A stretch of 57,323 bases of DNA from a virus, in IMG/VR virus record IMGVR_UViG_3300031658_003389, positions 1 through 57,323 of that record. The stretch is one strand, 5' to 3'. Below the pieces are notes generated by a model. It was not told where the DNA came from, did not search any database, and worked only from the letters and a program-made list of their open reading frames with translations. Positions 1-57,323 of the stretch are shown piece by piece. Each line of letters opens with the position of its first letter. Position 1 is the stretch's first letter. The translations under genes and the position numbers were made by a program.

Positions 1-762
1 ATTTTCGGAACGGCAATCCATGAAACGATTCAAGAGTTCCTAAAAGTTATGTATGGTACATCTAAGAAAGCAGCAATGGAGGTTAACACCGATAAATTGT
101 TAGCAGAATGGATGCGAAAGGAATATACAAAAGAAACCGAAAAGTTATCAGAGGGAACTATATGTTCTCAATTGGAATTAGAAGAGTTCTATGGTGATGG
201 TAGGAGAATCTTAGAATGGTTCAAAGCAAAGATAGATAAGTTTTACACAAAGACTGGATTTGAGTTAGTAGGTATAGAGATACCACTTAAAGCTAAAATA
301 AAACCAGGTGTGGAATTCATAGGTTTCATTGATGTGGTGATGAGGGATTTATCAGATAATTCAATCATTATTATAGATTTGAAAACATCTACAATGGGTT
401 GGAACAAATACGCTAAAGCTGATAAGTTTAAAAACGCTCAGATAGTTTTGTATAAGAAATATTATTCTGAACTATTCGATATCTCATTGGATAAGATAAA
501 AGTAGAATATCAGATTATGAGAAGAAAACTCTATGAAGATGCTCCATTCCCAATCCCATATATGTCAAAGCATATCCCAGCAAATGGTAAACCAACTGTA
601 AACAAAATATATACAGAGTTTAACAATTTTGTAAATGATGTATTTGATGATGAGGGTAAGTACCGAAATATCAATTACCCAAAGCAACCAGGTGATAGAC
701 AAAAGAATTGTAAATTTTGTGAATTTGGTAAGAGGGGATTATGTGATAAAAAATCATCGTAA
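1..762 (+). CDS. PD-(D/E)XK nuclease, RecB/Cas4-like (5' partial)
   Basis: The frame is open from base 1, so the start lies outside the window. The first residues read FGTAIHETIQEFLK, the N-terminal G-x-x-x-H-x-x-x-E helix of RecB/Cas4/AddB-type nucleases. Further on are GFIDVV and IIIIDLKTS, which supply the acidic residue and the D-x-K of the PD-(D/E)XK core. The C-terminus has a Cys cluster (NCKFCEFGKRGLC) like the Fe-S or zinc staple of Cas4/AddB; a fourth cysteine could be the Cys in EGTICSQ, but this is not certain. Such nucleases act in recombination or end processing in large phages. No CRISPR genes are nearby, so a Cas4 role is not implied. Confidence 0.8.
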   Translation: MFGTAIHETIQEFLKVMYGTSKKAAMEVNTDKLLAEWMRKEYTKETEKLSEGTICSQLELEEFYGDGRRILEWFKAKIDKFYTKTGFELVGIEIPLKAKIKPGVEFIGFIDVVMRDLSDNSIIIIDLKTSTMGWNKYAKADKFKNAQIVLYKKYYSELFDISLDKIKVEYQIMRRKLYEDAPFPIPYMSKHIPANGKPTVNKIYTEFNNFVNDVFDDEGKYRNINYPKQPGDRQKNCKFCEFGKRGLCDKKSS

Positions 763-808
763 AATAAAATATCTATATACTTATATATATGAAACAAATA
801 CATATATT

Positions 809-1006
809 ATGAGTGTAGAAACAAAATTAACTACTGTAAAAATAATTAAAGGAGTATATTCAACGTTTAAACAAGTATCGTTTGAATCGGATGTAACACT
901 TCAGAAATTAGTAAATAGAACAGTGGAACGGTATGTGACCGATGAAGATTTCAGAAATGAAATGAATGAGTACTTAAAACTACAAATCAGCGGGTCACAA
1001 TTTTAA
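809..1006 (+). CDS. Small ribbon-helix-helix-like DNA-binding protein
   Basis: A 65-residue protein. I chose ATG 809 (MSVETKLTTVKI) because the longer frame from 635 runs inside the nuclease gene. An N-terminal beta-like stretch (TKLTTVKIIKGVYSTFKQ) is followed by two predicted helices (DVTLQKLVNRTVERYV and DEDFRNEMNEYLKL), the layout of MetJ/Arc-type ribbon-helix-helix proteins common in T4-like phages. It sits just before the glycan operon, so a local regulator is possible, but that is inference. Confidence 0.55.
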   Translation: MSVETKLTTVKIIKGVYSTFKQVSFESDVTLQKLVNRTVERYVTDEDFRNEMNEYLKLQISGSQF

Positions 1007-1031
1007 ATTAAACAGGTTATATTAATAAGTT

Positions 1032-2423
1032 ATGAGTAAAAAGAAGAAGATTCTATTACTATCCGATGATTTAAGGATGGCAAGTGGTATCGCTACCATG
1101 TCTAAGGCAATGGTAATGGGTACTGTTGATAAATATGATTGGTTCCAAGTAGGTGCAGCAATTGAACACCCTGAAAAGGGAAAGATATTGGATGTATCAT
1201 TGGATATACAAAAAAGAACTGGTGTAGTTGATGCTAGTGTTAAAATACTTCCTTGGAGTGGGTATGGTGACCAAGGTTTAATTAGACAACTAATCAATTC
1301 GGAACAACCTGATGCTATCTTACACTTTACCGACCCACGTTATTGGACTTGGTTATATGATATGGAGCATGAGGTAAGACAAAATATCCCAATCTTATTC
1401 TACGCAATTTGGGATGATTTACCAGACCCGTTATACAATAGAAATTACTATGAAAGTTGTGATTGGATTGGTTGTATTTCTCGTCAAACTTATGGTATCG
1501 TAAGTAGATTAACTTCTCGTACTGATAAACCAACGTGGAGACCCCACAAAGATTGGCAAGTATCATATGTACCACATGGTATCAAATCAACCGAATACTT
1601 CCCAACTGAAGTACCAACTGAATTCCGTTCAGAGGTATTAGGTGGAAACGAATACGACTTTGTATTCTTTTGGTCAAATCGTAACATCCGTAGAAAACAA
1701 CCATCTGATGTGATAATGGCATTTAAAGATTTTTGTGATAGAATCGGTGAAGATAAAGCTAAGAAAGTGGCTTTACTAATGCACACTCAACCTGTTGATA
1801 ATAATGGAACTGATTTACATTCAGTACATAAAACATTAGCACCCGATTGTAACGTAATATTCTCAGATAAACGAAGAACAACGGAGGAGTTAAATCTTCT
1901 ATATAATATCGGAGATGTAACAATTAATATTGCAGGTAATGAAGGATTCGGTTTAACAACCGCAGAATCGGTAATGGCTGGAACTCCAATCATTGTTAAC
2001 GTAACTGGTGGATTGCAAGACCAATGTGGTTTTAGATACAAAGAAACTGGTGAGTTGGTTACTTCAGAAGATTATAAAGAATTAGGTTCTTTACATAAGT
2101 GGAGAGACTGGGAAGATAAATTAGATAGTGGTGTGTGGGCTAGACCTGTATGGAGTAGAGCACAAACTATGGCTGGTTCAGTACCAACTCCTTACATTTG
2201 GGATGATAAAGTAGATGTATATGATGTAGCAACTGCTATGGAAGAGATGTACAACACTCCTAAAGAAGAACTTACAGCAAACGGACAAGTTGGAAGGGAT
2301 TCATTTATTGGTGAATCTGGATTAAGTGTGGAGAATATGTGTGGTACATTAGTAGAGGGTATCGAAGGTACTTTTGAAAATTGGAAACCACGTAAACGAT
2401 TCGAATTATTTAAAATAAATTAA
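1032..2423 (+). CDS. GT-B glycosyltransferase, GT4 family
   Basis: A 463-residue protein starting the glycan operon. The C-terminal half contains NEGFGLTTAESVMAGTPIIV, the E-x7-E nucleotide-sugar signature of GT4 retaining glycosyltransferases. The N-terminal half (KILLLSDDLRMASGIATMSKAM) is the acceptor-side Rossmann domain. A central segment (FFWSNRNIRRKQPSDVIMAF) matches the inter-domain strand of GT4 enzymes. It should transfer a sugar in the cytoplasm to a growing glycan. Donor and acceptor cannot be read from sequence. The next gene starts 2 bp after its stop. Confidence 0.85.
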   Translation: MSKKKKILLLSDDLRMASGIATMSKAMVMGTVDKYDWFQVGAAIEHPEKGKILDVSLDIQKRTGVVDASVKILPWSGYGDQGLIRQLINSEQPDAILHFTDPRYWTWLYDMEHEVRQNIPILFYAIWDDLPDPLYNRNYYESCDWIGCISRQTYGIVSRLTSRTDKPTWRPHKDWQVSYVPHGIKSTEYFPTEVPTEFRSEVLGGNEYDFVFFWSNRNIRRKQPSDVIMAFKDFCDRIGEDKAKKVALLMHTQPVDNNGTDLHSVHKTLAPDCNVIFSDKRRTTEELNLLYNIGDVTINIAGNEGFGLTTAESVMAGTPIIVNVTGGLQDQCGFRYKETGELVTSEDYKELGSLHKWRDWEDKLDSGVWARPVWSRAQTMAGSVPTPYIWDDKVDVYDVATAMEEMYNTPKEELTANGQVGRDSFIGESGLSVENMCGTLVEGIEGTFENWKPRKRFELFKIN

Positions 2424-2424
2424 T

Positions 2425-2781
2425 ATGGCTTTAGATACAACACACACATTAGCAGTAAACAACAAATACTTTGATAGATTCCAAAATAAGGATTTAAATT
2501 ACTTAGCTAGATTATACTCAAATGATATAAAGTTAACCGATTGGAATGGTGAATGGACTAACCCTAATGATGTATTGGAAGTTAATGAAGCATTCTTTGA
2601 AAATGAGTTCACACTTACAGTGGTAAGTACAACTGAATTCTATGCAGAGGGAGCATCAAATCCAATAGGATATTCAAATGTTATAACTCTTGAAATTGGC
2701 GGGGAAACTCTCAACATAGTAGATGAACTTGTATTTGATGATAACTACAAAATAATATCAATTTACGCAACACAACAATAA
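2425..2781 (+). CDS. NTF2/SnoaL-like small protein
   Basis: A 118-residue protein with the outline of the NTF2/SnoaL fold: an N-terminal helix (AVNNKYFDRFQNKDLNYLARLYSNDIKLTDWNG), the usual W-N-G hydrophobic step, and C-terminal strands (ITLEIGGETLNIVDELVFDDNYKIISIYA). Members range from isomerases and epoxide hydrolases to catalytically inert binding domains. Its place between two GT4 genes suggests a role in sugar modification, but no active site can be assigned. Confidence 0.5.
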   Translation: MALDTTHTLAVNNKYFDRFQNKDLNYLARLYSNDIKLTDWNGEWTNPNDVLEVNEAFFENEFTLTVVSTTEFYAEGASNPIGYSNVITLEIGGETLNIVDELVFDDNYKIISIYATQQ

Positions 2782-2792
2782 AATAAAAAGTT

Positions 2793-4091
2793 ATGAATAA
2801 ACCATTATTAGTATATCAGGCGCCGGTATTTACTCGAAGTGGGTATGGTGACCACGCAAGGGATATCCTTAGAAGCTTATTTAAAATGAATAAGTATGAT
2901 GTAAAAATTGTACCAACTAGATGGGGTAATACTCCACAAAATCAAATTAAACCCGATTCCGAATTCGGTAATAAAGTTTTCGCTAACATAATCACTAAGT
3001 TGGAGAAAAAGCCAGATATCTTTATGCAGATGTCTGTTGCAAATGAATTCGAACCAAAGGGTAACTATAACATTGGTATAACTGCTGGTGTAGAAACTAC
3101 GGTCATTCCAAAAGAATTTATAGATGGTTCCAATAAAATGGATTTGATAATTGTACCATCTACATTCACAAAAAATGTAATGTTACAAACCGCATATCAA
3201 GAAAAAAATACTCAAACAGGTCAAATTGTAAGTGAATATAGAATTACAAAGCCTGTTGAGGTTTTATTTGAAGGAGTGGATTTAGAAAGATACTTACCAA
3301 CGGATTCTAAGGTAGATATTTTAGATGGTGTATTGGAAACTGATTTTAATTTTCTATATGTAGGGCATTGGTTAAAAGGTTCTATTGGACAAGATAGAAA
3401 AGATGTTGGAATGGTAATTAAAACATTCGCTACTGTTTTCAAATATCTACCTAAAGATAAAAGACCAGGTTTAATTCTAAAAACATCACACGCTGGATTC
3501 TCTGTTATTGATAGAGAGAACACTAGACAGAAGATTGATGATATCATCAATTTATTTGGTGGTGATTTACCAAAGATTTATTTATTACATGGGGATTTGG
3601 AGGATTCGGAAATGAGTGAACTTTATAATCATCCTAAAGTAAATGCAATGGTATCATTTACTAAAGGTGAAGGATATGGTAGACCTTTAGCAGAGTTTGC
3701 ATTAACTGGTAAACCGATTATGGTTAGTGGTTGGAGTGGACACGTTGATTTCTTACCAAAAGAACACACTGTTTTCTTAGAAGGTGAATTAACAAATGTA
3801 CATGAATCTGCAGCTGATAAGTTCTTACTTAAAGAGGCTAAATGGTTTAGTGTAAATTACACAGATGCAGCTAATAAGATGTATAAAGTGTTCAATGAGT
3901 ATGATACATACCTAAAGCAATCAGCTGGGTTAAAAACAAACATAGAAACAAACTTTAGTTTAAGTAAAATGGATGAAGTATTTGATGGGATGATGAGTAA
4001 ATATGTGAAAGCAATTCCACAACAAAAACCATTCAACTTACCTAAGTTAAACAAAAACAAAATGCAATTACCAAAATTAAATAAAGTATAA
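2793..4091 (+). CDS. GT-B glycosyltransferase, GT4 family
   Basis: A 432-residue protein. The N-terminus (LVYQAPVFTRSGYGDHARDI) is the glycine-rich first Rossmann strand of GT4 enzymes. FTKGEGYGRPLAEFALTGKP gives the E-x7-E-like donor site, and WSGHVDFL follows as in related mannosyl/glucosyltransferases. The basic C-terminal tail repeats LPKLNK twice, a linker or membrane-contact tail not typical of the family. It overlaps the next start by one base (TAATG). Confidence 0.85.
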   Translation: MNKPLLVYQAPVFTRSGYGDHARDILRSLFKMNKYDVKIVPTRWGNTPQNQIKPDSEFGNKVFANIITKLEKKPDIFMQMSVANEFEPKGNYNIGITAGVETTVIPKEFIDGSNKMDLIIVPSTFTKNVMLQTAYQEKNTQTGQIVSEYRITKPVEVLFEGVDLERYLPTDSKVDILDGVLETDFNFLYVGHWLKGSIGQDRKDVGMVIKTFATVFKYLPKDKRPGLILKTSHAGFSVIDRENTRQKIDDIINLFGGDLPKIYLLHGDLEDSEMSELYNHPKVNAMVSFTKGEGYGRPLAEFALTGKPIMVSGWSGHVDFLPKEHTVFLEGELTNVHESAADKFLLKEAKWFSVNYTDAANKMYKVFNEYDTYLKQSAGLKTNIETNFSLSKMDEVFDGMMSKYVKAIPQQKPFNLPKLNKNKMQLPKLNKV

Positions 4092-4573
4092 TGAATTACG
4101 CACCAAAATATAGAGGTTTGATGGATTCTGGAACTAGAGTTTCTAAAGGAAAGATTAAACCTTATGGAATTTATAAGATTTCAACATACAAATATGTTGA
4201 TACTGGGAGAACTACATTAAAAGGCGCTGATGAAACATTGATATTCGTTACAGGTATATATGAAGGTAAAGTATCAGCATTAAAACTATCAAATATAGAA
4301 CCAACAAAGTTTTTAAATTGGTTTAAGGATTTGGCAAAAAAAGGTGGAAACGATGATTCTGATATATTGAATAGTGAGCAAGTTAAGATAGGTCTATACG
4401 AATTGGCAACTCCAATGGATAAGGGTGGTAATAAGGTATATGATTCATATATAAAAAACAAACCTAACTTTGTTGCTAAAGGAGCAGCATATCGAACTTA
4501 TAAGATATCTGGTATCCAACATGCTACTGAATTTACATTAAAGAAACCAACATTAAAACAATACTATGATTAA
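4091..4573 (+). CDS. Hypothetical protein in glycan operon
   Basis: A 160-residue protein I do not recognise. It is soluble and basic, with a beta-rich N-terminal half (KIKPYGIYKISTYKYVDTGR, then ADETLIFVTGIYEGK) and a repeat of the YGIYKIS pattern near the end (YRTYKISGIQ). There are no membrane segments, cysteines or glycosyltransferase motifs. It overlaps the next gene by 8 bp, so it is translationally coupled to the operon, but it could be a virion or accessory protein inserted there. Confidence 0.6.
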   Translation: MNYAPKYRGLMDSGTRVSKGKIKPYGIYKISTYKYVDTGRTTLKGADETLIFVTGIYEGKVSALKLSNIEPTKFLNWFKDLAKKGGNDDSDILNSEQVKIGLYELATPMDKGGNKVYDSYIKNKPNFVAKGAAYRTYKISGIQHATEFTLKKPTLKQYYD

Positions 4574-5195
4574 CATCACATATGCAATCACAGTTTGTAA
4601 TGAACTAACTGAGATTACAAAATTAGTTAACTTCCTACATCCCAGAGTACAATCTGATGATGAGATTCTCATACAATATGATACTGATGGTGCAACAAAA
4701 GAAGTTATTGATTATTTGAGAATTATTCAACAACTACATTCAAATGTAAATGTGATTGATTTCCCACTTAATAAAGATTTTGCATCATTTAAAAATAATA
4801 TAAAGAATCATGCTAAAGGTATCTTCATTTTTCAAATAGATGCAGATGAAATCCCACATGAGTATTTGGTGGCAAATATGCATGATTTAATAGAAGCTAA
4901 TTTAGATATTGATTTATTCTTTGTACCTAGAGTTAATACAGTTGAAGGTTTAACCGATGAACATATTAAAAAGTGGGGATGGAATGTAAATAACGAAGGT
5001 TGGGTAAATTGGCCTGATTTACAAACTAGAATATATAGAAGAACATCTACAATAGAATGGGAAGGTAAAGTACATGAGAGAATTAAAGGTTACAATACGT
5101 TAACTATTCTACCATTGGAAGAGCCATTCGCAATCTATCATCCAAAGGAGATTGAAAGACAGGAAAAACAAAACGCATTATACGATACGATATGA
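4566..5195 (+). CDS. Glycosyltransferase family 2, GT-A fold
   Basis: A 209-residue protein. ITYAITVCNELTEITKLVNFL opens the nucleotide-binding strand and helix. IFQIDADEIP carries the D-x-D metal site, and the C-terminal segment (WPDLQTRIYRRTSTIEWEGKVHERI) matches the family of short GT2 enzymes that end in an R-x-H-E motif (KVHERI), as in LPS core glucosyltransferases. It overlaps its downstream neighbour by ATGA-type coupling. Confidence 0.8.
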   Translation: MINITYAITVCNELTEITKLVNFLHPRVQSDDEILIQYDTDGATKEVIDYLRIIQQLHSNVNVIDFPLNKDFASFKNNIKNHAKGIFIFQIDADEIPHEYLVANMHDLIEANLDIDLFFVPRVNTVEGLTDEHIKKWGWNVNNEGWVNWPDLQTRIYRRTSTIEWEGKVHERIKGYNTLTILPLEEPFAIYHPKEIERQEKQNALYDTI

Positions 5196-6172
5196 AAGTA
5201 GCATTTCTAACCGAAATGGGATTTAATGGGTTGGTACCAAATAACCATCCTAACGCACGCACAGAGTTTGCATGGATGAACGAATTAAAAGCAGTTCATT
5301 ATCCATTAGCTAAATACCAATCAGTTAGTAACTATGATGTTGTATTTATTATATTCCCAAAAGGTAAGTTATTCTTATCTGCTGAAGGTTCAAAGATTAT
5401 AGATGGGATTAACCCAGCTTCACATTATCTAAATGAACCATTAGTTGATACTTTAAAGGAAACTAACAAAAAGGTATATTACATACAAGAAGGACCACAT
5501 TGGTGGTGGAATGATTATGAAGTTGTAGACCAAATTAGGTTCTACAACTTTTTGGGTAGTACCGATGGTATCTTTGCCCACAATGATAGTGATGTTAATT
5601 ACTACAAAGGTTTATTCCCATCTAAGAAGGTTGAGTTTATTCGTTCTTTAATGATAGAGGAATTGATAAAAGATATTACACCAATAACCGAAGATAAGGT
5701 TTTGATTGGTGGTAACTTTGCAAGATGGTATGGTGGATTTGAATCATATATGGTAGCATCTGAATTTGATGTACCGATATGGGGACAAGATTCGCATGCT
5801 AAACGAATCAATGAAGGGGCATTGGATAATATTAATCATTTCCCACGTATGAGTTGGATAGATTGGATGAAAGAAGTATCTAAGTTTAAGTATGGTGTAC
5901 ATTTGATGCCAACTGTTGCTGCTGGTACATTCTCTCTTAATTGTGGATACTTTGGAATACCTGTAATTGGTAATGAGAAGGTTGATACACAACGCCTAAT
6001 ACATTCATTTACATCAGTTGATGTTGGTAATGTAAAGAGGGCTAGGGAGTTAGCAATTCAACTTAAAGAGGATACTGAGTTCTATCAATTATGTAGTAAC
6101 ACAGCTAAAGAGAATTATAAAAAGTATTATACCAACAAAGTTTGGTTAAACGAAACAAAAAAGAAGTTATGA
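5192..6172 (+). CDS. GT-B-like glycosyltransferase
   Basis: A 326-residue protein with an N-terminal Rossmann-like half and a C-terminal half (YGVHLMPTVAAGTFSLNCGYFGIPVIGNEKVDTQRL) that mirrors the donor-binding region of GT-B enzymes, where an A/G-x-x-A-C-G-IPV stretch contacts the nucleotide. The E-x7-E pattern is not clear, so the family assignment is by fold and operon context. The start codon overlaps the upstream stop (ATGA). Confidence 0.6.
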   Translation: MKVAFLTEMGFNGLVPNNHPNARTEFAWMNELKAVHYPLAKYQSVSNYDVVFIIFPKGKLFLSAEGSKIIDGINPASHYLNEPLVDTLKETNKKVYYIQEGPHWWWNDYEVVDQIRFYNFLGSTDGIFAHNDSDVNYYKGLFPSKKVEFIRSLMIEELIKDITPITEDKVLIGGNFARWYGGFESYMVASEFDVPIWGQDSHAKRINEGALDNINHFPRMSWIDWMKEVSKFKYGVHLMPTVAAGTFSLNCGYFGIPVIGNEKVDTQRLIHSFTSVDVGNVKRARELAIQLKEDTEFYQLCSNTAKENYKKYYTNKVWLNETKKKL

Positions 6173-6939
6173 TAACAGTTATTTTAAATGGTTATAAAAG
6201 AGGAGATAACCTCAACGAACAATTGGAAGCATTGAAGAATCAAACAGTTAAACCTGATGAGATTCTATTGTGGTACAATAATCCGGGTGATAATGATTTA
6301 TTAAATTACGATATAGGTTCAGAGATACCAGTTGCATATTGTAACTATAACTTTGGAGTATGGGCAAGATTCTATTTTGCAATGAATGCTAGAAACCCAT
6401 ATGTTTGTGTATTTGATGATGATACAATACCGGGTGAACGATGGTTGGAGAATTGTATGGAAACAATGAAAACTAATGAAGGTTTGTTAGGTTCAGTTGG
6501 TTTACTTTATCCAAATCCATTACCACCACAAAATTCATCTTACTATGAACATTACCTTAGATTCGGATGGCCTGATACTGGTAACAACGATAGGACAGTT
6601 CAAGTTGATTTAGTTGGACATAGTTGGTTCTTTAAGAAGGAATGGTTATCTCATATGGTAAGAGAATTGCCAGACCCTAAGTATAACACTTGTGGTGAGG
6701 ATATGCACTTTTCTTACATGTTACAAAAATACGCAGGTATTCCAACATTCGTACCACCACATCCAAAATCAGATAAATCATTATGGGGAAGTATTAAAGG
6801 TGCTGAGTATGGTGGAGATGAGAACTCATTATGGGAATCAAATCAAGCTAGTGTAGAAGGAACACCATTTAAACAATTAATGAATCAATATTTTCACGAA
6901 CAAAGAAAGAAAGGATGGAGGTTAGTAAATGAAAAATAA
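6169..6939 (+). CDS. Glycosyltransferase family 2, GT-A fold
   Basis: A 256-residue protein. I chose ATG 6169 (MITVILNGYKRGDNL), which overlaps the upstream stop as ATGA; the longer TTG-started frame adds residues from the upstream coding sequence. Motifs are ITVILNGYKR, the D-D-D metal site (VCVFDDDTIPGERWL) and a later TCGEDMHFSYM, the ED motif of inverting GT2 enzymes. It ends 11 bp inside the epimerase gene. Confidence 0.8.
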   Translation: MITVILNGYKRGDNLNEQLEALKNQTVKPDEILLWYNNPGDNDLLNYDIGSEIPVAYCNYNFGVWARFYFAMNARNPYVCVFDDDTIPGERWLENCMETMKTNEGLLGSVGLLYPNPLPPQNSSYYEHYLRFGWPDTGNNDRTVQVDLVGHSWFFKKEWLSHMVRELPDPKYNTCGEDMHFSYMLQKYAGIPTFVPPHPKSDKSLWGSIKGAEYGGDENSLWESNQASVEGTPFKQLMNQYFHEQRKKGWRLVNEK

Positions 6940-7930
6940 TCCAATATTATTATGTTTTGGGACAAGACCCGAATGGTTGAAAATTAAACCATTAATAAAA
7001 CTTATGGATAGGAGTGAGTATAAACTTTTATTTACTGGACAGCATATTGATTTGTTGAAAGATGTAGAGGTTGATTATAAAATTACCATATCGGAAAACG
7101 CCAATAGGTTAGATTCAATCATATCAGATTGTATGTTACAATTTCCAAATGGGGATTTTAGAGGAGTGTTAGTTCAAGGTGATACTGGTTCAGCATTCGG
7201 ATGTTCATTAGCTGCATTTAATCGTAAGTTACGAATCTATTATTTGGAAGCTGGTTTACGAAGTGGAAACTTACAACATCCATATCCAGAAGAAGGATAT
7301 AGACAGATGATAGCTAGAATAGCTGATGTGAACTTTGCACCAACTGAATTATCATCTGATAATCTAAAAGGTGAAAAAGTACATGGTGAAACATTTGTAG
7401 TAGGTAATTCAGTATTGGATAACTTAACTGATTTAGGTGATTGTACAACTGAAAATCTTATATTAGTAACATTACATCGTAGAGAAAATCTACATTGGAT
7501 GAGTGAATGGTTTACTGAAATTGAAAAGTTGGCAGTATCCAATCCACAATTTAAATTTGTGTTACCAATACATCCAAATCCAAAAATAAGAGAACATAGA
7601 CCGTTGCTACGCAATGTGACAGTTGTTGAACCAATGGAGCATGAGTATCTAATCAACACATTACGTAAATCAGTATTAGTAATATCTGATAGTGGTGGAT
7701 TACAAGAAGAGGGGACATTTTTTAATAAGAAGGTAATAGTTTGTAGAAAAACAACGGAAAGACCTGAAGGTATAGATACAGGTCATTTGCATATGTGTGA
7801 AACACCAAAAGATTTAAGTGATTTATTTGGTAAACTCATAAAAAATCCGTATATTAGAACATCATGTCCATATGGAGATGGTTACACATCTGAAAAAGTA
7901 TTAGATATATTAAGAAATGAAGAACTTTAG
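6929..7930 (+). CDS. wecB: UDP-N-acetylglucosamine 2-epimerase, non-hydrolysing
   Basis: A 333-residue protein with every signature of the WecB/MnaA family in order: FGTRPEWLKIKPL, QGDTGSAFG, EAGLRSG, PYPEEGYRQMI, VTLHRRENL, SDSGGLQEEG and TERPE. It interconverts UDP-GlcNAc and UDP-ManNAc, precursors of ManNAc-containing surface polymers. It is somewhat shorter than the usual ~370-380 residues. A GGAGG sequence inside the upstream gene lies 7-12 nt before the ATG, one of the few Shine-Dalgarno-like sites here, though it may be coincidental coding sequence. Confidence 0.9.
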   Translation: MKNNPILLCFGTRPEWLKIKPLIKLMDRSEYKLLFTGQHIDLLKDVEVDYKITISENANRLDSIISDCMLQFPNGDFRGVLVQGDTGSAFGCSLAAFNRKLRIYYLEAGLRSGNLQHPYPEEGYRQMIARIADVNFAPTELSSDNLKGEKVHGETFVVGNSVLDNLTDLGDCTTENLILVTLHRRENLHWMSEWFTEIEKLAVSNPQFKFVLPIHPNPKIREHRPLLRNVTVVEPMEHEYLINTLRKSVLVISDSGGLQEEGTFFNKKVIVCRKTTERPEGIDTGHLHMCETPKDLSDLFGKLIKNPYIRTSCPYGDGYTSEKVLDILRNEEL

Positions 7931-8693
7931 AGAACACTTTGTAAAATTCAGAACTAAGTTAGAGGAGCAAGAACACTTTGCATTCTCTAGATATTCTGAT
8001 GGGGAAATGTACATCTTACAAAACAAAGAATTGGTTTTAGGTAATGGTGTAATACAAATAGGAGATGAAAAGCAGGGTGGTGTATATCAACAACCTGATT
8101 TCAAACACTTTGACCCAAATGAACATGGGTTCTATCAACAAAAGTTAGTTGAATCATTACAATACAAACAACACAATTATTTCAAAGGAATCAGTTGTAG
8201 TTGTTGTGTAGGTAAAGATGCATTTGATTGGCAAGTTGATTTAGCTGGTGGAGATGATGATTCATTAACTTGGGCAAACCTATGGGTTAATGGAAACTAT
8301 CCAATATTCATCACACATATACTACCTATATTTTATAGTAGAGATTGTGTATTTATTGGACATGAGGATGCTAACTTAGAAAGGTTACCATTCATCAAAA
8401 AAGATTTTAGAGTAGGTTATAACGCAATGATAAACGATTATGGAAAAATTGAAGAAATTAAACAATGGATTGGAGATAACAATATCACAAATCACGTATT
8501 CCTTTTCTCAGCTTCTACTTTCACCAACTTGGCAATTGTGGAGTTGTTCAGAGATTATCCCAATAATACTTATATTGATATTGGGACTTGCTTAACGCCA
8601 ATGATGGATATGCCAACACATAGGGGATATCTACAAGCATTTTGGAGTTACAAAGGTGGACAGGATATTCAAAAGATATGCAAATGGAATTAG
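7917..8693 (+). CDS. GT-D-fold glycosyltransferase-like protein
   Basis: A 258-residue protein. FSRYSDGEMYIL matches the S-R-[FY]-x-D-G-E motif of the GT-D (DUF1792) glycosyltransferases, where the acidic pair binds metal. NNTYIDIGTCLTPM near the end resembles the conserved D-[IV]-G strand of that family. The middle contains a C-x-C-C cluster (ISCSCCVGKDAF) whose role is unknown. The overlap with both neighbours supports operon membership. Confidence 0.6.
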   Translation: MKNFREHFVKFRTKLEEQEHFAFSRYSDGEMYILQNKELVLGNGVIQIGDEKQGGVYQQPDFKHFDPNEHGFYQQKLVESLQYKQHNYFKGISCSCCVGKDAFDWQVDLAGGDDDSLTWANLWVNGNYPIFITHILPIFYSRDCVFIGHEDANLERLPFIKKDFRVGYNAMINDYGKIEEIKQWIGDNNITNHVFLFSASTFTNLAIVELFRDYPNNTYIDIGTCLTPMMDMPTHRGYLQAFWSYKGGQDIQKICKWN

Positions 8694-9067
8694 TAAAATG
8701 TACAAAGGAATATTGGGAGTTTGTAAGAACTCTCAGAAACGATGAAAGAGTTATAAGTGGGTTCATAAAATCAGTACACATTACTGAGGAAATGCAAACC
8801 AATTATATGAAAGGTAATTCACACTACTATCGAATTGGTTTACTCAATGGTGAACCCGCTGGTTACGTTGGAGTTATTGAAGATGATATCAGAGTATGTA
8901 CTCATCCTGATTATCAAGGTAAAGGAATTGGTAAGTTTATGATTAATGAAATTATGAATGAAGAACCAACCGCATTTGCAAAAGTAAAAATGGATAATGA
9001 AGCTAGTATCAAATTATTTGAAGCTTGTGGATTTACAAAGAAATTTTATATATTAACAAAAGATTAA
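8678..9067 (+). CDS. GNAT N-acetyltransferase
   Basis: About 129 residues. ATG 8678 (MQMELVKC) or ATG 8684 is the likely start; the longer frame uses TTG inside the upstream gene. VCTHPDYQGKGIGKFMINEIM is the acetyl-CoA-binding V-x-P-x-x-Q-G-x-G-x-G/A motif, and AKVKMDNEASIKLFEACGFTKK is the C-terminal GNAT motif B. Beside an epimerase and an aminotransferase, it probably N-acetylates an aminosugar nucleotide, though the substrate is inferred. Confidence 0.85.
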   Translation: MQMELVKCTKEYWEFVRTLRNDERVISGFIKSVHITEEMQTNYMKGNSHYYRIGLLNGEPAGYVGVIEDDIRVCTHPDYQGKGIGKFMINEIMNEEPTAFAKVKMDNEASIKLFEACGFTKKFYILTKD

Positions 9068-9069
9068 AT

Positions 9070-9696
9070 ATGTTACACAACCCATACAAAATAGTAAGAA
9101 TGTTTGAAGAGGAGATAGCTCATTATACTGGAGCACCTTATGCTATCTCAGTAGATAGTTGTACAAACGCATTATTTTTAGCTTGTAAGTATTTGGAAGT
9201 AACGGAAGTTACAATTCCATCACAAACTTACTTATCAGTACCACAATCAATCACACACGCTGGTGGTGAGGTTATCTTTGATAAGAGAGCAGAAGCAAAT
9301 CATTGGAAAGGTATGTATCAATTAAAACCATATCCTATTTGGGATGCGGCTAAGAGATTGACATCTGATATGTATGTACCTGGTCAATTTATGACTTTAT
9401 CATTTCATATTAAAAAACTACTTCCTATTTGGAAAGGTGGTATGATTCTAACCGATGATGCTGAAGCAGCAGATTGGTTTAAGAAAGCAAGATATGAAGG
9501 AAGAAGTGAAAAGTACTATAAGGATGATGATATTACATTTCATGGTTGGAATATGTATATGACTCCACAACAAGCTGCACATGGATTATCTATGTTTCAA
9601 AACTACCCAGAAAGTATGAGTGATTTAGGTGAAGATAATGGTTATAGAGATTTAACCGAATTCACTATATTCAAAGATACTAAAACAATACAATAA
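9070..9696 (+). CDS. DegT/DnrJ/EryC1-type PLP aminotransferase, shortened
   Basis: A 208-residue protein from ATG 9070 (the longer frame runs inside the GNAT gene). EEEIAHYTGAPYAISVDSCTNALFLA and TIPSQTYLSVPQSITHAGGEVIF are the PLP and sugar-binding loops. SFHIKKLLPIWKGGMILTDD aligns with the catalytic lysine segment, with K116 in the internal-aldimine position; the usual E of EGG is K. Normal members are about 370 residues, so the C-terminal small domain is missing. It ends with a clean TAATG junction to the next gene rather than an obvious frameshift. Confidence 0.8.
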   Translation: MLHNPYKIVRMFEEEIAHYTGAPYAISVDSCTNALFLACKYLEVTEVTIPSQTYLSVPQSITHAGGEVIFDKRAEANHWKGMYQLKPYPIWDAAKRLTSDMYVPGQFMTLSFHIKKLLPIWKGGMILTDDAEAADWFKKARYEGRSEKYYKDDDITFHGWNMYMTPQQAAHGLSMFQNYPESMSDLGEDNGYRDLTEFTIFKDTKTIQ

Positions 9697-10421
9697 TGAA
9701 AGCAGCTTTATGTTTACATGGGTTATTTGATTCTTCGGTGGATATCAGTTCTACTGGAATGGATGGGTATAATCACATCAAAAAGAATATCATAGATGTC
9801 ATTGATACTGATGTATTTGTACATAGTTGGGAAACTGAAAATATGAACACTATAAATAAATTGTACAATCCCAAATTATCTATATTTGAGGGGCAGAAAG
9901 ATTTTAGTAGTATTATTAGTACCAATGGATTAAATACATTAACATCACCTCCCAGAGCACCACAATCAGTTTTATCACATCTTTATAGTGTAACTGAATC
10001 TATGAAATTAGCATTCCAAACGGATACTAAATATGATGTTATAATTAAAGCAAGATTTGATTTAGGTAGGATTAATAGAAATACATCTGGACCAGGTTTC
10101 ACTAACCCATATCCAGTTCAATGTATTAATTTTAAAAGTAATATTGAAGATGATAAAATTTATATGGCAGATTGGCAATACTTTCATATGGGACCTGCTG
10201 ATATGTGGTTTTATGGTTCATCTGATGTGATGAAACACTTTACAACTTTATATAAATCATTGGAAGATAATATGAAGCTTGGTGGTGATTTTCATAAATT
10301 TGCATATAATATAGAAAAAAATCCAAACGATTTATCTAATTCAATTGCCTTTTACAAATGGTGGATGATGGAAAACGAACTTTGGGATAAACGAATAAAT
10401 TTAAATACAATATGGGAATAA
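9696..10421 (+). CDS. Glycosyltransferase-like protein (ALCLHG family)
   Basis: A 241-residue protein related by eye to the C-terminal half of the fusion protein at 29996-31513. Both begin with a strand of the A-[LI]-C-[LF]-x-G type, have DVFVHSW/DVYASFW, and later YDVIIKARFDLG/YDIVIRARTDIFF, the likely acidic metal motif. Such proteins are common in polysaccharide loci and are treated as GT-A-like transferases. The substrate is unknown. Confidence 0.55.
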   Translation: MKAALCLHGLFDSSVDISSTGMDGYNHIKKNIIDVIDTDVFVHSWETENMNTINKLYNPKLSIFEGQKDFSSIISTNGLNTLTSPPRAPQSVLSHLYSVTESMKLAFQTDTKYDVIIKARFDLGRINRNTSGPGFTNPYPVQCINFKSNIEDDKIYMADWQYFHMGPADMWFYGSSDVMKHFTTLYKSLEDNMKLGGDFHKFAYNIEKNPNDLSNSIAFYKWWMMENELWDKRINLNTIWE

Positions 10422-11098
10422 ACGTACCAATAGTAGTTTATACACACACCGATATGGTTGATACTTGGGAGATGTTTTTTGAACAACTCAAAAAATATTT
10501 ACCTAATAATAAAATATATGTTGCAATTAATGAAGAGCATGATTACTTATCAAATTATACTCAAATAACATATGATGATAATAGTAAATACTCAATACGA
10601 TGGCTAGAGGTACTATCTAAATTAGATGTAGAAACATTTCTATTTTTGCATGAGGATATGATATTATTTGATGATGTTAAATTTGATTATATTCAAAAAT
10701 ATTATGATTTGGTAAATAATGATATGGTTACATCAATAAAACTCATTTACACAACTTCATATGAATTACCATCTGAAATTGATAATACATTAGTAAAAGC
10801 TGTTTTTTCTATTCAACCCACTTTGATAAACCGAAAATATTTCGTATCTTTGTGTAAATCAGTAGGAGCTGTAAACATATGGGAATTTGAAGCGGCAGTT
10901 CAACCTAGCGAAACTGATTATATGGTAAAGTTGGGTAACGAAACACTAAGAGGTGAATTTCATTGTGATAGTAGTGTATTCCCTTACATAGCAACAGCTA
11001 TTAATAAAGGTAAGTGGAATATGGGTGAGTATAGGGATGAATTGGATAAATTATTTGGGAAGTATAATATCAACCCATTTGAAAGAGGAATAGTATGA
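10412..11098 (+). CDS. Putative GT-A-like glycosyltransferase
   Basis: A 228-residue protein with a GT-A-like outline: NVPIVVYTHTDMVDTWEMFFEQL as the first strand and helix, then ETFLFLHEDMILFDDV where HED would be the metal-binding triad. TLINRKYFVSL and WEFEAAVQPSETDYM resemble acceptor-site segments. It overlaps its neighbours on both sides. No family is recognised with certainty. Confidence 0.5.
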   Translation: MGINVPIVVYTHTDMVDTWEMFFEQLKKYLPNNKIYVAINEEHDYLSNYTQITYDDNSKYSIRWLEVLSKLDVETFLFLHEDMILFDDVKFDYIQKYYDLVNNDMVTSIKLIYTTSYELPSEIDNTLVKAVFSIQPTLINRKYFVSLCKSVGAVNIWEFEAAVQPSETDYMVKLGNETLRGEFHCDSSVFPYIATAINKGKWNMGEYRDELDKLFGKYNINPFERGIV

Positions 11099-12462
11099 AA
11101 ACAAAATTAGTAATTTACGATTTAGATGGTGTATTGGTTGAGGCTAAAAACATCCACTTTGATGCATTGAACGATGCATTAGGAAAAGAATATGAAATCA
11201 GTTGGGCTGAGCACCTATCAACTTATGATGGTTTAAAAACAAATCAAAAGTTAGAGATGTTGAGTGAGAACAAAGGTTTACCAACTGAACAACATTCTGA
11301 TATTTGGGAAAAGAAACAAAAGTACACATTGAAAATGTTGAAAGAGTTAAAACCCAATATAGAATTGCAATCGTTAATGAGTTCATTGGTTGATGATGGG
11401 TATAAGATTGCAGTTTGTTCTAACTCAATTAGAAAGACTGTACTGACAGTTCTATCTAAATTGGGTATAATGGAATATATGGATTTAGTTATATCTAATG
11501 AAGATGTTAAAAACTCTAAACCACATCCAGAAATGTATTGGAAAGCAATATCAATGATGAGTTGTTTACCCGGTGAAACTTTAATTGTAGAAGATTCACC
11601 ATACGGATTACTTGCAGCATCTCGTTCTAACTCACACATTCTTAGAGTAAAGAACCCAGATGAAGTAACATATGATAATATATACAAAAAGTTAAAAGAA
11701 ATTAAAATGGGAAAAACAAATGATAAACCCAAGTGGGTAGATGAAAAGCTGAATGTATTAATACCAATGGCGGGGGCTGGAAGTAGGTTCGCTACTGCTG
11801 GATATACATTCCCAAAACCACTAATAGATGTGGAGGGTAAACCTATGATTCAATTGGTAGTTGAGAATTTGAACATAGATGCAAATTACATATATGTAGT
11901 TCAGAAATCACATAGAGAAAAATTCAACTTAGATACCTTACTAAATCTAATAACACCAAATTGTACTATTGTAGAAGTTGATGGTGTAACTGAGGGGGCT
12001 GCTTGTACTGCTTTATTGGCTAAAGAATTTATTGATAATGGTAATCCATTGTTCTTCGCTAATTCTGACCAATTTGTAGAATGGGATTCAAATGAGTTTT
12101 TCTACAAAATGAATGAGAATGATTGCGATGGTGGTATTCCAGTGTTTCGTTCAACCCACCCTAAGTGGAGTTTTGCTAAGTTAGATGAAGATGGGTTCGT
12201 AACTGAAGTACAAGAAAAGAATCCAATCTCAGATTTAGCAACCATTGGTTTCTACTATTGGAAGCAAGGTTCTGATTTTGTGAAATACTCAGAAGAGATG
12301 ATTGAGCAAGAAATCAGAGTAAATGGTGAATTCTATGTATGTCCTGTTTATAATAACGCTATCAAAGGCGGATTAAAGGTGAGAACATTTGATACACCTA
12401 AAATGTGGGGATTGGGAACCCCTGAAGATTTAAAACATTATTTAGAAAATTATGGTAAATAA
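11095..12462 (+). CDS. HAD phosphatase-sugar nucleotidyltransferase fusion
   Basis: A 455-residue bifunctional protein. Residues 1 to about 200 are a HAD phosphatase of the beta-phosphoglucomutase type: VIYDLDGVLVEA with nucleophile D9 and acid D11, AVCSNS, then SKPHPEMYW and VEDSPYG. Residues from about 218 are a nucleotidyltransferase: LIPMAGAGSRF, TFPKPLIDVEGKPMI, NSDQFVEWD, and a GLGTPEDL-type end. Together they could make an NDP-activated sugar or polyol from a phosphorylated precursor; the direction is inferred. Confidence 0.85.
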   Translation: MKTKLVIYDLDGVLVEAKNIHFDALNDALGKEYEISWAEHLSTYDGLKTNQKLEMLSENKGLPTEQHSDIWEKKQKYTLKMLKELKPNIELQSLMSSLVDDGYKIAVCSNSIRKTVLTVLSKLGIMEYMDLVISNEDVKNSKPHPEMYWKAISMMSCLPGETLIVEDSPYGLLAASRSNSHILRVKNPDEVTYDNIYKKLKEIKMGKTNDKPKWVDEKLNVLIPMAGAGSRFATAGYTFPKPLIDVEGKPMIQLVVENLNIDANYIYVVQKSHREKFNLDTLLNLITPNCTIVEVDGVTEGAACTALLAKEFIDNGNPLFFANSDQFVEWDSNEFFYKMNENDCDGGIPVFRSTHPKWSFAKLDEDGFVTEVQEKNPISDLATIGFYYWKQGSDFVKYSEEMIEQEIRVNGEFYVCPVYNNAIKGGLKVRTFDTPKMWGLGTPEDLKHYLENYGK

Positions 12463-13144
12463 AAGTAACAGTTATACAAATATGCAGAAGAATCAATATT
12501 CTTCTGGAACAAGTAATCATCCGGAGCATAATGATAATCCAAATTATTGGGATATCCTATTGAGTGATTTGAAAGATTCGGATAAATGGTCTGGTAAGAA
12601 CGCATTAGATTTCGCAAGTGGTAAAGGTAGGAATGTATCAAATATGTTATCTACCTGTAATTGGAATAGAGTTGATGGTGTGGATATATCGGAAGGTAAT
12701 ATTGAATTTTGTAAAAGTTGGCACAACTCTAAATTAAGTAATTGGTATTGTAATAATGGAACTGATGTATCTGAGATAAATGATAATGAATATGATTTCA
12801 TAATGTCAACAATAGCACTACAACATATACCAGTATATGATATTAGAAAATCATTGATTACTGATTTACTTCGTACTCTTAAACCAGGTGGATTATTTTC
12901 ATTTCAAATGGGATTTGGTGAAGGGTTGGAATCACCAATAGGACCAAGAAGTGCATACTATACAAACTTCTATGATGCACAAGCAACCAACTCCGCTCAC
13001 GATGTTAGGGTACATAATGAATCTGATGTAATTGAGGATTTAACAAATATTGGATATACAAACATAACAACTGAAGTTAGAGAATCATTTTCAGATAGTG
13101 GGCACCCACAATGGATTTATGTAAAAGCTTATAAACCACAATAA
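12452..13144 (+). CDS. Class I SAM-dependent methyltransferase
   Basis: A 230-residue protein. ALDFASGKGRNVSNML is motif I (SAM binding), RVDGVDISEGNIEFC holds the acidic ribose-binding residue, NEYDFIMSTIALQHIP is motif II/III and LLRTLKPGGLFSFQM is the post-core motif. It probably methylates a sugar or glycan acceptor, as expected in this operon. The ATG overlaps the upstream gene by 11 bp. Confidence 0.8.
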   Translation: MVNKSNSYTNMQKNQYSSGTSNHPEHNDNPNYWDILLSDLKDSDKWSGKNALDFASGKGRNVSNMLSTCNWNRVDGVDISEGNIEFCKSWHNSKLSNWYCNNGTDVSEINDNEYDFIMSTIALQHIPVYDIRKSLITDLLRTLKPGGLFSFQMGFGEGLESPIGPRSAYYTNFYDAQATNSAHDVRVHNESDVIEDLTNIGYTNITTEVRESFSDSGHPQWIYVKAYKPQ

Positions 13145-14382
13145 TGACAAATTATCAAAGAATAACATTCGTAATACCTTGTAGAAGTAATCTACCATAT
13201 CTACAACAAGCCGTAGGTTCTATTGAAGAACACTATGGTAGTGAACATGATATCGTAATATTGGATGATGCTTCTGATGATAATAGTTGGGAGTGGATTG
13301 AAAGTTACGCAGATGGTAAAGATAATATCATCACATATAGAAACGATAGTGGTGATAGAGTTGGGCATACTGTATTGTATGATGTTGGGTTTAAGTTGGC
13401 TAAGACTCCAATTGTATCAATATTACATTCAGATATGGTAGTAACACCAATGTACGTTCAGAATACATTAAAACACCTTACACCAATGAGTGTAGTATCG
13501 GCAACTCGTATCGAACCACCTCTACATCCACCTGGGCCTGAAAAGTACGTTAGGAACTTTGGCATGGAAGTGGATGAGTTTACTAATCAGAAAGATGAAT
13601 TCTTAGAGTTTGTAAATTCTAAAGAGTTGATTGATAGAGATAAAACATCAATGGGTATCTTTGCACCTTGGGTAATGTATAAAGAAGATTTTACATCAAT
13701 CGGTGGACATGACTTCTTATTCGCACCTATGGAATTGGAAGATTCTGATATCTTCAATAGATTTCATTTAAATGGATATAAGTTAATTCAGAGTAGAGAT
13801 GCATATGTGTATCATATGACTTGTAGAGGAAGCAGGTTTAAAGATGGTATTGAAATTGAAAAAGAGATTCCATTACCTGATGGAACTATTTGGTACAAAC
13901 CAAAAGATTCAGAAGAATATACAAAACTAAGACAAACTAAGTTCAAAGAGTGGTGGAGAAAATGGCATATTGATGTGTTGCATGATGATAATATGTTACC
14001 AATTGTACCAAAACGATACAATACGGGTTTTGTTGTTAAAAATTGTAATACACAGCTATTATCAATATTAGAACCTTGGTGTGATACTATATATGTAGAT
14101 TGTGAATATGGTGCTTATGTAGCATTGGAAAATAAACAATCTGAATATGATATAACTGATAGAGTTAAACCATTTGATAATGAAAAAAATAATGATATAA
14201 TCATTTCGTTTGATGCAACTAAAATCACACAAGAACATTTTGCTGAGTTTATTAAAAGGTTACCTTTTATAATTGAGGAAACTGATACATTTGGAAGTTT
14301 CTCATTTGATATATTTGATATATACATCAAATCTTTGAAAACCATTGATATGATTAAACCACATTTTAAAAACGTATTTTAA
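13144..14382 (+). CDS. GT2 glycosyltransferase with extra C-terminal domain
   Basis: A 412-residue protein. Residues 1 to about 260 are a standard GT2 domain: ITFVIPCRSNLPYLQQAVGSI, IVILDDASDDNSWEW, VSILHSDMVVTP with the D-x-D-equivalent HSDM, and APMELEDSDIFNRF with the ED motif. Residues from about 285 form a further ~125-residue domain (YNTGFVVKNCNTQLLSILEPW onward) not usual in the family. It may be an acceptor or partner-binding module. Confidence 0.8.
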   Translation: MTNYQRITFVIPCRSNLPYLQQAVGSIEEHYGSEHDIVILDDASDDNSWEWIESYADGKDNIITYRNDSGDRVGHTVLYDVGFKLAKTPIVSILHSDMVVTPMYVQNTLKHLTPMSVVSATRIEPPLHPPGPEKYVRNFGMEVDEFTNQKDEFLEFVNSKELIDRDKTSMGIFAPWVMYKEDFTSIGGHDFLFAPMELEDSDIFNRFHLNGYKLIQSRDAYVYHMTCRGSRFKDGIEIEKEIPLPDGTIWYKPKDSEEYTKLRQTKFKEWWRKWHIDVLHDDNMLPIVPKRYNTGFVVKNCNTQLLSILEPWCDTIYVDCEYGAYVALENKQSEYDITDRVKPFDNEKNNDIIISFDATKITQEHFAEFIKRLPFIIEETDTFGSFSFDIFDIYIKSLKTIDMIKPHFKNVF

Positions 14383-15248
14383 TGAGTAAGAAAACATTAG
14401 TGTGTATTCACATCATGCCAAATGAAATAGAGATGTTTCAAACCTTTATGATTCAATATCGTAAGGCACTTATGTATTGTAAGGATTATGAGGTGTACAT
14501 AAAGGCAACTTTAAACCTAAATCCAAAATTGACTGATTGGGATAAAAGTGAATTAAAGCAAGATTATTTCATTAAGATATTTAATGAACAATTTCAATAT
14601 AAGGAAATACATCAACTTAATGAAATAATATTAGATGATTCTATGTGGGGTACGACTCAACAAAAACGAGAATCGATTAAGATTGATTACTTTGACCAAT
14701 TCGTATTTGTAGATACTGATATAGTTCTCCACGAATTCCAATTATTATATCAGCTCAAAGCAGCTGAACCATTAAATGGCAAATTTATAGTTTCACCTGC
14801 ATTACCTAAATGGTTTGATGATAGTTGGAATGTATTGACTTGTAGTGGTATGGAAAATATTGCTTTCAATACTAAGGAAACATTAGATAGTGTATATCTA
14901 CAACAACCAACTGAGTTGAATATGAAATCAACACCCTACATTAAATTCGGATGTGGTATGCACACATTATATTCTAGAGAGTTTTGGCAGTTCATTGGAA
15001 TACCTGAATCATTTGGAGGATATGGACCCGAAGATACTTTTGCAATGGTAGCATCTACTAGAGCAAACGAACGTGGATATAATATCAAACAATATGTCTT
15101 AGATGGGTTATACATCACCGAAGATTACTTTAATAGGGAACCTACCATTAAAGATAAAATCACTAAAGCTGATTTAAAAGAGGATTTCTACGAAACAGCT
15201 AAATCACATTACACACAAGAAATGTTACAATTCATCAGTACACTTTAA
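14382..15248 (+). CDS. GT-A glycosyltransferase, galactosyltransferase-like
   Basis: A 288-residue protein closing the glycan operon. FVFVDTDIVLHEF carries the D-x-D metal motif. IPESFGGYGPEDTFAMVA matches the G-G/Y-G-x-E-D segment of galactosyl/N-acetylgalactosaminyltransferase-like enzymes, where the E-D pair is catalytic. No transmembrane segment is seen, so it should be cytoplasmic. Confidence 0.7.
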   Translation: MSKKTLVCIHIMPNEIEMFQTFMIQYRKALMYCKDYEVYIKATLNLNPKLTDWDKSELKQDYFIKIFNEQFQYKEIHQLNEIILDDSMWGTTQQKRESIKIDYFDQFVFVDTDIVLHEFQLLYQLKAAEPLNGKFIVSPALPKWFDDSWNVLTCSGMENIAFNTKETLDSVYLQQPTELNMKSTPYIKFGCGMHTLYSREFWQFIGIPESFGGYGPEDTFAMVASTRANERGYNIKQYVLDGLYITEDYFNREPTIKDKITKADLKEDFYETAKSHYTQEMLQFISTL

Positions 15249-15327
15249 TCGTTTCTATTCAATATCAATATTTATACCCAAATAGGTTATGTTAATTGGT
15301 TACTTAAATTAACTAAACAAACATATT

Positions 15328-15558
15328 ATGGCATTTAAAGATATTTTTAAAGACAAAAACGATTATAACGAAAAAAACATTGTAGGATTCGCATCATTCG
15401 CAGTAATGGCAGTATTCGCAGCAGCGGATATCATAACTGGAATTATTGGTACTGAACTAATAATAGATGATACTGTATTCAATTCATTCGTAATTATTAC
15501 TTTAGGCTCTTTTGGAATCGATGGTGTAACCAAGATATTTAAAAAAGACGAACAATAA
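15328..15558 (+). CDS. Small holin-like membrane protein
   Basis: A 76-residue protein with a charged N-terminus, two hydrophobic segments (about residues 20-42 and 50-66) and a lysine-rich C-terminus (KIFKKDEQ). Size, topology and place at the head of the late/virion region fit a phage holin, but no lysin lies beside it, so another small membrane protein is possible. Confidence 0.5.
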   Translation: MAFKDIFKDKNDYNEKNIVGFASFAVMAVFAAADIITGIIGTELIIDDTVFNSFVIITLGSFGIDGVTKIFKKDEQ

Positions 15559-15651
15559 TGATAAAAGGTAACCTCAACCTATTGGGGTTGCTGAATCATT
15601 AAATAAAATTATCTTTATATTTATTATAGAGGTAGTATAAAATAAGAAATT

Positions 15652-16197
15652 ATGAAACTAATAGAACAACATTTAATTGAAAAGTTTGAGGAAAGATTTA
15701 CCATTGAACAATTGGTAGAAGCTGGTATTCCTAAACTTTATATGAAAATGGAAGCAGTTAAAAAAGTTATTAAGGAGTTAGAAGCCGATAGAAAGAAAGT
15801 GGTGGTACCTTATAATAATGAGAAGGACCCTACTAAGAAATTAAAACTTCTTAATATCCTAAAGGATTTAACTAAAAAAATAAACGCACGTAGAAAGAAT
15901 CTTATCCAAATGCAAGATATGGAAGATAAGTATGTTTCTAAATTAGGTGTTGATGATGAACTAAAATTGGAAGATACTGATATCGGACATCAGGATGATG
16001 AACCGGGTATGTTAAGAGCTGATTTAAGTACCATCGAACGATACGCAGATGAGTTGGGAGAAATGATGGTTGAGTTTGAAGAAAGTGGAAAAGAGATTGA
16101 CTTACCACATTGGTGGCAAGCTAAAGTTATCAAAGCAAAAGATTACCTAATAGGTGCAAAACATTACCTTAGAGCAGAATTAGAAAAAGGAAAATAA
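15652..16197 (+). CDS. Phage structural-type protein with WWQAK C-terminal motif
   Basis: A 181-residue charged, helical protein. The end (LPHWWQAKVIKAKDYLIGAK) is a motif I recognise as recurrent at the C-terminus of proteins in marine T4-like phages, usually near virion genes. Near the N-terminus, QLVEAG fits a T4 gp21-type prohead protease site (L/I/V-x-E before A/G), which would remove about 24 residues. The middle is strongly coiled-coil-like. A head-associated role is inferred. Confidence 0.55.
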   Translation: MKLIEQHLIEKFEERFTIEQLVEAGIPKLYMKMEAVKKVIKELEADRKKVVVPYNNEKDPTKKLKLLNILKDLTKKINARRKNLIQMQDMEDKYVSKLGVDDELKLEDTDIGHQDDEPGMLRADLSTIERYADELGEMMVEFEESGKEIDLPHWWQAKVIKAKDYLIGAKHYLRAELEKGK

Positions 16198-16205
16198 CAA
16201 CAACT

Positions 16206-16538
16206 ATGCAAACTGAATCAATATACGCAGTATTTATCACATTAGCCACAGTCTTAGGTTCAGCCGGAGCTTGGAGGTTTTATGAGAAACGTGCTCAATA
16301 CAAAAAAGAAGAAGAAGATTTCATCAAAGATGATTGCGCAAAGCGTATTGATAGGTTGGAGGAATTATTGGAACGTAGCTCAAACGAAAAAGATGACTTA
16401 CGAGAAAAGATATTACAACTCACAAAGGATTTAGCAGAACTTAGTGTTAAAGTACAATATTTAGAAAAAGAAAACCTAAGATTATTGGAATTAAATAATC
16501 AGGCTTTTATTAATCAAAATTTGGATAAGTTAAAATAA
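16206..16538 (+). CDS. Membrane-anchored coiled-coil protein
   Basis: A 110-residue protein: an N-terminal transmembrane segment (about residues 5-24), then a long heptad-rich helix (RIDRLEELLERSSNEKDDL onward to the end). This is the topology of inner-membrane spanins (Rz-like) and of some phage membrane scaffolds. No outer-membrane spanin partner with a lipobox is adjacent, so the spanin reading is tentative. Confidence 0.5.
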   Translation: MQTESIYAVFITLATVLGSAGAWRFYEKRAQYKKEEEDFIKDDCAKRIDRLEELLERSSNEKDDLREKILQLTKDLAELSVKVQYLEKENLRLLELNNQAFINQNLDKLK

Positions 16539-16551
16539 TTTCGTATATTAG
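16520..16551 (+). promoter_or_regulatory. Bacteroidota-type promoter
   Basis: TTTG at 16520, exactly 20 bp, then TATATTAG at 16544. The -7 box abuts the ATG at 16553, so transcripts would start at or after that codon and would favour the in-frame ATG at 16577 of the HAD gene. Confidence 0.6.
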
Positions 16552-16552
16552 T

Positions 16553-17107
16553 ATGTTGATAAAAGAGCAAGAAGATATGATAGCACGAAGTTTACTTACT
16601 GAAAAAAAGAGTTTAAGAGTTTTTGATTTTGATGATACTCTTGTAAAAACAACTTCATTCATATACATCACTCATTCGGATGGTAAAAAATCAAAACTAA
16701 CTCCGGGTGAATACGCAGTTTACGATGAAAAGGATGGTGATGATTTTGATTTTTCAGATTTCAACAAAGTTAAAGACCCAAAGGAAATAAAAAGTATTAC
16801 TAAGATTTTAAGAAGAGTAATGATGAGTAGTGGTGGTAGTGGTGTTTATATCTTAACTGCTAGAGCAGCATACAAACCTATTAAGAAGTATCTAAAAGAT
16901 ATTGGAGTAAATTCCAATAAAATATATGTAGTAGCATTAGCATCCAATAACCCGAAAGATAAAGCTGATTGGATAGAAGATAAAATCGATAACGAAGGTT
17001 ACGATGATGTGTATTTTGCTGATGATTCCAAAAAGAACGTAGATGCAACTAAGAAGATGTTGAGAGGTAAGGATGTACGTTGGCGAGTTCAACATATAAA
17101 ACACTAA
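16553..17107 (+). CDS. HAD-superfamily phosphatase
   Basis: A 184-residue protein (176 if the in-frame ATG 16577 is used). LRVFDFDDTLVKT is HAD motif I with the D-x-D pair, GVYILTARAAYKPI is motif II, and DVYFADDSKKNVDATK is motif IV. The N-terminal leader IARSLLTEKKS carries an LxE sequence before the catalytic domain, resembling a capsid-targeting leader, but the following K does not fit the A/G rule. The substrate is unknown; phage HAD enzymes include 3'-nucleic-acid phosphatases. Confidence 0.75.
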   Translation: MLIKEQEDMIARSLLTEKKSLRVFDFDDTLVKTTSFIYITHSDGKKSKLTPGEYAVYDEKDGDDFDFSDFNKVKDPKEIKSITKILRRVMMSSGGSGVYILTARAAYKPIKKYLKDIGVNSNKIYVVALASNNPKDKADWIEDKIDNEGYDDVYFADDSKKNVDATKKMLRGKDVRWRVQHIKH

Positions 17108-17140
17108 AAAACTATATTTATAATATAATAACAATTAAGT

Positions 17141-17428
17141 ATGAAAATCAATATTAAAGCAGGTGGTAAAACTCACAAAGTTGAGTTTAAGTTTATACCC
17201 CAACTAAAAAACAAAGGGTTAATCGCTATCGCAAAAAGTTCTAAAGAATTGGATGCACTTCAGTTAGCTATCGCAGATAGAGCTGGTGGTGATGAACTGA
17301 TTGATTATATCATATTAAAAGAATTAGATAAGAAATTAAAATTACCTGTTGAAATTGACCATAGTTATGATGGTGCTGGATACGGATTTGTATTTGATTT
17401 CTACACAATAGCAAAAAAACTAAATTAA
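17141..17428 (+). CDS. Hypothetical protein
   Basis: A 95-residue soluble alpha/beta protein that I cannot place. It has an N-terminal strand-rich part (MKINIKAGGKTHKVEFKFIP) and a glycine-rich end (HSYDGAGYGFVFDFYTIAKKL). It is one base away from the tagged polyprotein, so it is probably co-transcribed and late. A TATATTTAT box lies 28 bp upstream of the ATG. Confidence 0.55.
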   Translation: MKINIKAGGKTHKVEFKFIPQLKNKGLIAIAKSSKELDALQLAIADRAGGDELIDYIILKELDKKLKLPVEIDHSYDGAGYGFVFDFYTIAKKLN

Positions 17429-17429
17429 G

Positions 17430-19598
17430 ATGGCAAAACCAAAGATGCAAACAATCACTCGTAAGGATTGGGATAAGAAACATAAAGATTTTAAACTAAT
17501 CGGTAAGGATAAGATTCCTTACATTATGGTTTATGATAATGGTACAAAGTTAATCCCAGTGAAAATCATAGAGGGTGAAATTGAAGAAAGTGTTGCATCA
17601 GCAATAGACCAAATTAGACAAGATTCAAAAGATATTAGAGATTTCTTAAAGAAGGTATTTTCGGATAGTGATTTCAGAGCAATGAAAAACGATAAAGATT
17701 TCGTTCAGTATCTTAAATCAATATATGAAGGAGTATCGGTAAACGAATCATCTAACGTTAGCAAACGTAGAGCTGGTGCTGAATTAAAACAAAAATTAAA
17801 AGGTAAACGTTCTGATGGAATGGGTAAATATACCGCTACTATCTACGGAATGGATTCAGCTGGTAAGCGAGTTGAATTAAAAAGTTTAAATGATTTAAAC
17901 AAATATTCTGAATTTGAGTTAGATGAATCAGTAGTTAATGAAGGTAGAGGTATTAACGCTATCTCAAAACTACAACAAAAGAACATTGATGATATTGCTA
18001 AGGCATTGGATTTCTATAAGAAAAACAAAGATACAGATAAAAAGGAAGCTTTTATAAAGGTTCTTAAAAAACTTGGTGATGAAAAGAAGAAGTTGGCTAA
18101 GGAACTTGATGATAAAGTTAGTGGTATGTATAAGGATGCTGAATACAAAGGTGAATCAGTAGTTACTGAAGCTGGTGATACAAAAGTAACTCTAACAAAA
18201 AGAAGAGCAAATTTGGTTAAATCAAACGAAAGATTTGGTAACTTAGAATCAAACCCCAATCGTAGAAAAAAGATATCTGTTAATAATGCAGAAATTAAAT
18301 CAATTGACTCTAAATTGAAATCGTTAAGTAAAAACGAATCAGTAGTAAACGAAGGTAAATTCAAAAAGGATGATTTAGTTTATAATAAAAGAACTAAGAC
18401 TGTTGGTATCGTAAGATTAGGTGATGATAAATCAGGTGAAGTGAAAACTGATGCTGATGGTAATGTGGATGTAGATGAATTGGAAAAATATAATCCAATT
18501 AAAAACAAACACCAAAACAATGCAAAGGTTGCACCATCTACTGAAAAGGAAGTAAGTAAGAGAGGTTTATTTAATCCATTCAAAAACGAATCAGTAGTTA
18601 CTGAAGCTAAAGAAGATGATGTTATCATTCAATTAAGAAAAATTGTAAAAGATAAACAAAACGCTTTAGTAGTTGATACTAAATCAAAGAAGAAAGTAAG
18701 AGTAGATATGCAATCAGCATCTCTAATGGTTCAAGTATATGATGCACTTAAACAACAATCTAATAAAGATAAGTTTGTAAAGAGTGGTATTGTAGCAATG
18801 GGACATATGGCATACAAACTTATGAAGAATGAGGATGTAAACGAAGGAGATGGGTTATGGGCAAACATAAGAGCTAAGAAAGCTAGAGGTGGGAAACCTG
18901 CACACAAAAACTCAAAAGCTCACAAAGATGCAGTTAAAGCTGGTAATAAAATAAATAAATCCGAATCAGTAAATGAAGGAAAATTTATTGCATTCTACAA
19001 CAAAAAGCAGTATAAGATAAATGGTACTGATTTATGGGATGCTAAGAAAAAGGCAATTGCACAATTAAAGATACCTAAATCAAAGCAAGGGTTGTTAGCA
19101 ATCAAATCTGAGAAATCAATGGCTAACCAAGATTTTAAATTCGAATCAACAATTTCAGAAGCTAAGGCATTCGTAGTAATGTTTAAAGTTAAGAAAGATA
19201 TTAACAATAGAAATATAAAACCAGCATCAGCTGCATATTCAAGCGAAGTAGATGCTAAGAAGTTCTTAAAATCAGTTGAAAAGGATGGTGGAAAGGCAAT
19301 GATAATTCGTTCAAACATTTCGGGCATGAAAGTTAACGAAGCTAAGGATGAGATATATTTCAAATCTTATACTCATGCTATTGAAGCTGCTGAAGTAATG
19401 GCTGGTAAAAAAGGGTACACTATTGAAGATGATGAGTTGTTCAACAAAGTAGGTATGAATTCAAAAAGACCTTCAGTTGGTAAAACAACTAAAGTAAATT
19501 TGGAATTACTTAAAAATGGTAAACCTCAAAAGAAAATGTTACACATTCAAGTATATGGTATGAAGAATGGGTACGAATTGAACGCATACATAAACTAA
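17430..19598 (+). CDS. Tagged multi-module virion polyprotein candidate
   Basis: A 722-residue, lysine-rich protein built from short modules divided by near-identical tags: ESVVNEG at 166 and 303, ESVVTEA at 242 and 387, EDVNEG at 468, ESVNEG at 512, ESTISEA at 572 and KVNEA at 634; SVNESS near 104 may be degenerate. Each fits the T4 gp21 prohead-protease rule, a hydrophobic residue at P3, E at P1 and A/G at P1'. Cutting would leave modules of about 76, 61, 84, 80, 44, 61, 60 and 85 residues. The 44-residue piece (GDGLWANIRAKKARGGKPA onward) is very basic, as expected of a packaged DNA-binding peptide. Several modules resemble pieces I know from marine T4-like virion regions. Cleavage is inferred. 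Confidence 0.7.
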   Translation: MAKPKMQTITRKDWDKKHKDFKLIGKDKIPYIMVYDNGTKLIPVKIIEGEIEESVASAIDQIRQDSKDIRDFLKKVFSDSDFRAMKNDKDFVQYLKSIYEGVSVNESSNVSKRRAGAELKQKLKGKRSDGMGKYTATIYGMDSAGKRVELKSLNDLNKYSEFELDESVVNEGRGINAISKLQQKNIDDIAKALDFYKKNKDTDKKEAFIKVLKKLGDEKKKLAKELDDKVSGMYKDAEYKGESVVTEAGDTKVTLTKRRANLVKSNERFGNLESNPNRRKKISVNNAEIKSIDSKLKSLSKNESVVNEGKFKKDDLVYNKRTKTVGIVRLGDDKSGEVKTDADGNVDVDELEKYNPIKNKHQNNAKVAPSTEKEVSKRGLFNPFKNESVVTEAKEDDVIIQLRKIVKDKQNALVVDTKSKKKVRVDMQSASLMVQVYDALKQQSNKDKFVKSGIVAMGHMAYKLMKNEDVNEGDGLWANIRAKKARGGKPAHKNSKAHKDAVKAGNKINKSESVNEGKFIAFYNKKQYKINGTDLWDAKKKAIAQLKIPKSKQGLLAIKSEKSMANQDFKFESTISEAKAFVVMFKVKKDINNRNIKPASAAYSSEVDAKKFLKSVEKDGGKAMIIRSNISGMKVNEAKDEIYFKSYTHAIEAAEVMAGKKGYTIEDDELFNKVGMNSKRPSVGKTTKVNLELLKNGKPQKKMLHIQVYGMKNGYELNAYIN
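17925..19340 (+). repeat. Eight in-frame protease-site-like tags
   Basis: The tags lie at 17925, 18153, 18336, 18588, 18831, 18963, 19143 and 19326, spaced by 44 to 85 codons. The strongest copies share ESVV[NT]E[GA]. Synonymous bases differ among copies (gttaat against gtaaac for Val-Asn), so the peptide rather than the DNA is kept. Confidence 0.75.
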
Positions 19599-19617
19599 TT
19601 ATATTAATTGTTACAAT

Positions 19618-19878
19618 ATGAGTAAACCAAAGGCTAGAGTTTCTGTTGAAGTCCGTAAGGGTGATATTAATAGGGCTTTAAAAATCTTCAAAAGAAGGGG
19701 GTTTGATAGTGGACATATCCAAGAATTAAAGGATAGGAAAGAATACACTAAACCAACTACTTCTAAACGAAGAGAAAAGCAAAAGGCTATTTACATACAG
19801 AAGTTGAAAACAATTGAAGATAAAGATGAAAGGGGTGACTTAAACGAAACTCCCGATAAAAAAAGTAAAAGGAGATAA
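19618..19878 (+). CDS. rpsU: Ribosomal protein bS21 homologue
   Basis: An 86-residue protein. VSVEVRKGDINRALKIFKRR, then KEYTKPTTSKRREKQKAIY, is the bS21 pattern: an N-terminal strand, a basic helix carrying R-A-L-K-x-F-K-R, then Y-x-K-P-[ST]-x-x-R-R. The C-terminal ~25 residues (TIEDKDERGDLNETPDKKSKRR) extend beyond usual bS21. In Bacteroidota, bS21 helps hide the 16S anti-Shine-Dalgarno on the ribosome, so a phage copy could change start-site choice. It lies between two virion genes. Its own start has no Shine-Dalgarno; the gene after it has a strong one. Confidence 0.8.
   Translation: MSKPKARVSVEVRKGDINRALKIFKRRGFDSGHIQELKDRKEYTKPTTSKRREKQKAIYIQKLKTIEDKDERGDLNETPDKKSKRR
19867..19874 (+). 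promoter_or_regulatory. Strong Shine-Dalgarno site (AAAAGGAG)
   Basis: AAAAGGAG ends 10 nt before ATG 19885 of the tail-fibre-like gene. Most genes in the window have no such site, so it is unusual, and it follows directly on the phage bS21 gene. Confidence 0.6.
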
Positions 19879-19884
19879 ACTATC

Positions 19885-22290
19885 ATGGCAGACAATATTA
19901 AAATATCCGCATTAACCGAATTAGTATCTGGTTCAATTACTGGAACTACCATAGTTCCTCTTGTTGACGGTGGTGTAACTCTAAAAGCACAAATGTCATC
20001 ATTAAAGGCATTTACAAATTCAGATGTGGCAACTGATGCAGAATTAGCTAATCAGATTGCTAGTGTAAACAATACTATTAGTGGTTTGGGTACTGATGAT
20101 ATTTCAGAAGGTACTGCTCAATTTTATACTGATGCTAGGGTTAAAACTAAATTAGATACCGAAGGTGTACTAAGTGGTTCTTTTCCTGCTGGATTTAACT
20201 TAGGTGTTATTGGTGGAGGAACTTCAGTAAGTACTGTTGATTCTATCACTGTTTACGGAGCTGATGTAACTGATAATGGTAGTGGTGATATAGCTTTATC
20301 AATTAATAGTGGTTCTCTAAGTATAAGTGATGGTGTAAGAACCGCAAGTAATGTAAATACAATTAATGTTACTGGTGGTAATGTAACTGCTACAGATGGC
20401 CAGATGACACTTACATTAACTACTGATTTATTAAATACGTTTACTGGTTCTATTGATAACAGAGTGGAGTTATTGGAATCTGAATCAATTAATAACGATA
20501 ATACATCTTTAAATACATTTACCGGTTCTATTGATGGTCGAGTTGACACATTGGAATTAGCTGGAAATGATAGCGATAATGCACAATTGAATTTATTCAC
20601 AGGTTCGTTTTCATCATCAGTTGAAACTAGAATAACTACGATAGAAGATACACCACAATCTGTATCTGAAGATACTGTTTCTGGTTCACAGCAAATTAGT
20701 GATTTTGGATTCATCTCATCATCTAGGAAATTTATTTCAGATACACTTACAATAACATCCGCTAGTATTACTGGTGATGTAACACTTGAAGTACCAGTTG
20801 GTGGTGGTGGAGGCGAAGGGGGTGATGTTTCATTTAATAGTAATTATCATATCATATCCCAATCTGTTGCAGATGGTAGTGATACTAATTTAGAATTAAC
20901 AAACATAAAGATTGGAACTGGACTAAATAATTTTCAATTTATACATTTCTCTGAATCTTTAAATAGTAGATTTGGAGCCGGTGGTGGTAGTGATTATATT
21001 CAAACTGTAACATTTGGTGAAAATGCATTAACATTTACAGGTGTAGGATCTGGGTTTAATGGAGACGTACAATTAAGTACGGGTATAATATCAGGCTCAT
21101 CTCAATTAGATACGTTAGGATATTTATCGGATAGTAATGTAACTCCGATTTATATAGAAGCAAAATTACCTAGGAACTTAGTAAGTGGCTCTACTCAATT
21201 AATTGAGTTAGGGGTACCTCTAAACGAAAACACCGCATCATTAGCACTTAATGTTAATATCTCTGGTTCATTTACTGAACTATCCGCATCCATTGCATCT
21301 GACATAGCTGAATTGGATGGGGTATCATTATCATTAGGTGAAGCGACTCGCTCTTTATTAGAAGGTGGTTCATCCGATGCTTTAGGAAATGTAATAAACT
21401 TAGTTTCATCATCAGGTCAAATACAAGAAGCAATATCAGATGCATATATATCAGCATCTGCCGCAGGAAGTGGATTTGGTTCTGGAGAAAATGTAGCCGA
21501 TGATATTGCAAATCTGTATGTATTTACTGGTTCCATTGATACTAGAGTAACTACAATTGAGGGGTTAGATATTGATAACGCATCCATAAACATATTTACA
21601 GCTTCATTCTCATCTTCGATAGATGGTAGAGTATCTACATTGGAAGTGGATAGTGGTGGATTAACTGAAGTTAGTTACAGTGAACTATCTCAATCATATG
21701 ATTCATTTAATTCTAATTTAATATTAGATAGAGTACGAATTGGTGGAGATAGTGGAAACTATACATTTAGAGAGGTATCACAATCATTTGATGCTAGAAT
21801 AAACGGAATAAGTGGGGTTACTGGGTTAGCTGGATTAAGTGATGTGGGTACAATAACTGTTGATGTAGCTGAAGGTGATATCTTAGTATATGATTCAGTA
21901 GCACAAGAATTTACACATAGCCAGGATTTAACTGGTAATTATAAAATAACTGGTTCAATTGATACAAAGGGTTCAATCAACGTAAGTGGTTCGGTAACCG
22001 CTGATTCATTTATCGCTGGGGATGTTGGTACACCAACTATAAGTGCAGCAACTACATTAGAAATTGATGCTGGTAACACTATACAAATTACGACTGGAGG
22101 GGGTGGTTTAATACTATCTTCATCAGCCGATGTTAGAGTTAACCATATGTTAACCTTAGAAAAAACAATTGGAAATCCATCAGCATCACCATTAACTGGT
22201 AGTATGATGAATAGTGGTAGTATTGGAACCGATTCCAAATTATGGTTCTTTAATGGAACTGAATGGAAAGAAATACAATTCGTATCATAA
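19885..22290 (+). CDS. Repeat-rich tail-fibre-like protein
   Basis: An 801-residue protein rich in Ser, Gly, Thr and Val. A motif of the form N-x-FTGSID-x-RV-x-x-[LI]E recurs at residues about 186, 212, 238, 547 and 571, with 26-residue steps in the first block; these look like coiled-coil or triple-helix elements. The N-terminus (NIKISALTELVSGSITGTTI) and the end (SIGTDSKLWFFNGTEWKEIQ) are forms I recognise from marine phage fibre and baseplate-associated proteins. It probably forms trimers and contacts the host surface. A strong ribosome-binding site precedes it. Confidence 0.7.
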   Translation: MADNIKISALTELVSGSITGTTIVPLVDGGVTLKAQMSSLKAFTNSDVATDAELANQIASVNNTISGLGTDDISEGTAQFYTDARVKTKLDTEGVLSGSFPAGFNLGVIGGGTSVSTVDSITVYGADVTDNGSGDIALSINSGSLSISDGVRTASNVNTINVTGGNVTATDGQMTLTLTTDLLNTFTGSIDNRVELLESESINNDNTSLNTFTGSIDGRVDTLELAGNDSDNAQLNLFTGSFSSSVETRITTIEDTPQSVSEDTVSGSQQISDFGFISSSRKFISDTLTITSASITGDVTLEVPVGGGGGEGGDVSFNSNYHIISQSVADGSDTNLELTNIKIGTGLNNFQFIHFSESLNSRFGAGGGSDYIQTVTFGENALTFTGVGSGFNGDVQLSTGIISGSSQLDTLGYLSDSNVTPIYIEAKLPRNLVSGSTQLIELGVPLNENTASLALNVNISGSFTELSASIASDIAELDGVSLSLGEATRSLLEGGSSDALGNVINLVSSSGQIQEAISDAYISASAAGSGFGSGENVADDIANLYVFTGSIDTRVTTIEGLDIDNASINIFTASFSSSIDGRVSTLEVDSGGLTEVSYSELSQSYDSFNSNLILDRVRIGGDSGNYTFREVSQSFDARINGISGVTGLAGLSDVGTITVDVAEGDILVYDSVAQEFTHSQDLTGNYKITGSIDTKGSINVSGSVTADSFIAGDVGTPTISAATTLEIDAGNTIQITTGGGGLILSSSADVRVNHMLTLEKTIGNPSASPLTGSMMNSGSIGTDSKLWFFNGTEWKEIQFVS

Positions 22291-22303
22291 TCCCAACTAA
22301 TGT

Positions 22304-23908
22304 ATGGTAACGTATAATGTAATATTACATAAAGGTGTAGATTATCAATCCTTTTGGAATGATATGGAAAACGAAAACGATGGGGGTAATTTATATATCC
22401 CCAATCGAACAGTTGATTCACCTAATCAAAGATTAAATTCACAAAGACAAACTTGGTACACACTTTCGGAAGTAGAAGCTGAAAATGTAAGAAACGATGA
22501 AAGAGTTTTTGTGGTAGAGATTCCACCTGAAAATAGAGATGATATAATTATAGGACATCATGCAACTCAAGTTGGTACATTTACAAAAACAACATCGGAT
22601 AGTGGTAATTATCAAAATTGGGGATTAATCAGAGTATTATCTAAGGATAATATTTATGGTACATCAACAACTACTTCAGAAAATTACACATACACATTAA
22701 CTGGAAAGGGTGTTGATGTTGTAACACAAGATAGTGGAATGCAAACTGACCACCCTGAATGGGTAGATAGATTCGAATCAGTAGATTGGGGTAGTTATGG
22801 TGCATTCACACAAAACGCAAATCACGATAGAGATTTCGATGGACATGGTTCACATTGTGCTGGTATAGCTGTTGGTAAAACTTTTGGATTCGCTAAGGGT
22901 TCTAAGGTATTTAATCAAAAGATATCTGGATTGGAAGGTAGTGGAGATAGTGGAACTGGTATTTCACCTTCATTTGCATTTGATGCTATTAAAGGTTGGC
23001 ATAATGCTAAACCAATCGATACTATAACTGGATACAAAAGACCAACTGTTGTAAATATGAGTTGGGGATACCTATCGTTAGGTAAGGATTCTGAATTTAC
23101 AAATATAACTTATAGGGGAGCTAGTAGTAGTGGTGGTGATATCGATACCGCTGGTGAGAGGGAAACTAACTTTGGTTTAATGAGTAATCCGTATGATGTA
23201 AATGGTGGTAATACTAGATACGCAATTAATAACAGAATCTCTTCAATTGATACTGATATAGAGGAATTATTAGATGCTGGTGTACATATATGTGTAGCTG
23301 CGGGTAATCGTTCCAATAAAACCGATGAAGTTGGTGGAGATGATTATAATAACACATATTCAATTGGTAGTGGTAATAAGTTTTATCATAGAGGTTCATC
23401 CCCATATGGTGATGCAGCAATGGATGGTTCACAAAGAGCTATCATAGTTGGTAATATAGATTCATCCGTATCATCAGGAACTTTAGATAGAAAAGCAACT
23501 TCATCCGAAACTGGACCTGGTGTTGATATCTACGCAGCTGGAACAAACATAATGAGTTCAACTTCCACTACAAACAGATGGGGAGGTGGTTCTCAAAATT
23601 ACACACTAAACACTAATTTTAAACAAACTAATATAACGGGAACATCAATGGCATCACCTCAAGTAGCTGGTGTATTGGCTTGTATATTAGAACTACATCC
23701 AGAATTCACTCCAGCACAAGGTAAACAATGGTTATTAGATAATGCTGGTTCAGCTATTCTAAATACTGGAACTGGTAATGATTGGACAAATGATAGAAGT
23801 TTAAAGGGTGGTGAAGCAAAGGTATTGTATATGCCATTTAGTAACCCAATACCAATTAAAGTGACTGGATTACCAGTAACCTTTAATTTGAGTATCAAAG
23901 AAAGATAG
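22304..23908 (+). CDS. Subtilisin-like serine protease (S8)
   Basis: A 534-residue protein with a complete catalytic triad: D143 in VVTQDSGMQ, H181 in DGHGSHCAG and S448 in GTSMASPQVAG; NMSWGY supplies part of the substrate cleft. The first ~110 residues (YNVILHKGVDYQSFWNDM onward) resemble a propeptide inhibitor. No signal peptide is seen. It is directly downstream of the fibre-like gene, which suggests a virion-borne protease, either maturing the fibre or degrading host surface protein. It is a separate family from prohead proteases. Confidence 0.85.
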   Translation: MVTYNVILHKGVDYQSFWNDMENENDGGNLYIPNRTVDSPNQRLNSQRQTWYTLSEVEAENVRNDERVFVVEIPPENRDDIIIGHHATQVGTFTKTTSDSGNYQNWGLIRVLSKDNIYGTSTTTSENYTYTLTGKGVDVVTQDSGMQTDHPEWVDRFESVDWGSYGAFTQNANHDRDFDGHGSHCAGIAVGKTFGFAKGSKVFNQKISGLEGSGDSGTGISPSFAFDAIKGWHNAKPIDTITGYKRPTVVNMSWGYLSLGKDSEFTNITYRGASSSGGDIDTAGERETNFGLMSNPYDVNGGNTRYAINNRISSIDTDIEELLDAGVHICVAAGNRSNKTDEVGGDDYNNTYSIGSGNKFYHRGSSPYGDAAMDGSQRAIIVGNIDSSVSSGTLDRKATSSETGPGVDIYAAGTNIMSSTSTTNRWGGGSQNYTLNTNFKQTNITGTSMASPQVAGVLACILELHPEFTPAQGKQWLLDNAGSAILNTGTGNDWTNDRSLKGGEAKVLYMPFSNPIPIKVTGLPVTFNLSIKER

Positions 23909-23950
23909 AACTTTCTAAAATTTTAATATATATAATAAAGATATAGTACA

Positions 23951-25675
23951 ATGATTTACGAAGAAATAACAGAAGATATATTAAACGAAAAGTTAATTAC
24001 ATATGGTAATAGAAAACCATATGGACAAGTTGTATTTGTTGCAGGTGGAGCTGGTAGTGGTAAGGGATTCGCAATTGAAAACTTTTTAGATTCAGCATCA
24101 TTTAAATTAAGAGATGTGGATGAGATAAAAAAACAAATCCAAATTTTAAATAGAATGGGTAAGTTGGATATCAATTCGATTACTAAAAAGTACGGAAGAA
24201 ATATCAAACCAAAGGATTTGGAGTTAATTAACAAAATACAAGATAAAGGATATAAATTACAAAACCTAAATCTAAAGAACCCAGACCACGTATATGCTTT
24301 ACATATATTAGTAGATGCTATTGGTATCAAAGATAAATCATTAATAACTTTATTAAGGGGTAAGAATAACCCAGAAACACTACCAAACATATTATTTGAT
24401 ATAACTGCAAAGAAAGTAACATCAATTACTTCGGTGGTAGCTCAGTTGAAGGCTGTTGGTTATAAAGCTGATAATGTTCACTTAACTTGGATACTTACAA
24501 ATTATGTTACGGCAATGGTTAACAATAAGAACAGAGCTAGAATGGTACCTGATGATATTCTTTTACAAACACACGAAGGTGCAACTAATACTATTTGGGG
24601 GATTATAACTAAGGCACTTCCTAAAGGTATGAATGGTAGAGTTGATGTAATTCTAAATAATCCACAAAACACTGTATTCCTAAAAGATTCAGATGGTAAG
24701 GAAATTGAAAAGACACAAAAAAATAATCAGAAAGAAAAAAGAGATATAAAGGTAAAATTTACATCTGGATTTCTTTCATTACCTCTTAAAAAGGCAAAGG
24801 GTGGCATATTTCCAGAAAAGTTTTGGAAGGATAAATTATTTAGATGGGTTATGAATAACGCACCACAATCCATAACAGCAAATATGAAAGAATCGGTTGT
24901 AAACGAAGGATATATTGATAATTATGATTTATACGTAACTCAATTCAAAAAACGAAGATTTAAGAAAACAGCAAATAGTTCAAATTACGGAGATGAGTTT
25001 TGGTATAAAGAGTACCCATTAGGTAGGTTTGTTGTCACCATCGGCGAATCTGACGCTAAGAGATTACGATTTAGTTATAGTGTATATTTCAACCCATTTC
25101 CTAAATATAAAAAGGTATTTTTTGGATTAATAAAAACTAAAAAGAAGCAATTAGGAAAATTTATTAATTACAAAGAAGATATAATTGATTTTGGCGAGGG
25201 GTTATTCAAAATAGATGATAATGTATTCATTAAAAAATTATTCAAAGTGGTAGATGCCGCAGAACAGCATGTAAAGAAAATCACCAAAGTAGATTACGAG
25301 TCATATAAAGATAGCGAAAACAGGCACCATACAGCATTAGAATCGGTAATTACTGAAAAGCAATTTAAAGGTTTAGATGGAATTGATGCTAAAACACCTT
25401 TAACTAAAATCTCAGATGTACAAAAACTAAAAATCATACAATCAACTGGAAATATTATTTCGTTTTTCGTTCCAACGGGATTTGATAGAAACTTTTGGCA
25501 AGTAATATCAACAGGTAAAATTAAAAAAGGAAAAGATTTATCAGGAGGTGTAGTTTATATTCTAAATGGTAAAATGATAAATTCCCCAAAATTCAAATCT
25601 ATAAAAGATTTAATTAAAGGGGTTGATTGGGCATCGGTTGAAAAATCCCGTAGATTTAATGAATCCAATAAATAA
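23951..25675 (+). CDS. P-loop protein with virion cleavage tags
   Basis: A 574-residue protein in three blocks. Residues 1 to about 313 hold VVFVAGGAGSGKGFAIENFL, a Walker A motif of zeta-toxin/kinase type, followed by FKLRDVDEIKKQ. Then ESVVNEG at 314-320 is the same tag as in the 722-residue protein, followed by a ~145-residue beta-rich block. ESVITEK at 464-470 starts a final ~105-residue block; its P1' is K, so it may not be cut. The tag sharing suggests the protein is packaged in the head and split. Kinase activity is only inferred. Confidence 0.65.
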   Translation: MIYEEITEDILNEKLITYGNRKPYGQVVFVAGGAGSGKGFAIENFLDSASFKLRDVDEIKKQIQILNRMGKLDINSITKKYGRNIKPKDLELINKIQDKGYKLQNLNLKNPDHVYALHILVDAIGIKDKSLITLLRGKNNPETLPNILFDITAKKVTSITSVVAQLKAVGYKADNVHLTWILTNYVTAMVNNKNRARMVPDDILLQTHEGATNTIWGIITKALPKGMNGRVDVILNNPQNTVFLKDSDGKEIEKTQKNNQKEKRDIKVKFTSGFLSLPLKKAKGGIFPEKFWKDKLFRWVMNNAPQSITANMKESVVNEGYIDNYDLYVTQFKKRRFKKTANSSNYGDEFWYKEYPLGRFVVTIGESDAKRLRFSYSVYFNPFPKYKKVFFGLIKTKKKQLGKFINYKEDIIDFGEGLFKIDDNVFIKKLFKVVDAAEQHVKKITKVDYESYKDSENRHHTALESVITEKQFKGLDGIDAKTPLTKISDVQKLKIIQSTGNIISFFVPTGFDRNFWQVISTGKIKKGKDLSGGVVYILNGKMINSPKFKSIKDLIKGVDWASVEKSRRFNESNK

Positions 25676-25702
25676 ATACACTTAACATAAAATAAATTAA
25701 AG

Positions 25703-25730
25703 AAAAGATTGGTTATTCCAATCTTTTTTT
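25703..25730 (+). terminator. Intrinsic terminator overlapping a promoter
   Basis: AAAGATTGG and CCAATCTTT pair around a TTATT loop, followed by a T run. It closes the transcript ending with the P-loop gene. The same stem carries the -33 box of the promoter at 25708. Confidence 0.8.
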
Positions 25731-25739
25731 GTATATTAG
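25708..25739 (+). promoter_or_regulatory. Bacteroidota-type promoter inside a terminator
   Basis: ATTG at 25708 in the rising arm of the terminator stem, 20 bp, then TATATTAG at 25732 right after the T run. It should drive the HTH/HNH-like gene at 25832. Confidence 0.6.
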
Positions 25740-25761
25740 CATTACTATAACAACTTTAGGT

Positions 25762-25794
25762 TTTGTGTATGAAAAAGAGATTACTCTATATTTA
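25762..25794 (+). promoter_or_regulatory. Second candidate promoter
   Basis: TTTG at 25762, 21 bp, TATATTTA at 25787, which is 38 bp before ATG 25832. Spacing is one base longer than the other copies. Confidence 0.4.
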
Positions 25795-25831
25795 TACACA
25801 TAAGGACAAAAACTTAAAATAGTATATAATA

Positions 25832-26410
25832 ATGGAAGAAGTTACAAACAACGAAGAAGAAGGTGAGAAGTTATTTCCACACTTAGACCCAACTAAAGAT
25901 TTATCAGTAGCACCTAAACAAAGAACCAAACGGGGATTGGGAGCTAGACCTTTAATGGAATCTGAAATTAAAGAAGTTCAACAAAAAGCACGTTCTGCTG
26001 CAGAAGCTGCAAGGTTGTTGGGAGTATCCTATAACACATATAAGAAGTACGCTAAAGAATATGGTATCTTTGAGAAATTAAAGAATCCACATGGTATTGG
26101 TATCCGTAAGGGTAGTAACCCAAACGCATTAGCTCATGGGATAGATGATATCTTAGCTGGAAAACATCCAGAGTACCCAGTTTGGAAACTGAAGAAACGA
26201 TTATTGGAAAATGGTTACATTGAGGAGAAGTGTAGTAATTGTGGATGTGAGGAAAGGCGAGTAACTGATTTCAGAGTTCCATTAGTATTGGATTTCATTG
26301 ATGGCAACAAAAAGAACCACCTATATGATAATTTAAGAATGCTATGTTTTAACTGCTCATTCCTAATTGTTGGTAATCTTACGGGGCCGAAAAAAGAATA
26401 TGAATATTAA
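25832..26410 (+). CDS. HTH protein with degenerate HNH-type zinc domain
   Basis: A 192-residue protein. SAAEAARLLGVSYNTYKKYAKEYG is a helix-turn-helix (about residues 56-80). The C-terminal domain has Cys pairs at 134/137 and 172/175 around LVLDFIDGNKKNHLYDNLRML, the treble-clef fold of phage HNH proteins. The catalytic His of LDHIDGN is Phe here, and the His after the last Cys pair is Ser, so nuclease activity is unlikely. A DNA-binding regulator fits better. It has its own promoters. Confidence 0.65.
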   Translation: MEEVTNNEEEGEKLFPHLDPTKDLSVAPKQRTKRGLGARPLMESEIKEVQQKARSAAEAARLLGVSYNTYKKYAKEYGIFEKLKNPHGIGIRKGSNPNALAHGIDDILAGKHPEYPVWKLKKRLLENGYIEEKCSNCGCEERRVTDFRVPLVLDFIDGNKKNHLYDNLRMLCFNCSFLIVGNLTGPKKEYEY

Positions 26411-26421
26411 TTTTAAAAAAG

Positions 26422-26453
26422 TTTGGTAAATCCAATTAATTTTTGTATCTTTA
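26422..26453 (+). promoter_or_regulatory. Bacteroidota-type promoter
   Basis: TTTGG at 26422 with a TTGG/CCAA inverted repeat, 20 bp, TATCTTTA at 26446. It precedes the gene at 26491. TATAAATA at 26471 is also an exact match to the T4 late box, but that is weak evidence in A+T-rich DNA. Confidence 0.6.
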
Positions 26454-26490
26454 CTTAAATTAATAATATATATAAATATAAACGAAGATT

Positions 26491-26703
26491 ATGTCAAAGT
26501 ATTTTGAAGTAACAGTTGAAGTAGTGGTTGCCACACTAAAAAATGGTAAAGACAAGAAAAACAAAGAAATCTATTTAGTAGATGCTATGTCAGTAACCGA
26601 AGCGGAAGCGAGAGTTATTGGTGATTTTACTGATTCAGCAGCAAATATTGATTTCAAAGTAAGTGGAGCTCGTGAGAGTAGAATTATAAGAGTTATCGAA
26701 TAG
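26491..26703 (+). CDS. DUF4494-like small protein
   Basis: A 70-residue protein. The segment KEIYLVDAMSVTEAEARVIGDF has the Y-L-V-D-A-x-[ST]-[FV]-T-E-A-E-x-R pattern I associate with DUF4494, a small family of Bacteroidota and their phages. The function is unknown. TAG overlaps the GTG start of the next gene. Confidence 0.6.
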   Translation: MSKYFEVTVEVVVATLKNGKDKKNKEIYLVDAMSVTEAEARVIGDFTDSAANIDFKVSGARESRIIRVIE

Positions 26704-26966
26704 TGAAAGAACCTGAAGTTATTACCGAAGAGGTAAAAGTAAAAGTTGCTAAGAGAGTTCCACCGGGTGACCGATGGACTCCCTTAGATAACTCTTCAGT
26801 CGTACTTGAATCATTGACAGATGTATTAGAGTATGTTTACCAAAAAGATGGCGATACGCAATTCTTTATGGATGCTAGGGAAGGTTTTACTTATGTGATT
26901 AAAAAAGAAGAAACAATTATAGAACCAAAACCCGATAAAAAGTATTCATTGTATGGAGAAGATTAG
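26703..26966 (+). CDS. Hypothetical protein, GTG start
   Basis: An 87-residue soluble protein. It starts with GTG overlapping the upstream stop (TAGTG), a junction also used at 50232 and 51015. There is an acidic/basic N-terminus and a central EYVYQKDGDTQFFMDA segment. I recognise no family. Confidence 0.55.
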   Translation: MKEPEVITEEVKVKVAKRVPPGDRWTPLDNSSVVLESLTDVLEYVYQKDGDTQFFMDAREGFTYVIKKEETIIEPKPDKKYSLYGED

Positions 26967-27093
26967 AAGATATTTCCGAAACCTATTAATTGCATTAGCA
27001 ACTATGATATTAGCATCATTTGCAGTAACAAATCACACCTCTAAGGAAAGTGAAGCAACTGAGGATTCTGATGATTTTCATATGTTTATCTAA
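26953..27093 (+). CDS. Tiny membrane protein with acidic tail
   Basis: A 46-residue ORF overlapping the end of the previous gene by 14 bp. It has a basic N-terminus (MEKIRRYFRN), one hydrophobic segment (about residues 11-26) and an acidic tail (SKESEATEDSDDFHMF). The charge layout fits a single-span membrane protein with its acidic tail outside. Confidence 0.5.
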   Translation: MEKIRRYFRNLLIALATMILASFAVTNHTSKESEATEDSDDFHMFI

Positions 27094-27131
27094 TCAGTTG
27101 ATATTTATATTAAACCAACAAAATAAAAATT

Positions 27132-27446
27132 ATGATTATTATTTACACAATAGCAGTGATAGCAGTCGTTGCAGCCGTATTAGTTTACCTTCAAAAGACA
27201 GGTAAAATAAAAGATTCAGATGGAGATTTAATTCCAGATGTAGTGGAAGATAAAATTGAACAAGCTGAAAAGGTTGTCAAAGAAACAAAACGTAGAGCTA
27301 AGAGAGTTATTGAAGAAGCTACTGATGTAGTGGATGCAATAAAGGAAGTAGCCAATCAATCTAAAGATGTAGTTGATGCAGTTAAGGGAAAAGCTCGTAA
27401 GGGAAGAAAACCAGCATCAAAGAAAACTACACCTAAGAAGAAATAA
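27132..27446 (+). CDS. Membrane-anchored helical protein with Ca-loop-like motif
   Basis: A 104-residue protein: an N-terminal transmembrane segment (about residues 2-20), then DSDGDLIPDVVEDK, which looks like a thrombospondin-type-3 calcium loop (D-x-D-G-D-x-I-P-D), then a long amphipathic helix (EQAEKVVKETKRRAKRVIEE) and a very basic Lys/Ala/Pro tail. The function is unknown; a membrane or nucleic-acid tether is plausible. Confidence 0.5.
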   Translation: MIIIYTIAVIAVVAAVLVYLQKTGKIKDSDGDLIPDVVEDKIEQAEKVVKETKRRAKRVIEEATDVVDAIKEVANQSKDVVDAVKGKARKGRKPASKKTTPKKK

Positions 27447-27748
27447 TGGAATTTCAATACTTTATCATTTTCGGTACAATAAGTATAGTGGTATTGGTAT
27501 TAACCTTTATCATATTTAAGTTACAAAGTTCAGTATCCGATTTGAGATACGAGCTAAAACTTGGTAAGATTAATTGCCAAAAAGACTTGGATAGGTTAGA
27601 AGATAAAATCAACCAAATAGTTGTAAAAGATTCAGAAACCTATTCTAGGGAAATTGAAAAATTAGAACATCTCCACAAATCGCTTATTAAATTAGTTGAT
27701 GATAAAGAGCAAGAAAACCGAATGCACCGAACACTACTTAAAGATTAA
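27446..27748 (+). CDS. Membrane-anchored coiled-coil protein, spanin-like topology
   Basis: A 100-residue protein with a transmembrane segment at about residues 5-25, followed by a charged coiled coil (SDLRYELKLGKINCQKDLDR and on). It is like the protein at 16206 in layout but not in sequence. It is a second candidate inner-membrane spanin, without a visible partner. Coupled to the gene before by TAATG. Confidence 0.5.
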   Translation: MEFQYFIIFGTISIVVLVLTFIIFKLQSSVSDLRYELKLGKINCQKDLDRLEDKINQIVVKDSETYSREIEKLEHLHKSLIKLVDDKEQENRMHRTLLKD

Positions 27749-27751
27749 ATA

Positions 27752-27895
27752 ATGAAGAAGGATATTTCTGATTCCTATGAATGGGAAGATGAGTTTGATA
27801 GAAAGAAGAAAAAAGGTTCTGTAAAAAAGACTAACGATTACAAACGTAAATCAAAGTACAAAGCTAATTATCTTAAAGATGATTATGATTCATAA
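27752..27895 (+). CDS. Tiny charged protein
   Basis: A 47-residue ORF, very rich in Lys, Asp and Tyr (SYEWEDEFDRKKKKGSVKK), with no hydrophobic core. Its stop overlaps the next start (TAATG), which supports translation. The function is unknown. Confidence 0.45.
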   Translation: MKKDISDSYEWEDEFDRKKKKGSVKKTNDYKRKSKYKANYLKDDYDS

Positions 27896-28080
27896 TGGCA
27901 AAGAACTCTAAAATACCAACATCAGAATATATATTGTTACTAAGTGTATTATTATCTATACTATTATCATCCTATATCTTTCTGATTGTTGGAAATGAAA
28001 GATTAGGTATATTCATTGGCTTATGGGCACCAACAATAACAGGTTTAATAAATTTCATAAACATAAAGTTTAAGAAATAA
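27895..28080 (+). CDS. Two-span small membrane protein
   Basis: A 61-residue protein with two hydrophobic segments (about residues 11-31 and 35-55) and a basic end (INIKFKK). Holin-like in size, but also like many phage inner-membrane proteins of unknown role. Confidence 0.5.
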   Translation: MAKNSKIPTSEYILLLSVLLSILLSSYIFLIVGNERLGIFIGLWAPTITGLINFINIKFKK

Positions 28081-28095
28081 AAGGTTACTTATTTA

Positions 28096-28842
28096 ATGAA
28101 AGATGTTACAATTTTGATTCAAGGGAAGATTTCTCAAGAATCATATAATTATTATGTGGAAACATTTCCACAATTTCCCATTGTGATTTCAACATGGTCT
28201 GACCACACATTGGACTTATCGTATTTCCCAAACAACCTACAATTTATTCAATCTAAACTTCCAAAAGATAGTGGGGAGCAGAATATGAATTATCAATTCG
28301 TTTCAACTATAAATGGATTGACCAACGTAACCACTAAATATGTGGTAAAGGTTAGGGGTGATGAGTATTATTCAAATATAGATTTTATTAGAGATTTAAT
28401 AGTAACCAATCCAGAAAAGATATGGACAGTACCTGTATTCTTTAGACATGGTACGGATTTCCCATACCATATATCAGACCATTTAATGGCAGCAACAACT
28501 GAAAACTTAAAGTTTATGTATGGGGCCACTAAATATGCATTTGATAATAAGTTAATATATCATGTGGTTGATGGACAACGATATTCATATTGGGAACCTG
28601 AGATAAACTTAACTAAAGGATATCTTATGGCTAAATACAAAGAAGAATTTCACAAAAGAGAGATGAATCAGATAATGGTTGAAAACTTTGATATAATTCC
28701 ATTAACTGAATTAAAACCATATAAGATAATTGCAAATATATTTAAAACATATTGGTATAATAATTTTACACCTGAGTTAAATCAAAGTATTTCTAAGATA
28801 GAAGATTTGTTGAAACCAAAAGCACCATACGAATTACAATGA
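28096..28842 (+). CDS. WavE-type LPS glycosyltransferase-like protein
   Basis: A 248-residue protein. VTILIQGKIS followed by FPIVISTWSDH is the opening of the WavE/polysaccharide family ([IV]-x-x-Q-G-x-[IV] ... [IV]-x-S-T-W). TTKYVVKVRGDEYYSNID gives the R-x-D-E acidic site equivalent to D-x-D. It begins a second, smaller glycan/metabolite operon, and overlaps the next gene by ATGA. Confidence 0.65.
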   Translation: MKDVTILIQGKISQESYNYYVETFPQFPIVISTWSDHTLDLSYFPNNLQFIQSKLPKDSGEQNMNYQFVSTINGLTNVTTKYVVKVRGDEYYSNIDFIRDLIVTNPEKIWTVPVFFRHGTDFPYHISDHLMAATTENLKFMYGATKYAFDNKLIYHVVDGQRYSYWEPEINLTKGYLMAKYKEEFHKREMNQIMVENFDIIPLTELKPYKIIANIFKTYWYNNFTPELNQSISKIEDLLKPKAPYELQ

Positions 28843-29291
28843 TACTAATATCACATAGAGGTAATATAAATGGGAGATTGGTTCCATTTGAGAATCAACC
28901 AAACTACATAGACACAGCATTAGCAGCTGGTTATGATGTGGAGATTGATGTGTGGTATGAAAGAGAAAGTGGTAAGTTATATTTAGGACATGATAAGGCT
29001 GACTATCAAATTGATATTGATTGGTTGTACGAACGAAGTGATAAGTTGTGGATACATTGTAAGAATATGGATGCACTTTCATTTTTTAATAAAAGCCACT
29101 TACAAATCGGTACCGAATACAATTACTTCTCACATGATAATGATATTGGAGTATTAACCTCATATGGGTATATCTGGTCAACTAACCTATATGATAATGG
29201 AATTTTAGTATTACCAGAAGTGTTTGAAAAAACACCAATAGAAAACACAATCGGAATATGTTCCGATATAATTCAAAACTATAAAAAATGA
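28839..29291 (+). CDS. Short glycerophosphodiester phosphodiesterase-like protein
   Basis: A 150-residue protein. ISHRGN, ENQPNYIDTALAAGYDVEIDVW and LYLGHDK match the GDPD core (H-R-G, E-N-x-x-x-[FY], G-[AY]-D-x-[EV]-x-D-V, [FL]-H-D). Full GDPD enzymes are about 240-300 residues, so this is a compact form lacking the second half of the barrel. It may act on lipid headgroups or a glycan phosphodiester. Confidence 0.65.
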   Translation: MILISHRGNINGRLVPFENQPNYIDTALAAGYDVEIDVWYERESGKLYLGHDKADYQIDIDWLYERSDKLWIHCKNMDALSFFNKSHLQIGTEYNYFSHDNDIGVLTSYGYIWSTNLYDNGILVLPEVFEKTPIENTIGICSDIIQNYKK

Positions 29292-29674
29292 AAAGAGTAG
29301 TAGCGGGAATTTGTATTAAGTATAAAGATAATATACCTCACATTTTATTAGGATTAAAACCTTCAGGTCATTGGGAATTTCCCGGTGGAAAAGTTAAGAA
29401 GGATGAAACTGATACAAATGCATTACATAGGGAATGGATTGAGGAATTGGATGCTGATATTGAAGTAGGTGATTTCTATGTGAATGTGGAGAATGGTATG
29501 TATAATGTACACTTCTATAAAGTAGAACTCAGTAAAGATGAAAACGATGGAAGTGAAGCAATTGCTAAAGAACACATTGAAGTACATTGGCATGGTTTAG
29601 ACAGTTTAGAGGATGTATCAATGGTTGTTGGTAATGATTTAGTAGTAGATTTATTAATAGAAGATTATTTGTAA
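29288..29674 (+). CDS. Nudix hydrolase
   Basis: A 128-residue protein with a full Nudix box: GGKVKKDETDTNALHREWIEEL fits G-x5-E-x7-R-E-[UW]-x-E-E, then D at the G position. The N-terminus (RVVAGICIKYKDNIPHILLG) is the usual first strand. It hydrolyses a nucleoside diphosphate linked to X, perhaps NDP-sugars in this operon. The start overlaps the stop upstream (ATGA). Confidence 0.85.
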   Translation: MKRVVAGICIKYKDNIPHILLGLKPSGHWEFPGGKVKKDETDTNALHREWIEELDADIEVGDFYVNVENGMYNVHFYKVELSKDENDGSEAIAKEHIEVHWHGLDSLEDVSMVVGNDLVVDLLIEDYL

Positions 29675-29675
29675 T

Positions 29676-29999
29676 ATGAAAGTACGTAAATTAGATGAAT
29701 TTTTTAAAGGTTGGGTAGTTGGTAACTTCGAACCATCATTATTTAAAACTGATGACTTTGAGGTATCGGTTAAGAATTATAAAAAAGATGAATACGAACA
29801 TACTCATTACCATAAAGTGGCAACTGAAATAACTATTATCACAAAAGGTAGTGCTGAGATGAATTCAGTAGTATATAATGAAGGTGATGTTATTATAATA
29901 GAACCTGGTGATAAAACCGATTTTAGAACCATTAGTGATGTAACAACAACTGTAATTAAATTTCCTTGTGTAAAGGATGATAAGTATATTGTAGAATGA
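29676..29999 (+). CDS. Small cupin-domain protein
   Basis: A 107-residue single-domain cupin: EHTHYHKVATEITIITKGSA carries the metal-binding H-x-H-x-x-x-x-E-x-x-x-x-x-x-G pattern of cupin motif 1, and EGDVIIIEPGDK is motif 2. It lies between the Nudix and sulfotransferase-like genes. Sugar isomerisation or a sensing role are both possible. Confidence 0.75.
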   Translation: MKVRKLDEFFKGWVVGNFEPSLFKTDDFEVSVKNYKKDEYEHTHYHKVATEITIITKGSAEMNSVVYNEGDVIIIEPGDKTDFRTISDVTTTVIKFPCVKDDKYIVE

Positions 30000-31513
30000 G
30001 ATTATTATACATAGATATTCCAAATGCAGGAAATGAAATTTTCAACAAAAACTTTGTAAATAAAGTTGTTGAGCTAGATAATTTATTTGTACCTATACAT
30101 TCAACTGGTACATCTTGGAACTACCCAGCTCAAATAAAGGGTTGGCGAGATTGGGATTTTACATCACAATCAGAGGGTAAGTTTAGGGATGTTGATGAAT
30201 TTGGATACGCATCAGTTGATATTCTAGCAACCACTGTTAGGAATCCGTTTAATCTACTATACCAATATTTTACCAATGATTGGGCATGGTGTAGAAAGTA
30301 TCATAATTTACCAACTGATAATCATACCATAGCAGATTTTCATAAATTTGTAGATATATACTTAGATAGGTCTATTGTATTTCATGCACCATTATTTCGA
30401 AATTCACTATTTTCTCAATTAAAAGATATCAACGGAAATTGGTTACTAACTGATACTAGTATTATTTTACGATATGAATCAATAGAAGCTGATATTAATA
30501 AGTTCAGAAAACACGTCAATTTAACTGATATTAATTTAGAATCACTTCCTAAGCAAATAGATTACTTCAATATGTACACCGAAGCGCAAGTTAAGTTACT
30601 AAAGGTATTGTGGAAGGATGATTTAGATTATTTAGGATATACATTTGGTAAAACTATACAAAGCAAACCAATATCAACCCCACCACCAAAAGAACCTAAG
30701 AATACGAAGAAGATAGCAATATGTTTTTCTGGTGAGATTAGAGATTTGGAAAGAAATAAGGATTATTGGAGTAAACTTATTAAGGAATATGATATGGATG
30801 TGTATGCATCCTTTTGGAATGTTGAAAATGAGGAAAATGGGGATACGTTTGATAACTTCCATAGGTTGTATGATGTAAAGAAAACTGAAGTAGAATCGTT
30901 CAAATCGTTTGAACAATCAACTCTATCCCAGCTACGTATGGGAATCAACCCACCAAACTCATTACAACAACATCTAAGAGACTCTTGTATGAACTTTGGT
31001 ACATTATCAATGTGGTATAAGATATGGAGAGCAAACCTACTTACAAAGGAATTGGATATTGATTATGATATTGTAATAAGAGCTAGAACTGATATATTCT
31101 TTGATGAACGATTGGATATAACTGAAAATGAAATGTTTAACATACCATATGGTAGAGTTAAGACATCCGATTGGAAAGATTCAGATGGTATTTGTGACTT
31201 ATTTGCATATGGTTCACCTAAGTTAATGGATTATTATTCAACCTGTTTATTTTACATGATGGAGCATTTGAATAAAGATTACTATATGGTACCACATGAA
31301 TTCTTCTTACACACTCACATAAATAAAGTAAGTGTACCAATACGATTTTTAGGAACTAACTTAACAATTACCAGAACATCAAAAGGTAGTGATGATGAAT
31401 TATATTGTAAAGGTGTTGATGTTAAGGAGGAGATTTTACAATCAGATTTTATGGAATTAACACCTAATTCAGAGCTACGTTGGCGAGGTGATATTAAAAA
31501 CATCTTAAAATAA
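29996..31513 (+). CDS. Sulfotransferase-like and glycosyltransferase-like fusion
   Basis: A 505-residue two-domain protein. In residues 1 to about 225, ATTVRNPFNLLYQYF is like the 3'-phosphate-binding R-N-P motif of sulfotransferases, and MYTEAQVKLLKVLWKDDLDYLGY is the typical sulfotransferase C-terminus; the N-terminal PAPS loop is weak (YIDIPNAGNEIFN). From residue about 238, KIAICFSGEIRDLERN, DVYASFW and YDIVIRARTDIFF match the protein at 9696-10421. It may sulfate and glycosylate the same glycan; this is inference. Confidence 0.65.
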   Translation: MRLLYIDIPNAGNEIFNKNFVNKVVELDNLFVPIHSTGTSWNYPAQIKGWRDWDFTSQSEGKFRDVDEFGYASVDILATTVRNPFNLLYQYFTNDWAWCRKYHNLPTDNHTIADFHKFVDIYLDRSIVFHAPLFRNSLFSQLKDINGNWLLTDTSIILRYESIEADINKFRKHVNLTDINLESLPKQIDYFNMYTEAQVKLLKVLWKDDLDYLGYTFGKTIQSKPISTPPPKEPKNTKKIAICFSGEIRDLERNKDYWSKLIKEYDMDVYASFWNVENEENGDTFDNFHRLYDVKKTEVESFKSFEQSTLSQLRMGINPPNSLQQHLRDSCMNFGTLSMWYKIWRANLLTKELDIDYDIVIRARTDIFFDERLDITENEMFNIPYGRVKTSDWKDSDGICDLFAYGSPKLMDYYSTCLFYMMEHLNKDYYMVPHEFFLHTHINKVSVPIRFLGTNLTITRTSKGSDDELYCKGVDVKEEILQSDFMELTPNSELRWRGDIKNILK

Positions 31514-31565
31514 TTACTATTTTTTAAAAACTCTATATTTAAGTGAGAAACTCAGAATAAATAAT

Positions 31566-31721
31566 ATGGATATCAATGAAAGAGTACAGGAAATATTGGA
31601 TAAGTTAGAAGAAGCTATATCTTATGAAGATTTCCGAATGGTTGAGGAAGCTAGAAGGGAATTATTATTTGTATTAGATGATTTGGAAACTGATTACCCA
31701 ACTCACGATACTGAATACTAA
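31566..31721 (+). CDS. Small acidic helical protein
   Basis: A 51-residue ORF (MDINERVQEILDKLEEAISY and on), acidic and helical throughout. A TATATTTA box lies 32 bp upstream and a clear terminator 21 bp downstream, so it is a compact transcription unit. The function is unknown. Confidence 0.5.
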   Translation: MDINERVQEILDKLEEAISYEDFRMVEEARRELLFVLDDLETDYPTHDTEY

Positions 31722-31742
31722 AAGTTACACAATTTATATATA

Positions 31743-31776
31743 AAAGACTCAACTTAATTGTTGGGTCTTTTTTTTT
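31743..31776 (+). terminator. Intrinsic terminator
   Basis: AAAGACTCAAC and GTTGGGTCTTT pair (one T-G wobble) around TTAATT, followed by T's. It separates the gene at 31566 from the promoter of the next unit. Confidence 0.8.
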
Positions 31777-31868
31777 GAAAATAAGTAAGAAAAAGCTTGT
31801 GTATGTCATTTATTATTCTTATATTAGAGTGTTGTTAAGATTGAGAGATTGGTGAACAACGTTAACCC
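31775..31868 (+). repeat. 94-nt promoter-leader repeat, copy 1
   Basis: Identical over 94 nt to 49340-49433. It contains the promoter boxes, the transcription start region and a leader hairpin (GTTGTT 31831-31836 with AACAAC 31855-31860), ending at GTTAACCC. Confidence 0.9.
31796..31827 (+). promoter_or_regulatory. Bacteroidota-type promoter in repeat copy 1
   Basis: CTTG at 31796 (in AAGCTTG), 20 bp, TATATTAG at 31820. It drives the gene at 31885 through a structured leader. Confidence 0.65.
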
Positions 31869-31884
31869 ACTTAAATTATATAAT

Positions 31885-32154
31885 ATGAATTACAAAAGAT
31901 TTGACCGACATGAATTAATGAAACATGGATTCCTTTTCGATTACCACTCAACTACAATCAGATTGGTAAGAGATTACATATGGGAAACTATGAAAGAAGT
32001 ACATCATCCAATACTTAATATGTTAAATGGTATATGGGATGGCTATTTATATGATGAGTTATTAGTTAAATCACTAATCCTCCCATCTGAAGATTATCGA
32101 AGAATCGAAGATATGGTTACATTGATTAATGAACATATCGAAAATCAAAAATAA
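31885..32154 (+). CDS. Hypothetical protein behind repeated leader
   Basis: An 89-residue protein from ATG 31885; the longer frame would use codons inside the duplicated leader (VNNVNPLKLYN), which are non-coding in my reading. Rich in His, Tyr and Asp, helical in the second half (EDYRRIEDMVTLINEHIEN). No family recognised. The gene behind the other leader copy (49450) is not similar. Confidence 0.55.
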   Translation: MNYKRFDRHELMKHGFLFDYHSTTIRLVRDYIWETMKEVHHPILNMLNGIWDGYLYDELLVKSLILPSEDYRRIEDMVTLINEHIENQK

Positions 32155-32165
32155 ATCAAATAAAG

Positions 32166-32197
32166 CTTGTTTAATCCAAATACATTTCGTATATTAG
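32166..32197 (+). promoter_or_regulatory. Bacteroidota-type promoter
   Basis: CTTG at 32166, 20 bp, TATATTAG at 32190. The leader that follows contains CAATAACCCTTTAA at 32228-32241, shared exactly with the leader at 34671-34684. Confidence 0.65.
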
Positions 32198-32253
32198 ACA
32201 GGTAATGAGGTGGGAGTTCCATCTAATCAATAACCCTTTAAAAACATAAAATT

Positions 32254-34368
32254 ATGAGTAAATACGGAAATTCTTCTTATTGGTTAAAAGATTGGGAAGA
32301 TGAAGATAGTGTAGTTGATACAATGAGTGTAGTAGAGAAGAAATCAAATGACCTCTACAAAATGGCAGCTTCTAAACGGGCTATTTCAAACTTCGTTAAC
32401 ATTGTTACGAATGACCAAATTGCAGTTAAATTTAGTGAAAGAGGTGATTCTTATACTGATGGTAAAAGTGTAGTAATTGGTTCTAATATATCAGAACCAA
32501 AGGATTTTGATGTTGCTGTTGGATTAGCACTACATGAAGGTTCTCACATTAAACTTTCAGATTTCCAAGTTCTTAAAGATATCTATAATATAGTTCCTAC
32601 ACATATTACTGATGGGGCTATTAAGAAAGGTATTATGAATTCAGTTTCAATCATCAAAGATTTATGGAATGTTGTAGAAGATAGAAGAATTGATAAATTT
32701 GTATTTGATTCGGCTCCAGGTTATAGAGATTATTACCGAGCAATGTACGATAAGTACTTTAATGATAAATTGATTGATAAGGCTTTACAATCTGATGAAT
32801 ATACTGAAGAGAGTGTTGATTCGTATATGTTTAGAATTATTAACATTCATAATAAGAATACTGACTTAACCGCATTAAAGGGTTTAAGAGATATTTATAA
32901 AACAATGGGATTAGGTTCTATTGATAGGTTAAAAAGTTCCTTAGATGCTTTCAATGTGGCTCTAACAATGTTTCAAACTATTATGAGTAACTTACCAACA
33001 TCGGAAAGTGAAGAAGGTGATGGTGATGGTAGTAATGACCAACAAAGTGAACAACCTCAAAACGGAAATGGTGGTAATGGTTCGGATGAACCACGTGAAA
33101 TGACCGAAGAAGAGTTTGATGATTTAATGAATAGTGTAGATGGTGAATCTCCAACTGGTGGTTCTGATGAATCTCCAACTGGTAGTGGAGGAATGGAATT
33201 AGATAATGTTCCTGATGAAATGGGTACACCATCTGATTCAACTAATACTGATGAAACTGAAACAACTGAAACAACTGAAAAAGTTAAACTTTCAGATAGA
33301 CAAAAACAACTTCTACAAAAGAAAATCCAAAAACAAAAAGATTTCTTAGATGGTGATATCAAAAAGAAAAAAATCACTAAGAAGGATAATATCAATGTAG
33401 AAGCTATTCAAGAATCAGGTTCGGAAGTTACTTCGGTTGGTAGTGGTATTGAAAGTTATTATGGAAACCACCAAAAAGGTACCAAATGTATTGTAGTTAA
33501 GAGATTAACACAATCACTTTTAGAAAGTAGTATATTCCCAATGAGTTATAATAATTGGAATGTTGAAGAGAACGGCCCTATTGATAAGAGACATACGGAT
33601 GCAGTTAATGATGGTATTCGAATCGGAACTATGTTAGGTAAGAAACTTCAGGTAAGAGGTGAAGATAGAAATACTATCTTCAATCGCCAAAAATATGGTA
33701 AGATTGATAAACGAATGATATCATCATTAGGATTTGGAAACGAAAATGTATTCCAATATATGGAAACTGATTCTTATAAGAAAGCTAATCTGCATGTATC
33801 AATTGATGCTAGTGGTTCAATGAATGGTGGTAAGTGGACAAATACTATGACCAATGTGGTTGCACTTTGTAAAGCAGTTGATATGATTCAAAACCTATCA
33901 ATACAGGTTACGTTTAGAACTACATCTGGTGAGATACCTTATATAGTAATGGCTTATGATTCTCGTTCTGATAAGTTCTCTAAGGTTAAACAAATGTTTC
34001 CATCACTAAACGTAGGTGGTACTACTCCTGAGGGATTATGTTTTGAAGCAATTATGAAAAACTTCTTAGGTTCAAATAATGATATGGATTCATACTTCTT
34101 AAATATTTCAGATGGTGAACCTTACTTTGGTAATAATGATTTACACTATTCAGGTGAACCAGCGTATCAACATACTCGTAAAATGGTAAAACAAATAGAA
34201 GGTATGGGAATTCAAACTCTATCATACTACGTTGATGATTATGTACGTGAAGGAGAAGAACCATCAAAAGGATTTAAAATTATGTATGGTGCTGGTGCAA
34301 AATTGATAGATTTAAAAAACGTTTCTCAAATAACCAAAACAATGAACGGACTTTTTCTTCAAAAATAA
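32254..34368 (+). CDS. CobT-like VWA protein with HEGSH metal motif
   Basis: A 704-residue protein. GLALHEGSHIKLSDF (HExxH at residues 94-98) with downstream VVEDRRIDKF looks like a zincin-type metal site. The middle is low-complexity and acidic (about residues 250-370). The C-terminal third is a VWA domain with MIDAS DASGSMNGG (D518, S520, S522). Such proteins pair with MoxR/CobS ATPases, here the gene at 34699. The pair is known in large marine phages; the job is unproven and not cobalamin synthesis. No substrate is visible. Confidence 0.75.
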   Translation: MSKYGNSSYWLKDWEDEDSVVDTMSVVEKKSNDLYKMAASKRAISNFVNIVTNDQIAVKFSERGDSYTDGKSVVIGSNISEPKDFDVAVGLALHEGSHIKLSDFQVLKDIYNIVPTHITDGAIKKGIMNSVSIIKDLWNVVEDRRIDKFVFDSAPGYRDYYRAMYDKYFNDKLIDKALQSDEYTEESVDSYMFRIINIHNKNTDLTALKGLRDIYKTMGLGSIDRLKSSLDAFNVALTMFQTIMSNLPTSESEEGDGDGSNDQQSEQPQNGNGGNGSDEPREMTEEEFDDLMNSVDGESPTGGSDESPTGSGGMELDNVPDEMGTPSDSTNTDETETTETTEKVKLSDRQKQLLQKKIQKQKDFLDGDIKKKKITKKDNINVEAIQESGSEVTSVGSGIESYYGNHQKGTKCIVVKRLTQSLLESSIFPMSYNNWNVEENGPIDKRHTDAVNDGIRIGTMLGKKLQVRGEDRNTIFNRQKYGKIDKRMISSLGFGNENVFQYMETDSYKKANLHVSIDASGSMNGGKWTNTMTNVVALCKAVDMIQNLSIQVTFRTTSGEIPYIVMAYDSRSDKFSKVKQMFPSLNVGGTTPEGLCFEAIMKNFLGSNNDMDSYFLNISDGEPYFGNNDLHYSGEPAYQHTRKMVKQIEGMGIQTLSYYVDDYVREGEEPSKGFKIMYGAGAKLIDLKNVSQITKTMNGLFLQK

Positions 34369-34379
34369 ATGAGAAAAAG

Positions 34380-34411
34380 CTTGTGTATGTCAATTGAAAA
34401 TCGTATATTAG
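34380..34411 (+). promoter_or_regulatory. Bacteroidota-type promoter
   Basis: CTTG at 34380 in a region shared with the 94-nt repeat (AAAAAGCTTGTGTATGTCA), 20 bp, TATATTAG at 34404. Confidence 0.65.
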
Positions 34412-34412
34412 A

Positions 34413-34444
34413 GGGTAGTTAAGAAAGAGAGAGAGATACTACCC
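34413..34444 (+). promoter_or_regulatory. 5' leader hairpin
   Basis: GGGTAGT 34413-34419 pairs with ACTACCC 34438-34444 around an 18-nt purine-rich loop. It sits at or near the start of the mRNA and precedes CTAACCC. Confidence 0.5.
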
Positions 34445-34462
34445 TAACCCTAATCAAGCGAA

Positions 34463-34603
34463 ATGAAAGATAGTAAAAATACAAAACTAAAAGAAGTTCA
34501 GTTAACTTTACAAGATTGGTTAGATGCACTTAAAGTTCCAACTCCTCATAGAAATAAGAAGAAATTCTATCGTAAAGAAAAACATAAAAAAAACATCGAA
34601 TAA
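34463..34603 (+). CDS. Small basic protein
   Basis: A 46-residue ORF (MKDSKNTKLKEVQLTLQDWL and on) with a short helix and a very basic tail (HRNKKKFYRKEKHKKN). It has its own promoter and leader, and the next promoter starts within 3 bp of its stop. Possibly RNA or DNA binding. Confidence 0.5.
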   Translation: MKDSKNTKLKEVQLTLQDWLDALKVPTPHRNKKKFYRKEKHKKNIE

Positions 34604-34605
34604 AG

Positions 34606-34637
34606 TTTGGTAGTTCCAAATATATTTCGTATATTAG
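34606..34637 (+). promoter_or_regulatory. Bacteroidota-type promoter
   Basis: TTTGG at 34606 with inverted repeat TTTGG/CCAAA, 20 bp, TATATTAG at 34630. It drives the MoxR-like ATPase. Confidence 0.7.
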
Positions 34638-34652
34638 ACTAGTAATACAAAT

Positions 34653-34684
34653 GGGGAATAATCCCCGAAACAATAACCCTTTAA
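34653..34684 (+). promoter_or_regulatory. 5' leader hairpin and shared CAATAACCCTTTAA element
   Basis: GGGGA and TCCCC pair around ATAA (34653-34666), followed by CAATAACCCTTTAA (34671-34684). The hairpin covers an in-frame upstream ATG at 34651, which argues for ATG 34699 as the true start. Confidence 0.5.
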
Positions 34685-34698
34685 TACAAATAAAAGTT

Positions 34699-35907
34699 AT
34701 GCAAGATTTCACAATCGGATTCGTTAAAAATGAAGTTTACAAAGTAGAAAAGTTTGGAAATTCATTTAAGTTAATTGACACTAAAGATACCAAAGTTGGT
34801 ACAATGGGTGTTACTACTGGTACTCGTAAGAGTGCATATGTTAATGGTGAAGCACTACAATCGTTCATCAATAAGAATGGTAAGAAGGTTTACCGAAGAG
34901 TATCAATGGATGTTTACAACAACTTAGTTGTACCAATGAATACTGATAATGGTGGTGTTCAATTTGAAGACCAATCAGACCATAAAGCTATTAAAGATTT
35001 CATTCACAATGGTTCGGTTCAACTTAGACCAACTGAATTAGTGATGACTGATTTAAAATGGAAATTCCTAATACGTTCAGCTGTAAGAGCTAAGAACATT
35101 ATGATGACTGGACCAGCTGGTTGTGGTAAAACTATGGCGGCCAAATCATTAGTAAAAGCATTAGATAGACCAGATTTCTACTTCAACTTAGGAGCAACGC
35201 AAGATGCTAGAGCAACTTTGATTGGTAATACTCAGTTTGATAAACAAAAAGGAACTTACTTTTCAGAATCAGCATTTGTTAAAGCAATCAAAACTCCAAA
35301 CGCAGTTATCCTATTAGATGAGTTAAGTAGGGCTCACCCTGATGCTTGGAATATCTTAATGACCGTTTTAGATGGTGGGCAGAGATATTTAAGATTAGAT
35401 GAGGCTGAAGGTTCGCCAATTGTGAATGTGGCTGAAGGTGTTACTTTCATCGCTACGGCTAACATTGGTAACGAATACACTTCGACTAGAGTAATTGATA
35501 GAGCAATTTTAGATAGATTTGTTACTATTGAAATGGATGTTCTAAATGATGAGCAGGAATTTGAATTGTTAAAGTTTATGTTCCCTGATGTTAACGAAGA
35601 TGATTTAAAAGCAGTAGCTGAAATATCTCACCATACTCGTACTCAATCAATGAGTGATGCTGGTAAAGTTACCTCAATGGTATCGACTAGAGCTAGTGTT
35701 GAGATGGCTGGATTACTTTATGATGGTTTTGATTTATTCGAATCAGCTGAAATATCAATCTTTCCATTCTTCTCTAATGATGGTGGTGTAGATTCTGAAA
35801 GAACCTATGTGAAACAATTAGTTCAGAAGTATGTAAGGGATGAGGGTGAGGCTCTTTTCAATGAGCAGGAAGTTGAAAACGAATCAGAAGAAATTCCAAT
35901 GTTTTAA
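34699..35907 (+). CDS. MoxR/CobS-like AAA+ ATPase
   Basis: A 402-residue protein from ATG 34699 (MQDFTIGFVKNEVYKV). Walker A is GPAGCGKTMAAK (from residue 138), Walker B VILLDELSR (D207, E208), then FIATANIGNEYTSTRVIDRAILDRFV with sensor and arginine-finger residues. The first ~120 residues are a phage-type N-terminal domain. It should work with the VWA protein upstream as a remodelling chaperone or metal-insertion machine. The ATG at 34651 lies in the mRNA leader and is not preferred. Confidence 0.8.
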   Translation: MQDFTIGFVKNEVYKVEKFGNSFKLIDTKDTKVGTMGVTTGTRKSAYVNGEALQSFINKNGKKVYRRVSMDVYNNLVVPMNTDNGGVQFEDQSDHKAIKDFIHNGSVQLRPTELVMTDLKWKFLIRSAVRAKNIMMTGPAGCGKTMAAKSLVKALDRPDFYFNLGATQDARATLIGNTQFDKQKGTYFSESAFVKAIKTPNAVILLDELSRAHPDAWNILMTVLDGGQRYLRLDEAEGSPIVNVAEGVTFIATANIGNEYTSTRVIDRAILDRFVTIEMDVLNDEQEFELLKFMFPDVNEDDLKAVAEISHHTRTQSMSDAGKVTSMVSTRASVEMAGLLYDGFDLFESAEISIFPFFSNDGGVDSERTYVKQLVQKYVRDEGEALFNEQEVENESEEIPMF

Positions 35908-35922
35908 TCTAAACCCTAACCT

Positions 35923-36255
35923 ATGAATATACTACAAAAAATAAATTGGAAGGTAAGAAAAATTAATATCACAATCTCCCCATTAAATATTTTCATTAAT
36001 ACCAATTGGGAAGGTTGGGGATTTAACTTACTAACAATACAAAAAAACTTAAATGAGTACTCACTATTAAAACTATGTTGGCAGTTCCCAAACGGAGCTG
36101 ATAAGCAATTGAAGTTTGAAGGTGATTTCTTATTCCTTAGAACCTATCTATTAAAACTTAGAGAAGATTTAGATGATAATAAACTATGGAGTACGAATGG
36201 ACTAAGTAACTTAGATACATTCAAACTAACAATATTAAATTTTATATTTAGATAA
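35923..36255 (+). CDS. Hypothetical protein
   Basis: A 110-residue protein, rich in Leu, Asn, Trp and Phe (ISPLNIFINTNWEGWGFNLL), with no clear membrane span. No family recognised. CCCTAACCT just before the ATG recalls the leader element found elsewhere. Confidence 0.5.
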   Translation: MNILQKINWKVRKINITISPLNIFINTNWEGWGFNLLTIQKNLNEYSLLKLCWQFPNGADKQLKFEGDFLFLRTYLLKLREDLDDNKLWSTNGLSNLDTFKLTILNFIFR

Positions 36256-36261
36256 TAAAAT

Positions 36262-37296
36262 ATGAAGATATACAAATTAGATAGTAAAGGCAAAGTAAGA
36301 GTATTGGAAGTAACTACCAACGAAGGTAATTTAATCCAAACATCTGGATTGCTAGATGGTAAAAAGGTAGAACATAAAAAATTGTGTAAACCAAAGAACA
36401 TCGGAAAGATAAACGAAACTACTGAAGTAACTCAATCTGAATTTGAAGCTGAAGCTCTTATAGTTAAGAAACTAAGAGAGGGGTATTTCAAAACCATTGA
36501 AGAAGCTGAGAGTGTTAAGGTAATCTTACCTATGTTAGCTAATGATTATTTCAAAAAGGAGAAGAAAGTACAATTCCCTTGTTACGTTCAACCAAAATTA
36601 GATGGTATGCGAGGATTGGGAAATGATGGTAAGTTAATATCAAGAGCAAATAAGGAAATCATTACTCTGAAACATATTCAGAATGATTTGGAAGGATTTG
36701 AGGAATACATTGATGGTGAACTATACGCACATGGATTGACATTTCAAGAGAATATGAAAATCATAAAGAAATATAGAGAAGGTCAAACTGAAAATGTGAA
36801 ATACCATGTATATGATATGATTTCAGATAAACCATTTATAGAACGATACAATGAACTTAAAACATTAGTATTCGGTTTACCAAATATAGAAGTAGTACCT
36901 TTAGTAGAAATCAATAGCCCAACAGAGTTAGAAGAGTATTATGGGAAATTTATGAGTGAAGGATATGAAGGTATAATGATACGATGGGGAACTGATGGAT
37001 ATAAAGTTAATGGTAGAAGTGATAACTTATTGAAGTATAAAAAGTTCTTTGATGTAGCTGTACCAATTGTGGATATTACACCTAATGATGCAATTCCAAC
37101 TCACGGAACTATTTGGATAGAATACAACGGAAAGGTTGTAAAGACTGGTGCTAGATTATCTCACGAAGAACGAGAGGATATCTTAACCAATAAAGAAGAT
37201 TATATAGGTAAAACGGCTGAAGTTAGATACTTTGAAACTACTGATGATGGTTCATTAAGATTCCCTGTATTTTGTGGTGTACGATTAGATAAATAA
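36262..37296 (+). CDS. ATP-dependent DNA ligase with N-terminal WGR-like domain
   Basis: A 344-residue protein. YVQPKLDGMRGL is ligase motif I with nucleophile K112. ISRANKE, DGELYAHG (motif III/IIIa), EGIMIRW (motif IV) and LLKYKKF (motif V) follow in order, then an OB-fold domain. Residues 1-45 resemble a WGR domain. It seals nicks during phage replication and repair; an RNA ligase is less likely because of the OB domain. Confidence 0.85.
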   Translation: MKIYKLDSKGKVRVLEVTTNEGNLIQTSGLLDGKKVEHKKLCKPKNIGKINETTEVTQSEFEAEALIVKKLREGYFKTIEEAESVKVILPMLANDYFKKEKKVQFPCYVQPKLDGMRGLGNDGKLISRANKEIITLKHIQNDLEGFEEYIDGELYAHGLTFQENMKIIKKYREGQTENVKYHVYDMISDKPFIERYNELKTLVFGLPNIEVVPLVEINSPTELEEYYGKFMSEGYEGIMIRWGTDGYKVNGRSDNLLKYKKFFDVAVPIVDITPNDAIPTHGTIWIEYNGKVVKTGARLSHEEREDILTNKEDYIGKTAEVRYFETTDDGSLRFPVFCGVRLDK

Positions 37297-37299
37297 ATT

Positions 37300-37797
37300 A
37301 TGGCAAATACTTGTAGTACAAATTTTATTATTAAAGGAACATCAAAGGTAATTGATTTCCTATTCGAAAAGATTGATAATTGTAATGCTGGGAGGTATCC
37401 AAATGAAGGAGATACTCCACATATTGTAGATGTGTTTGGGGCAGATGCTGAACTATTTATTGATAAGATAGGTTCCAAATGGATTTCAATTCAGAATTAC
37501 TTTACTAATAGTGATACTGAAATGGAAGTTCATTTTGAATCAGCATGGTATCCACCATCGGATATGTTAAAGGAAATACACCGACAATTAATTGAAATTG
37601 ATTCGGATGTAACATTCACCGCTAGGTATTGGGATGAGGGGTATGAACCAATTGGTGTTATTAAAATTACAAAAGATGGTGAGTACATTACACGAGAATT
37701 GGATGATTTGAGTGTAGATGACGAGCCTGAATTCTTTTGGGATGATGTGATTGAACCATCATTCGAACAATTAGAACAACTATTAAATATAAAGTAA
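37300..37797 (+). CDS. Api92-like (DUF1281) protein
   Basis: A 165-residue protein. MANTCSTNFIIKG at the start and the acidic segment WYPPSDMLKEIHRQ, TARYWDEGYEPIG fit the ferredoxin-fold Api92/YubB-like family common in phages and plasmids. The function is unknown. The stop overlaps the next ATG (TAATG). Confidence 0.55.
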   Translation: MANTCSTNFIIKGTSKVIDFLFEKIDNCNAGRYPNEGDTPHIVDVFGADAELFIDKIGSKWISIQNYFTNSDTEMEVHFESAWYPPSDMLKEIHRQLIEIDSDVTFTARYWDEGYEPIGVIKITKDGEYITRELDDLSVDDEPEFFWDDVIEPSFEQLEQLLNIK

Positions 37798-37937
37798 TGA
37801 GTAAACAAACAAATGATTGGATGCAGAAGCTAGTTGATAACTACCACATCCCAAACGAAGAAGAACAATCTAATAATACACAACAACCTAAGATTTTGAA
37901 AGAATCTCAAATTAAGAAAATATTAGAAAGAGATTAA
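37797..37937 (+). CDS. Tiny hypothetical protein
   Basis: A 46-residue ORF (MSKQTNDWMQKLVDNYHIPN and on), polar, with a helical end (KESQIKKILERD). The TAATG overlap with the gene before and 1-bp gap to the next gene support translation. Confidence 0.45.
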   Translation: MSKQTNDWMQKLVDNYHIPNEEEQSNNTQQPKILKESQIKKILERD

Positions 37938-37938
37938 T

Positions 37939-38202
37939 ATGAGCAAACTAAAACTAGCATCCATTGTAAAGACATCTAAGATATTAGCTAATGATAAACC
38001 AATTAGTAGAGAAGATGTATTAAAACTTTCAGAGGAATGGACCGAAAAGCAAGTTATATTTTTCAAAAAGATTGTAAGGCAAGGTGGTACATTTAGAATA
38101 AATGGTGTAAAGTTTGATATAAAGATAGGTGAGAAGATACTTAATTCATTAGGTCAAAAAGATGGTGGTGTACCAAAGATGTATGGACCTGAAAAAGAAT
38201 AA
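37939..38202 (+). CDS. Hypothetical protein
   Basis: An 87-residue basic soluble protein with a helical first half (ISREDVLKLSEEWTEKQVIF) and a small beta segment (GGTFRINGVKFDI). No family recognised. Confidence 0.5.
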   Translation: MSKLKLASIVKTSKILANDKPISREDVLKLSEEWTEKQVIFFKKIVRQGGTFRINGVKFDIKIGEKILNSLGQKDGGVPKMYGPEKE

Positions 38203-38213
38203 TTAGTTAATTA

Positions 38214-38245
38214 TTTGGTTATCTCAAATATATTTTGTATATTTA
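38214..38245 (+). promoter_or_regulatory. Bacteroidota-type promoter
   Basis: TTTGG at 38214 with ATTTG/CAAAT inverted repeat, 20 bp, TATATTTA at 38238. The leader then has three tandem AAAACCAT units that end in the ATG at 38277. Confidence 0.65.
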
Positions 38246-38276
38246 CATATAATTAAAACCATAAAACCATAAAACC

Positions 38277-38759
38277 ATGTATAACCCATTTAGATATTTT
38301 ACAGAAGGTAAGTATAGAAGGAGACCTTTAAAAGCTAAGTTCCCACTTCTATTGAAGATTAGGAATGGTGATTTTGAATATTCACCATACTTTAGAGAAG
38401 CAGATGATAATATTGAATTGTATGATAAGATGTACAATGAGTTTATGGAAACTTCACCTATTAGAGATATCAATGATAAAAAGCATGAAGCGCATCAAAT
38501 TGCTAAGATGAAAAGAATCAAAGCACAAAAGTTGATGGAAGTAGGAGTAAATGAAGAGAACATACGATTACATCAATTAAGAATCGAATTGGAATCTGAG
38601 TTCGGAAAGGATTTGTGGGAGAAGTGTTTGGAAAATCAAAGAGGGAAAGGTACTACTGAAGATATGTATTGGTGGTATAAGAAGCAATGTAAGATGGGAA
38701 CAACACCATCAGAGATAGCAATAGCATTAGGTAGAACAACAACAAAAGGATTAAGATAA
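38277..38759 (+). CDS. Hypothetical protein with HTH-like C-terminus
   Basis: A 160-residue, charged, helical protein. The end (CKMGTTPSEIAIALGRTTTKG) looks like a helix-turn-helix half (T-P-S-E-I-A-x-x-L-G-R). It may be a regulator or replication accessory protein. Transcribed from its own promoter and coupled to the next ORF by TAATG. Confidence 0.5.
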   Translation: MYNPFRYFTEGKYRRRPLKAKFPLLLKIRNGDFEYSPYFREADDNIELYDKMYNEFMETSPIRDINDKKHEAHQIAKMKRIKAQKLMEVGVNEENIRLHQLRIELESEFGKDLWEKCLENQRGKGTTEDMYWWYKKQCKMGTTPSEIAIALGRTTTKGLR

Positions 38760-38935
38760 TGATTACAGCTTATACAAAAGTTTGGAATACAATTAGAACG
38801 GCTCAATATGTACACTTAATAAATGGTAGTGTATTGAACCTAATAAACAACTTCAATAAAATGTATAATGATGAAGTTCGATATGGAGAACTAATGGAAG
38901 ATTATAGAGCTAAATTAAAGAATATAAATGAATAG
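38759..38935 (+). CDS. Small helical hypothetical protein
   Basis: A 58-residue ORF (MITAYTKVWNTIRTAQYVHL and on), helical and amphipathic. It starts in TAATG with the gene before. No family recognised. Confidence 0.45.
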   Translation: MITAYTKVWNTIRTAQYVHLINGSVLNLINNFNKMYNDEVRYGELMEDYRAKLKNINE

Positions 38936-38950
38936 CTAATATTTAAAGTT

Positions 38951-39226
38951 ATGGAAGTGATTAAGAGTAGATATGGATTAGAACGTACAATCGAAAAGAT
39001 TGATGCTAATCGTATCCGAATAATGGGTGAATCTCAATTTGTGAGACAATCTCAGAATGATGCCGGTAAGGTAACAATGTTTGATTACGAAGGTGGTCCT
39101 TGTTTATCGGTAGGTGGTGAAATTTCATACCAAAATTTAAAATGGTTGATTAAGGGGATTACTCCAAATCAATCAAAGCATGAGGGATTATCCGAATGTG
39201 TATTAACAGTGGAGGCTAAGTATTAA
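38951..39226 (+). CDS. Hypothetical protein
   Basis: A 91-residue protein. ERTIEKIDANRIRIMGESQFVR, FDYEGGPCLSVGGEI and the strand-rich C-terminus suggest a small beta fold. I think similar proteins occur in other Bacteroidota phages, but I cannot name a family. Confidence 0.5.
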   Translation: MEVIKSRYGLERTIEKIDANRIRIMGESQFVRQSQNDAGKVTMFDYEGGPCLSVGGEISYQNLKWLIKGITPNQSKHEGLSECVLTVEAKY

Positions 39227-39229
39227 ATA

Positions 39230-39424
39230 ATGTTTGGATTACTAACTGATGGTGGAGTACAAGACCCAATAATCACAAATGAGATATTGAGTAAGTTAAC
39301 ACCAGCTCAGAACCTACATTTGGAAAGTGGAAGATTGTTAATCAATCCAATCACCGGAGATACCATAGTACCTATCAGAGTATCACAAACTCAAATAGCA
39401 AGAATCGTAATAAATATATACTAA
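39230..39424 (+). CDS. Small hypothetical protein
   Basis: A 64-residue protein, mostly beta-like, with LLINPITGDTIVPIRVSQTQ in the centre. The stop overlaps the next ATG (TAATG). No function assigned. Confidence 0.45.
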   Translation: MFGLLTDGGVQDPIITNEILSKLTPAQNLHLESGRLLINPITGDTIVPIRVSQTQIARIVINIY

Positions 39425-39576
39425 TGAACGATAACAATTTTCAGTACTTTGATGACCAATGGAACGAACCCACCACCAATAAAGATGAGCGTGGAGATTA
39501 CTATGATACCGACTTTGAGCAGGGTGTTGATGAGTATGTTCCAAAGAAAAATAGTATAACCACAATAGAGGATTAA
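39424..39576 (+). CDS. Tiny acidic hypothetical protein
   Basis: A 50-residue ORF rich in Asp, Glu and Tyr (DERGDYYDTDFEQGVDEYV), no hydrophobic core. The start is in a TAATG junction. Highly acidic tiny proteins of this kind are often host-takeover or DNA-mimic proteins in phages, but there is no direct evidence here. Confidence 0.45.
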   Translation: MNDNNFQYFDDQWNEPTTNKDERGDYYDTDFEQGVDEYVPKKNSITTIED

Positions 39577-39690
39577 GGGAATACCTCCTTTACATCGTTT
39601 ATGGTGGGGGGAGAGTCGGAACGGATTTTTTTATTGATAGTTTTATTTTACTATATTTATATTCAAATAGTTAAATATCTTTATATTAAT

Positions 39691-39897
39691 ATGGGAAACA
39701 GCCTCAATAAAGCCTTATTTGAGATATCATCATCATTAGGGATACACCCAAAGTGGGAAAATGAATTGATTAAATCGGATTATCATCTTCAAACCTATAA
39801 GCGGTGGGAAGAAGGAAGTAGTTGTGAAAGTAAGTGTAAAGTAATAAAGGATTTATATCTTAATCGGCTACATTATTTAAAAGGATGGATAGGTTAA
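39691..39897 (+). CDS. Small hypothetical protein
   Basis: A 68-residue protein from ATG 39691; the longer frame starting at 39601 crosses a non-coding stretch with a TATATTTAT box at 39652. Contains KSDYHLQTYKRWEEGSSCESK. The 114-nt gap before it holds only that box and a G-rich run. Overlaps the next gene by 13 bp. Confidence 0.5.
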   Translation: MGNSLNKALFEISSSLGIHPKWENELIKSDYHLQTYKRWEEGSSCESKCKVIKDLYLNRLHYLKGWIG

Positions 39898-40172
39898 AGT
39901 TTAAACAAAGGTTATGTAACTTCATATTAGAGGTAGGAAACAACATATGGGAAGCTCGTAAAAATGGTTTCTTTCCTTACCTAATTATTCTCTTATTGTT
40001 CTCCCAAACCTCAATGGAGATACAACCAAAGGTGATTACTCCCTTTAAAAATAATTTCCTTATAGGACATAATGGTACACATATTGTGTTACTAATACCA
40101 AAGGGTAACCAATCACAAAGGTTAACTGAATCCATAAGGGTTCTGAGTGAAGTAACAACCCAAAAAATATAA
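39885..40172 (+). CDS. Single-span membrane protein
   Basis: A 95-residue protein with a basic N-terminus, one transmembrane segment (about residues 28-43) and an extracytoplasmic domain of about 50 residues. It stands just before the exported lipoprotein and nuclease genes, so an envelope role is likely. Confidence 0.5.
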   Translation: MDRLKFKQRLCNFILEVGNNIWEARKNGFFPYLIILLLFSQTSMEIQPKVITPFKNNFLIGHNGTHIVLLIPKGNQSQRLTESIRVLSEVTTQKI

Positions 40173-40187
40173 CTTAAAATCATAATT

Positions 40188-41075
40188 ATGAAAAATTTAC
40201 TATTATTACTATCGGTATTCTTAATGATGAGTTGTGGAACGTTTAAAGTATCTACACTATCTTATGACCCAATCTACACTACTGCGAATGGAGAAACCAT
40301 TGATGTAAATGTAGTGGATAATGAATGGGAATTAAATAGATTACTCAGAGATGATTTTAATTTTAGATATGATTATGCTCAATACGCTAAATCTCAGCCT
40401 ATATCATTTGATTGGAATAATAGAATACTAAGAAATAATAGATTCAATAGATATAACTTCAATAATAGATACAGTTGGAGTAATGGGTTCAATATGAATT
40501 CATATTGGAATAGAGATTTGATGTGGGATGATTGGTTATGGGGATATTCATCTATGAATTATGGAATGGGTTGGTCTTATAGCTGGAACAATAGAAGTTG
40601 GTCATCAAACCAATGGGGATGGAATGGATATTATGGTTATGGAAATCCTTATGGATGGAACAATAACATTTATGGTTGGAATAACTACAATAGATATAGA
40701 GGTACTAACGTAGCTTATCATAGAGGTAGAAGAAGTGGGGTAGTAAATACTAATGGAAGAGCACACGCTGCTATGATACAATCTACAAAAGTAAAAAAGA
40801 GAAGAACAATAAATACTAACGTAACACCTATACGTAATAATACAAGAGTAAGGGAAGTTAGAAGTAGTGAGGTTAGGGTTATAAAACCAAGAAGAGCTTC
40901 GACAGTAATTACACCTATTAGAAATAATAGAAATAATAGAAATACAACACCTATAAGAAATTATAATAATAAACCTACTAATAATAGTAGAAGTGTACGA
41001 ACAACTTCTCCTCCACCGAGACGTTCTACACCTGTAATTGGAAAGCGTGGAGGTAATTCAATTAAAAGACAGTAA
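40188..41075 (+). CDS. Low-complexity Asn/Tyr/Trp/Arg-rich lipoprotein
   Basis: A 295-residue protein. LLLLLSVFLMMSCG is a lipoprotein signal with lipidated C16; no acidic export signal (S-D-E-E-like) follows, so a periplasm-facing location is more likely than the cell surface. Residues about 75-180 are dominated by Asn, Trp, Tyr, Gly, Arg and Ser (NNRYSWSNGFNMNSYWNRD). The last ~110 residues are strongly basic with repeated TPIRN units. The composition is prion-like and unlike any neighbour. It may bind nucleic acid or glycan at the membrane. One base overlaps the nuclease gene. Confidence 0.7.
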   Translation: MKNLLLLLSVFLMMSCGTFKVSTLSYDPIYTTANGETIDVNVVDNEWELNRLLRDDFNFRYDYAQYAKSQPISFDWNNRILRNNRFNRYNFNNRYSWSNGFNMNSYWNRDLMWDDWLWGYSSMNYGMGWSYSWNNRSWSSNQWGWNGYYGYGNPYGWNNNIYGWNNYNRYRGTNVAYHRGRRSGVVNTNGRAHAAMIQSTKVKKRRTINTNVTPIRNNTRVREVRSSEVRVIKPRRASTVITPIRNNRNNRNTTPIRNYNNKPTNNSRSVRTTSPPPRRSTPVIGKRGGNSIKRQ

Positions 41076-41686
41076 TGAATAATTTGTTAAGAAACGTAGT
41101 ACTATCGATTATCCTAATAGTAACATCCACTTCAATAGCAGGACAAACTAAAAGAGAATCGGTATATGTAAAAACCCCAATATTTGAGGTTTGGTACAAT
41201 GAAGTATATGAACAACCAATGAAGTTGATATATAAATCTGAGAATAGAGAAACTAATGTGAATAGAGGTTCAATGGACTTTAAAACTGAAAAGTTATATC
41301 ACACATCAGATAAAGCAGATTACTATCGTAACATATATGATAAAGGTCATTTAGCACCAGCTGCAGCATTCTCCGATAATATGGTGAATTTAAAACAAAC
41401 ATTCTCTTACTTAAATTGTGCTCTACAAGAACAAACAATGAATAGAGTAGAGTGGAGATTGTTAGAATCACAAGAACGTAAGTGGGATGATGAACAAACC
41501 TTAGTTGTAACCATCAATTTAATATTTGATGAAGGGCATGAGGTACTACCAACTGGTGGACATATTCCTACAAGAATGGTAAAACATATACTTTTTACAA
41601 AAGATAATATTTATAAATGTTTCGATTTCGAAAACATTAGACCAACTAAAGGTTGGGAAGAGCATGAGGTAACTCATAAACATTAA
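41075..41686 (+). CDS. Secreted DNA/RNA non-specific endonuclease (NUC family)
   Basis: A 203-residue protein with a signal peptide (about residues 1-23, ending SIAGQ). IYDKGHLAPAAAFSDN carries the D-[RK]-G-H catalytic motif (D89, K90, G91, H92), and FSYLNCALQEQTMNRVEWRLLE matches the Asn-containing metal helix of beta-beta-alpha-Me nucleases. It should degrade nucleic acid in the periplasm or outside. Family members are usually about 230-280 residues, so this is compact. Confidence 0.85.
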   Translation: MNNLLRNVVLSIILIVTSTSIAGQTKRESVYVKTPIFEVWYNEVYEQPMKLIYKSENRETNVNRGSMDFKTEKLYHTSDKADYYRNIYDKGHLAPAAAFSDNMVNLKQTFSYLNCALQEQTMNRVEWRLLESQERKWDDEQTLVVTINLIFDEGHEVLPTGGHIPTRMVKHILFTKDNIYKCFDFENIRPTKGWEEHEVTHKH

Positions 41687-41751
41687 TGGGTAGTTTGATA
41701 TTTTTTGTAGTATTATGTGTATTTGCGCTGATTCAACAAAGAGATAACTAA
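41686..41751 (+). CDS. 21-residue single-span membrane peptide
   Basis: MGSLIFFVVLCVFALIQQRDN starts in the TAATG junction with the nuclease gene. It is nearly all transmembrane with a charged end. Its position in the same transcript suggests it works with, or protects against, the nuclease, but this is inference. Confidence 0.4.
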   Translation: MGSLIFFVVLCVFALIQQRDN

Positions 41752-41768
41752 AAAAATTAAGAAAAAAC

Positions 41769-41799
41769 TTTGAATATCCAATAATTTATTGTATATTTA
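41769..41799 (+). promoter_or_regulatory. Bacteroidota-type promoter
   Basis: TTTG at 41769, 19 bp, TATATTTA at 41792; the only core copy with 19-bp spacing. A second TATATTTAT box follows at 41821, 36 bp before ATG 41857. Confidence 0.6.
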
Positions 41800-41856
41800 T
41801 AGTTACAAAGAGAAAAAATATATATTTATAACTAATAACAAAGAACAAATTTTATT

Positions 41857-42249
41857 ATGGCATTAACATACGAATGGAAATTAACCGGTTTAAAGAAGCA
41901 GGATACTGCTGATTTAAGTGATTTAGTAGTTGGAACTCGTTGGGAACTTAAAGGAACCAACTCAGATGATGTATTTGGAAAATTTAGTGGAGCAACTCCA
42001 TTGGACTTACCTGATGCTGATGAAGAAAATTACGTTGCATACGCTGATTTAACTGAAACTCAAGTATTAGGTTGGATTAAGAGTATCGTAAGTGGTAGTG
42101 GTAGTAGTAACTATATGGAACATATCAACGAACAAATTCAAAAAGAAATCGATGAAAAGGTACATACACAATTAGAAGTTACTTCTAATGATTTACCTTG
42201 GAGTGAAACTTCAGGTAGTGCACCTCAAGAAGATGCAGCACCAGTATAG
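41857..42249 (+). CDS. Acidic phage protein of unknown function
   Basis: A 130-residue acidic protein. The start (TYEWKLTGLKKQDTADLSDL), FGKFSGATPLD and LGWIKSIVSGSG, then a short tail (ENYVAYADL earlier, NDLPWSETSG later), form a pattern I recognise from many marine phages (DUF7936-like), always of unknown role. Strong promoter upstream and terminator downstream suggest it is highly expressed alone. Confidence 0.65.
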   Translation: MALTYEWKLTGLKKQDTADLSDLVVGTRWELKGTNSDDVFGKFSGATPLDLPDADEENYVAYADLTETQVLGWIKSIVSGSGSSNYMEHINEQIQKEIDEKVHTQLEVTSNDLPWSETSGSAPQEDAAPV

Positions 42250-42280
42250 TATTCGGTAACATTTTTAAAAATAATTAAAG

Positions 42281-42307
42281 AAAGACTTGGTTTTACCAAG
42301 TCTTTTT
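42281..42307 (+). terminator. Intrinsic terminator overlapping a promoter
   Basis: AAAGACTTGG and CCAAGTCTTT pair around TTTTA, followed by T's. As at 25703, the -33 box of the next promoter is in the rising arm. Confidence 0.8.
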
Positions 42308-42317
42308 TGTATATTAG
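42286..42317 (+). promoter_or_regulatory. Bacteroidota-type promoter inside a terminator
   Basis: CTTG at 42286 in the terminator stem, 20 bp, TATATTAG at 42310, with ATG 42338 of the methyltransferase 20 bp further on. Confidence 0.6.
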
Positions 42318-42337
42318 TGTTTCAAACAATAAGTTAT

Positions 42338-43663
42338 ATGGCAATTACTCCCTTTTCGGTATTGGATACACGTACCAAAGAATGGAAACAACGTAAGGAA
42401 TATTGGATAACCACTCAAGGTATCCAATCTGAATTAGGTAGAGAGGATACCCAAAGTAAAACAATCTTTTGGGATACTCCATCTACCAACGTTTCTATCT
42501 TTGACCCAGTCTTATGTGAGATGATGTACGAATGGTTCTCACCAAAAGGTGGAATGGTATTAGACCCGTTCGCTGGTGGAAGTGTAAGAGGAATTGTAGC
42601 TGAAGAGATGGATAGGAAATATGTTGGTATTGATTTATCTGAAACTCAAATCAAAGCTAACAAAGAACAATCAAAGAAACCTTTATGGATTTGTGGAGAT
42701 TCGAATGTAGAATTGGATAAAGTAGCCGATGAAGCATTTGACTTTGTATTTACGTGTCCTCCTTATTATGATTTAGAAGTTTATACTGATAATCCAAATG
42801 ATATATCCAATATGGATGTTGAATCATTTGATAAGGTATATGAATCCATACTCAGTAAATCGGTACAAAAGTTAAAAGATAACAGATTCTATGGAATTGT
42901 GGTATCTGAGGTTAGGGAACCATCTGTAACTGGGAAGTATTCTAAGGGTAGGTATAAAGGATTAGTTCGTAAAACGATTGATATGTTAGAATCAAATGGA
43001 ATGGAGTTCTATAATGATATGATTCTATTTAATTCTCAACATCAAGCATCACGAATTGGTAAAACTTACTTCGAACGTAATAGAAAGATTCCATCAGTAC
43101 ATCAAAACATATTAATCTTTGTAAAAGGTAACCCAGACTTAGCTACCATTGAAATGGAAGGTGGGGAACCTATATGTATGGTAGATGGTAAAGAATACTT
43201 ATCATTTAGACATGCTGCTATTGATGTGGAACCTAATAAGTTAGTTGCATCTGAGGTAGAACGTAGGTGTAATAGTACAAAATCAACATATAAGGATTGG
43301 CAAATCATAGGTAGTGAAACAAAACCAACCATTAAGTATGAAGTAGGTGGTGTACCATTTGAATCACCATTACAAATTTCTGAGTTAAGTGGGTTAACAC
43401 CTACGGAATGTAGAAATAGAATTGAATCAAACAACCCAATATATCGTCATTGGATTAAAGCAGATGGATGGGATGTTACCTATTCTGAGATGGAAGATGT
43501 ATGGGAATGTGGGTTGGAATTGGAAAAACCAATCATAGATATTGAGGGTAACTCATTTTATTCGTTAAAAGAAGCAGGTGAATACTTAAACATATCAGCA
43601 GAGAGAGTAAGACAAAAATTGAACGATTTGAAATTTAATCGTTGGATTTATTTGTATAAGTAA
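42338..43663 (+). CDS. DNA methyltransferase with three C-terminal NUMOD-like repeats
   Basis: A 441-residue protein from ATG 42338 (MAITPFSVLD); the longer frame begins inside the terminator. DPFAGGS (76-82) is motif I and CPPYYD (140-145) motif IV, so it is an N6-adenine or N4-cytosine enzyme with I-before-IV order. After residue about 275 come three units of the form [MDV]-x-G-x-x-[FY]-x-S-x-x-A/I ... [RI]-x-x-x-x-x-x-W (GKEYLSFRHAAIDV, GVPFESPLQISEL, GNSFYSLKEAGEYL), like NUMOD DNA-binding modules of homing endonucleases. No cognate restriction enzyme is next to it, so self-protection or regulation is likely. Confidence 0.8.
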   Translation: MAITPFSVLDTRTKEWKQRKEYWITTQGIQSELGREDTQSKTIFWDTPSTNVSIFDPVLCEMMYEWFSPKGGMVLDPFAGGSVRGIVAEEMDRKYVGIDLSETQIKANKEQSKKPLWICGDSNVELDKVADEAFDFVFTCPPYYDLEVYTDNPNDISNMDVESFDKVYESILSKSVQKLKDNRFYGIVVSEVREPSVTGKYSKGRYKGLVRKTIDMLESNGMEFYNDMILFNSQHQASRIGKTYFERNRKIPSVHQNILIFVKGNPDLATIEMEGGEPICMVDGKEYLSFRHAAIDVEPNKLVASEVERRCNSTKSTYKDWQIIGSETKPTIKYEVGGVPFESPLQISELSGLTPTECRNRIESNNPIYRHWIKADGWDVTYSEMEDVWECGLELEKPIIDIEGNSFYSLKEAGEYLNISAERVRQKLNDLKFNRWIYLYK

Positions 43664-43682
43664 AATAAATTTCGTATATTTG
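43651..43682 (+). promoter_or_regulatory. Bacteroidota-type promoter (full consensus)
   Basis: TTTG at 43651, 20 bp, TATATTTG at 43675; the closest match to the published Bacteroidota consensus. The -33 box lies in the end of the methyltransferase gene. Drives the TonB-dependent receptor. Confidence 0.75.
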
Positions 43683-43704
43683 TAAAATATTAAAAAGTAA
43701 AACA

Positions 43705-45687
43705 ATGAAAAAAATAACATTATTAGCTATTATGTTGGGATTGAGTACATCAGTATTCTCTCAACAAACTAACGATACTACAACTAAACTAGATGAAGTT
43801 GTTGTAACCGCAACACGTAGTGAAATCTCATTAGAGGATTCACCAATACCTACTGAAGTGATTGGTAAGAGGGAAATCGAAAGATTAAACCTAATTACAA
43901 TGCAAGACCTTTTACAAGCTAAAGGTATTCAAGTAGCACCAATGAAAAGTGGAGGGTTTCAATTAAGAGGTCTTTCATCTGAGTATGTATTGGTAATGAT
44001 TGATGGAGTTCCAATTGCCGGAAGGGAAAGTGGAGCGTTGGATTTATCCAATATCAATTTAGGAAACGTAGAAAGAGTTGAAATCGTAAAAGGTTCAATG
44101 TCATCTCTATGGGGTAACCATGCAATTGGTGGTGTGATTAACATCATTACTAAGAAAGGTGGTAAACCATCTATACAACTGAATACTCAATATGGAACTA
44201 ACAATACATCTTTGTTAGGATTGACTGGAAACTTTAATAAAGGTAACTTCAGTAATGTATCTAAGGTAACATTGGGAAACTCAGATGGATTCGATGCAGA
44301 CCCAAATACATATGGTAAGACAGTCTTACCATCTTCTTTATTAAACATCTCAAATAGAAGTACATATAGTGATGGTGTAAACACATTCTCATTAGCAGCT
44401 AATTACTTTAAGAAAGATTCAGAAGGAGAAACTGTAACGGAAACGAATACAGCAGGTCAATTGATTGAAACTACTGAGGAAAATACATCCGATAATCTTA
44501 TTTTAGATTTAAACTATAAAAGAACATTCGGAAAGTATGTAAGTGAAATCAAATTATCGAACTCATCTTTTAGTAATTCTAACAAAGCATCATTTGAATT
44601 CTTTGGACAAGATGTTGAAAGAGTAGATGAGAGTACGCAAAATATATTCCAACCTGAGATGATTAATTCTTATAATTGGAATGATAAGAACCAAACTACA
44701 TTAGGATTTGGTATGAGAGAATACACTTATGATACTGAGAGATATGGTGGTGAAAGAAACTTAGGTTCATCCTTTGGATATCTACAACACTATCTTAACT
44801 TAGGTAAACTAAATATTATAGCTGGTGGTAGATTCGATAGTTATTCTGAATTCGGTTCGAACTTCTCGCCAAAGATATCTGCTAAATACGATGTAGGTAA
44901 ATTCTCATTCAATACATCAGTTGGTAGTGGATTCAGAGTTCCTGATTTTAGAACAATGTATCTTTCTTTAGGAGGATTCACACAAGGATTCTATGTATTA
45001 GGTTCGGAACTTATAGAAGATGAGATTAATTTCTACCAATCAAACAATCAAATAGCTTTCTTAGCATATGATATCAACGATATTAATTCATTAAAATCAG
45101 AAACTTCTGTATCTTATGATTTCGGAGTATCTTATAAAATAAACAATAGAAGTAAAGTAGGGGTTAATGTATTCCAAACTAACACAACTGATTTGATTGA
45201 ATCAGTATTTGTAGGACAGTTTATCAATCAAACCATATTATTTGGATACACAAATATCAATGATGCAACATTTAGAGGAATTGAATTTGAAGGATTGTAT
45301 CAGAAAGGTGGACTAAGATTAGATGGTTCATACCAATACTTAGAAACTGAAGCTATTAAGGGTGATGGAACTGAATTCTTCTTAGGAGAAAGACCAAAGC
45401 ACTTAACTAACTTATCAGCATCTTATACAACATCTAAGAAATATTCATTCGTATTGAATGGTACACACAAATCAGAATACTTCTTTAGAGATGTAGATGG
45501 TAGTGGAACGCAGGATGTGAATGAGTTTATACCTCAACATACATTATTAAACGGAATTATTACAAAGCAATTTGGAAAATACACAATTGGTGTAGGTTCT
45601 AATAATATATTAAACTTTACAAATAGTGAGTTCTTGAAGTTTCAAAACGGAAGAACTGTATTTGGAAAGTTAACTTATAAACTATAA
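43705..45687 (+). CDS. TonB-dependent outer-membrane receptor
   Basis: A 660-residue protein. It has a signal peptide (1-19, MKKITLLAIMLGLSTSVFSQ start), then KLDEVVVTATR, the usual stretch before the plug. The plug is complete (residues about 35-150): TEVIGKREIERL, MQDLLQAKGI, GFQLRGLSSEYVLVMIDGVP, VERVEIVKGSMSSLWGNHAIGG, VINIITKKGG. The rest is a 22-strand-type barrel with many aromatic/polar repeats. The class imports vitamin B12, heme or siderophores; the exact ligand cannot be read. The protein ends in KLTYKL rather than in Phe. It has its own strong promoter and is followed by nucleotide-sugar genes. Such a gene is very rare in a phage. Confidence 0.85.
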   Translation: MKKITLLAIMLGLSTSVFSQQTNDTTTKLDEVVVTATRSEISLEDSPIPTEVIGKREIERLNLITMQDLLQAKGIQVAPMKSGGFQLRGLSSEYVLVMIDGVPIAGRESGALDLSNINLGNVERVEIVKGSMSSLWGNHAIGGVINIITKKGGKPSIQLNTQYGTNNTSLLGLTGNFNKGNFSNVSKVTLGNSDGFDADPNTYGKTVLPSSLLNISNRSTYSDGVNTFSLAANYFKKDSEGETVTETNTAGQLIETTEENTSDNLILDLNYKRTFGKYVSEIKLSNSSFSNSNKASFEFFGQDVERVDESTQNIFQPEMINSYNWNDKNQTTLGFGMREYTYDTERYGGERNLGSSFGYLQHYLNLGKLNIIAGGRFDSYSEFGSNFSPKISAKYDVGKFSFNTSVGSGFRVPDFRTMYLSLGGFTQGFYVLGSELIEDEINFYQSNNQIAFLAYDINDINSLKSETSVSYDFGVSYKINNRSKVGVNVFQTNTTDLIESVFVGQFINQTILFGYTNINDATFRGIEFEGLYQKGGLRLDGSYQYLETEAIKGDGTEFFLGERPKHLTNLSASYTTSKKYSFVLNGTHKSEYFFRDVDGSGTQDVNEFIPQHTLLNGIITKQFGKYTIGVGSNNILNFTNSEFLKFQNGRTVFGKLTYKL

Positions 45688-45693
45688 TAAACA

Positions 45694-46545
45694 ATGAAGA
45701 TATTAGTAACAGGCGGGAACGGCTTCATCGGTTCGAATCTAATTAAGAAATTACTATCAGAGGGGCATAATGTTGTTTCATTGGATGATTTATCAACTGG
45801 TTTGAAAGAATATGAAGTTGAAGGATGTAATTATGTATATGGGGATATTGAAAATCTCTTATATTGGAAAGGTGATAACTTTGATTTGGTTTACCATCTT
45901 GCTGCATTAGCTAGAATCCAACCATCATTCGATGACCCAATGGAAACATTTAGAGTAGACACGTTTGGTGTTCAAATTGTAGCTGAATGGGCTAGACAGA
46001 ATGATGTAAAGGTTGTATATGCTGGTTCATCATCTCGTTGGTGTAATCCAGAAACATCACCATACGCAACTTGTAAGAAGTTAGGTGAGGATATCTTAAA
46101 GATGTACCGAACTGCTTATGGATGTAACTTTGAGATTGCACGTTTCTATAATGTATATGGACCAAATGAATTGGTTGATGGAGAATGGGCAGCTGTTATT
46201 GGTATTTGGAGAAAACAAATCGAAGAAGGTAAGGATATCACAATTATATCAGATGGTGAGCAACGTAGAGATTTTACTTATGTAGATGATATATGTGATG
46301 CATTATATAAGATTGGTACAAGTGATAAAAAGCATGAAGATGCTTGGGAATTGGGAACTGGTATGAATTATTCAATCAATGAAGTATATGGTTTCTTCAA
46401 AGAAAGGTTTGAACACATAGAGAAAGTACATCTTCCAGATGTTGCTGGAAACTATCGACAAACTCTTAGAGAAAACGATGATACTTTAGAGAGATTGGAT
46501 TGGGCACCAACTGATAGATTAAAAGAATATATCCTATCACTTTAA
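45694..46545 (+). CDS. NAD-dependent nucleotide-sugar epimerase/dehydratase (SDR)
   Basis: A 283-residue extended SDR. The N-terminal GGNGFIGSNL is the G-x-x-G-x-x-G NAD site. DLVYHLAALARIQPSFDDP, then YAGSSSRW and YATCK give the S-Y-K catalytic residues. RFYNVYGPNELV and DGEQRRDFTYVDDI are the sugar-nucleotide loop. It is UDP-glucose 4-epimerase-like, but shorter than GalE (about 340) and the substrate is open. Confidence 0.8.
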   Translation: MKILVTGGNGFIGSNLIKKLLSEGHNVVSLDDLSTGLKEYEVEGCNYVYGDIENLLYWKGDNFDLVYHLAALARIQPSFDDPMETFRVDTFGVQIVAEWARQNDVKVVYAGSSSRWCNPETSPYATCKKLGEDILKMYRTAYGCNFEIARFYNVYGPNELVDGEWAAVIGIWRKQIEEGKDITIISDGEQRRDFTYVDDICDALYKIGTSDKKHEDAWELGTGMNYSINEVYGFFKERFEHIEKVHLPDVAGNYRQTLRENDDTLERLDWAPTDRLKEYILSL

Positions 46546-47084
46546 TGAGTAAGATTGTAAATATATTCGGAGGACCTGGAATTGGTAAATCAACTATTGC
46601 TGCTGGTGTGACTTACCAACTCAAAAAGAATCACATTAGTTGTGACCAACCCTATGAGTTTCCAAAGTTATTGGCATGGGATGAGAACCATTCAGCTATA
46701 CAAGACCAACTCTATGTTCTTGCAAATCAACATAGAGGAATAGTAAAGAGTTATGGTAAGGTGGATTACATAGTATTGGATTCACCTATCCTACTCTCTT
46801 TAACTTATCGTAATTACTATAAAGGTATTGATTACCCATCAAGTTTATATGGAGAATCATTTGATAAAATGGTATTAGATGTATTCAATCAATATGATAA
46901 CATCAACATTGTTTTACAAAGAGCTGATGGTGTTCATAACGATATGGAACGATATCAAAACTTAGAAGAATCAAAGGAATTGGATAGAGTTATAGAACAT
47001 AGTTTAATAGATAACAATATCCCATTTCATTCCGTAATTGTAGGTGAGCATACAGTAGATGAAATTATAAAATTAATAGTATAA
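46545..47084 (+). CDS. P-loop ATPase/nucleoside-kinase-like protein
   Basis: A 179-residue protein. IFGGPGIGKSTIAAGVTYQLK is the Walker A motif, VDYIVLDSPILLSLTYRN holds the D-S-P seen in dNMP/nucleoside kinases of phages, and NINIVLQRADGVHNDMERYQN is the lid/LID-arginine region. It lies between two sugar-nucleotide genes with TAATG coupling. dNTP supply or NDP-sugar precursor phosphorylation both fit. Confidence 0.65.
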   Translation: MSKIVNIFGGPGIGKSTIAAGVTYQLKKNHISCDQPYEFPKLLAWDENHSAIQDQLYVLANQHRGIVKSYGKVDYIVLDSPILLSLTYRNYYKGIDYPSSLYGESFDKMVLDVFNQYDNINIVLQRADGVHNDMERYQNLEESKELDRVIEHSLIDNNIPFHSVIVGEHTVDEIIKLIV

Positions 47085-47088
47085 ATAA

Positions 47089-48000
47089 ATGAGAGTAATT
47101 GTTACAGGTGGGTGTGGATTCATAGGTTCTTCCTTTGTAAACTACCTACGAAAGAATGTTGAATGTGAGATAGTTGTTATAGATAAACTAACTTACGCTG
47201 GTGATGTATTCAGAATTCCAGCAGACATCCAACTCATAGAAAAAGATATTTGTGATATTGAATTAAATGATATTGGATATGCAGATTACATTGTAAACTT
47301 TGCAGCTGAATCGCATGTAGATAACTCTATCTCAAATGGGTTACCTTTTGTAAAAACCAATGTTGAAGGTACTTTTAATATGTTAGAAGTTGCTAGAAAG
47401 ATTCCTAACTTAAAGAAGTTTGTACAAATATCAACTGATGAAGTTTATGGTGATATGGATAGTAGGGAACTACCATCTGCTAATGAGAATACATCACTTA
47501 AACCATCATCATATTATTCATCTACCAAAGCAGCTGCTGACCATTTGGTTGAATCGGCTGGTAGAACATATGGATTACCTTACTTAATTACGAGAACGTG
47601 TAACAACTTTGGAGAACATCAACATTGGGAAAAGTTCTTACCAACGATAGCTCGTTCTATTCAAAATGATAAACCAATTCCATTATATGGTGATGGTAGT
47701 AATCGAAGAGAGTGGATTTGGGTTGAGGATAATGTAAGAATGGTCTATGATTTGATGATATCGGATATCGGAATATGGAATATCGGTAGTGGGGATAGCT
47801 GGACTAACAAACAAATCATTGAGGAAGTTGGATTGATAATGGATAAGAAAGTTAATTTCGAATTTGTTGCTGATAGATTAGGACATGATGGTAGATACAC
47901 CATTGATATCAGTAAATTAGAATACCATTATGAAACTATTAGATTAACTAATAAAACTATTCGTAAATTTCTACTAGAAAGATTTGGTAGTTCCAATTAA
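47089..48000 (+). CDS. rfbB: dTDP-glucose 4,6-dehydratase-like SDR
   Basis: A 303-residue protein. GGCGFIGSSFVNYL is the NAD site. DKLTYAGD is the RmlB specificity loop. NFAAESHVDNSI, VQISTDEVYGDM and YYSSTKAAADHLVE supply the T-D-E and Y-x-x-x-K catalytic residues. RTCNNFGEHQHWEKFLPTIA and RREWIWVEDN complete the family pattern. It makes the 4-keto-6-deoxy intermediate of rhamnose and related sugars; the product would need partners not seen here. Confidence 0.85.
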   Translation: MRVIVTGGCGFIGSSFVNYLRKNVECEIVVIDKLTYAGDVFRIPADIQLIEKDICDIELNDIGYADYIVNFAAESHVDNSISNGLPFVKTNVEGTFNMLEVARKIPNLKKFVQISTDEVYGDMDSRELPSANENTSLKPSSYYSSTKAAADHLVESAGRTYGLPYLITRTCNNFGEHQHWEKFLPTIARSIQNDKPIPLYGDGSNRREWIWVEDNVRMVYDLMISDIGIWNIGSGDSWTNKQIIEEVGLIMDKKVNFEFVADRLGHDGRYTIDISKLEYHYETIRLTNKTIRKFLLERFGSSN

Positions 48001-48014
48001 ATTTCGTATATTTA
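47983..48014 (+). promoter_or_regulatory. Bacteroidota-type promoter
   Basis: TTTGG at 47983 inside the end of rfbB, with TTGG/CCAA inverted repeat, 20 bp, TATATTTA at 48007. A leader hairpin GGGTT 48020-48024 / AACCC 48037-48041 follows. Confidence 0.7.
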
Positions 48015-48069
48015 CATATGGGTTGAAAAACACCCTAACCCAAATTAAATAATTAAACACAATTAAAGT

Positions 48070-48159
48070 ATGAAAGGTATTATAATGTTAATAGTAATCT
48101 CTGGCATCCTATGGGGAGCTTGGATGAGTTATCAATGGTTAAGAAACAAAGATAAATAA
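48070..48159 (+). CDS. 29-residue single-span membrane peptide
   Basis: MKGIIMLIVISGILWGAWMS then YQWLRNKDK: one hydrophobic span with a basic cytoplasmic end. First ORF of a transcript with its own promoter and hairpin leader, so it is probably real. Confidence 0.45.
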   Translation: MKGIIMLIVISGILWGAWMSYQWLRNKDK

Positions 48160-48164
48160 TAGAT

Positions 48165-48470
48165 ATGGATTATTTTGATATAGGATTAATTTTAGGATAT
48201 ACATCCACAATTATATTTTTAATACTAACTCTCAAAAACAGATGGTTTAACGATAACGCTTTAGAAGATTTATATCTTTGGTGGGATGGTGAAAGACATG
48301 ATGGAGGTGAATTACTATCATGTATTTTACTTGCAAGTAAGGTGTTACTGTTAGCACCACTATTGATATCATTGATATGGGGATTACTACTACCAATGGG
48401 ATTAATAATCTTTATTATATTAAAAATTAGACAAAGAAACATAAACAAAAACAAAAACAATAGAAATTAA
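48165..48470 (+). CDS. Small membrane protein with three spans
   Basis: A 101-residue protein with hydrophobic segments at about residues 5-20, 47-64 and 66-87, a polar EDLYLWWDGERHDGGE loop and a very basic Asn/Lys tail. The function is unknown. It shares the transcript with the prohibitin-like lipoprotein, which suggests a membrane-integrity role. Confidence 0.5.
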   Translation: MDYFDIGLILGYTSTIIFLILTLKNRWFNDNALEDLYLWWDGERHDGGELLSCILLASKVLLLAPLLISLIWGLLLPMGLIIFIILKIRQRNINKNKNNRN

Positions 48471-48489
48471 CAATTAAAACAATTAAAAA

Positions 48490-49290
48490 ATGAAAAAAGT
48501 TATATTAGTATTATTAGTAGGGTTATTTGGATTGACATCATGTGAAACAGTAGATAGTGGTCATAAAGGTGTGAGAGTATCATGGGGTGGAGAAACTGAT
48601 ATGAGTAAAATATATGGTGAAGGAATGCACAATGGTATTATGTATCTTTTCGATGACATGATTGAATATGATGTTAGAGAGAAAACGACAGTTCAAAGAT
48701 TTGAATTTAATGATAAGAATAATATGGTAACGAAAGTTGAATTATCCTTAGATTATAGTTTAAATCCACTAAAGGTTAATCTATTACATACTAAAATTAC
48801 AGATGTTGAAATTAAGATATTAAAAACTTTAAAATCAGCAGGTAAGGAAGTAGTACCTCAGTATTCAGCTATTGAATTAAACATATCTAAAAGAACTGAA
48901 GCTGAAGCAAAGTTAGCACAAATTATAGCTGAGGAATTACCTGAGTTTTATATTGAGTTTAAGAGATTACAAATGACTGATGTTGATATCCCAGAAGCAG
49001 TTGCAAATTTAGCAACTGAAACGGCAGTTCAGTTAGGTAGAAACGAATTAGCTAAAAAGAAGGAAGCTGAACAAACCGCATTAGCAAAAGCAGCAGTTGC
49101 TAAATCAAAAGGATTGTTTGAAGCAGCTGAGTTTGATGTTAAAACTAAGAAATTGATGTCACAACCAGCGGTATTAAAACTATATGAAGCTGAAACAAAT
49201 AGACAATGGGCTTTGCAAGGTAAATCTAAGTACGGAAGTAATAACGTATTTGGAGCTGGTGTAAGTGTTCTGAAAGGATTAAAGAACTAA
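48490..49290 (+). CDS. SPFH/prohibitin-like lipoprotein
   Basis: A 266-residue protein. MKKVILVLLVGLFGLTSCE is a lipoprotein signal with lipidated C18. The next ~150 residues are an SPFH domain (GHKGVRVSWGG, EGMHNGIMYLFDD, VELSLDYSLNPLKVNLLH). EAEAKLAQIIAEELPEF and FKRLQMTDVDIP precede the Ala/Glu/Lys-rich helical tail (AKKKEAEQTALAKAAVAKSK). SPFH proteins form ring scaffolds in membranes. Phage copies are known; the role is unproven, perhaps against lysis or superinfection. Confidence 0.8.
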   Translation: MKKVILVLLVGLFGLTSCETVDSGHKGVRVSWGGETDMSKIYGEGMHNGIMYLFDDMIEYDVREKTTVQRFEFNDKNNMVTKVELSLDYSLNPLKVNLLHTKITDVEIKILKTLKSAGKEVVPQYSAIELNISKRTEAEAKLAQIIAEELPEFYIEFKRLQMTDVDIPEAVANLATETAVQLGRNELAKKKEAEQTALAKAAVAKSKGLFEAAEFDVKTKKLMSQPAVLKLYEAETNRQWALQGKSKYGSNNVFGAGVSVLKGLKN

Positions 49291-49302
49291 ATCCTATATA
49301 AT

Positions 49303-49338
49303 AAGAAACCCCAATTTGAAAGAGTTGGGGTTTTCTTT
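49303..49338 (+). terminator. Intrinsic terminator
   Basis: AAGAAACCCCAA and TTGGGGTTTTCTT pair (one bulged T) around a short loop, then T-rich DNA. It ends the prohibitin-like transcript just before repeat copy 2. Confidence 0.8.
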
Positions 49339-49339
49339 A

Positions 49340-49433
49340 TTGAAAATAAGTAAGAAAAAGCTTGTGTATGTCATTTATTATTCTTATATTAGAGTGTTGT
49401 TAAGATTGAGAGATTGGTGAACAACGTTAACCC
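49340..49433 (+). repeat. 94-nt promoter-leader repeat, copy 2
   Basis: Identical over 94 nt to 31775-31868, 17.5 kb away. Hairpin arms are GTTGTT 49396-49401 and AACAAC 49420-49425. In both places the repeat follows a terminator and precedes a small unrelated gene. Confidence 0.9.
49361..49392 (+). promoter_or_regulatory. Bacteroidota-type promoter in repeat copy 2
   Basis: CTTG at 49361, 20 bp, TATATTAG at 49385. It drives 49450 and the genes coupled to it. Confidence 0.65.
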
Positions 49434-49449
49434 TTTAAAACTAAATAAT

Positions 49450-49794
49450 ATGAAAACAATCGGAACTAAGTACGGAATTGAAATCACAAGACCTTGGAAC
49501 AATGAGATGTATGACCACAACGATAAAGTTGGTGAACTTCTTAAAATTGAATTAGAAAACACTTTAGAAGAAATTTACGATAATGGCAATTGTAGTAAAG
49601 GTGAACTAAATGAGTTCTCTAAGGTAATTAGTTATAATTATGGTGATGGATATGATGTAGAATCTATGTACCCACTTATCAAAGAGAGTATTGATGATTT
49701 ACAAAACTATCAGTTAGCTGAAGATATTGAGTGGTTAGTTAAGAGAAACCTAATAGTAACACCTAAAATCGGATTCGTAGGATATGGAAAGTAA
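49450..49794 (+). CDS. Hypothetical protein behind repeated leader
   Basis: A 114-residue acidic protein from ATG 49450; the longer frame would translate the duplicated leader. Starts MKTIGTKYGIEITRPWNNEM. Helical, no membrane segment, no family recognised. Overlaps the next gene by 11 bp. Confidence 0.55.
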   Translation: MKTIGTKYGIEITRPWNNEMYDHNDKVGELLKIELENTLEEIYDNGNCSKGELNEFSKVISYNYGDGYDVESMYPLIKESIDDLQNYQLAEDIEWLVKRNLIVTPKIGFVGYGK

Positions 49795-49990
49795 ACTAAG
49801 AGAAGAGTGGATATCGGAACCAAACCTTAGAGTTTGGAACAGTAGAAGTTGTGTACAAAAGAATGAATGTAATTGTTCTAAACCTAAGTTAGTAGAACTT
49901 TGGGAGCAGGATAGTTGTGTAAGAGGTAGGATAGATACCATAGTTTGTACCAATTGTGATAAAGTTGAATCATTTAAAATCATAAGATAA
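49784..49990 (+). CDS. Small Cys-rich zinc-finger-like protein
   Basis: A 68-residue protein with Cys in SCVQKNECNCSK, SCVRG and CTNCDK. The C-x-x-C pair and spacing suggest a small zinc ribbon. It may bind nucleic acid or a host protein. Coupled on both sides by overlaps. Confidence 0.5.
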   Translation: MESKLREEWISEPNLRVWNSRSCVQKNECNCSKPKLVELWEQDSCVRGRIDTIVCTNCDKVESFKIIR

Positions 49991-50232
49991 TGGGAAAAAC
50001 AAAAAAACAATTAGAACAAATTGTTCTAAAAAAAAGTAAAGCACCTGAATTGTTTGAAGGTAGAACTAAAGAGTGGAATGATATCCCAGAAAGACAATAT
50101 AGAAGTAATCAAGGTAGAAGTCCTCAAAAAACTGAAGCTAATTATAAAGTTATGCTTCTAGCAATGCTAGGTATGTTGATTATATTAATTGGTACAGTAC
50201 TGTATGCGGTAATAAAAAACATATTTGCTTAG
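49990..50232 (+). CDS. Tail-anchored membrane protein
   Basis: An 80-residue protein with a basic cytoplasmic N-terminal part (MGKTKKQLEQIVLKKSKAPE) and one C-terminal transmembrane segment (about residues 54-76). The stop overlaps the GTG of the next gene (TAGTG). Confidence 0.5.
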   Translation: MGKTKKQLEQIVLKKSKAPELFEGRTKEWNDIPERQYRSNQGRSPQKTEANYKVMLLAMLGMLIILIGTVLYAVIKNIFA

Positions 50233-50789
50233 TGTATTGGTTCAAACGTAAATATCAACAAATACAAAGAGTATTGGATTACTTACCAATCATTTGGAAG
50301 GGATTTGATTTTGATTATAAATATGCTACTGAATTATATGGACATCAATTAGGTAGGATTGCTAATTTCTTAGAATCAGATAGAGCACATACAATGTGCG
50401 CTAAGGATAATGCTAAAAGAATCAGAACCACATTAAAGTTAATGAAACTTGTAGGTGATGAAGAATATGCAATGGAATATTTTGATTATGAAGATGTTAA
50501 ATATAACTTTGTTCCCGTAGTAATTAAAGAAGCTGGTGATTGTGATGGTTGCTCTACTATTGAAACGGATTACATATCAGAAAGATATGATGAGTATTTT
50601 TCTAAGTATCCATTGATATACAGCAAAGTTGTTGATTTAGGTTTAGGTCCATTTTCATCAAAAGAAGGTGATACTGATTTTAAAATAAAAAGGATTATAG
50701 CAATGAATATTGCACATCTTAATCACGAAAGAGCTAGAAAAACATTACATAAATTAATAGAACGTAACCAACAAAAGTGGTGGGATTAA
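50232..50789 (+). CDS. Conserved marine-phage hypothetical protein
   Basis: A 185-residue protein with a GTG start in a TAGTG overlap. YKYATELYGHQLGRIANFLE then KDNAKRIRTTLKLMKLVGDEE is a pattern I know from many marine phage genomes (Y-x-x-x-[LI]-x-x-x-K/Q-[LI]-x-R-[IM]), with a repeat toward the end (IIAMNIAHLNHERARKTLHK). The role is unknown. Confidence 0.6.
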   Translation: MYWFKRKYQQIQRVLDYLPIIWKGFDFDYKYATELYGHQLGRIANFLESDRAHTMCAKDNAKRIRTTLKLMKLVGDEEYAMEYFDYEDVKYNFVPVVIKEAGDCDGCSTIETDYISERYDEYFSKYPLIYSKVVDLGLGPFSSKEGDTDFKIKRIIAMNIAHLNHERARKTLHKLIERNQQKWWD

Positions 50790-50793
50790 TCAT

Positions 50794-51015
50794 ATGGGAA
50801 ATCTAAATCAATTACCTACTGTGGTAGTGATATATAAAAAGAGAAAGAATGGTAGTGGTAAGGTTTATATGGAAATATTCAAAACCACTCGATTAGATGA
50901 TATAATCGATGCTAAGAAACGTAAGCCACCAATACCACATAACTATGAGATATTAGATATTGGAGTTGGTGAATCATTCGTAGAAAGATATAAAAAAAAA
51001 TATAAATTAAAGTAG
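50794..51015 (+). CDS. Small basic hypothetical protein
   Basis: A 73-residue basic protein (VVVIYKKRKNGSGKVYMEIF) with a Pro-rich middle (KRKPPIPHN) and a Lys-rich end. No family recognised. TAG overlaps the GTG of the flavodoxin-like gene. Confidence 0.5.
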   Translation: MGNLNQLPTVVVIYKKRKNGSGKVYMEIFKTTRLDDIIDAKKRKPPIPHNYEILDIGVGESFVERYKKKYKLK

Positions 51016-51599
51016 TGAAAAAGAATTTTAAACATTTAGTAGTAATAGGGCATCCTGATAAGAAATCATTTTGTTATAATGGAATATTCAAAACTATTAT
51101 AAGACAAATGGAAAAGCACAATGAGGTGTTTGAGATTATTGATGTGTATGATGATAAGCTTCATCGTAATAGAACTGAATTGATTAAGGAGTATAAGAAA
51201 TTAATTACTTGGTCAACACACATTTATTTTGTATCACCAGTTTGGTGGTTTAGAATGACACCAAAGATGGAAACATTCTTTGATGAAGTACTAACACCGG
51301 GATTTGCATATAACTTTGTACCAATGATAGGTAAGTATGCTTATCCTAAACCAAAATTAAGTGATAAGAAGGTTAGAACATATATTACACACGGAGCACC
51401 AATGTTACCTGTTGTTACGTTGTATCTTAATTCAGTTAAGTTAAGATTGGTAATGGGAGTTTATACATTTGTATTTGGTTGGAATCTAAATAGGTGGTTT
51501 AAAACAAAACAATTTTGGTCTGTTCCATTTGTTACAAAAGAAAAGAGAGCAAAGTATTTACAAGTAGTAAAGAACGATATTAAACGAGATTTAAGATAG
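51015..51599 (+). CDS. Flavodoxin-fold NAD(P)H oxidoreductase
   Basis: A 194-residue protein with a GTG start. LVVIGHPDKKSFCYNGIFKT is the FMN/FAD phosphate loop of the MdaB/KefF quinone reductase type. THIYFVSPVWWFRMTPKMETFFDEVLTPGFAY is the diagnostic P-x-W-W-[FY]-x-x-P-x-x-[ML]-K/E-x-[FW]-x-D-x-[VL] motif. It reduces quinones or similar acceptors with NAD(P)H. It could feed electrons to the heme oxygenase 2.3 kb downstream, but that link is speculative. Confidence 0.8.
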   Translation: MKKNFKHLVVIGHPDKKSFCYNGIFKTIIRQMEKHNEVFEIIDVYDDKLHRNRTELIKEYKKLITWSTHIYFVSPVWWFRMTPKMETFFDEVLTPGFAYNFVPMIGKYAYPKPKLSDKKVRTYITHGAPMLPVVTLYLNSVKLRLVMGVYTFVFGWNLNRWFKTKQFWSVPFVTKEKRAKYLQVVKNDIKRDLR

Positions 51600-51600
51600 A

Positions 51601-52476
51601 ATGAATTGGATAGATAAAATTTACATAATATCACTTGATTCACATCAAACAAGAAGAAACACCATTATAAGAGATTTGGATTCTGGTGGGTTTGATACCC
51701 GAAAAGTACAATTTATTGATGGTGTAGATGGTAGTCAATTGGATGTTAATCAATGTATTAAAGATGGTATTATTAATGATACCTTCTTAGACCCATATGG
51801 ATTACTGACAAAATCTATATATGGTTGTGCATTTTCACATCAATTGGCTTATGAAATGTTTTTAAATACTAAATCGGAAAATGCTTTGATATTAGAAGAT
51901 GATGCATCATTAACACATACATTACTTAGAATGTTATTACCAAACTCAACGGGATATACCAAATTAGTTGATGAGGTTGGTAGTATAGATTGGGAAGTAA
52001 TTGTTATGGGTGGTCAAACTACTCATATGGAATATGAGGAAAGTGATTCATTGATATTAAAGAAGATGGTTAAATACCCAAATGGATATGCAGGGCATTC
52101 GTATGTAATAACCAAATCAGGTGCACAAAAGTTGTTAGATAATAATAAATGTGTTAGATTTGCCGCTGATGTTAATATCCATATGAGTGATGTTAATCTA
52201 TATTGTACACCAGTATCATATTTTATTCAAAAGATGGGAAATATGAAAAAGGAATTGGTATCAAAGTTAATGAATGATTTTCAAAATACGTTGGTATATA
52301 ACCAACGTGGTTGGGATGTTAATGAGATAGCTTCTGGAACACTCACTGGTGATGATGCTGGGGTAAATTCAGCTACCATTTCTGATAAGATTGAGTTAGA
52401 TAGTGTTGATTGGAAACCATTTCAATGGAAAGGTGATGTAATTGAAGGTTGGACAAACATACATTTAAAATTATAA
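51601..52476 (+). CDS. GT25-family glycosyltransferase
   Basis: A 291-residue protein. WIDKIYIISLDSHQTRRNTI is the GT25 (LPS beta-galactosyl/procollagen-type) N-terminus. GCAFSHQLAYEMFL and ALILEDDASLT hold the acceptor loop and the E-D-D metal site. YPNGYAGHSYVITKSGAQKL is the usual late motif. It adds to the host/phage glycan repertoire outside the main operon. Residues beyond about 215 are an extra tail. Confidence 0.8.
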   Translation: MNWIDKIYIISLDSHQTRRNTIIRDLDSGGFDTRKVQFIDGVDGSQLDVNQCIKDGIINDTFLDPYGLLTKSIYGCAFSHQLAYEMFLNTKSENALILEDDASLTHTLLRMLLPNSTGYTKLVDEVGSIDWEVIVMGGQTTHMEYEESDSLILKKMVKYPNGYAGHSYVITKSGAQKLLDNNKCVRFAADVNIHMSDVNLYCTPVSYFIQKMGNMKKELVSKLMNDFQNTLVYNQRGWDVNEIASGTLTGDDAGVNSATISDKIELDSVDWKPFQWKGDVIEGWTNIHLKL

Positions 52477-52566
52477 ATGAAGATACTGAAGCTTGTGTTA
52501 TTTATTATAAGTGAATGGATTAAGGAAAAGAATAAGAACAGAAGAAAATCAAAGTGGGATTTATGA
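52477..52566 (+). CDS. 29-residue basic amphipathic peptide
   Basis: MKILKLVLFIISEWIKEKNK then a basic tail (NRRKSKWDL). It starts directly after the GT25 stop and overlaps the thyA start (ATGA), so it couples the two. Whether the peptide itself matters is unknown. Confidence 0.4.
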   Translation: MKILKLVLFIISEWIKEKNKNRRKSKWDL

Positions 52567-53588
52567 ATAAATTAGATAAAGAATACCAAATGTTACTTGA
52601 ATATATTTTAGGTAACGGAGTGGAAAAGAAAGATAGAACTGGTACAGGTACTATATCTGTATTTGGTACCCAAATCAGACACGATATGAGTGATGGGTTC
52701 CCTTTACTAACTACCAAACGAATACCTGTTAAGACTATGATGACTGAATTAAAATGGTTCTTAAAGGGAGATACTAATATCAAATATTTAGTTGATAATG
52801 GTTGTAACATTTGGAATGGTGATGCTTATAAAAAATACCATCAAGCATTCCCTGAAACTGAAATGTTATCTCAAGAACAATTTATCACTTTAATTAAAAC
52901 CAATGATGAGTTTGCAGAGAAGTGGGGTGAGTTAGGTCCAATTTATGGTAAGCAGTGGCGTAACTGGGAAACTGGATTTGATGAATTCGAACGGAATGAA
53001 CATACACCAATTGACCAAATCAAAAACCTTTTAGAACAACTAAAAACAAATCCAAATTCTCGAAGGCTAATGGTTTCGGCATGGAATGTTGGAGAGTTAG
53101 ACAAAATGACCCTTCCTCCTTGTCATTATGGATTCCAAGTTTACACTAGGGAGTTAAGTGATAAAGAGAGGTATGATTATTGGTGGAAAAATAATTATGA
53201 GACAGGTATGGAATACAATGAATCTAACATACCTAATTTTGATGATGATTATTATACGAAAACACCTAAGAGGTCTATATCCTTAATGTGGAATCAAAGA
53301 AGTGTTGATACATTCTTAGGGTTACCATTTAACATTGCATCATATGGTATGTTACTCACCCTACTCGCAGAAGAGGTTGGGATGATACCTGATGAACTTA
53401 TTGGTAATTTGGGAGATACTCATTTATATCTTAATCATATTCAACAAGCAAAAGAGCAAATAAATAGAGAACCTTATCAATTACCAACAATTGAAATACA
53501 TATGAGTGATATATTAAATGGTGAGTTTGATTATGAACTTGCATATTACCAATATCACCCAACTATAAAAGCACCATTAAGTAATTAA
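52563..53588 (+). CDS. thyA: Thymidylate synthase
   Basis: A 341-residue protein from ATG 52563. KDRTGTGTISVFG, KRIPVKTMMTELKWFLKGDT, LGPIYGKQWRNW, MTLPPCHYGFQ (catalytic C187), SVDTFLGLPFNIASYG and YQYHPTIKAP are all present. The Asn in LPFNIASY marks dUMP specificity, against dCMP hydroxymethylases that have Asp. About 35 extra residues (SDKERYDYWWKNNYETG onward) follow FQVYTREL, an insertion not in bacterial ThyA. It makes dTMP for phage DNA synthesis. Confidence 0.95.
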   Translation: MNKLDKEYQMLLEYILGNGVEKKDRTGTGTISVFGTQIRHDMSDGFPLLTTKRIPVKTMMTELKWFLKGDTNIKYLVDNGCNIWNGDAYKKYHQAFPETEMLSQEQFITLIKTNDEFAEKWGELGPIYGKQWRNWETGFDEFERNEHTPIDQIKNLLEQLKTNPNSRRLMVSAWNVGELDKMTLPPCHYGFQVYTRELSDKERYDYWWKNNYETGMEYNESNIPNFDDDYYTKTPKRSISLMWNQRSVDTFLGLPFNIASYGMLLTLLAEEVGMIPDELIGNLGDTHLYLNHIQQAKEQINREPYQLPTIEIHMSDILNGEFDYELAYYQYHPTIKAPLSN

Positions 53589-53591
53589 GAT

Positions 53592-53759
53592 ATGGACCAC
53601 ACAAGATTATACGAAATTAAAATAGAACAACTTGAAAAAGAAAAGAGAAAATTGAAAGTTGATAACGAAAAACTTATGTTAGAGATATTAGAACTCAGAG
53701 ATGATGTCTATGATTGGAAAGAAAAATATAAGGAATTAAAAAAAACAATAACAAATTAA
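53592..53759 (+). CDS. Small coiled-coil protein
   Basis: A 55-residue ORF that is one continuous heptad-rich helix (IEQLEKEKRKLKVDNEKLML and on). No catalytic signal. Placed 3 bp after thyA. Confidence 0.5.
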   Translation: MDHTRLYEIKIEQLEKEKRKLKVDNEKLMLEILELRDDVYDWKEKYKELKKTITN

Positions 53760-53768
53760 AAAACAATT

Positions 53769-53939
53769 ATGAGAAAATTTTATAGAAGTACGAAAAACAA
53801 ATACCTAACAGGTGTTTGTGGTGGGTTAGGATACCACACAAAAGTAGACCCGATTATATGGAGAGCATTCTTCTTATTATTAGGACCAGGTTCAATCGTT
53901 GCATATTTAGTATTAACCATTTTAACTGAGAAGAAATAA
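53769..53939 (+). CDS. PspC-domain membrane protein
   Basis: A 56-residue protein. MRKFYRSTKNKYLTGVCGGLG then HTKVDPIIWRAFFLLLGPGS is the PspC core: [FL]-x-R-S-x-x-[DN]-K-x-[LI]-x-G-V-C-G-G-[LI], then the amphipathic D-P-x-[IL]-x-R and a transmembrane helix. PspC belongs to the phage-shock membrane-stress response. In a phage it may stabilise the inner membrane or block the host's response. Just upstream of heme oxygenase, 1 bp apart. Confidence 0.85.
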   Translation: MRKFYRSTKNKYLTGVCGGLGYHTKVDPIIWRAFFLLLGPGSIVAYLVLTILTEKK

Positions 53940-53940
53940 T

Positions 53941-54453
53941 ATGTTACCTTTAAAAGAAGCAACTGCTGAAAAGCACAAATTGGCTGAAAGGATGCCATTC
54001 AATGGTAGAATGTATACCGGAAAACTAACAGATGATGAATATTGTATATATTTAAAATCTCAATTGGCAATCTTTACCACATTGGAACGTAACTTTAAGT
54101 TACCATCCGAAAAGTTAAGTAGAGTTAATGCAGTACAAAGAGATTTGGTAGCATTGGGCTCAAATCAATTGGAGATGTTTCCAGATAAAGCTACTCGTAA
54201 ATACGTTGAGTATTTAGAAACGATATCACAAGATGATGCTATGGCTCATGTCTATCTTAACTACCTTGCTATTATGTTTGGTGGACAGATGATGAAAGCT
54301 CAAACACCTGGACCTGGTCATATGTATGATTTCGAAGATATGAAAGGTGCTGCTGGTTCAGTTAGAGAAATCCAAAAGGATGAGTGGGCTGATGAAGTTA
54401 ACAAAGGATTTGATTTTATGATTGAAATCTTTAAGGAATTGGATAATGTATAA
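53941..54453 (+). CDS. Heme oxygenase (biliverdin-forming type)
   Basis: A 170-residue protein. KEATAEKHKLAERMPF gives the proximal heme ligand H12. YLNYLAIMFGGQMMKA is the distal helix with the G-G-Q kink (114-116) that opens the heme pocket. The first helix and the D-D-x-Y-C-x-Y-L segment also match the HemeO fold. It opens heme to biliverdin, CO and Fe2+ with reductant. Shorter than plant/animal HO-1 but near bacterial HemO length. The bilin reductase ATG lies 8 bp inside its end, so the two are translationally coupled. Confidence 0.85.
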   Translation: MLPLKEATAEKHKLAERMPFNGRMYTGKLTDDEYCIYLKSQLAIFTTLERNFKLPSEKLSRVNAVQRDLVALGSNQLEMFPDKATRKYVEYLETISQDDAMAHVYLNYLAIMFGGQMMKAQTPGPGHMYDFEDMKGAAGSVREIQKDEWADEVNKGFDFMIEIFKELDNV

Positions 54454-55108
54454 TATAGTTGAACGAATCAAATATCATAGTGATAAGTTTAAGGAAATCA
54501 TTGAAGCGCAAGCTGGGGTTTCTGAACTTTATACTGATGATTATGGTTGGGAAAATTATAGATACGAATCACCTCTATTCAGATTAGCACACGTTGAACG
54601 TTATTCTCATATGGGATTGCAAGTTGTACATATAACTTGCTTCCCTCGTAAGAACTCAAAAGCACCTATCTTTGGATTTGATGTAGTTGGTTATCAGAAT
54701 GATGAAAAGCAAACATCTAAAATTAGTGGTGTGTTTATTGATGTTTCACCAATTATGTATGAGGAGAAGTGGCACGATACCCAATGGAATAAAGATAGAA
54801 AGTTACCAGTATGGGCAACTGTATTTTCAAAGGATTTCATAGCAGTAAGACCTACTGAAGATGAATATGAGAAAGTATTTGAAGTTGGATTTACAGCATT
54901 TGAAAAATACATAGAAACTTTGAATAGTGAAGTAGATTTAACTGATGATGTTAGTGAAATTGAACAAATTATAGATAAGCAAAACACATATTGTAAACAC
55001 CAAGCATCAAACCCAAGAACATATGGAGCATTAAAAGCAAACATTGGTGAGGAAAAGGCTAGGTACTTTATGGAGAAGGTTTTATTTCCACAAATAGATA
55101 AAGATTGA
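54446..55108 (+). CDS. Ferredoxin-dependent bilin reductase (PcyA/PebS/PcyX family)
   Basis: A 220-residue protein from ATG 54446, overlapping heme oxygenase. YESPLFRLAHVERYSHMGLQ, VVHITCFPRK, APIFGFDVVG and SGVFIDVSP follow the family in order. E51, H62 and D79 fall where PcyA has Glu76, His88 and Asp105, and the His-Asp spacing (17) is the same. The end (YCKHQASNPRTYGALK, then ARYFMEKVLFP) is the conserved C-terminal Q-x-x-N-x-[KR]-T ... Y-x-x-x-V-L-F. It should reduce biliverdin to a phytobilin such as PCB or PEB using ferredoxin. Which product is open. No ferredoxin gene is in the window. Confidence 0.8.
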   Translation: MYNIVERIKYHSDKFKEIIEAQAGVSELYTDDYGWENYRYESPLFRLAHVERYSHMGLQVVHITCFPRKNSKAPIFGFDVVGYQNDEKQTSKISGVFIDVSPIMYEEKWHDTQWNKDRKLPVWATVFSKDFIAVRPTEDEYEKVFEVGFTAFEKYIETLNSEVDLTDDVSEIEQIIDKQNTYCKHQASNPRTYGALKANIGEEKARYFMEKVLFPQIDKD

Positions 55109-55419
55109 AAACTAAGAAGATAATAATTGAAGATGAATCTATGGTAACGTGGAGTATAGAAAACCACTACACCATTAATTTAGCATTGTATGATACTATA
55201 TTTGATTTCGTAAAATCGGACATTTCGTCATTCCCAGCTATGAGAATATACTCATTTAGTGACAAAGACATGGATGGTACGGATATTGTAACAGACTTTA
55301 CGATAGTGAGAAAGGATATGGATATGGCTATTCAAAAATTGTTAGAAGCATTTGAGGGATATGAGGAATATGATAAATGTGCTAAGATATTAAAACTACA
55401 ACAAAGTTTGGATAATTAG
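55105..55419 (+). CDS. Hypothetical protein with UVR-like end
   Basis: A 104-residue protein if the TTG overlapping the bilin reductase stop is used, or 92 from ATG 55141. The C-terminus (YEEYDKCAKILKLQQSLDN) resembles the UVR motif (E-x-x-[FY]-E-x-A/C-A-x-x-R-D) and the end of the protein at 55465. A transcript partner of the bilin reductase; function unknown. Confidence 0.5.
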   Translation: MKTKKIIIEDESMVTWSIENHYTINLALYDTIFDFVKSDISSFPAMRIYSFSDKDMDGTDIVTDFTIVRKDMDMAIQKLLEAFEGYEEYDKCAKILKLQQSLDN

Positions 55420-55438
55420 AATATTTTTTGTATATTTG
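55407..55438 (+). promoter_or_regulatory. Bacteroidota-type promoter (full consensus)
   Basis: TTTGG at 55407 in the end of the previous gene, 20 bp, TATATTTG at 55431. Drives the gene at 55465 and the groES-groEL pair. Confidence 0.75.
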
Positions 55439-55464
55439 TATAACTCTAAAATAAAAAACTAATT

Positions 55465-55716
55465 ATGGAAGGTAAGAAAGTATCTATTGATGAATTCATT
55501 CAAATGTTTGGAACGGAACCATCTGATGAGAATTTACATATAATGACTCAACAGTTTGTGAAAACATATCATACATTTGGTGTAGACCCAATTGAATTAG
55601 TTGAGGGATTCGGAATGGATTGGGTTCAAACTTTATTAGAATACAATGAACAAATTGAAGAGTATGAATTATGTGCTATCTTCAGAGATTTAATAAACGA
55701 TTATAAACAAAAATAA
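55465..55716 (+). CDS. Small UVR-motif-like protein
   Basis: An 83-residue protein. The C-terminus (QIEEYELCAIFRDLINDYKQ) fits a UVR-type helix pair (E-E-Y-E-x-C-A-x-x-R-D). The first half (VSIDEFIQMFGTEPSDENLH) is helical and acidic. It leads the chaperonin operon, so it could be a chaperonin-linked adaptor, though that is guesswork. Confidence 0.5.
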   Translation: MEGKKVSIDEFIQMFGTEPSDENLHIMTQQFVKTYHTFGVDPIELVEGFGMDWVQTLLEYNEQIEEYELCAIFRDLINDYKQK

Positions 55717-55720
55717 GTAT

Positions 55721-56011
55721 ATGGCAAATTTAGGTAAACCCCTAGCAGATAGGGTTCTTTTGAAACTGGAAAGTGTTACGGAGAAAAAATCAACTGGTGG
55801 AATTATTCTAAACCAAACAACAGCAACAGTTCAAACTGCAAAGGTAGTTGAGGTGAGTGATGGGTATATTGGTGGAACTGGTGAGGTGGTTGAACTTTCA
55901 ATCAAAGTAGGAGATAGTGTTCTTATCAATAATGGTAGTGGACAAAAACTAAAATTACAAGGTGATGAATATCATTTGGTAAGAGAATCAGAAATTTTAA
56001 TGATATTATAA
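55721..56011 (+). CDS. groES: Co-chaperonin GroES
   Basis: A 96-residue protein. KPLADRVLLKLESVTEKKSTGGIIL includes the first strand and the mobile loop (EKKSTGGIIL) that contacts GroEL. IKVGDSVLINNGSGQKLKLQ and EYHLVRESEILMIL complete the OB-like fold. It forms the heptameric lid for GroEL, the next gene 3 bp away. The pair probably folds phage virion proteins. Confidence 0.9.
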   Translation: MANLGKPLADRVLLKLESVTEKKSTGGIILNQTTATVQTAKVVEVSDGYIGGTGEVVELSIKVGDSVLINNGSGQKLKLQGDEYHLVRESEILMIL

Positions 56012-56014
56012 GTT

Positions 56015-57323
56015 ATGGCAAATAAACAAATTAAATTTAATTCAGAAGCTAGAGAAGCTTTAAAGACAGGCTTGGATACATTAGCTAATGCAGTTCGTGT
56101 AACCCTTGGACCCGCAGGTAGAAATGTATTATTACAAAAGGGACCAGGTTCACCACACATTACAAAGGATGGTGTATCGGTAGCAAAGGAAATCCACTTA
56201 AAGGATACCTTTGAGAATATGGGTGCACAATTAGTGAAGGAAGTATCACAACGAACTGCTGATGCAGCTGGTGATGGTACAACCACTGCTACTGTACTAG
56301 CTCAAAGCATTGCTGCTGAGGGGTTTAAGTATGTAAATGAGGGAGTTAATCCAATCTACCTTAAAAGAGGTATGGACAAGGCTGTTGAGGTTGTAGTAGA
56401 TGAACTATCTAAACAATCGGTGAACGTTGGTGATAAAATAGAACAAATTGCAACTATCTCAGCAAATAGTGATACTAACATTGGTAAACTTATAGCTGAA
56501 GCATTTGATAGAGTTGGTAAAGATGGCGTAATTACTGTTGAAGAAGCTAAGGGTATTGAAACTTCTATGGAAGTTGTAGATGGTATGCAGTTTGATAAGG
56601 GTTTCCTTTCAACTCACTTTACAACCAACCAAGAAAAGATGTTGGCTGAATTAGAAAACCCATACATCCTTACATATGATGGCAGAATTTCTAATATGAA
56701 TGATATGTTATCTATCTTAGAAGGATGTGCACAATCATCTAAACCATTACTAATCATAGCTGATGATGTAGAGGGAGAAGTGTTAGGTACATTGGTAGTT
56801 AACAAACTTAGAGGAGCTCTTAATGTATGTGCAGTTAAAGCACCAGCATTCGGAGATAGAAAGAAACAAATAATGCAAGATATCGCTACTGTAACTGGTG
56901 GTACATTTATAACTTCTGAGATTGGAATGAAATTGGAAGATGTAACTATGGATATGTTGGGTATAGCTGAAAAGGTTATTGTAGGTAAAGATAATACTAC
57001 AATTATTAATGGAGCTGGTTCCGCTGAAGATATTGCTGAGAGAATTACTCAAATCAAAACTCAGATGGATGATTCAACATCAGATTACGAAAAAGAAAAG
57101 ATGCAAGAGAGATTAGCTAAGTTAGCTGGTGGTGTTGCAGTTCTTTATATCGGAGCAGGTTCTGAAGTTGAGATGAAAGAAAAGAAAGATAGAGTTGATG
57201 ATGCACTTCAAGCTACTCGTGCAGCAATTCAAGAAGGAGTTGTTGAAGGTGGTGGAATTGCATTACTTAGAACTGTGAAAGCACTTACTAAGTTTCTTGA
57301 TAATACTGATTTAAGTCCCGAAG
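56015..57323 (+). CDS. groEL: Chaperonin GroEL (3' partial)
   Basis: 436 residues before the window ends. Starts [28 protein letters not shown] and the ATPase motif [15 protein letters not shown] are in place, then [45 protein letters not shown] and [15 protein letters not shown]. Residues for ATP hydrolysis are intact (for example D in GDGTTTA). It is closely like bacterial GroEL, so a recent host origin is possible. The C-terminus, including the GGM tail, lies outside. Confidence 0.95.

Follow-up and report, generated by a model that had tools for sequence, protein, structure and literature searches.

What does a phage of non-photosynthetic bacteria gain from a heme oxygenase (HO) and a ferredoxin-dependent bilin reductase (FDBR), a cassette whose purpose in phages of heterotrophs has been called "still enigmatic" (PMC11480375)? 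The question is raised by a 57,323-base linear IMG/VR virus fragment, IMGVR_UViG_3300031658_003389, analysed here over its whole length (the window), in which the following features form the locus of interest:

53941..54453, + strand: heme oxygenase (HO fold), 170 aa; PF01126, E=5e-14
54446..55108, + strand: ferredoxin-dependent bilin reductase, 220 aa, ATG at 54446; PF05996, E=1e-22
54268..54273, + strand: codons of HO A110-I111, where the catalytic distal Gly-Asp pair is lost in the alignment to human HO-1
54596..54598, + strand: codon of FDBR Glu51, aligned with Glu76 of PcyA and Asp55 of PcyX

The FDBR start lies inside the HO gene, giving an overlap of 8 bp (54446-54453). Coordinates, Pfam families, predicted folds and dN/dS all confirm the overlapping HO-FDBR pair that had been described from the letters alone (the sequence-only reading); in related phages dN/dS is 0.07-0.32 for the HO and FDBR genes, a sign of purifying selection.

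The same arrangement is widespread among phages. Scanning IMG/VR with the FDBR returned hundreds of relatives, at least 578 of them confirmed, and HO and FDBR adjoin, usually overlapping, in nearly all of the ~160 loci fetched; some of these loci are the same contig twice, and the residue counts for phage HOs and FDBRs use distinct sequences. Among the matches listed, the nearest FDBR relatives are L002-L004 (76-78% identity) and L011/L012 (68%), which also have much of the window's surrounding gene order, up to GroES/GroEL. Isolate groups previously known to carry the pair are cyanophages and Pelagibacter phage Mosig, the latter 32% (HO) and 31% (FDBR) identical to the window. The proposal of a new phage metabolic system is not supported, since published work already describes HO-FDBR cassettes from phages of heterotrophs (PMC11480375; Mosig EXVC030M) and related FDBRs number in the hundreds in IMG/VR.

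Several of the fetched loci show further rearrangements. Two (L047:6708-8573 and L064:6811-8663) encode an HO followed by tandem FDBRs, Asp-type (PcyX-like) and then Glu-type; with these, a single phage might run a bilin pathway of two steps or with two products. A GIY-YIG homing endonuclease-like ORF sits just 3' of the FDBR gene in L008:9721-11047 (same contig in L021 and L101), with a duplicate of the FDBR C-terminus 3' of it, as if the insertion carried its own gene end. The FDBR frame of L086:7992-8595 (same contig in L110) is split over two frames by decay, frameshift or sequencing error, and Asp-type (PcyX-type) phage loci such as L130 and L156 repeatedly have ClpS-like and Hsp20-like genes upstream of HO.

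To which type of bilin reductase does the window FDBR belong? It scores 81 bits against PF05996 (curated cut-off 31), and its AlphaFold2 model (pLDDT 94.9) has PcyA 2g18 as best PDB match (TM 0.82); by sequence, the nearest solved FDBR is PcyX 5owg (E=4e-18), with PcyA second. The catalytic triad of PcyA is complete, E51, H62 and D79 aligning with Glu76, His88 and Asp105 of Synechocystis PcyA. The PcyA equivalog score, 90.7 bits, is below the cut-off of 206, and in the tree the protein branches apart from the PcyA references, not inside the cyanobacterial PcyA clade. The Asp55 that defines PcyX is also absent, Glu51 taking its place, and the window FDBR belongs to a separate phage clade whose members lack the three-residue PcyX loop; PcyX_5owg sits in an adjacent clade (SH-aLRT 94 and 92 for the two clades). 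Pre-PcyA of heterotrophic bacteria is characterized by missing Glu76 and His88 (PMC10151467), both of which the window FDBR has. In the FDBR tree the phage FDBRs of the set make up a single group (SH-aLRT 100), separate from the PcyA and PebA/PebB of cyanobacteria and cyanophages. With references subtracted, 118 distinct phage FDBRs carry at the PcyA Glu76 position Asp (64), Glu (51), Gln (2) or Cys (1), while the His88 and Asp105 equivalents are kept in 118/118; Asp here marks the PcyX type, which includes Mosig and PcyX, and the window FDBR is Glu-type.

Two published phage cassettes provide the closest comparisons. The hemO-pcyX cassette of marine phages, including Pelagibacter phage Mosig EXVC030M (PcyX_EBK42635, PDB 5owg), resembles the window pair in that its HO and FDBR genes adjoin or overlap, in its occurrence in phages of heterotrophs and in its neighbouring place in the FDBR tree. 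It differs in that PcyX and Mosig carry an extra loop and Asp at the PcyA Glu76 position, where the window FDBR has Glu and no loop, and in that Gly139-Asp140 is retained in the Mosig HO, where the window HO has Ala-Ile. The vhemO/vpcyA pair of peat-bog phage CB_2, compared by its published description, likewise combines a phage HO with an FDBR lacking the PcyX Asp55 in a non-cyanobacterial host; it differs in the alphaproteobacterial host proposed for it and in a linked valaS (PMC11480375). Phycocyanobilin is the demonstrated product in CB_2, and its formation is credited to the lack of Asp55 (PMC11480375). The window FDBR very likely reduces a bilin, and phycocyanobilin is, on the CB_2 precedent, its moderately favoured product; E51 by itself does not prove this.

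The HO presents a different picture. Its AlphaFold2 model (pLDDT 95.2) best matches HmuO 1iw1 (TM 0.83), phmmer relates it to human HO-1 (E=7e-7), and H12 aligns with the proximal His25 of the human enzyme, so that both the HO fold and the proximal His of the canonical HO-1 type are present. Also kept relative to human HO-1 are Glu29, Arg85, Tyr114, Tyr134 and Gly143-Gly144. The canonical distal network is not: the distal-helix motif reads YLAIMFGG, with A110-I111 in place of Gly139-Asp140, F45 in place of Tyr58 and N107 in place of Arg136. The earlier statement that both proteins carry their key residues therefore stands for E51, H62 and D79 of the FDBR and H12 of the HO and fails for the HO distal Gly-Asp, Tyr58 and Arg136 equivalents. 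As judged from the alignment, an HO without its distal catalytic Asp is the most unusual feature of the locus, and one that the sequence-only reading did not mention.

This loss is shared by many phages and is not confined to one position. Asp140 is missing in 44 of 109 distinct phage HOs, among which Tyr58 is replaced by Phe in 34/44, Arg136 by Asn in 33/44 and Gly139 by Ala in 30/44, whereas Tyr58 is kept in 65/65 phage HOs with Asp140. The clade that unites Asp140-less HOs of phages and Bacteroidota shows the same pattern, most members also lacking Tyr58, Arg136 and Gly139. On these alignments it is the whole proton-relay network, not a single residue, that is exchanged. All Asp140-less phage HOs with a typed partner pair with a Glu- or Gln-type FDBR; we do not claim functional coupling from these perfect counts, as the association involves as few as 3 and 2 changes on the FDBR tree, too few to be testable as independent events. 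Separately, Glu/Gln-type phages L034 and L036-L045 have Pro, Trp or Tyr where Asp140 would be in the HO and lie outside the Bacteroidota HO clade, perhaps reflecting independent losses.

Can such an HO still open heme to biliverdin? Human HO-1 D140A is a peroxidase, and the title of the crystal work on G139A reports the same oxygenase-to-peroxidase switch (PMC5623701), which implies that the window HO may not make biliverdin. On the other hand, the higher-plant HO-1 of soybean, GmHO-1, lacks Arg136 and Asp140 like the window HO and is active via another network, working with ferredoxin and serving photoreceptor-pigment synthesis (PMC7948506), so that loss of Asp140 alone does not mean a dead enzyme. 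The alternative network of GmHO-1 uses Ala149/His150 where the window HO has A110/I111, and the two proteins show distant sequence similarity only. The best surviving alternative to ordinary biliverdin formation is that Asp140-less HOs are mainly heme-dependent peroxidases, or open heme elsewhere, with the FDBR handling a non-standard bilin or keeping a low biliverdin output flowing. Both the coordinated swap of Asp140, Tyr58, Arg136 and Gly139 and the human mutants speak for such altered chemistry; the active plant enzyme, and a partner FDBR that keeps the full triad acting on biliverdin IXalpha, make it unlikely in our judgement. We regard a catalytically active window HO as likely.

Where do these HOs come from, and which bacteria does the phage infect? 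Scanning genomes with Asp140-less HOs identified 32 cellular loci, nearly all in Bacteroidota, including cultured Aquimarina longa and Sediminibacterium sp. C3 and many on long chromosomal contigs; single loci labelled Cloacimonadota and Alphaproteobacteria are possibly bin errors. Chromosomal HOs of Bacteroidota (among them Aquimarina longa L190, Sediminibacterium sp. C3 L197, Flavobacteriales L171/L187) are 44-56% identical to the window HO and share its Asp140-less distal helix and clade. A careful HO tree supports this clade of Asp140-less HOs, Bacteroidota chromosomal ones included, at 100/100, and within it the window HO, L011 and L004 group with the HOs of L172 and L187 (96/88), which are of the same type as those of Flavobacteriales L171 and L179. 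Phage lineages are basal in this tree, and AU tests of transfer direction are borderline (p 0.089 and 0.044). Expression signals point the same way: of 62 starts, 5 have a Shine-Dalgarno-like motif in front, as expected from background, and the promoter pattern TTTG-N17-20-TAnnTTTG occurs at 9 sites against 2.4 expected, with 0 of 100 shuffles reaching 9. One match precedes the gene of a TonB-dependent receptor:

43651..43682, + strand: Bacteroidota-type promoter, TTTG-N20-TATATTTG, by pattern match

The window GroEL is nearest to GroEL of Bacteroides phages. As indirect signals, gene kinship, promoters and the lack of a Shine-Dalgarno excess leave us highly confident of a Bacteroidota host, probably within Flavobacteriales. 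Phylogeny of both proteins, with the FDBR far from cyanobacterial and cyanophage PcyA, PebA and PebB and the HO nested with Flavobacteriales HOs, bears out the original suggestion that the host is non-cyanobacterial and most likely belongs to Bacteroidota.

The sampled hosts have HOs and no reductase. Some PF01126 HO is present in 44 of 395 sampled Bacteroidota genomes, and an FDBR in none of the 395; nor was one found in 18 Bacteroidota genomes bearing an Asp140-less HO, so that the chromosomal HOs stand alone, unlike the phage pair. The phage would therefore supply a step missing in its host. A first genome-contig scan with the FDBR alignment likewise found no cellular relative, although its peptide patterns were narrow and absence outside Bacteroidota is not thereby shown. 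Tentatively, and at less than even odds, a previously unrecognised HO subfamily common to Bacteroidota chromosomes and phages may open heme without the Asp140 relay, via different proton-delivery or peroxide-driven chemistry; in phages, where it is joined to a PcyA-like reductase of their own, it would open a new heme-to-phycobilin route in hosts without a bilin reductase.

What would this route be for? The best overall explanation, to which we give about an even chance, is an active, translationally coupled heme-degradation pair in a large tailed Bacteroidota phage. The HO would open heme to biliverdin, iron and CO, its remodelled distal pocket standing in for the Asp140-Tyr58-Arg136 network. 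Host ferredoxin would feed the FDBR, which would then reduce biliverdin. A four-electron reduction yielding phycocyanobilin is the likeliest, given that the FDBR carries Glu (E51), as PcyA does, where PcyX has Asp. The phage would probably gain iron from heme, with the reductase pulling the HO product away and the pigment as by-product or antioxidant. Iron release as the purpose of the pair falls slightly short of an even chance. In Flavobacteriales L171, L179 and L187, whose HOs are the closest cellular ones, TonB-dependent receptor genes immediately precede the HO gene, as is typical of loci for the uptake of heme or metals; among the chromosomal loci this arrangement was seen only in Flavobacteriales, and no obvious iron-related neighbours of HO were found in cellular loci outside that order.

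The window genes around the pair bear on this reading to different degrees:

43705..45687, + strand: TonB-dependent receptor, BtuB/heme-receptor-like, 10 kb upstream of the pair; PF07715, E=3e-21
51015..51599, + strand: flavodoxin-like NAD(P)H oxidoreductase; PF02525, E=7e-19
53769..53939, + strand: PspC-domain membrane protein, 56 aa, ending 1 nt before the HO start; PF04024, E=1e-15
55105..55419, + strand: small third gene, 104 aa, likely TTG start overlapping the FDBR stop; conserved in related loci

The TonB receptor is 70-71% identical to those of L229/L230 and has orthologues in the closest relatives, L002 and L003. NCBIfam B12- and heme-receptor models fall below cut-off on it, the B12 model scoring best, and its link to the HO-FDBR pair is uncertain. 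As a possible copy of the HO-linked receptors it was rejected, with no match among ORFs of the Bacteroidota loci. The flavodoxin-like oxidoreductase, kept in L002-L004 at 71-75% identity, is a candidate and possible reductant. Counting against the best explanation are the B12-like character of the receptor, the restriction of the TonB receptor plug domain to 9 of the 30 phage records searched, and the lack of a phage ferredoxin in those 30 records, Mosig alone having one.

Other neighbours are conserved in position. The PspC gene is found at the same place in L003, L004 and L011. The small third gene accompanies the pair in 10 loci with a Glu/Gln-type FDBR and 0 with an Asp-type one, at 50% identity in L011/L012 and 30% in L005. 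Its product shares an EEYExCAxIxxL-like C-terminal motif, UVR-motif-like by eye and with no Pfam match, with other small proteins (window 55465-55716; L002:9198-9485). Elsewhere in the window (32254-35907), a CobT-like VWA protein adjoins a CobS/MoxR-like AAA ATPase.

Instead of releasing iron, the pair might make a chromophore for a light receptor or bilin-binding protein of the infected cell. The CB_2 phage PcyA supplies a functional phytochrome chromophore (PMC11480375), and pre-PcyA of heterotrophs is accompanied by bilin-binding globins (PMC10151467). However, a search confined to the PHY domain detected no phytochrome in the 18 HO-bearing Bacteroidota genomes or in 25 phage records, and no light-receptor or bilin-binding gene was recognised beside the pair. 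The phytochrome-chromophore idea raised at the outset is thereby weakened, and a signalling role appears quite improbable. This absence and the TonB-adjacent HOs of L171, L179 and L187 are the reasons for ranking iron release first, ahead of light signalling. A cyanophage-type ho1/pcyA pair that serves phycobilisomes is disfavoured to the point of being negligible: cyanophage ho1 with pcyA or pebS performs the same two reactions, and an S8-peptidase ORF at 22304-23905 resembles T4-like cyanophage proteins, but the cyanophage pair consists of cyanobacterial-type proteins in a photosynthetic host (P-SSM2 HO keeps GD), no photosynthesis genes were recognised among annotated window ORFs, and both trees as well as the promoter and Shine-Dalgarno signals argue for Bacteroidota.

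The window pair is a variant of a known cassette, since neither the Asp55 of PcyX, nor the missing Glu76 and His88 of pre-PcyA, nor the distal Asp of canonical HO is found in it. The open literature searched gave nothing relevant on HO or FDBR in Bacteroidota phages; new relative to it are the group of Bacteroidota phages with Glu-type FDBRs, the clade of Asp140-less HOs common to phages and host chromosomes, and a sampled host phylum (395 genomes) without the reductase. The HO clade bears on how heme can be opened without a distal Asp that human HO-1 mutants have led to be regarded as essential. The phage group makes the question of bilin production in phages of non-photosynthetic bacteria testable: culturable Aquimarina longa and Sediminibacterium have a related HO but neither a bilin reductase nor a phytochrome with a PHY domain, so that the effect of adding the phage reductase is directly measurable.
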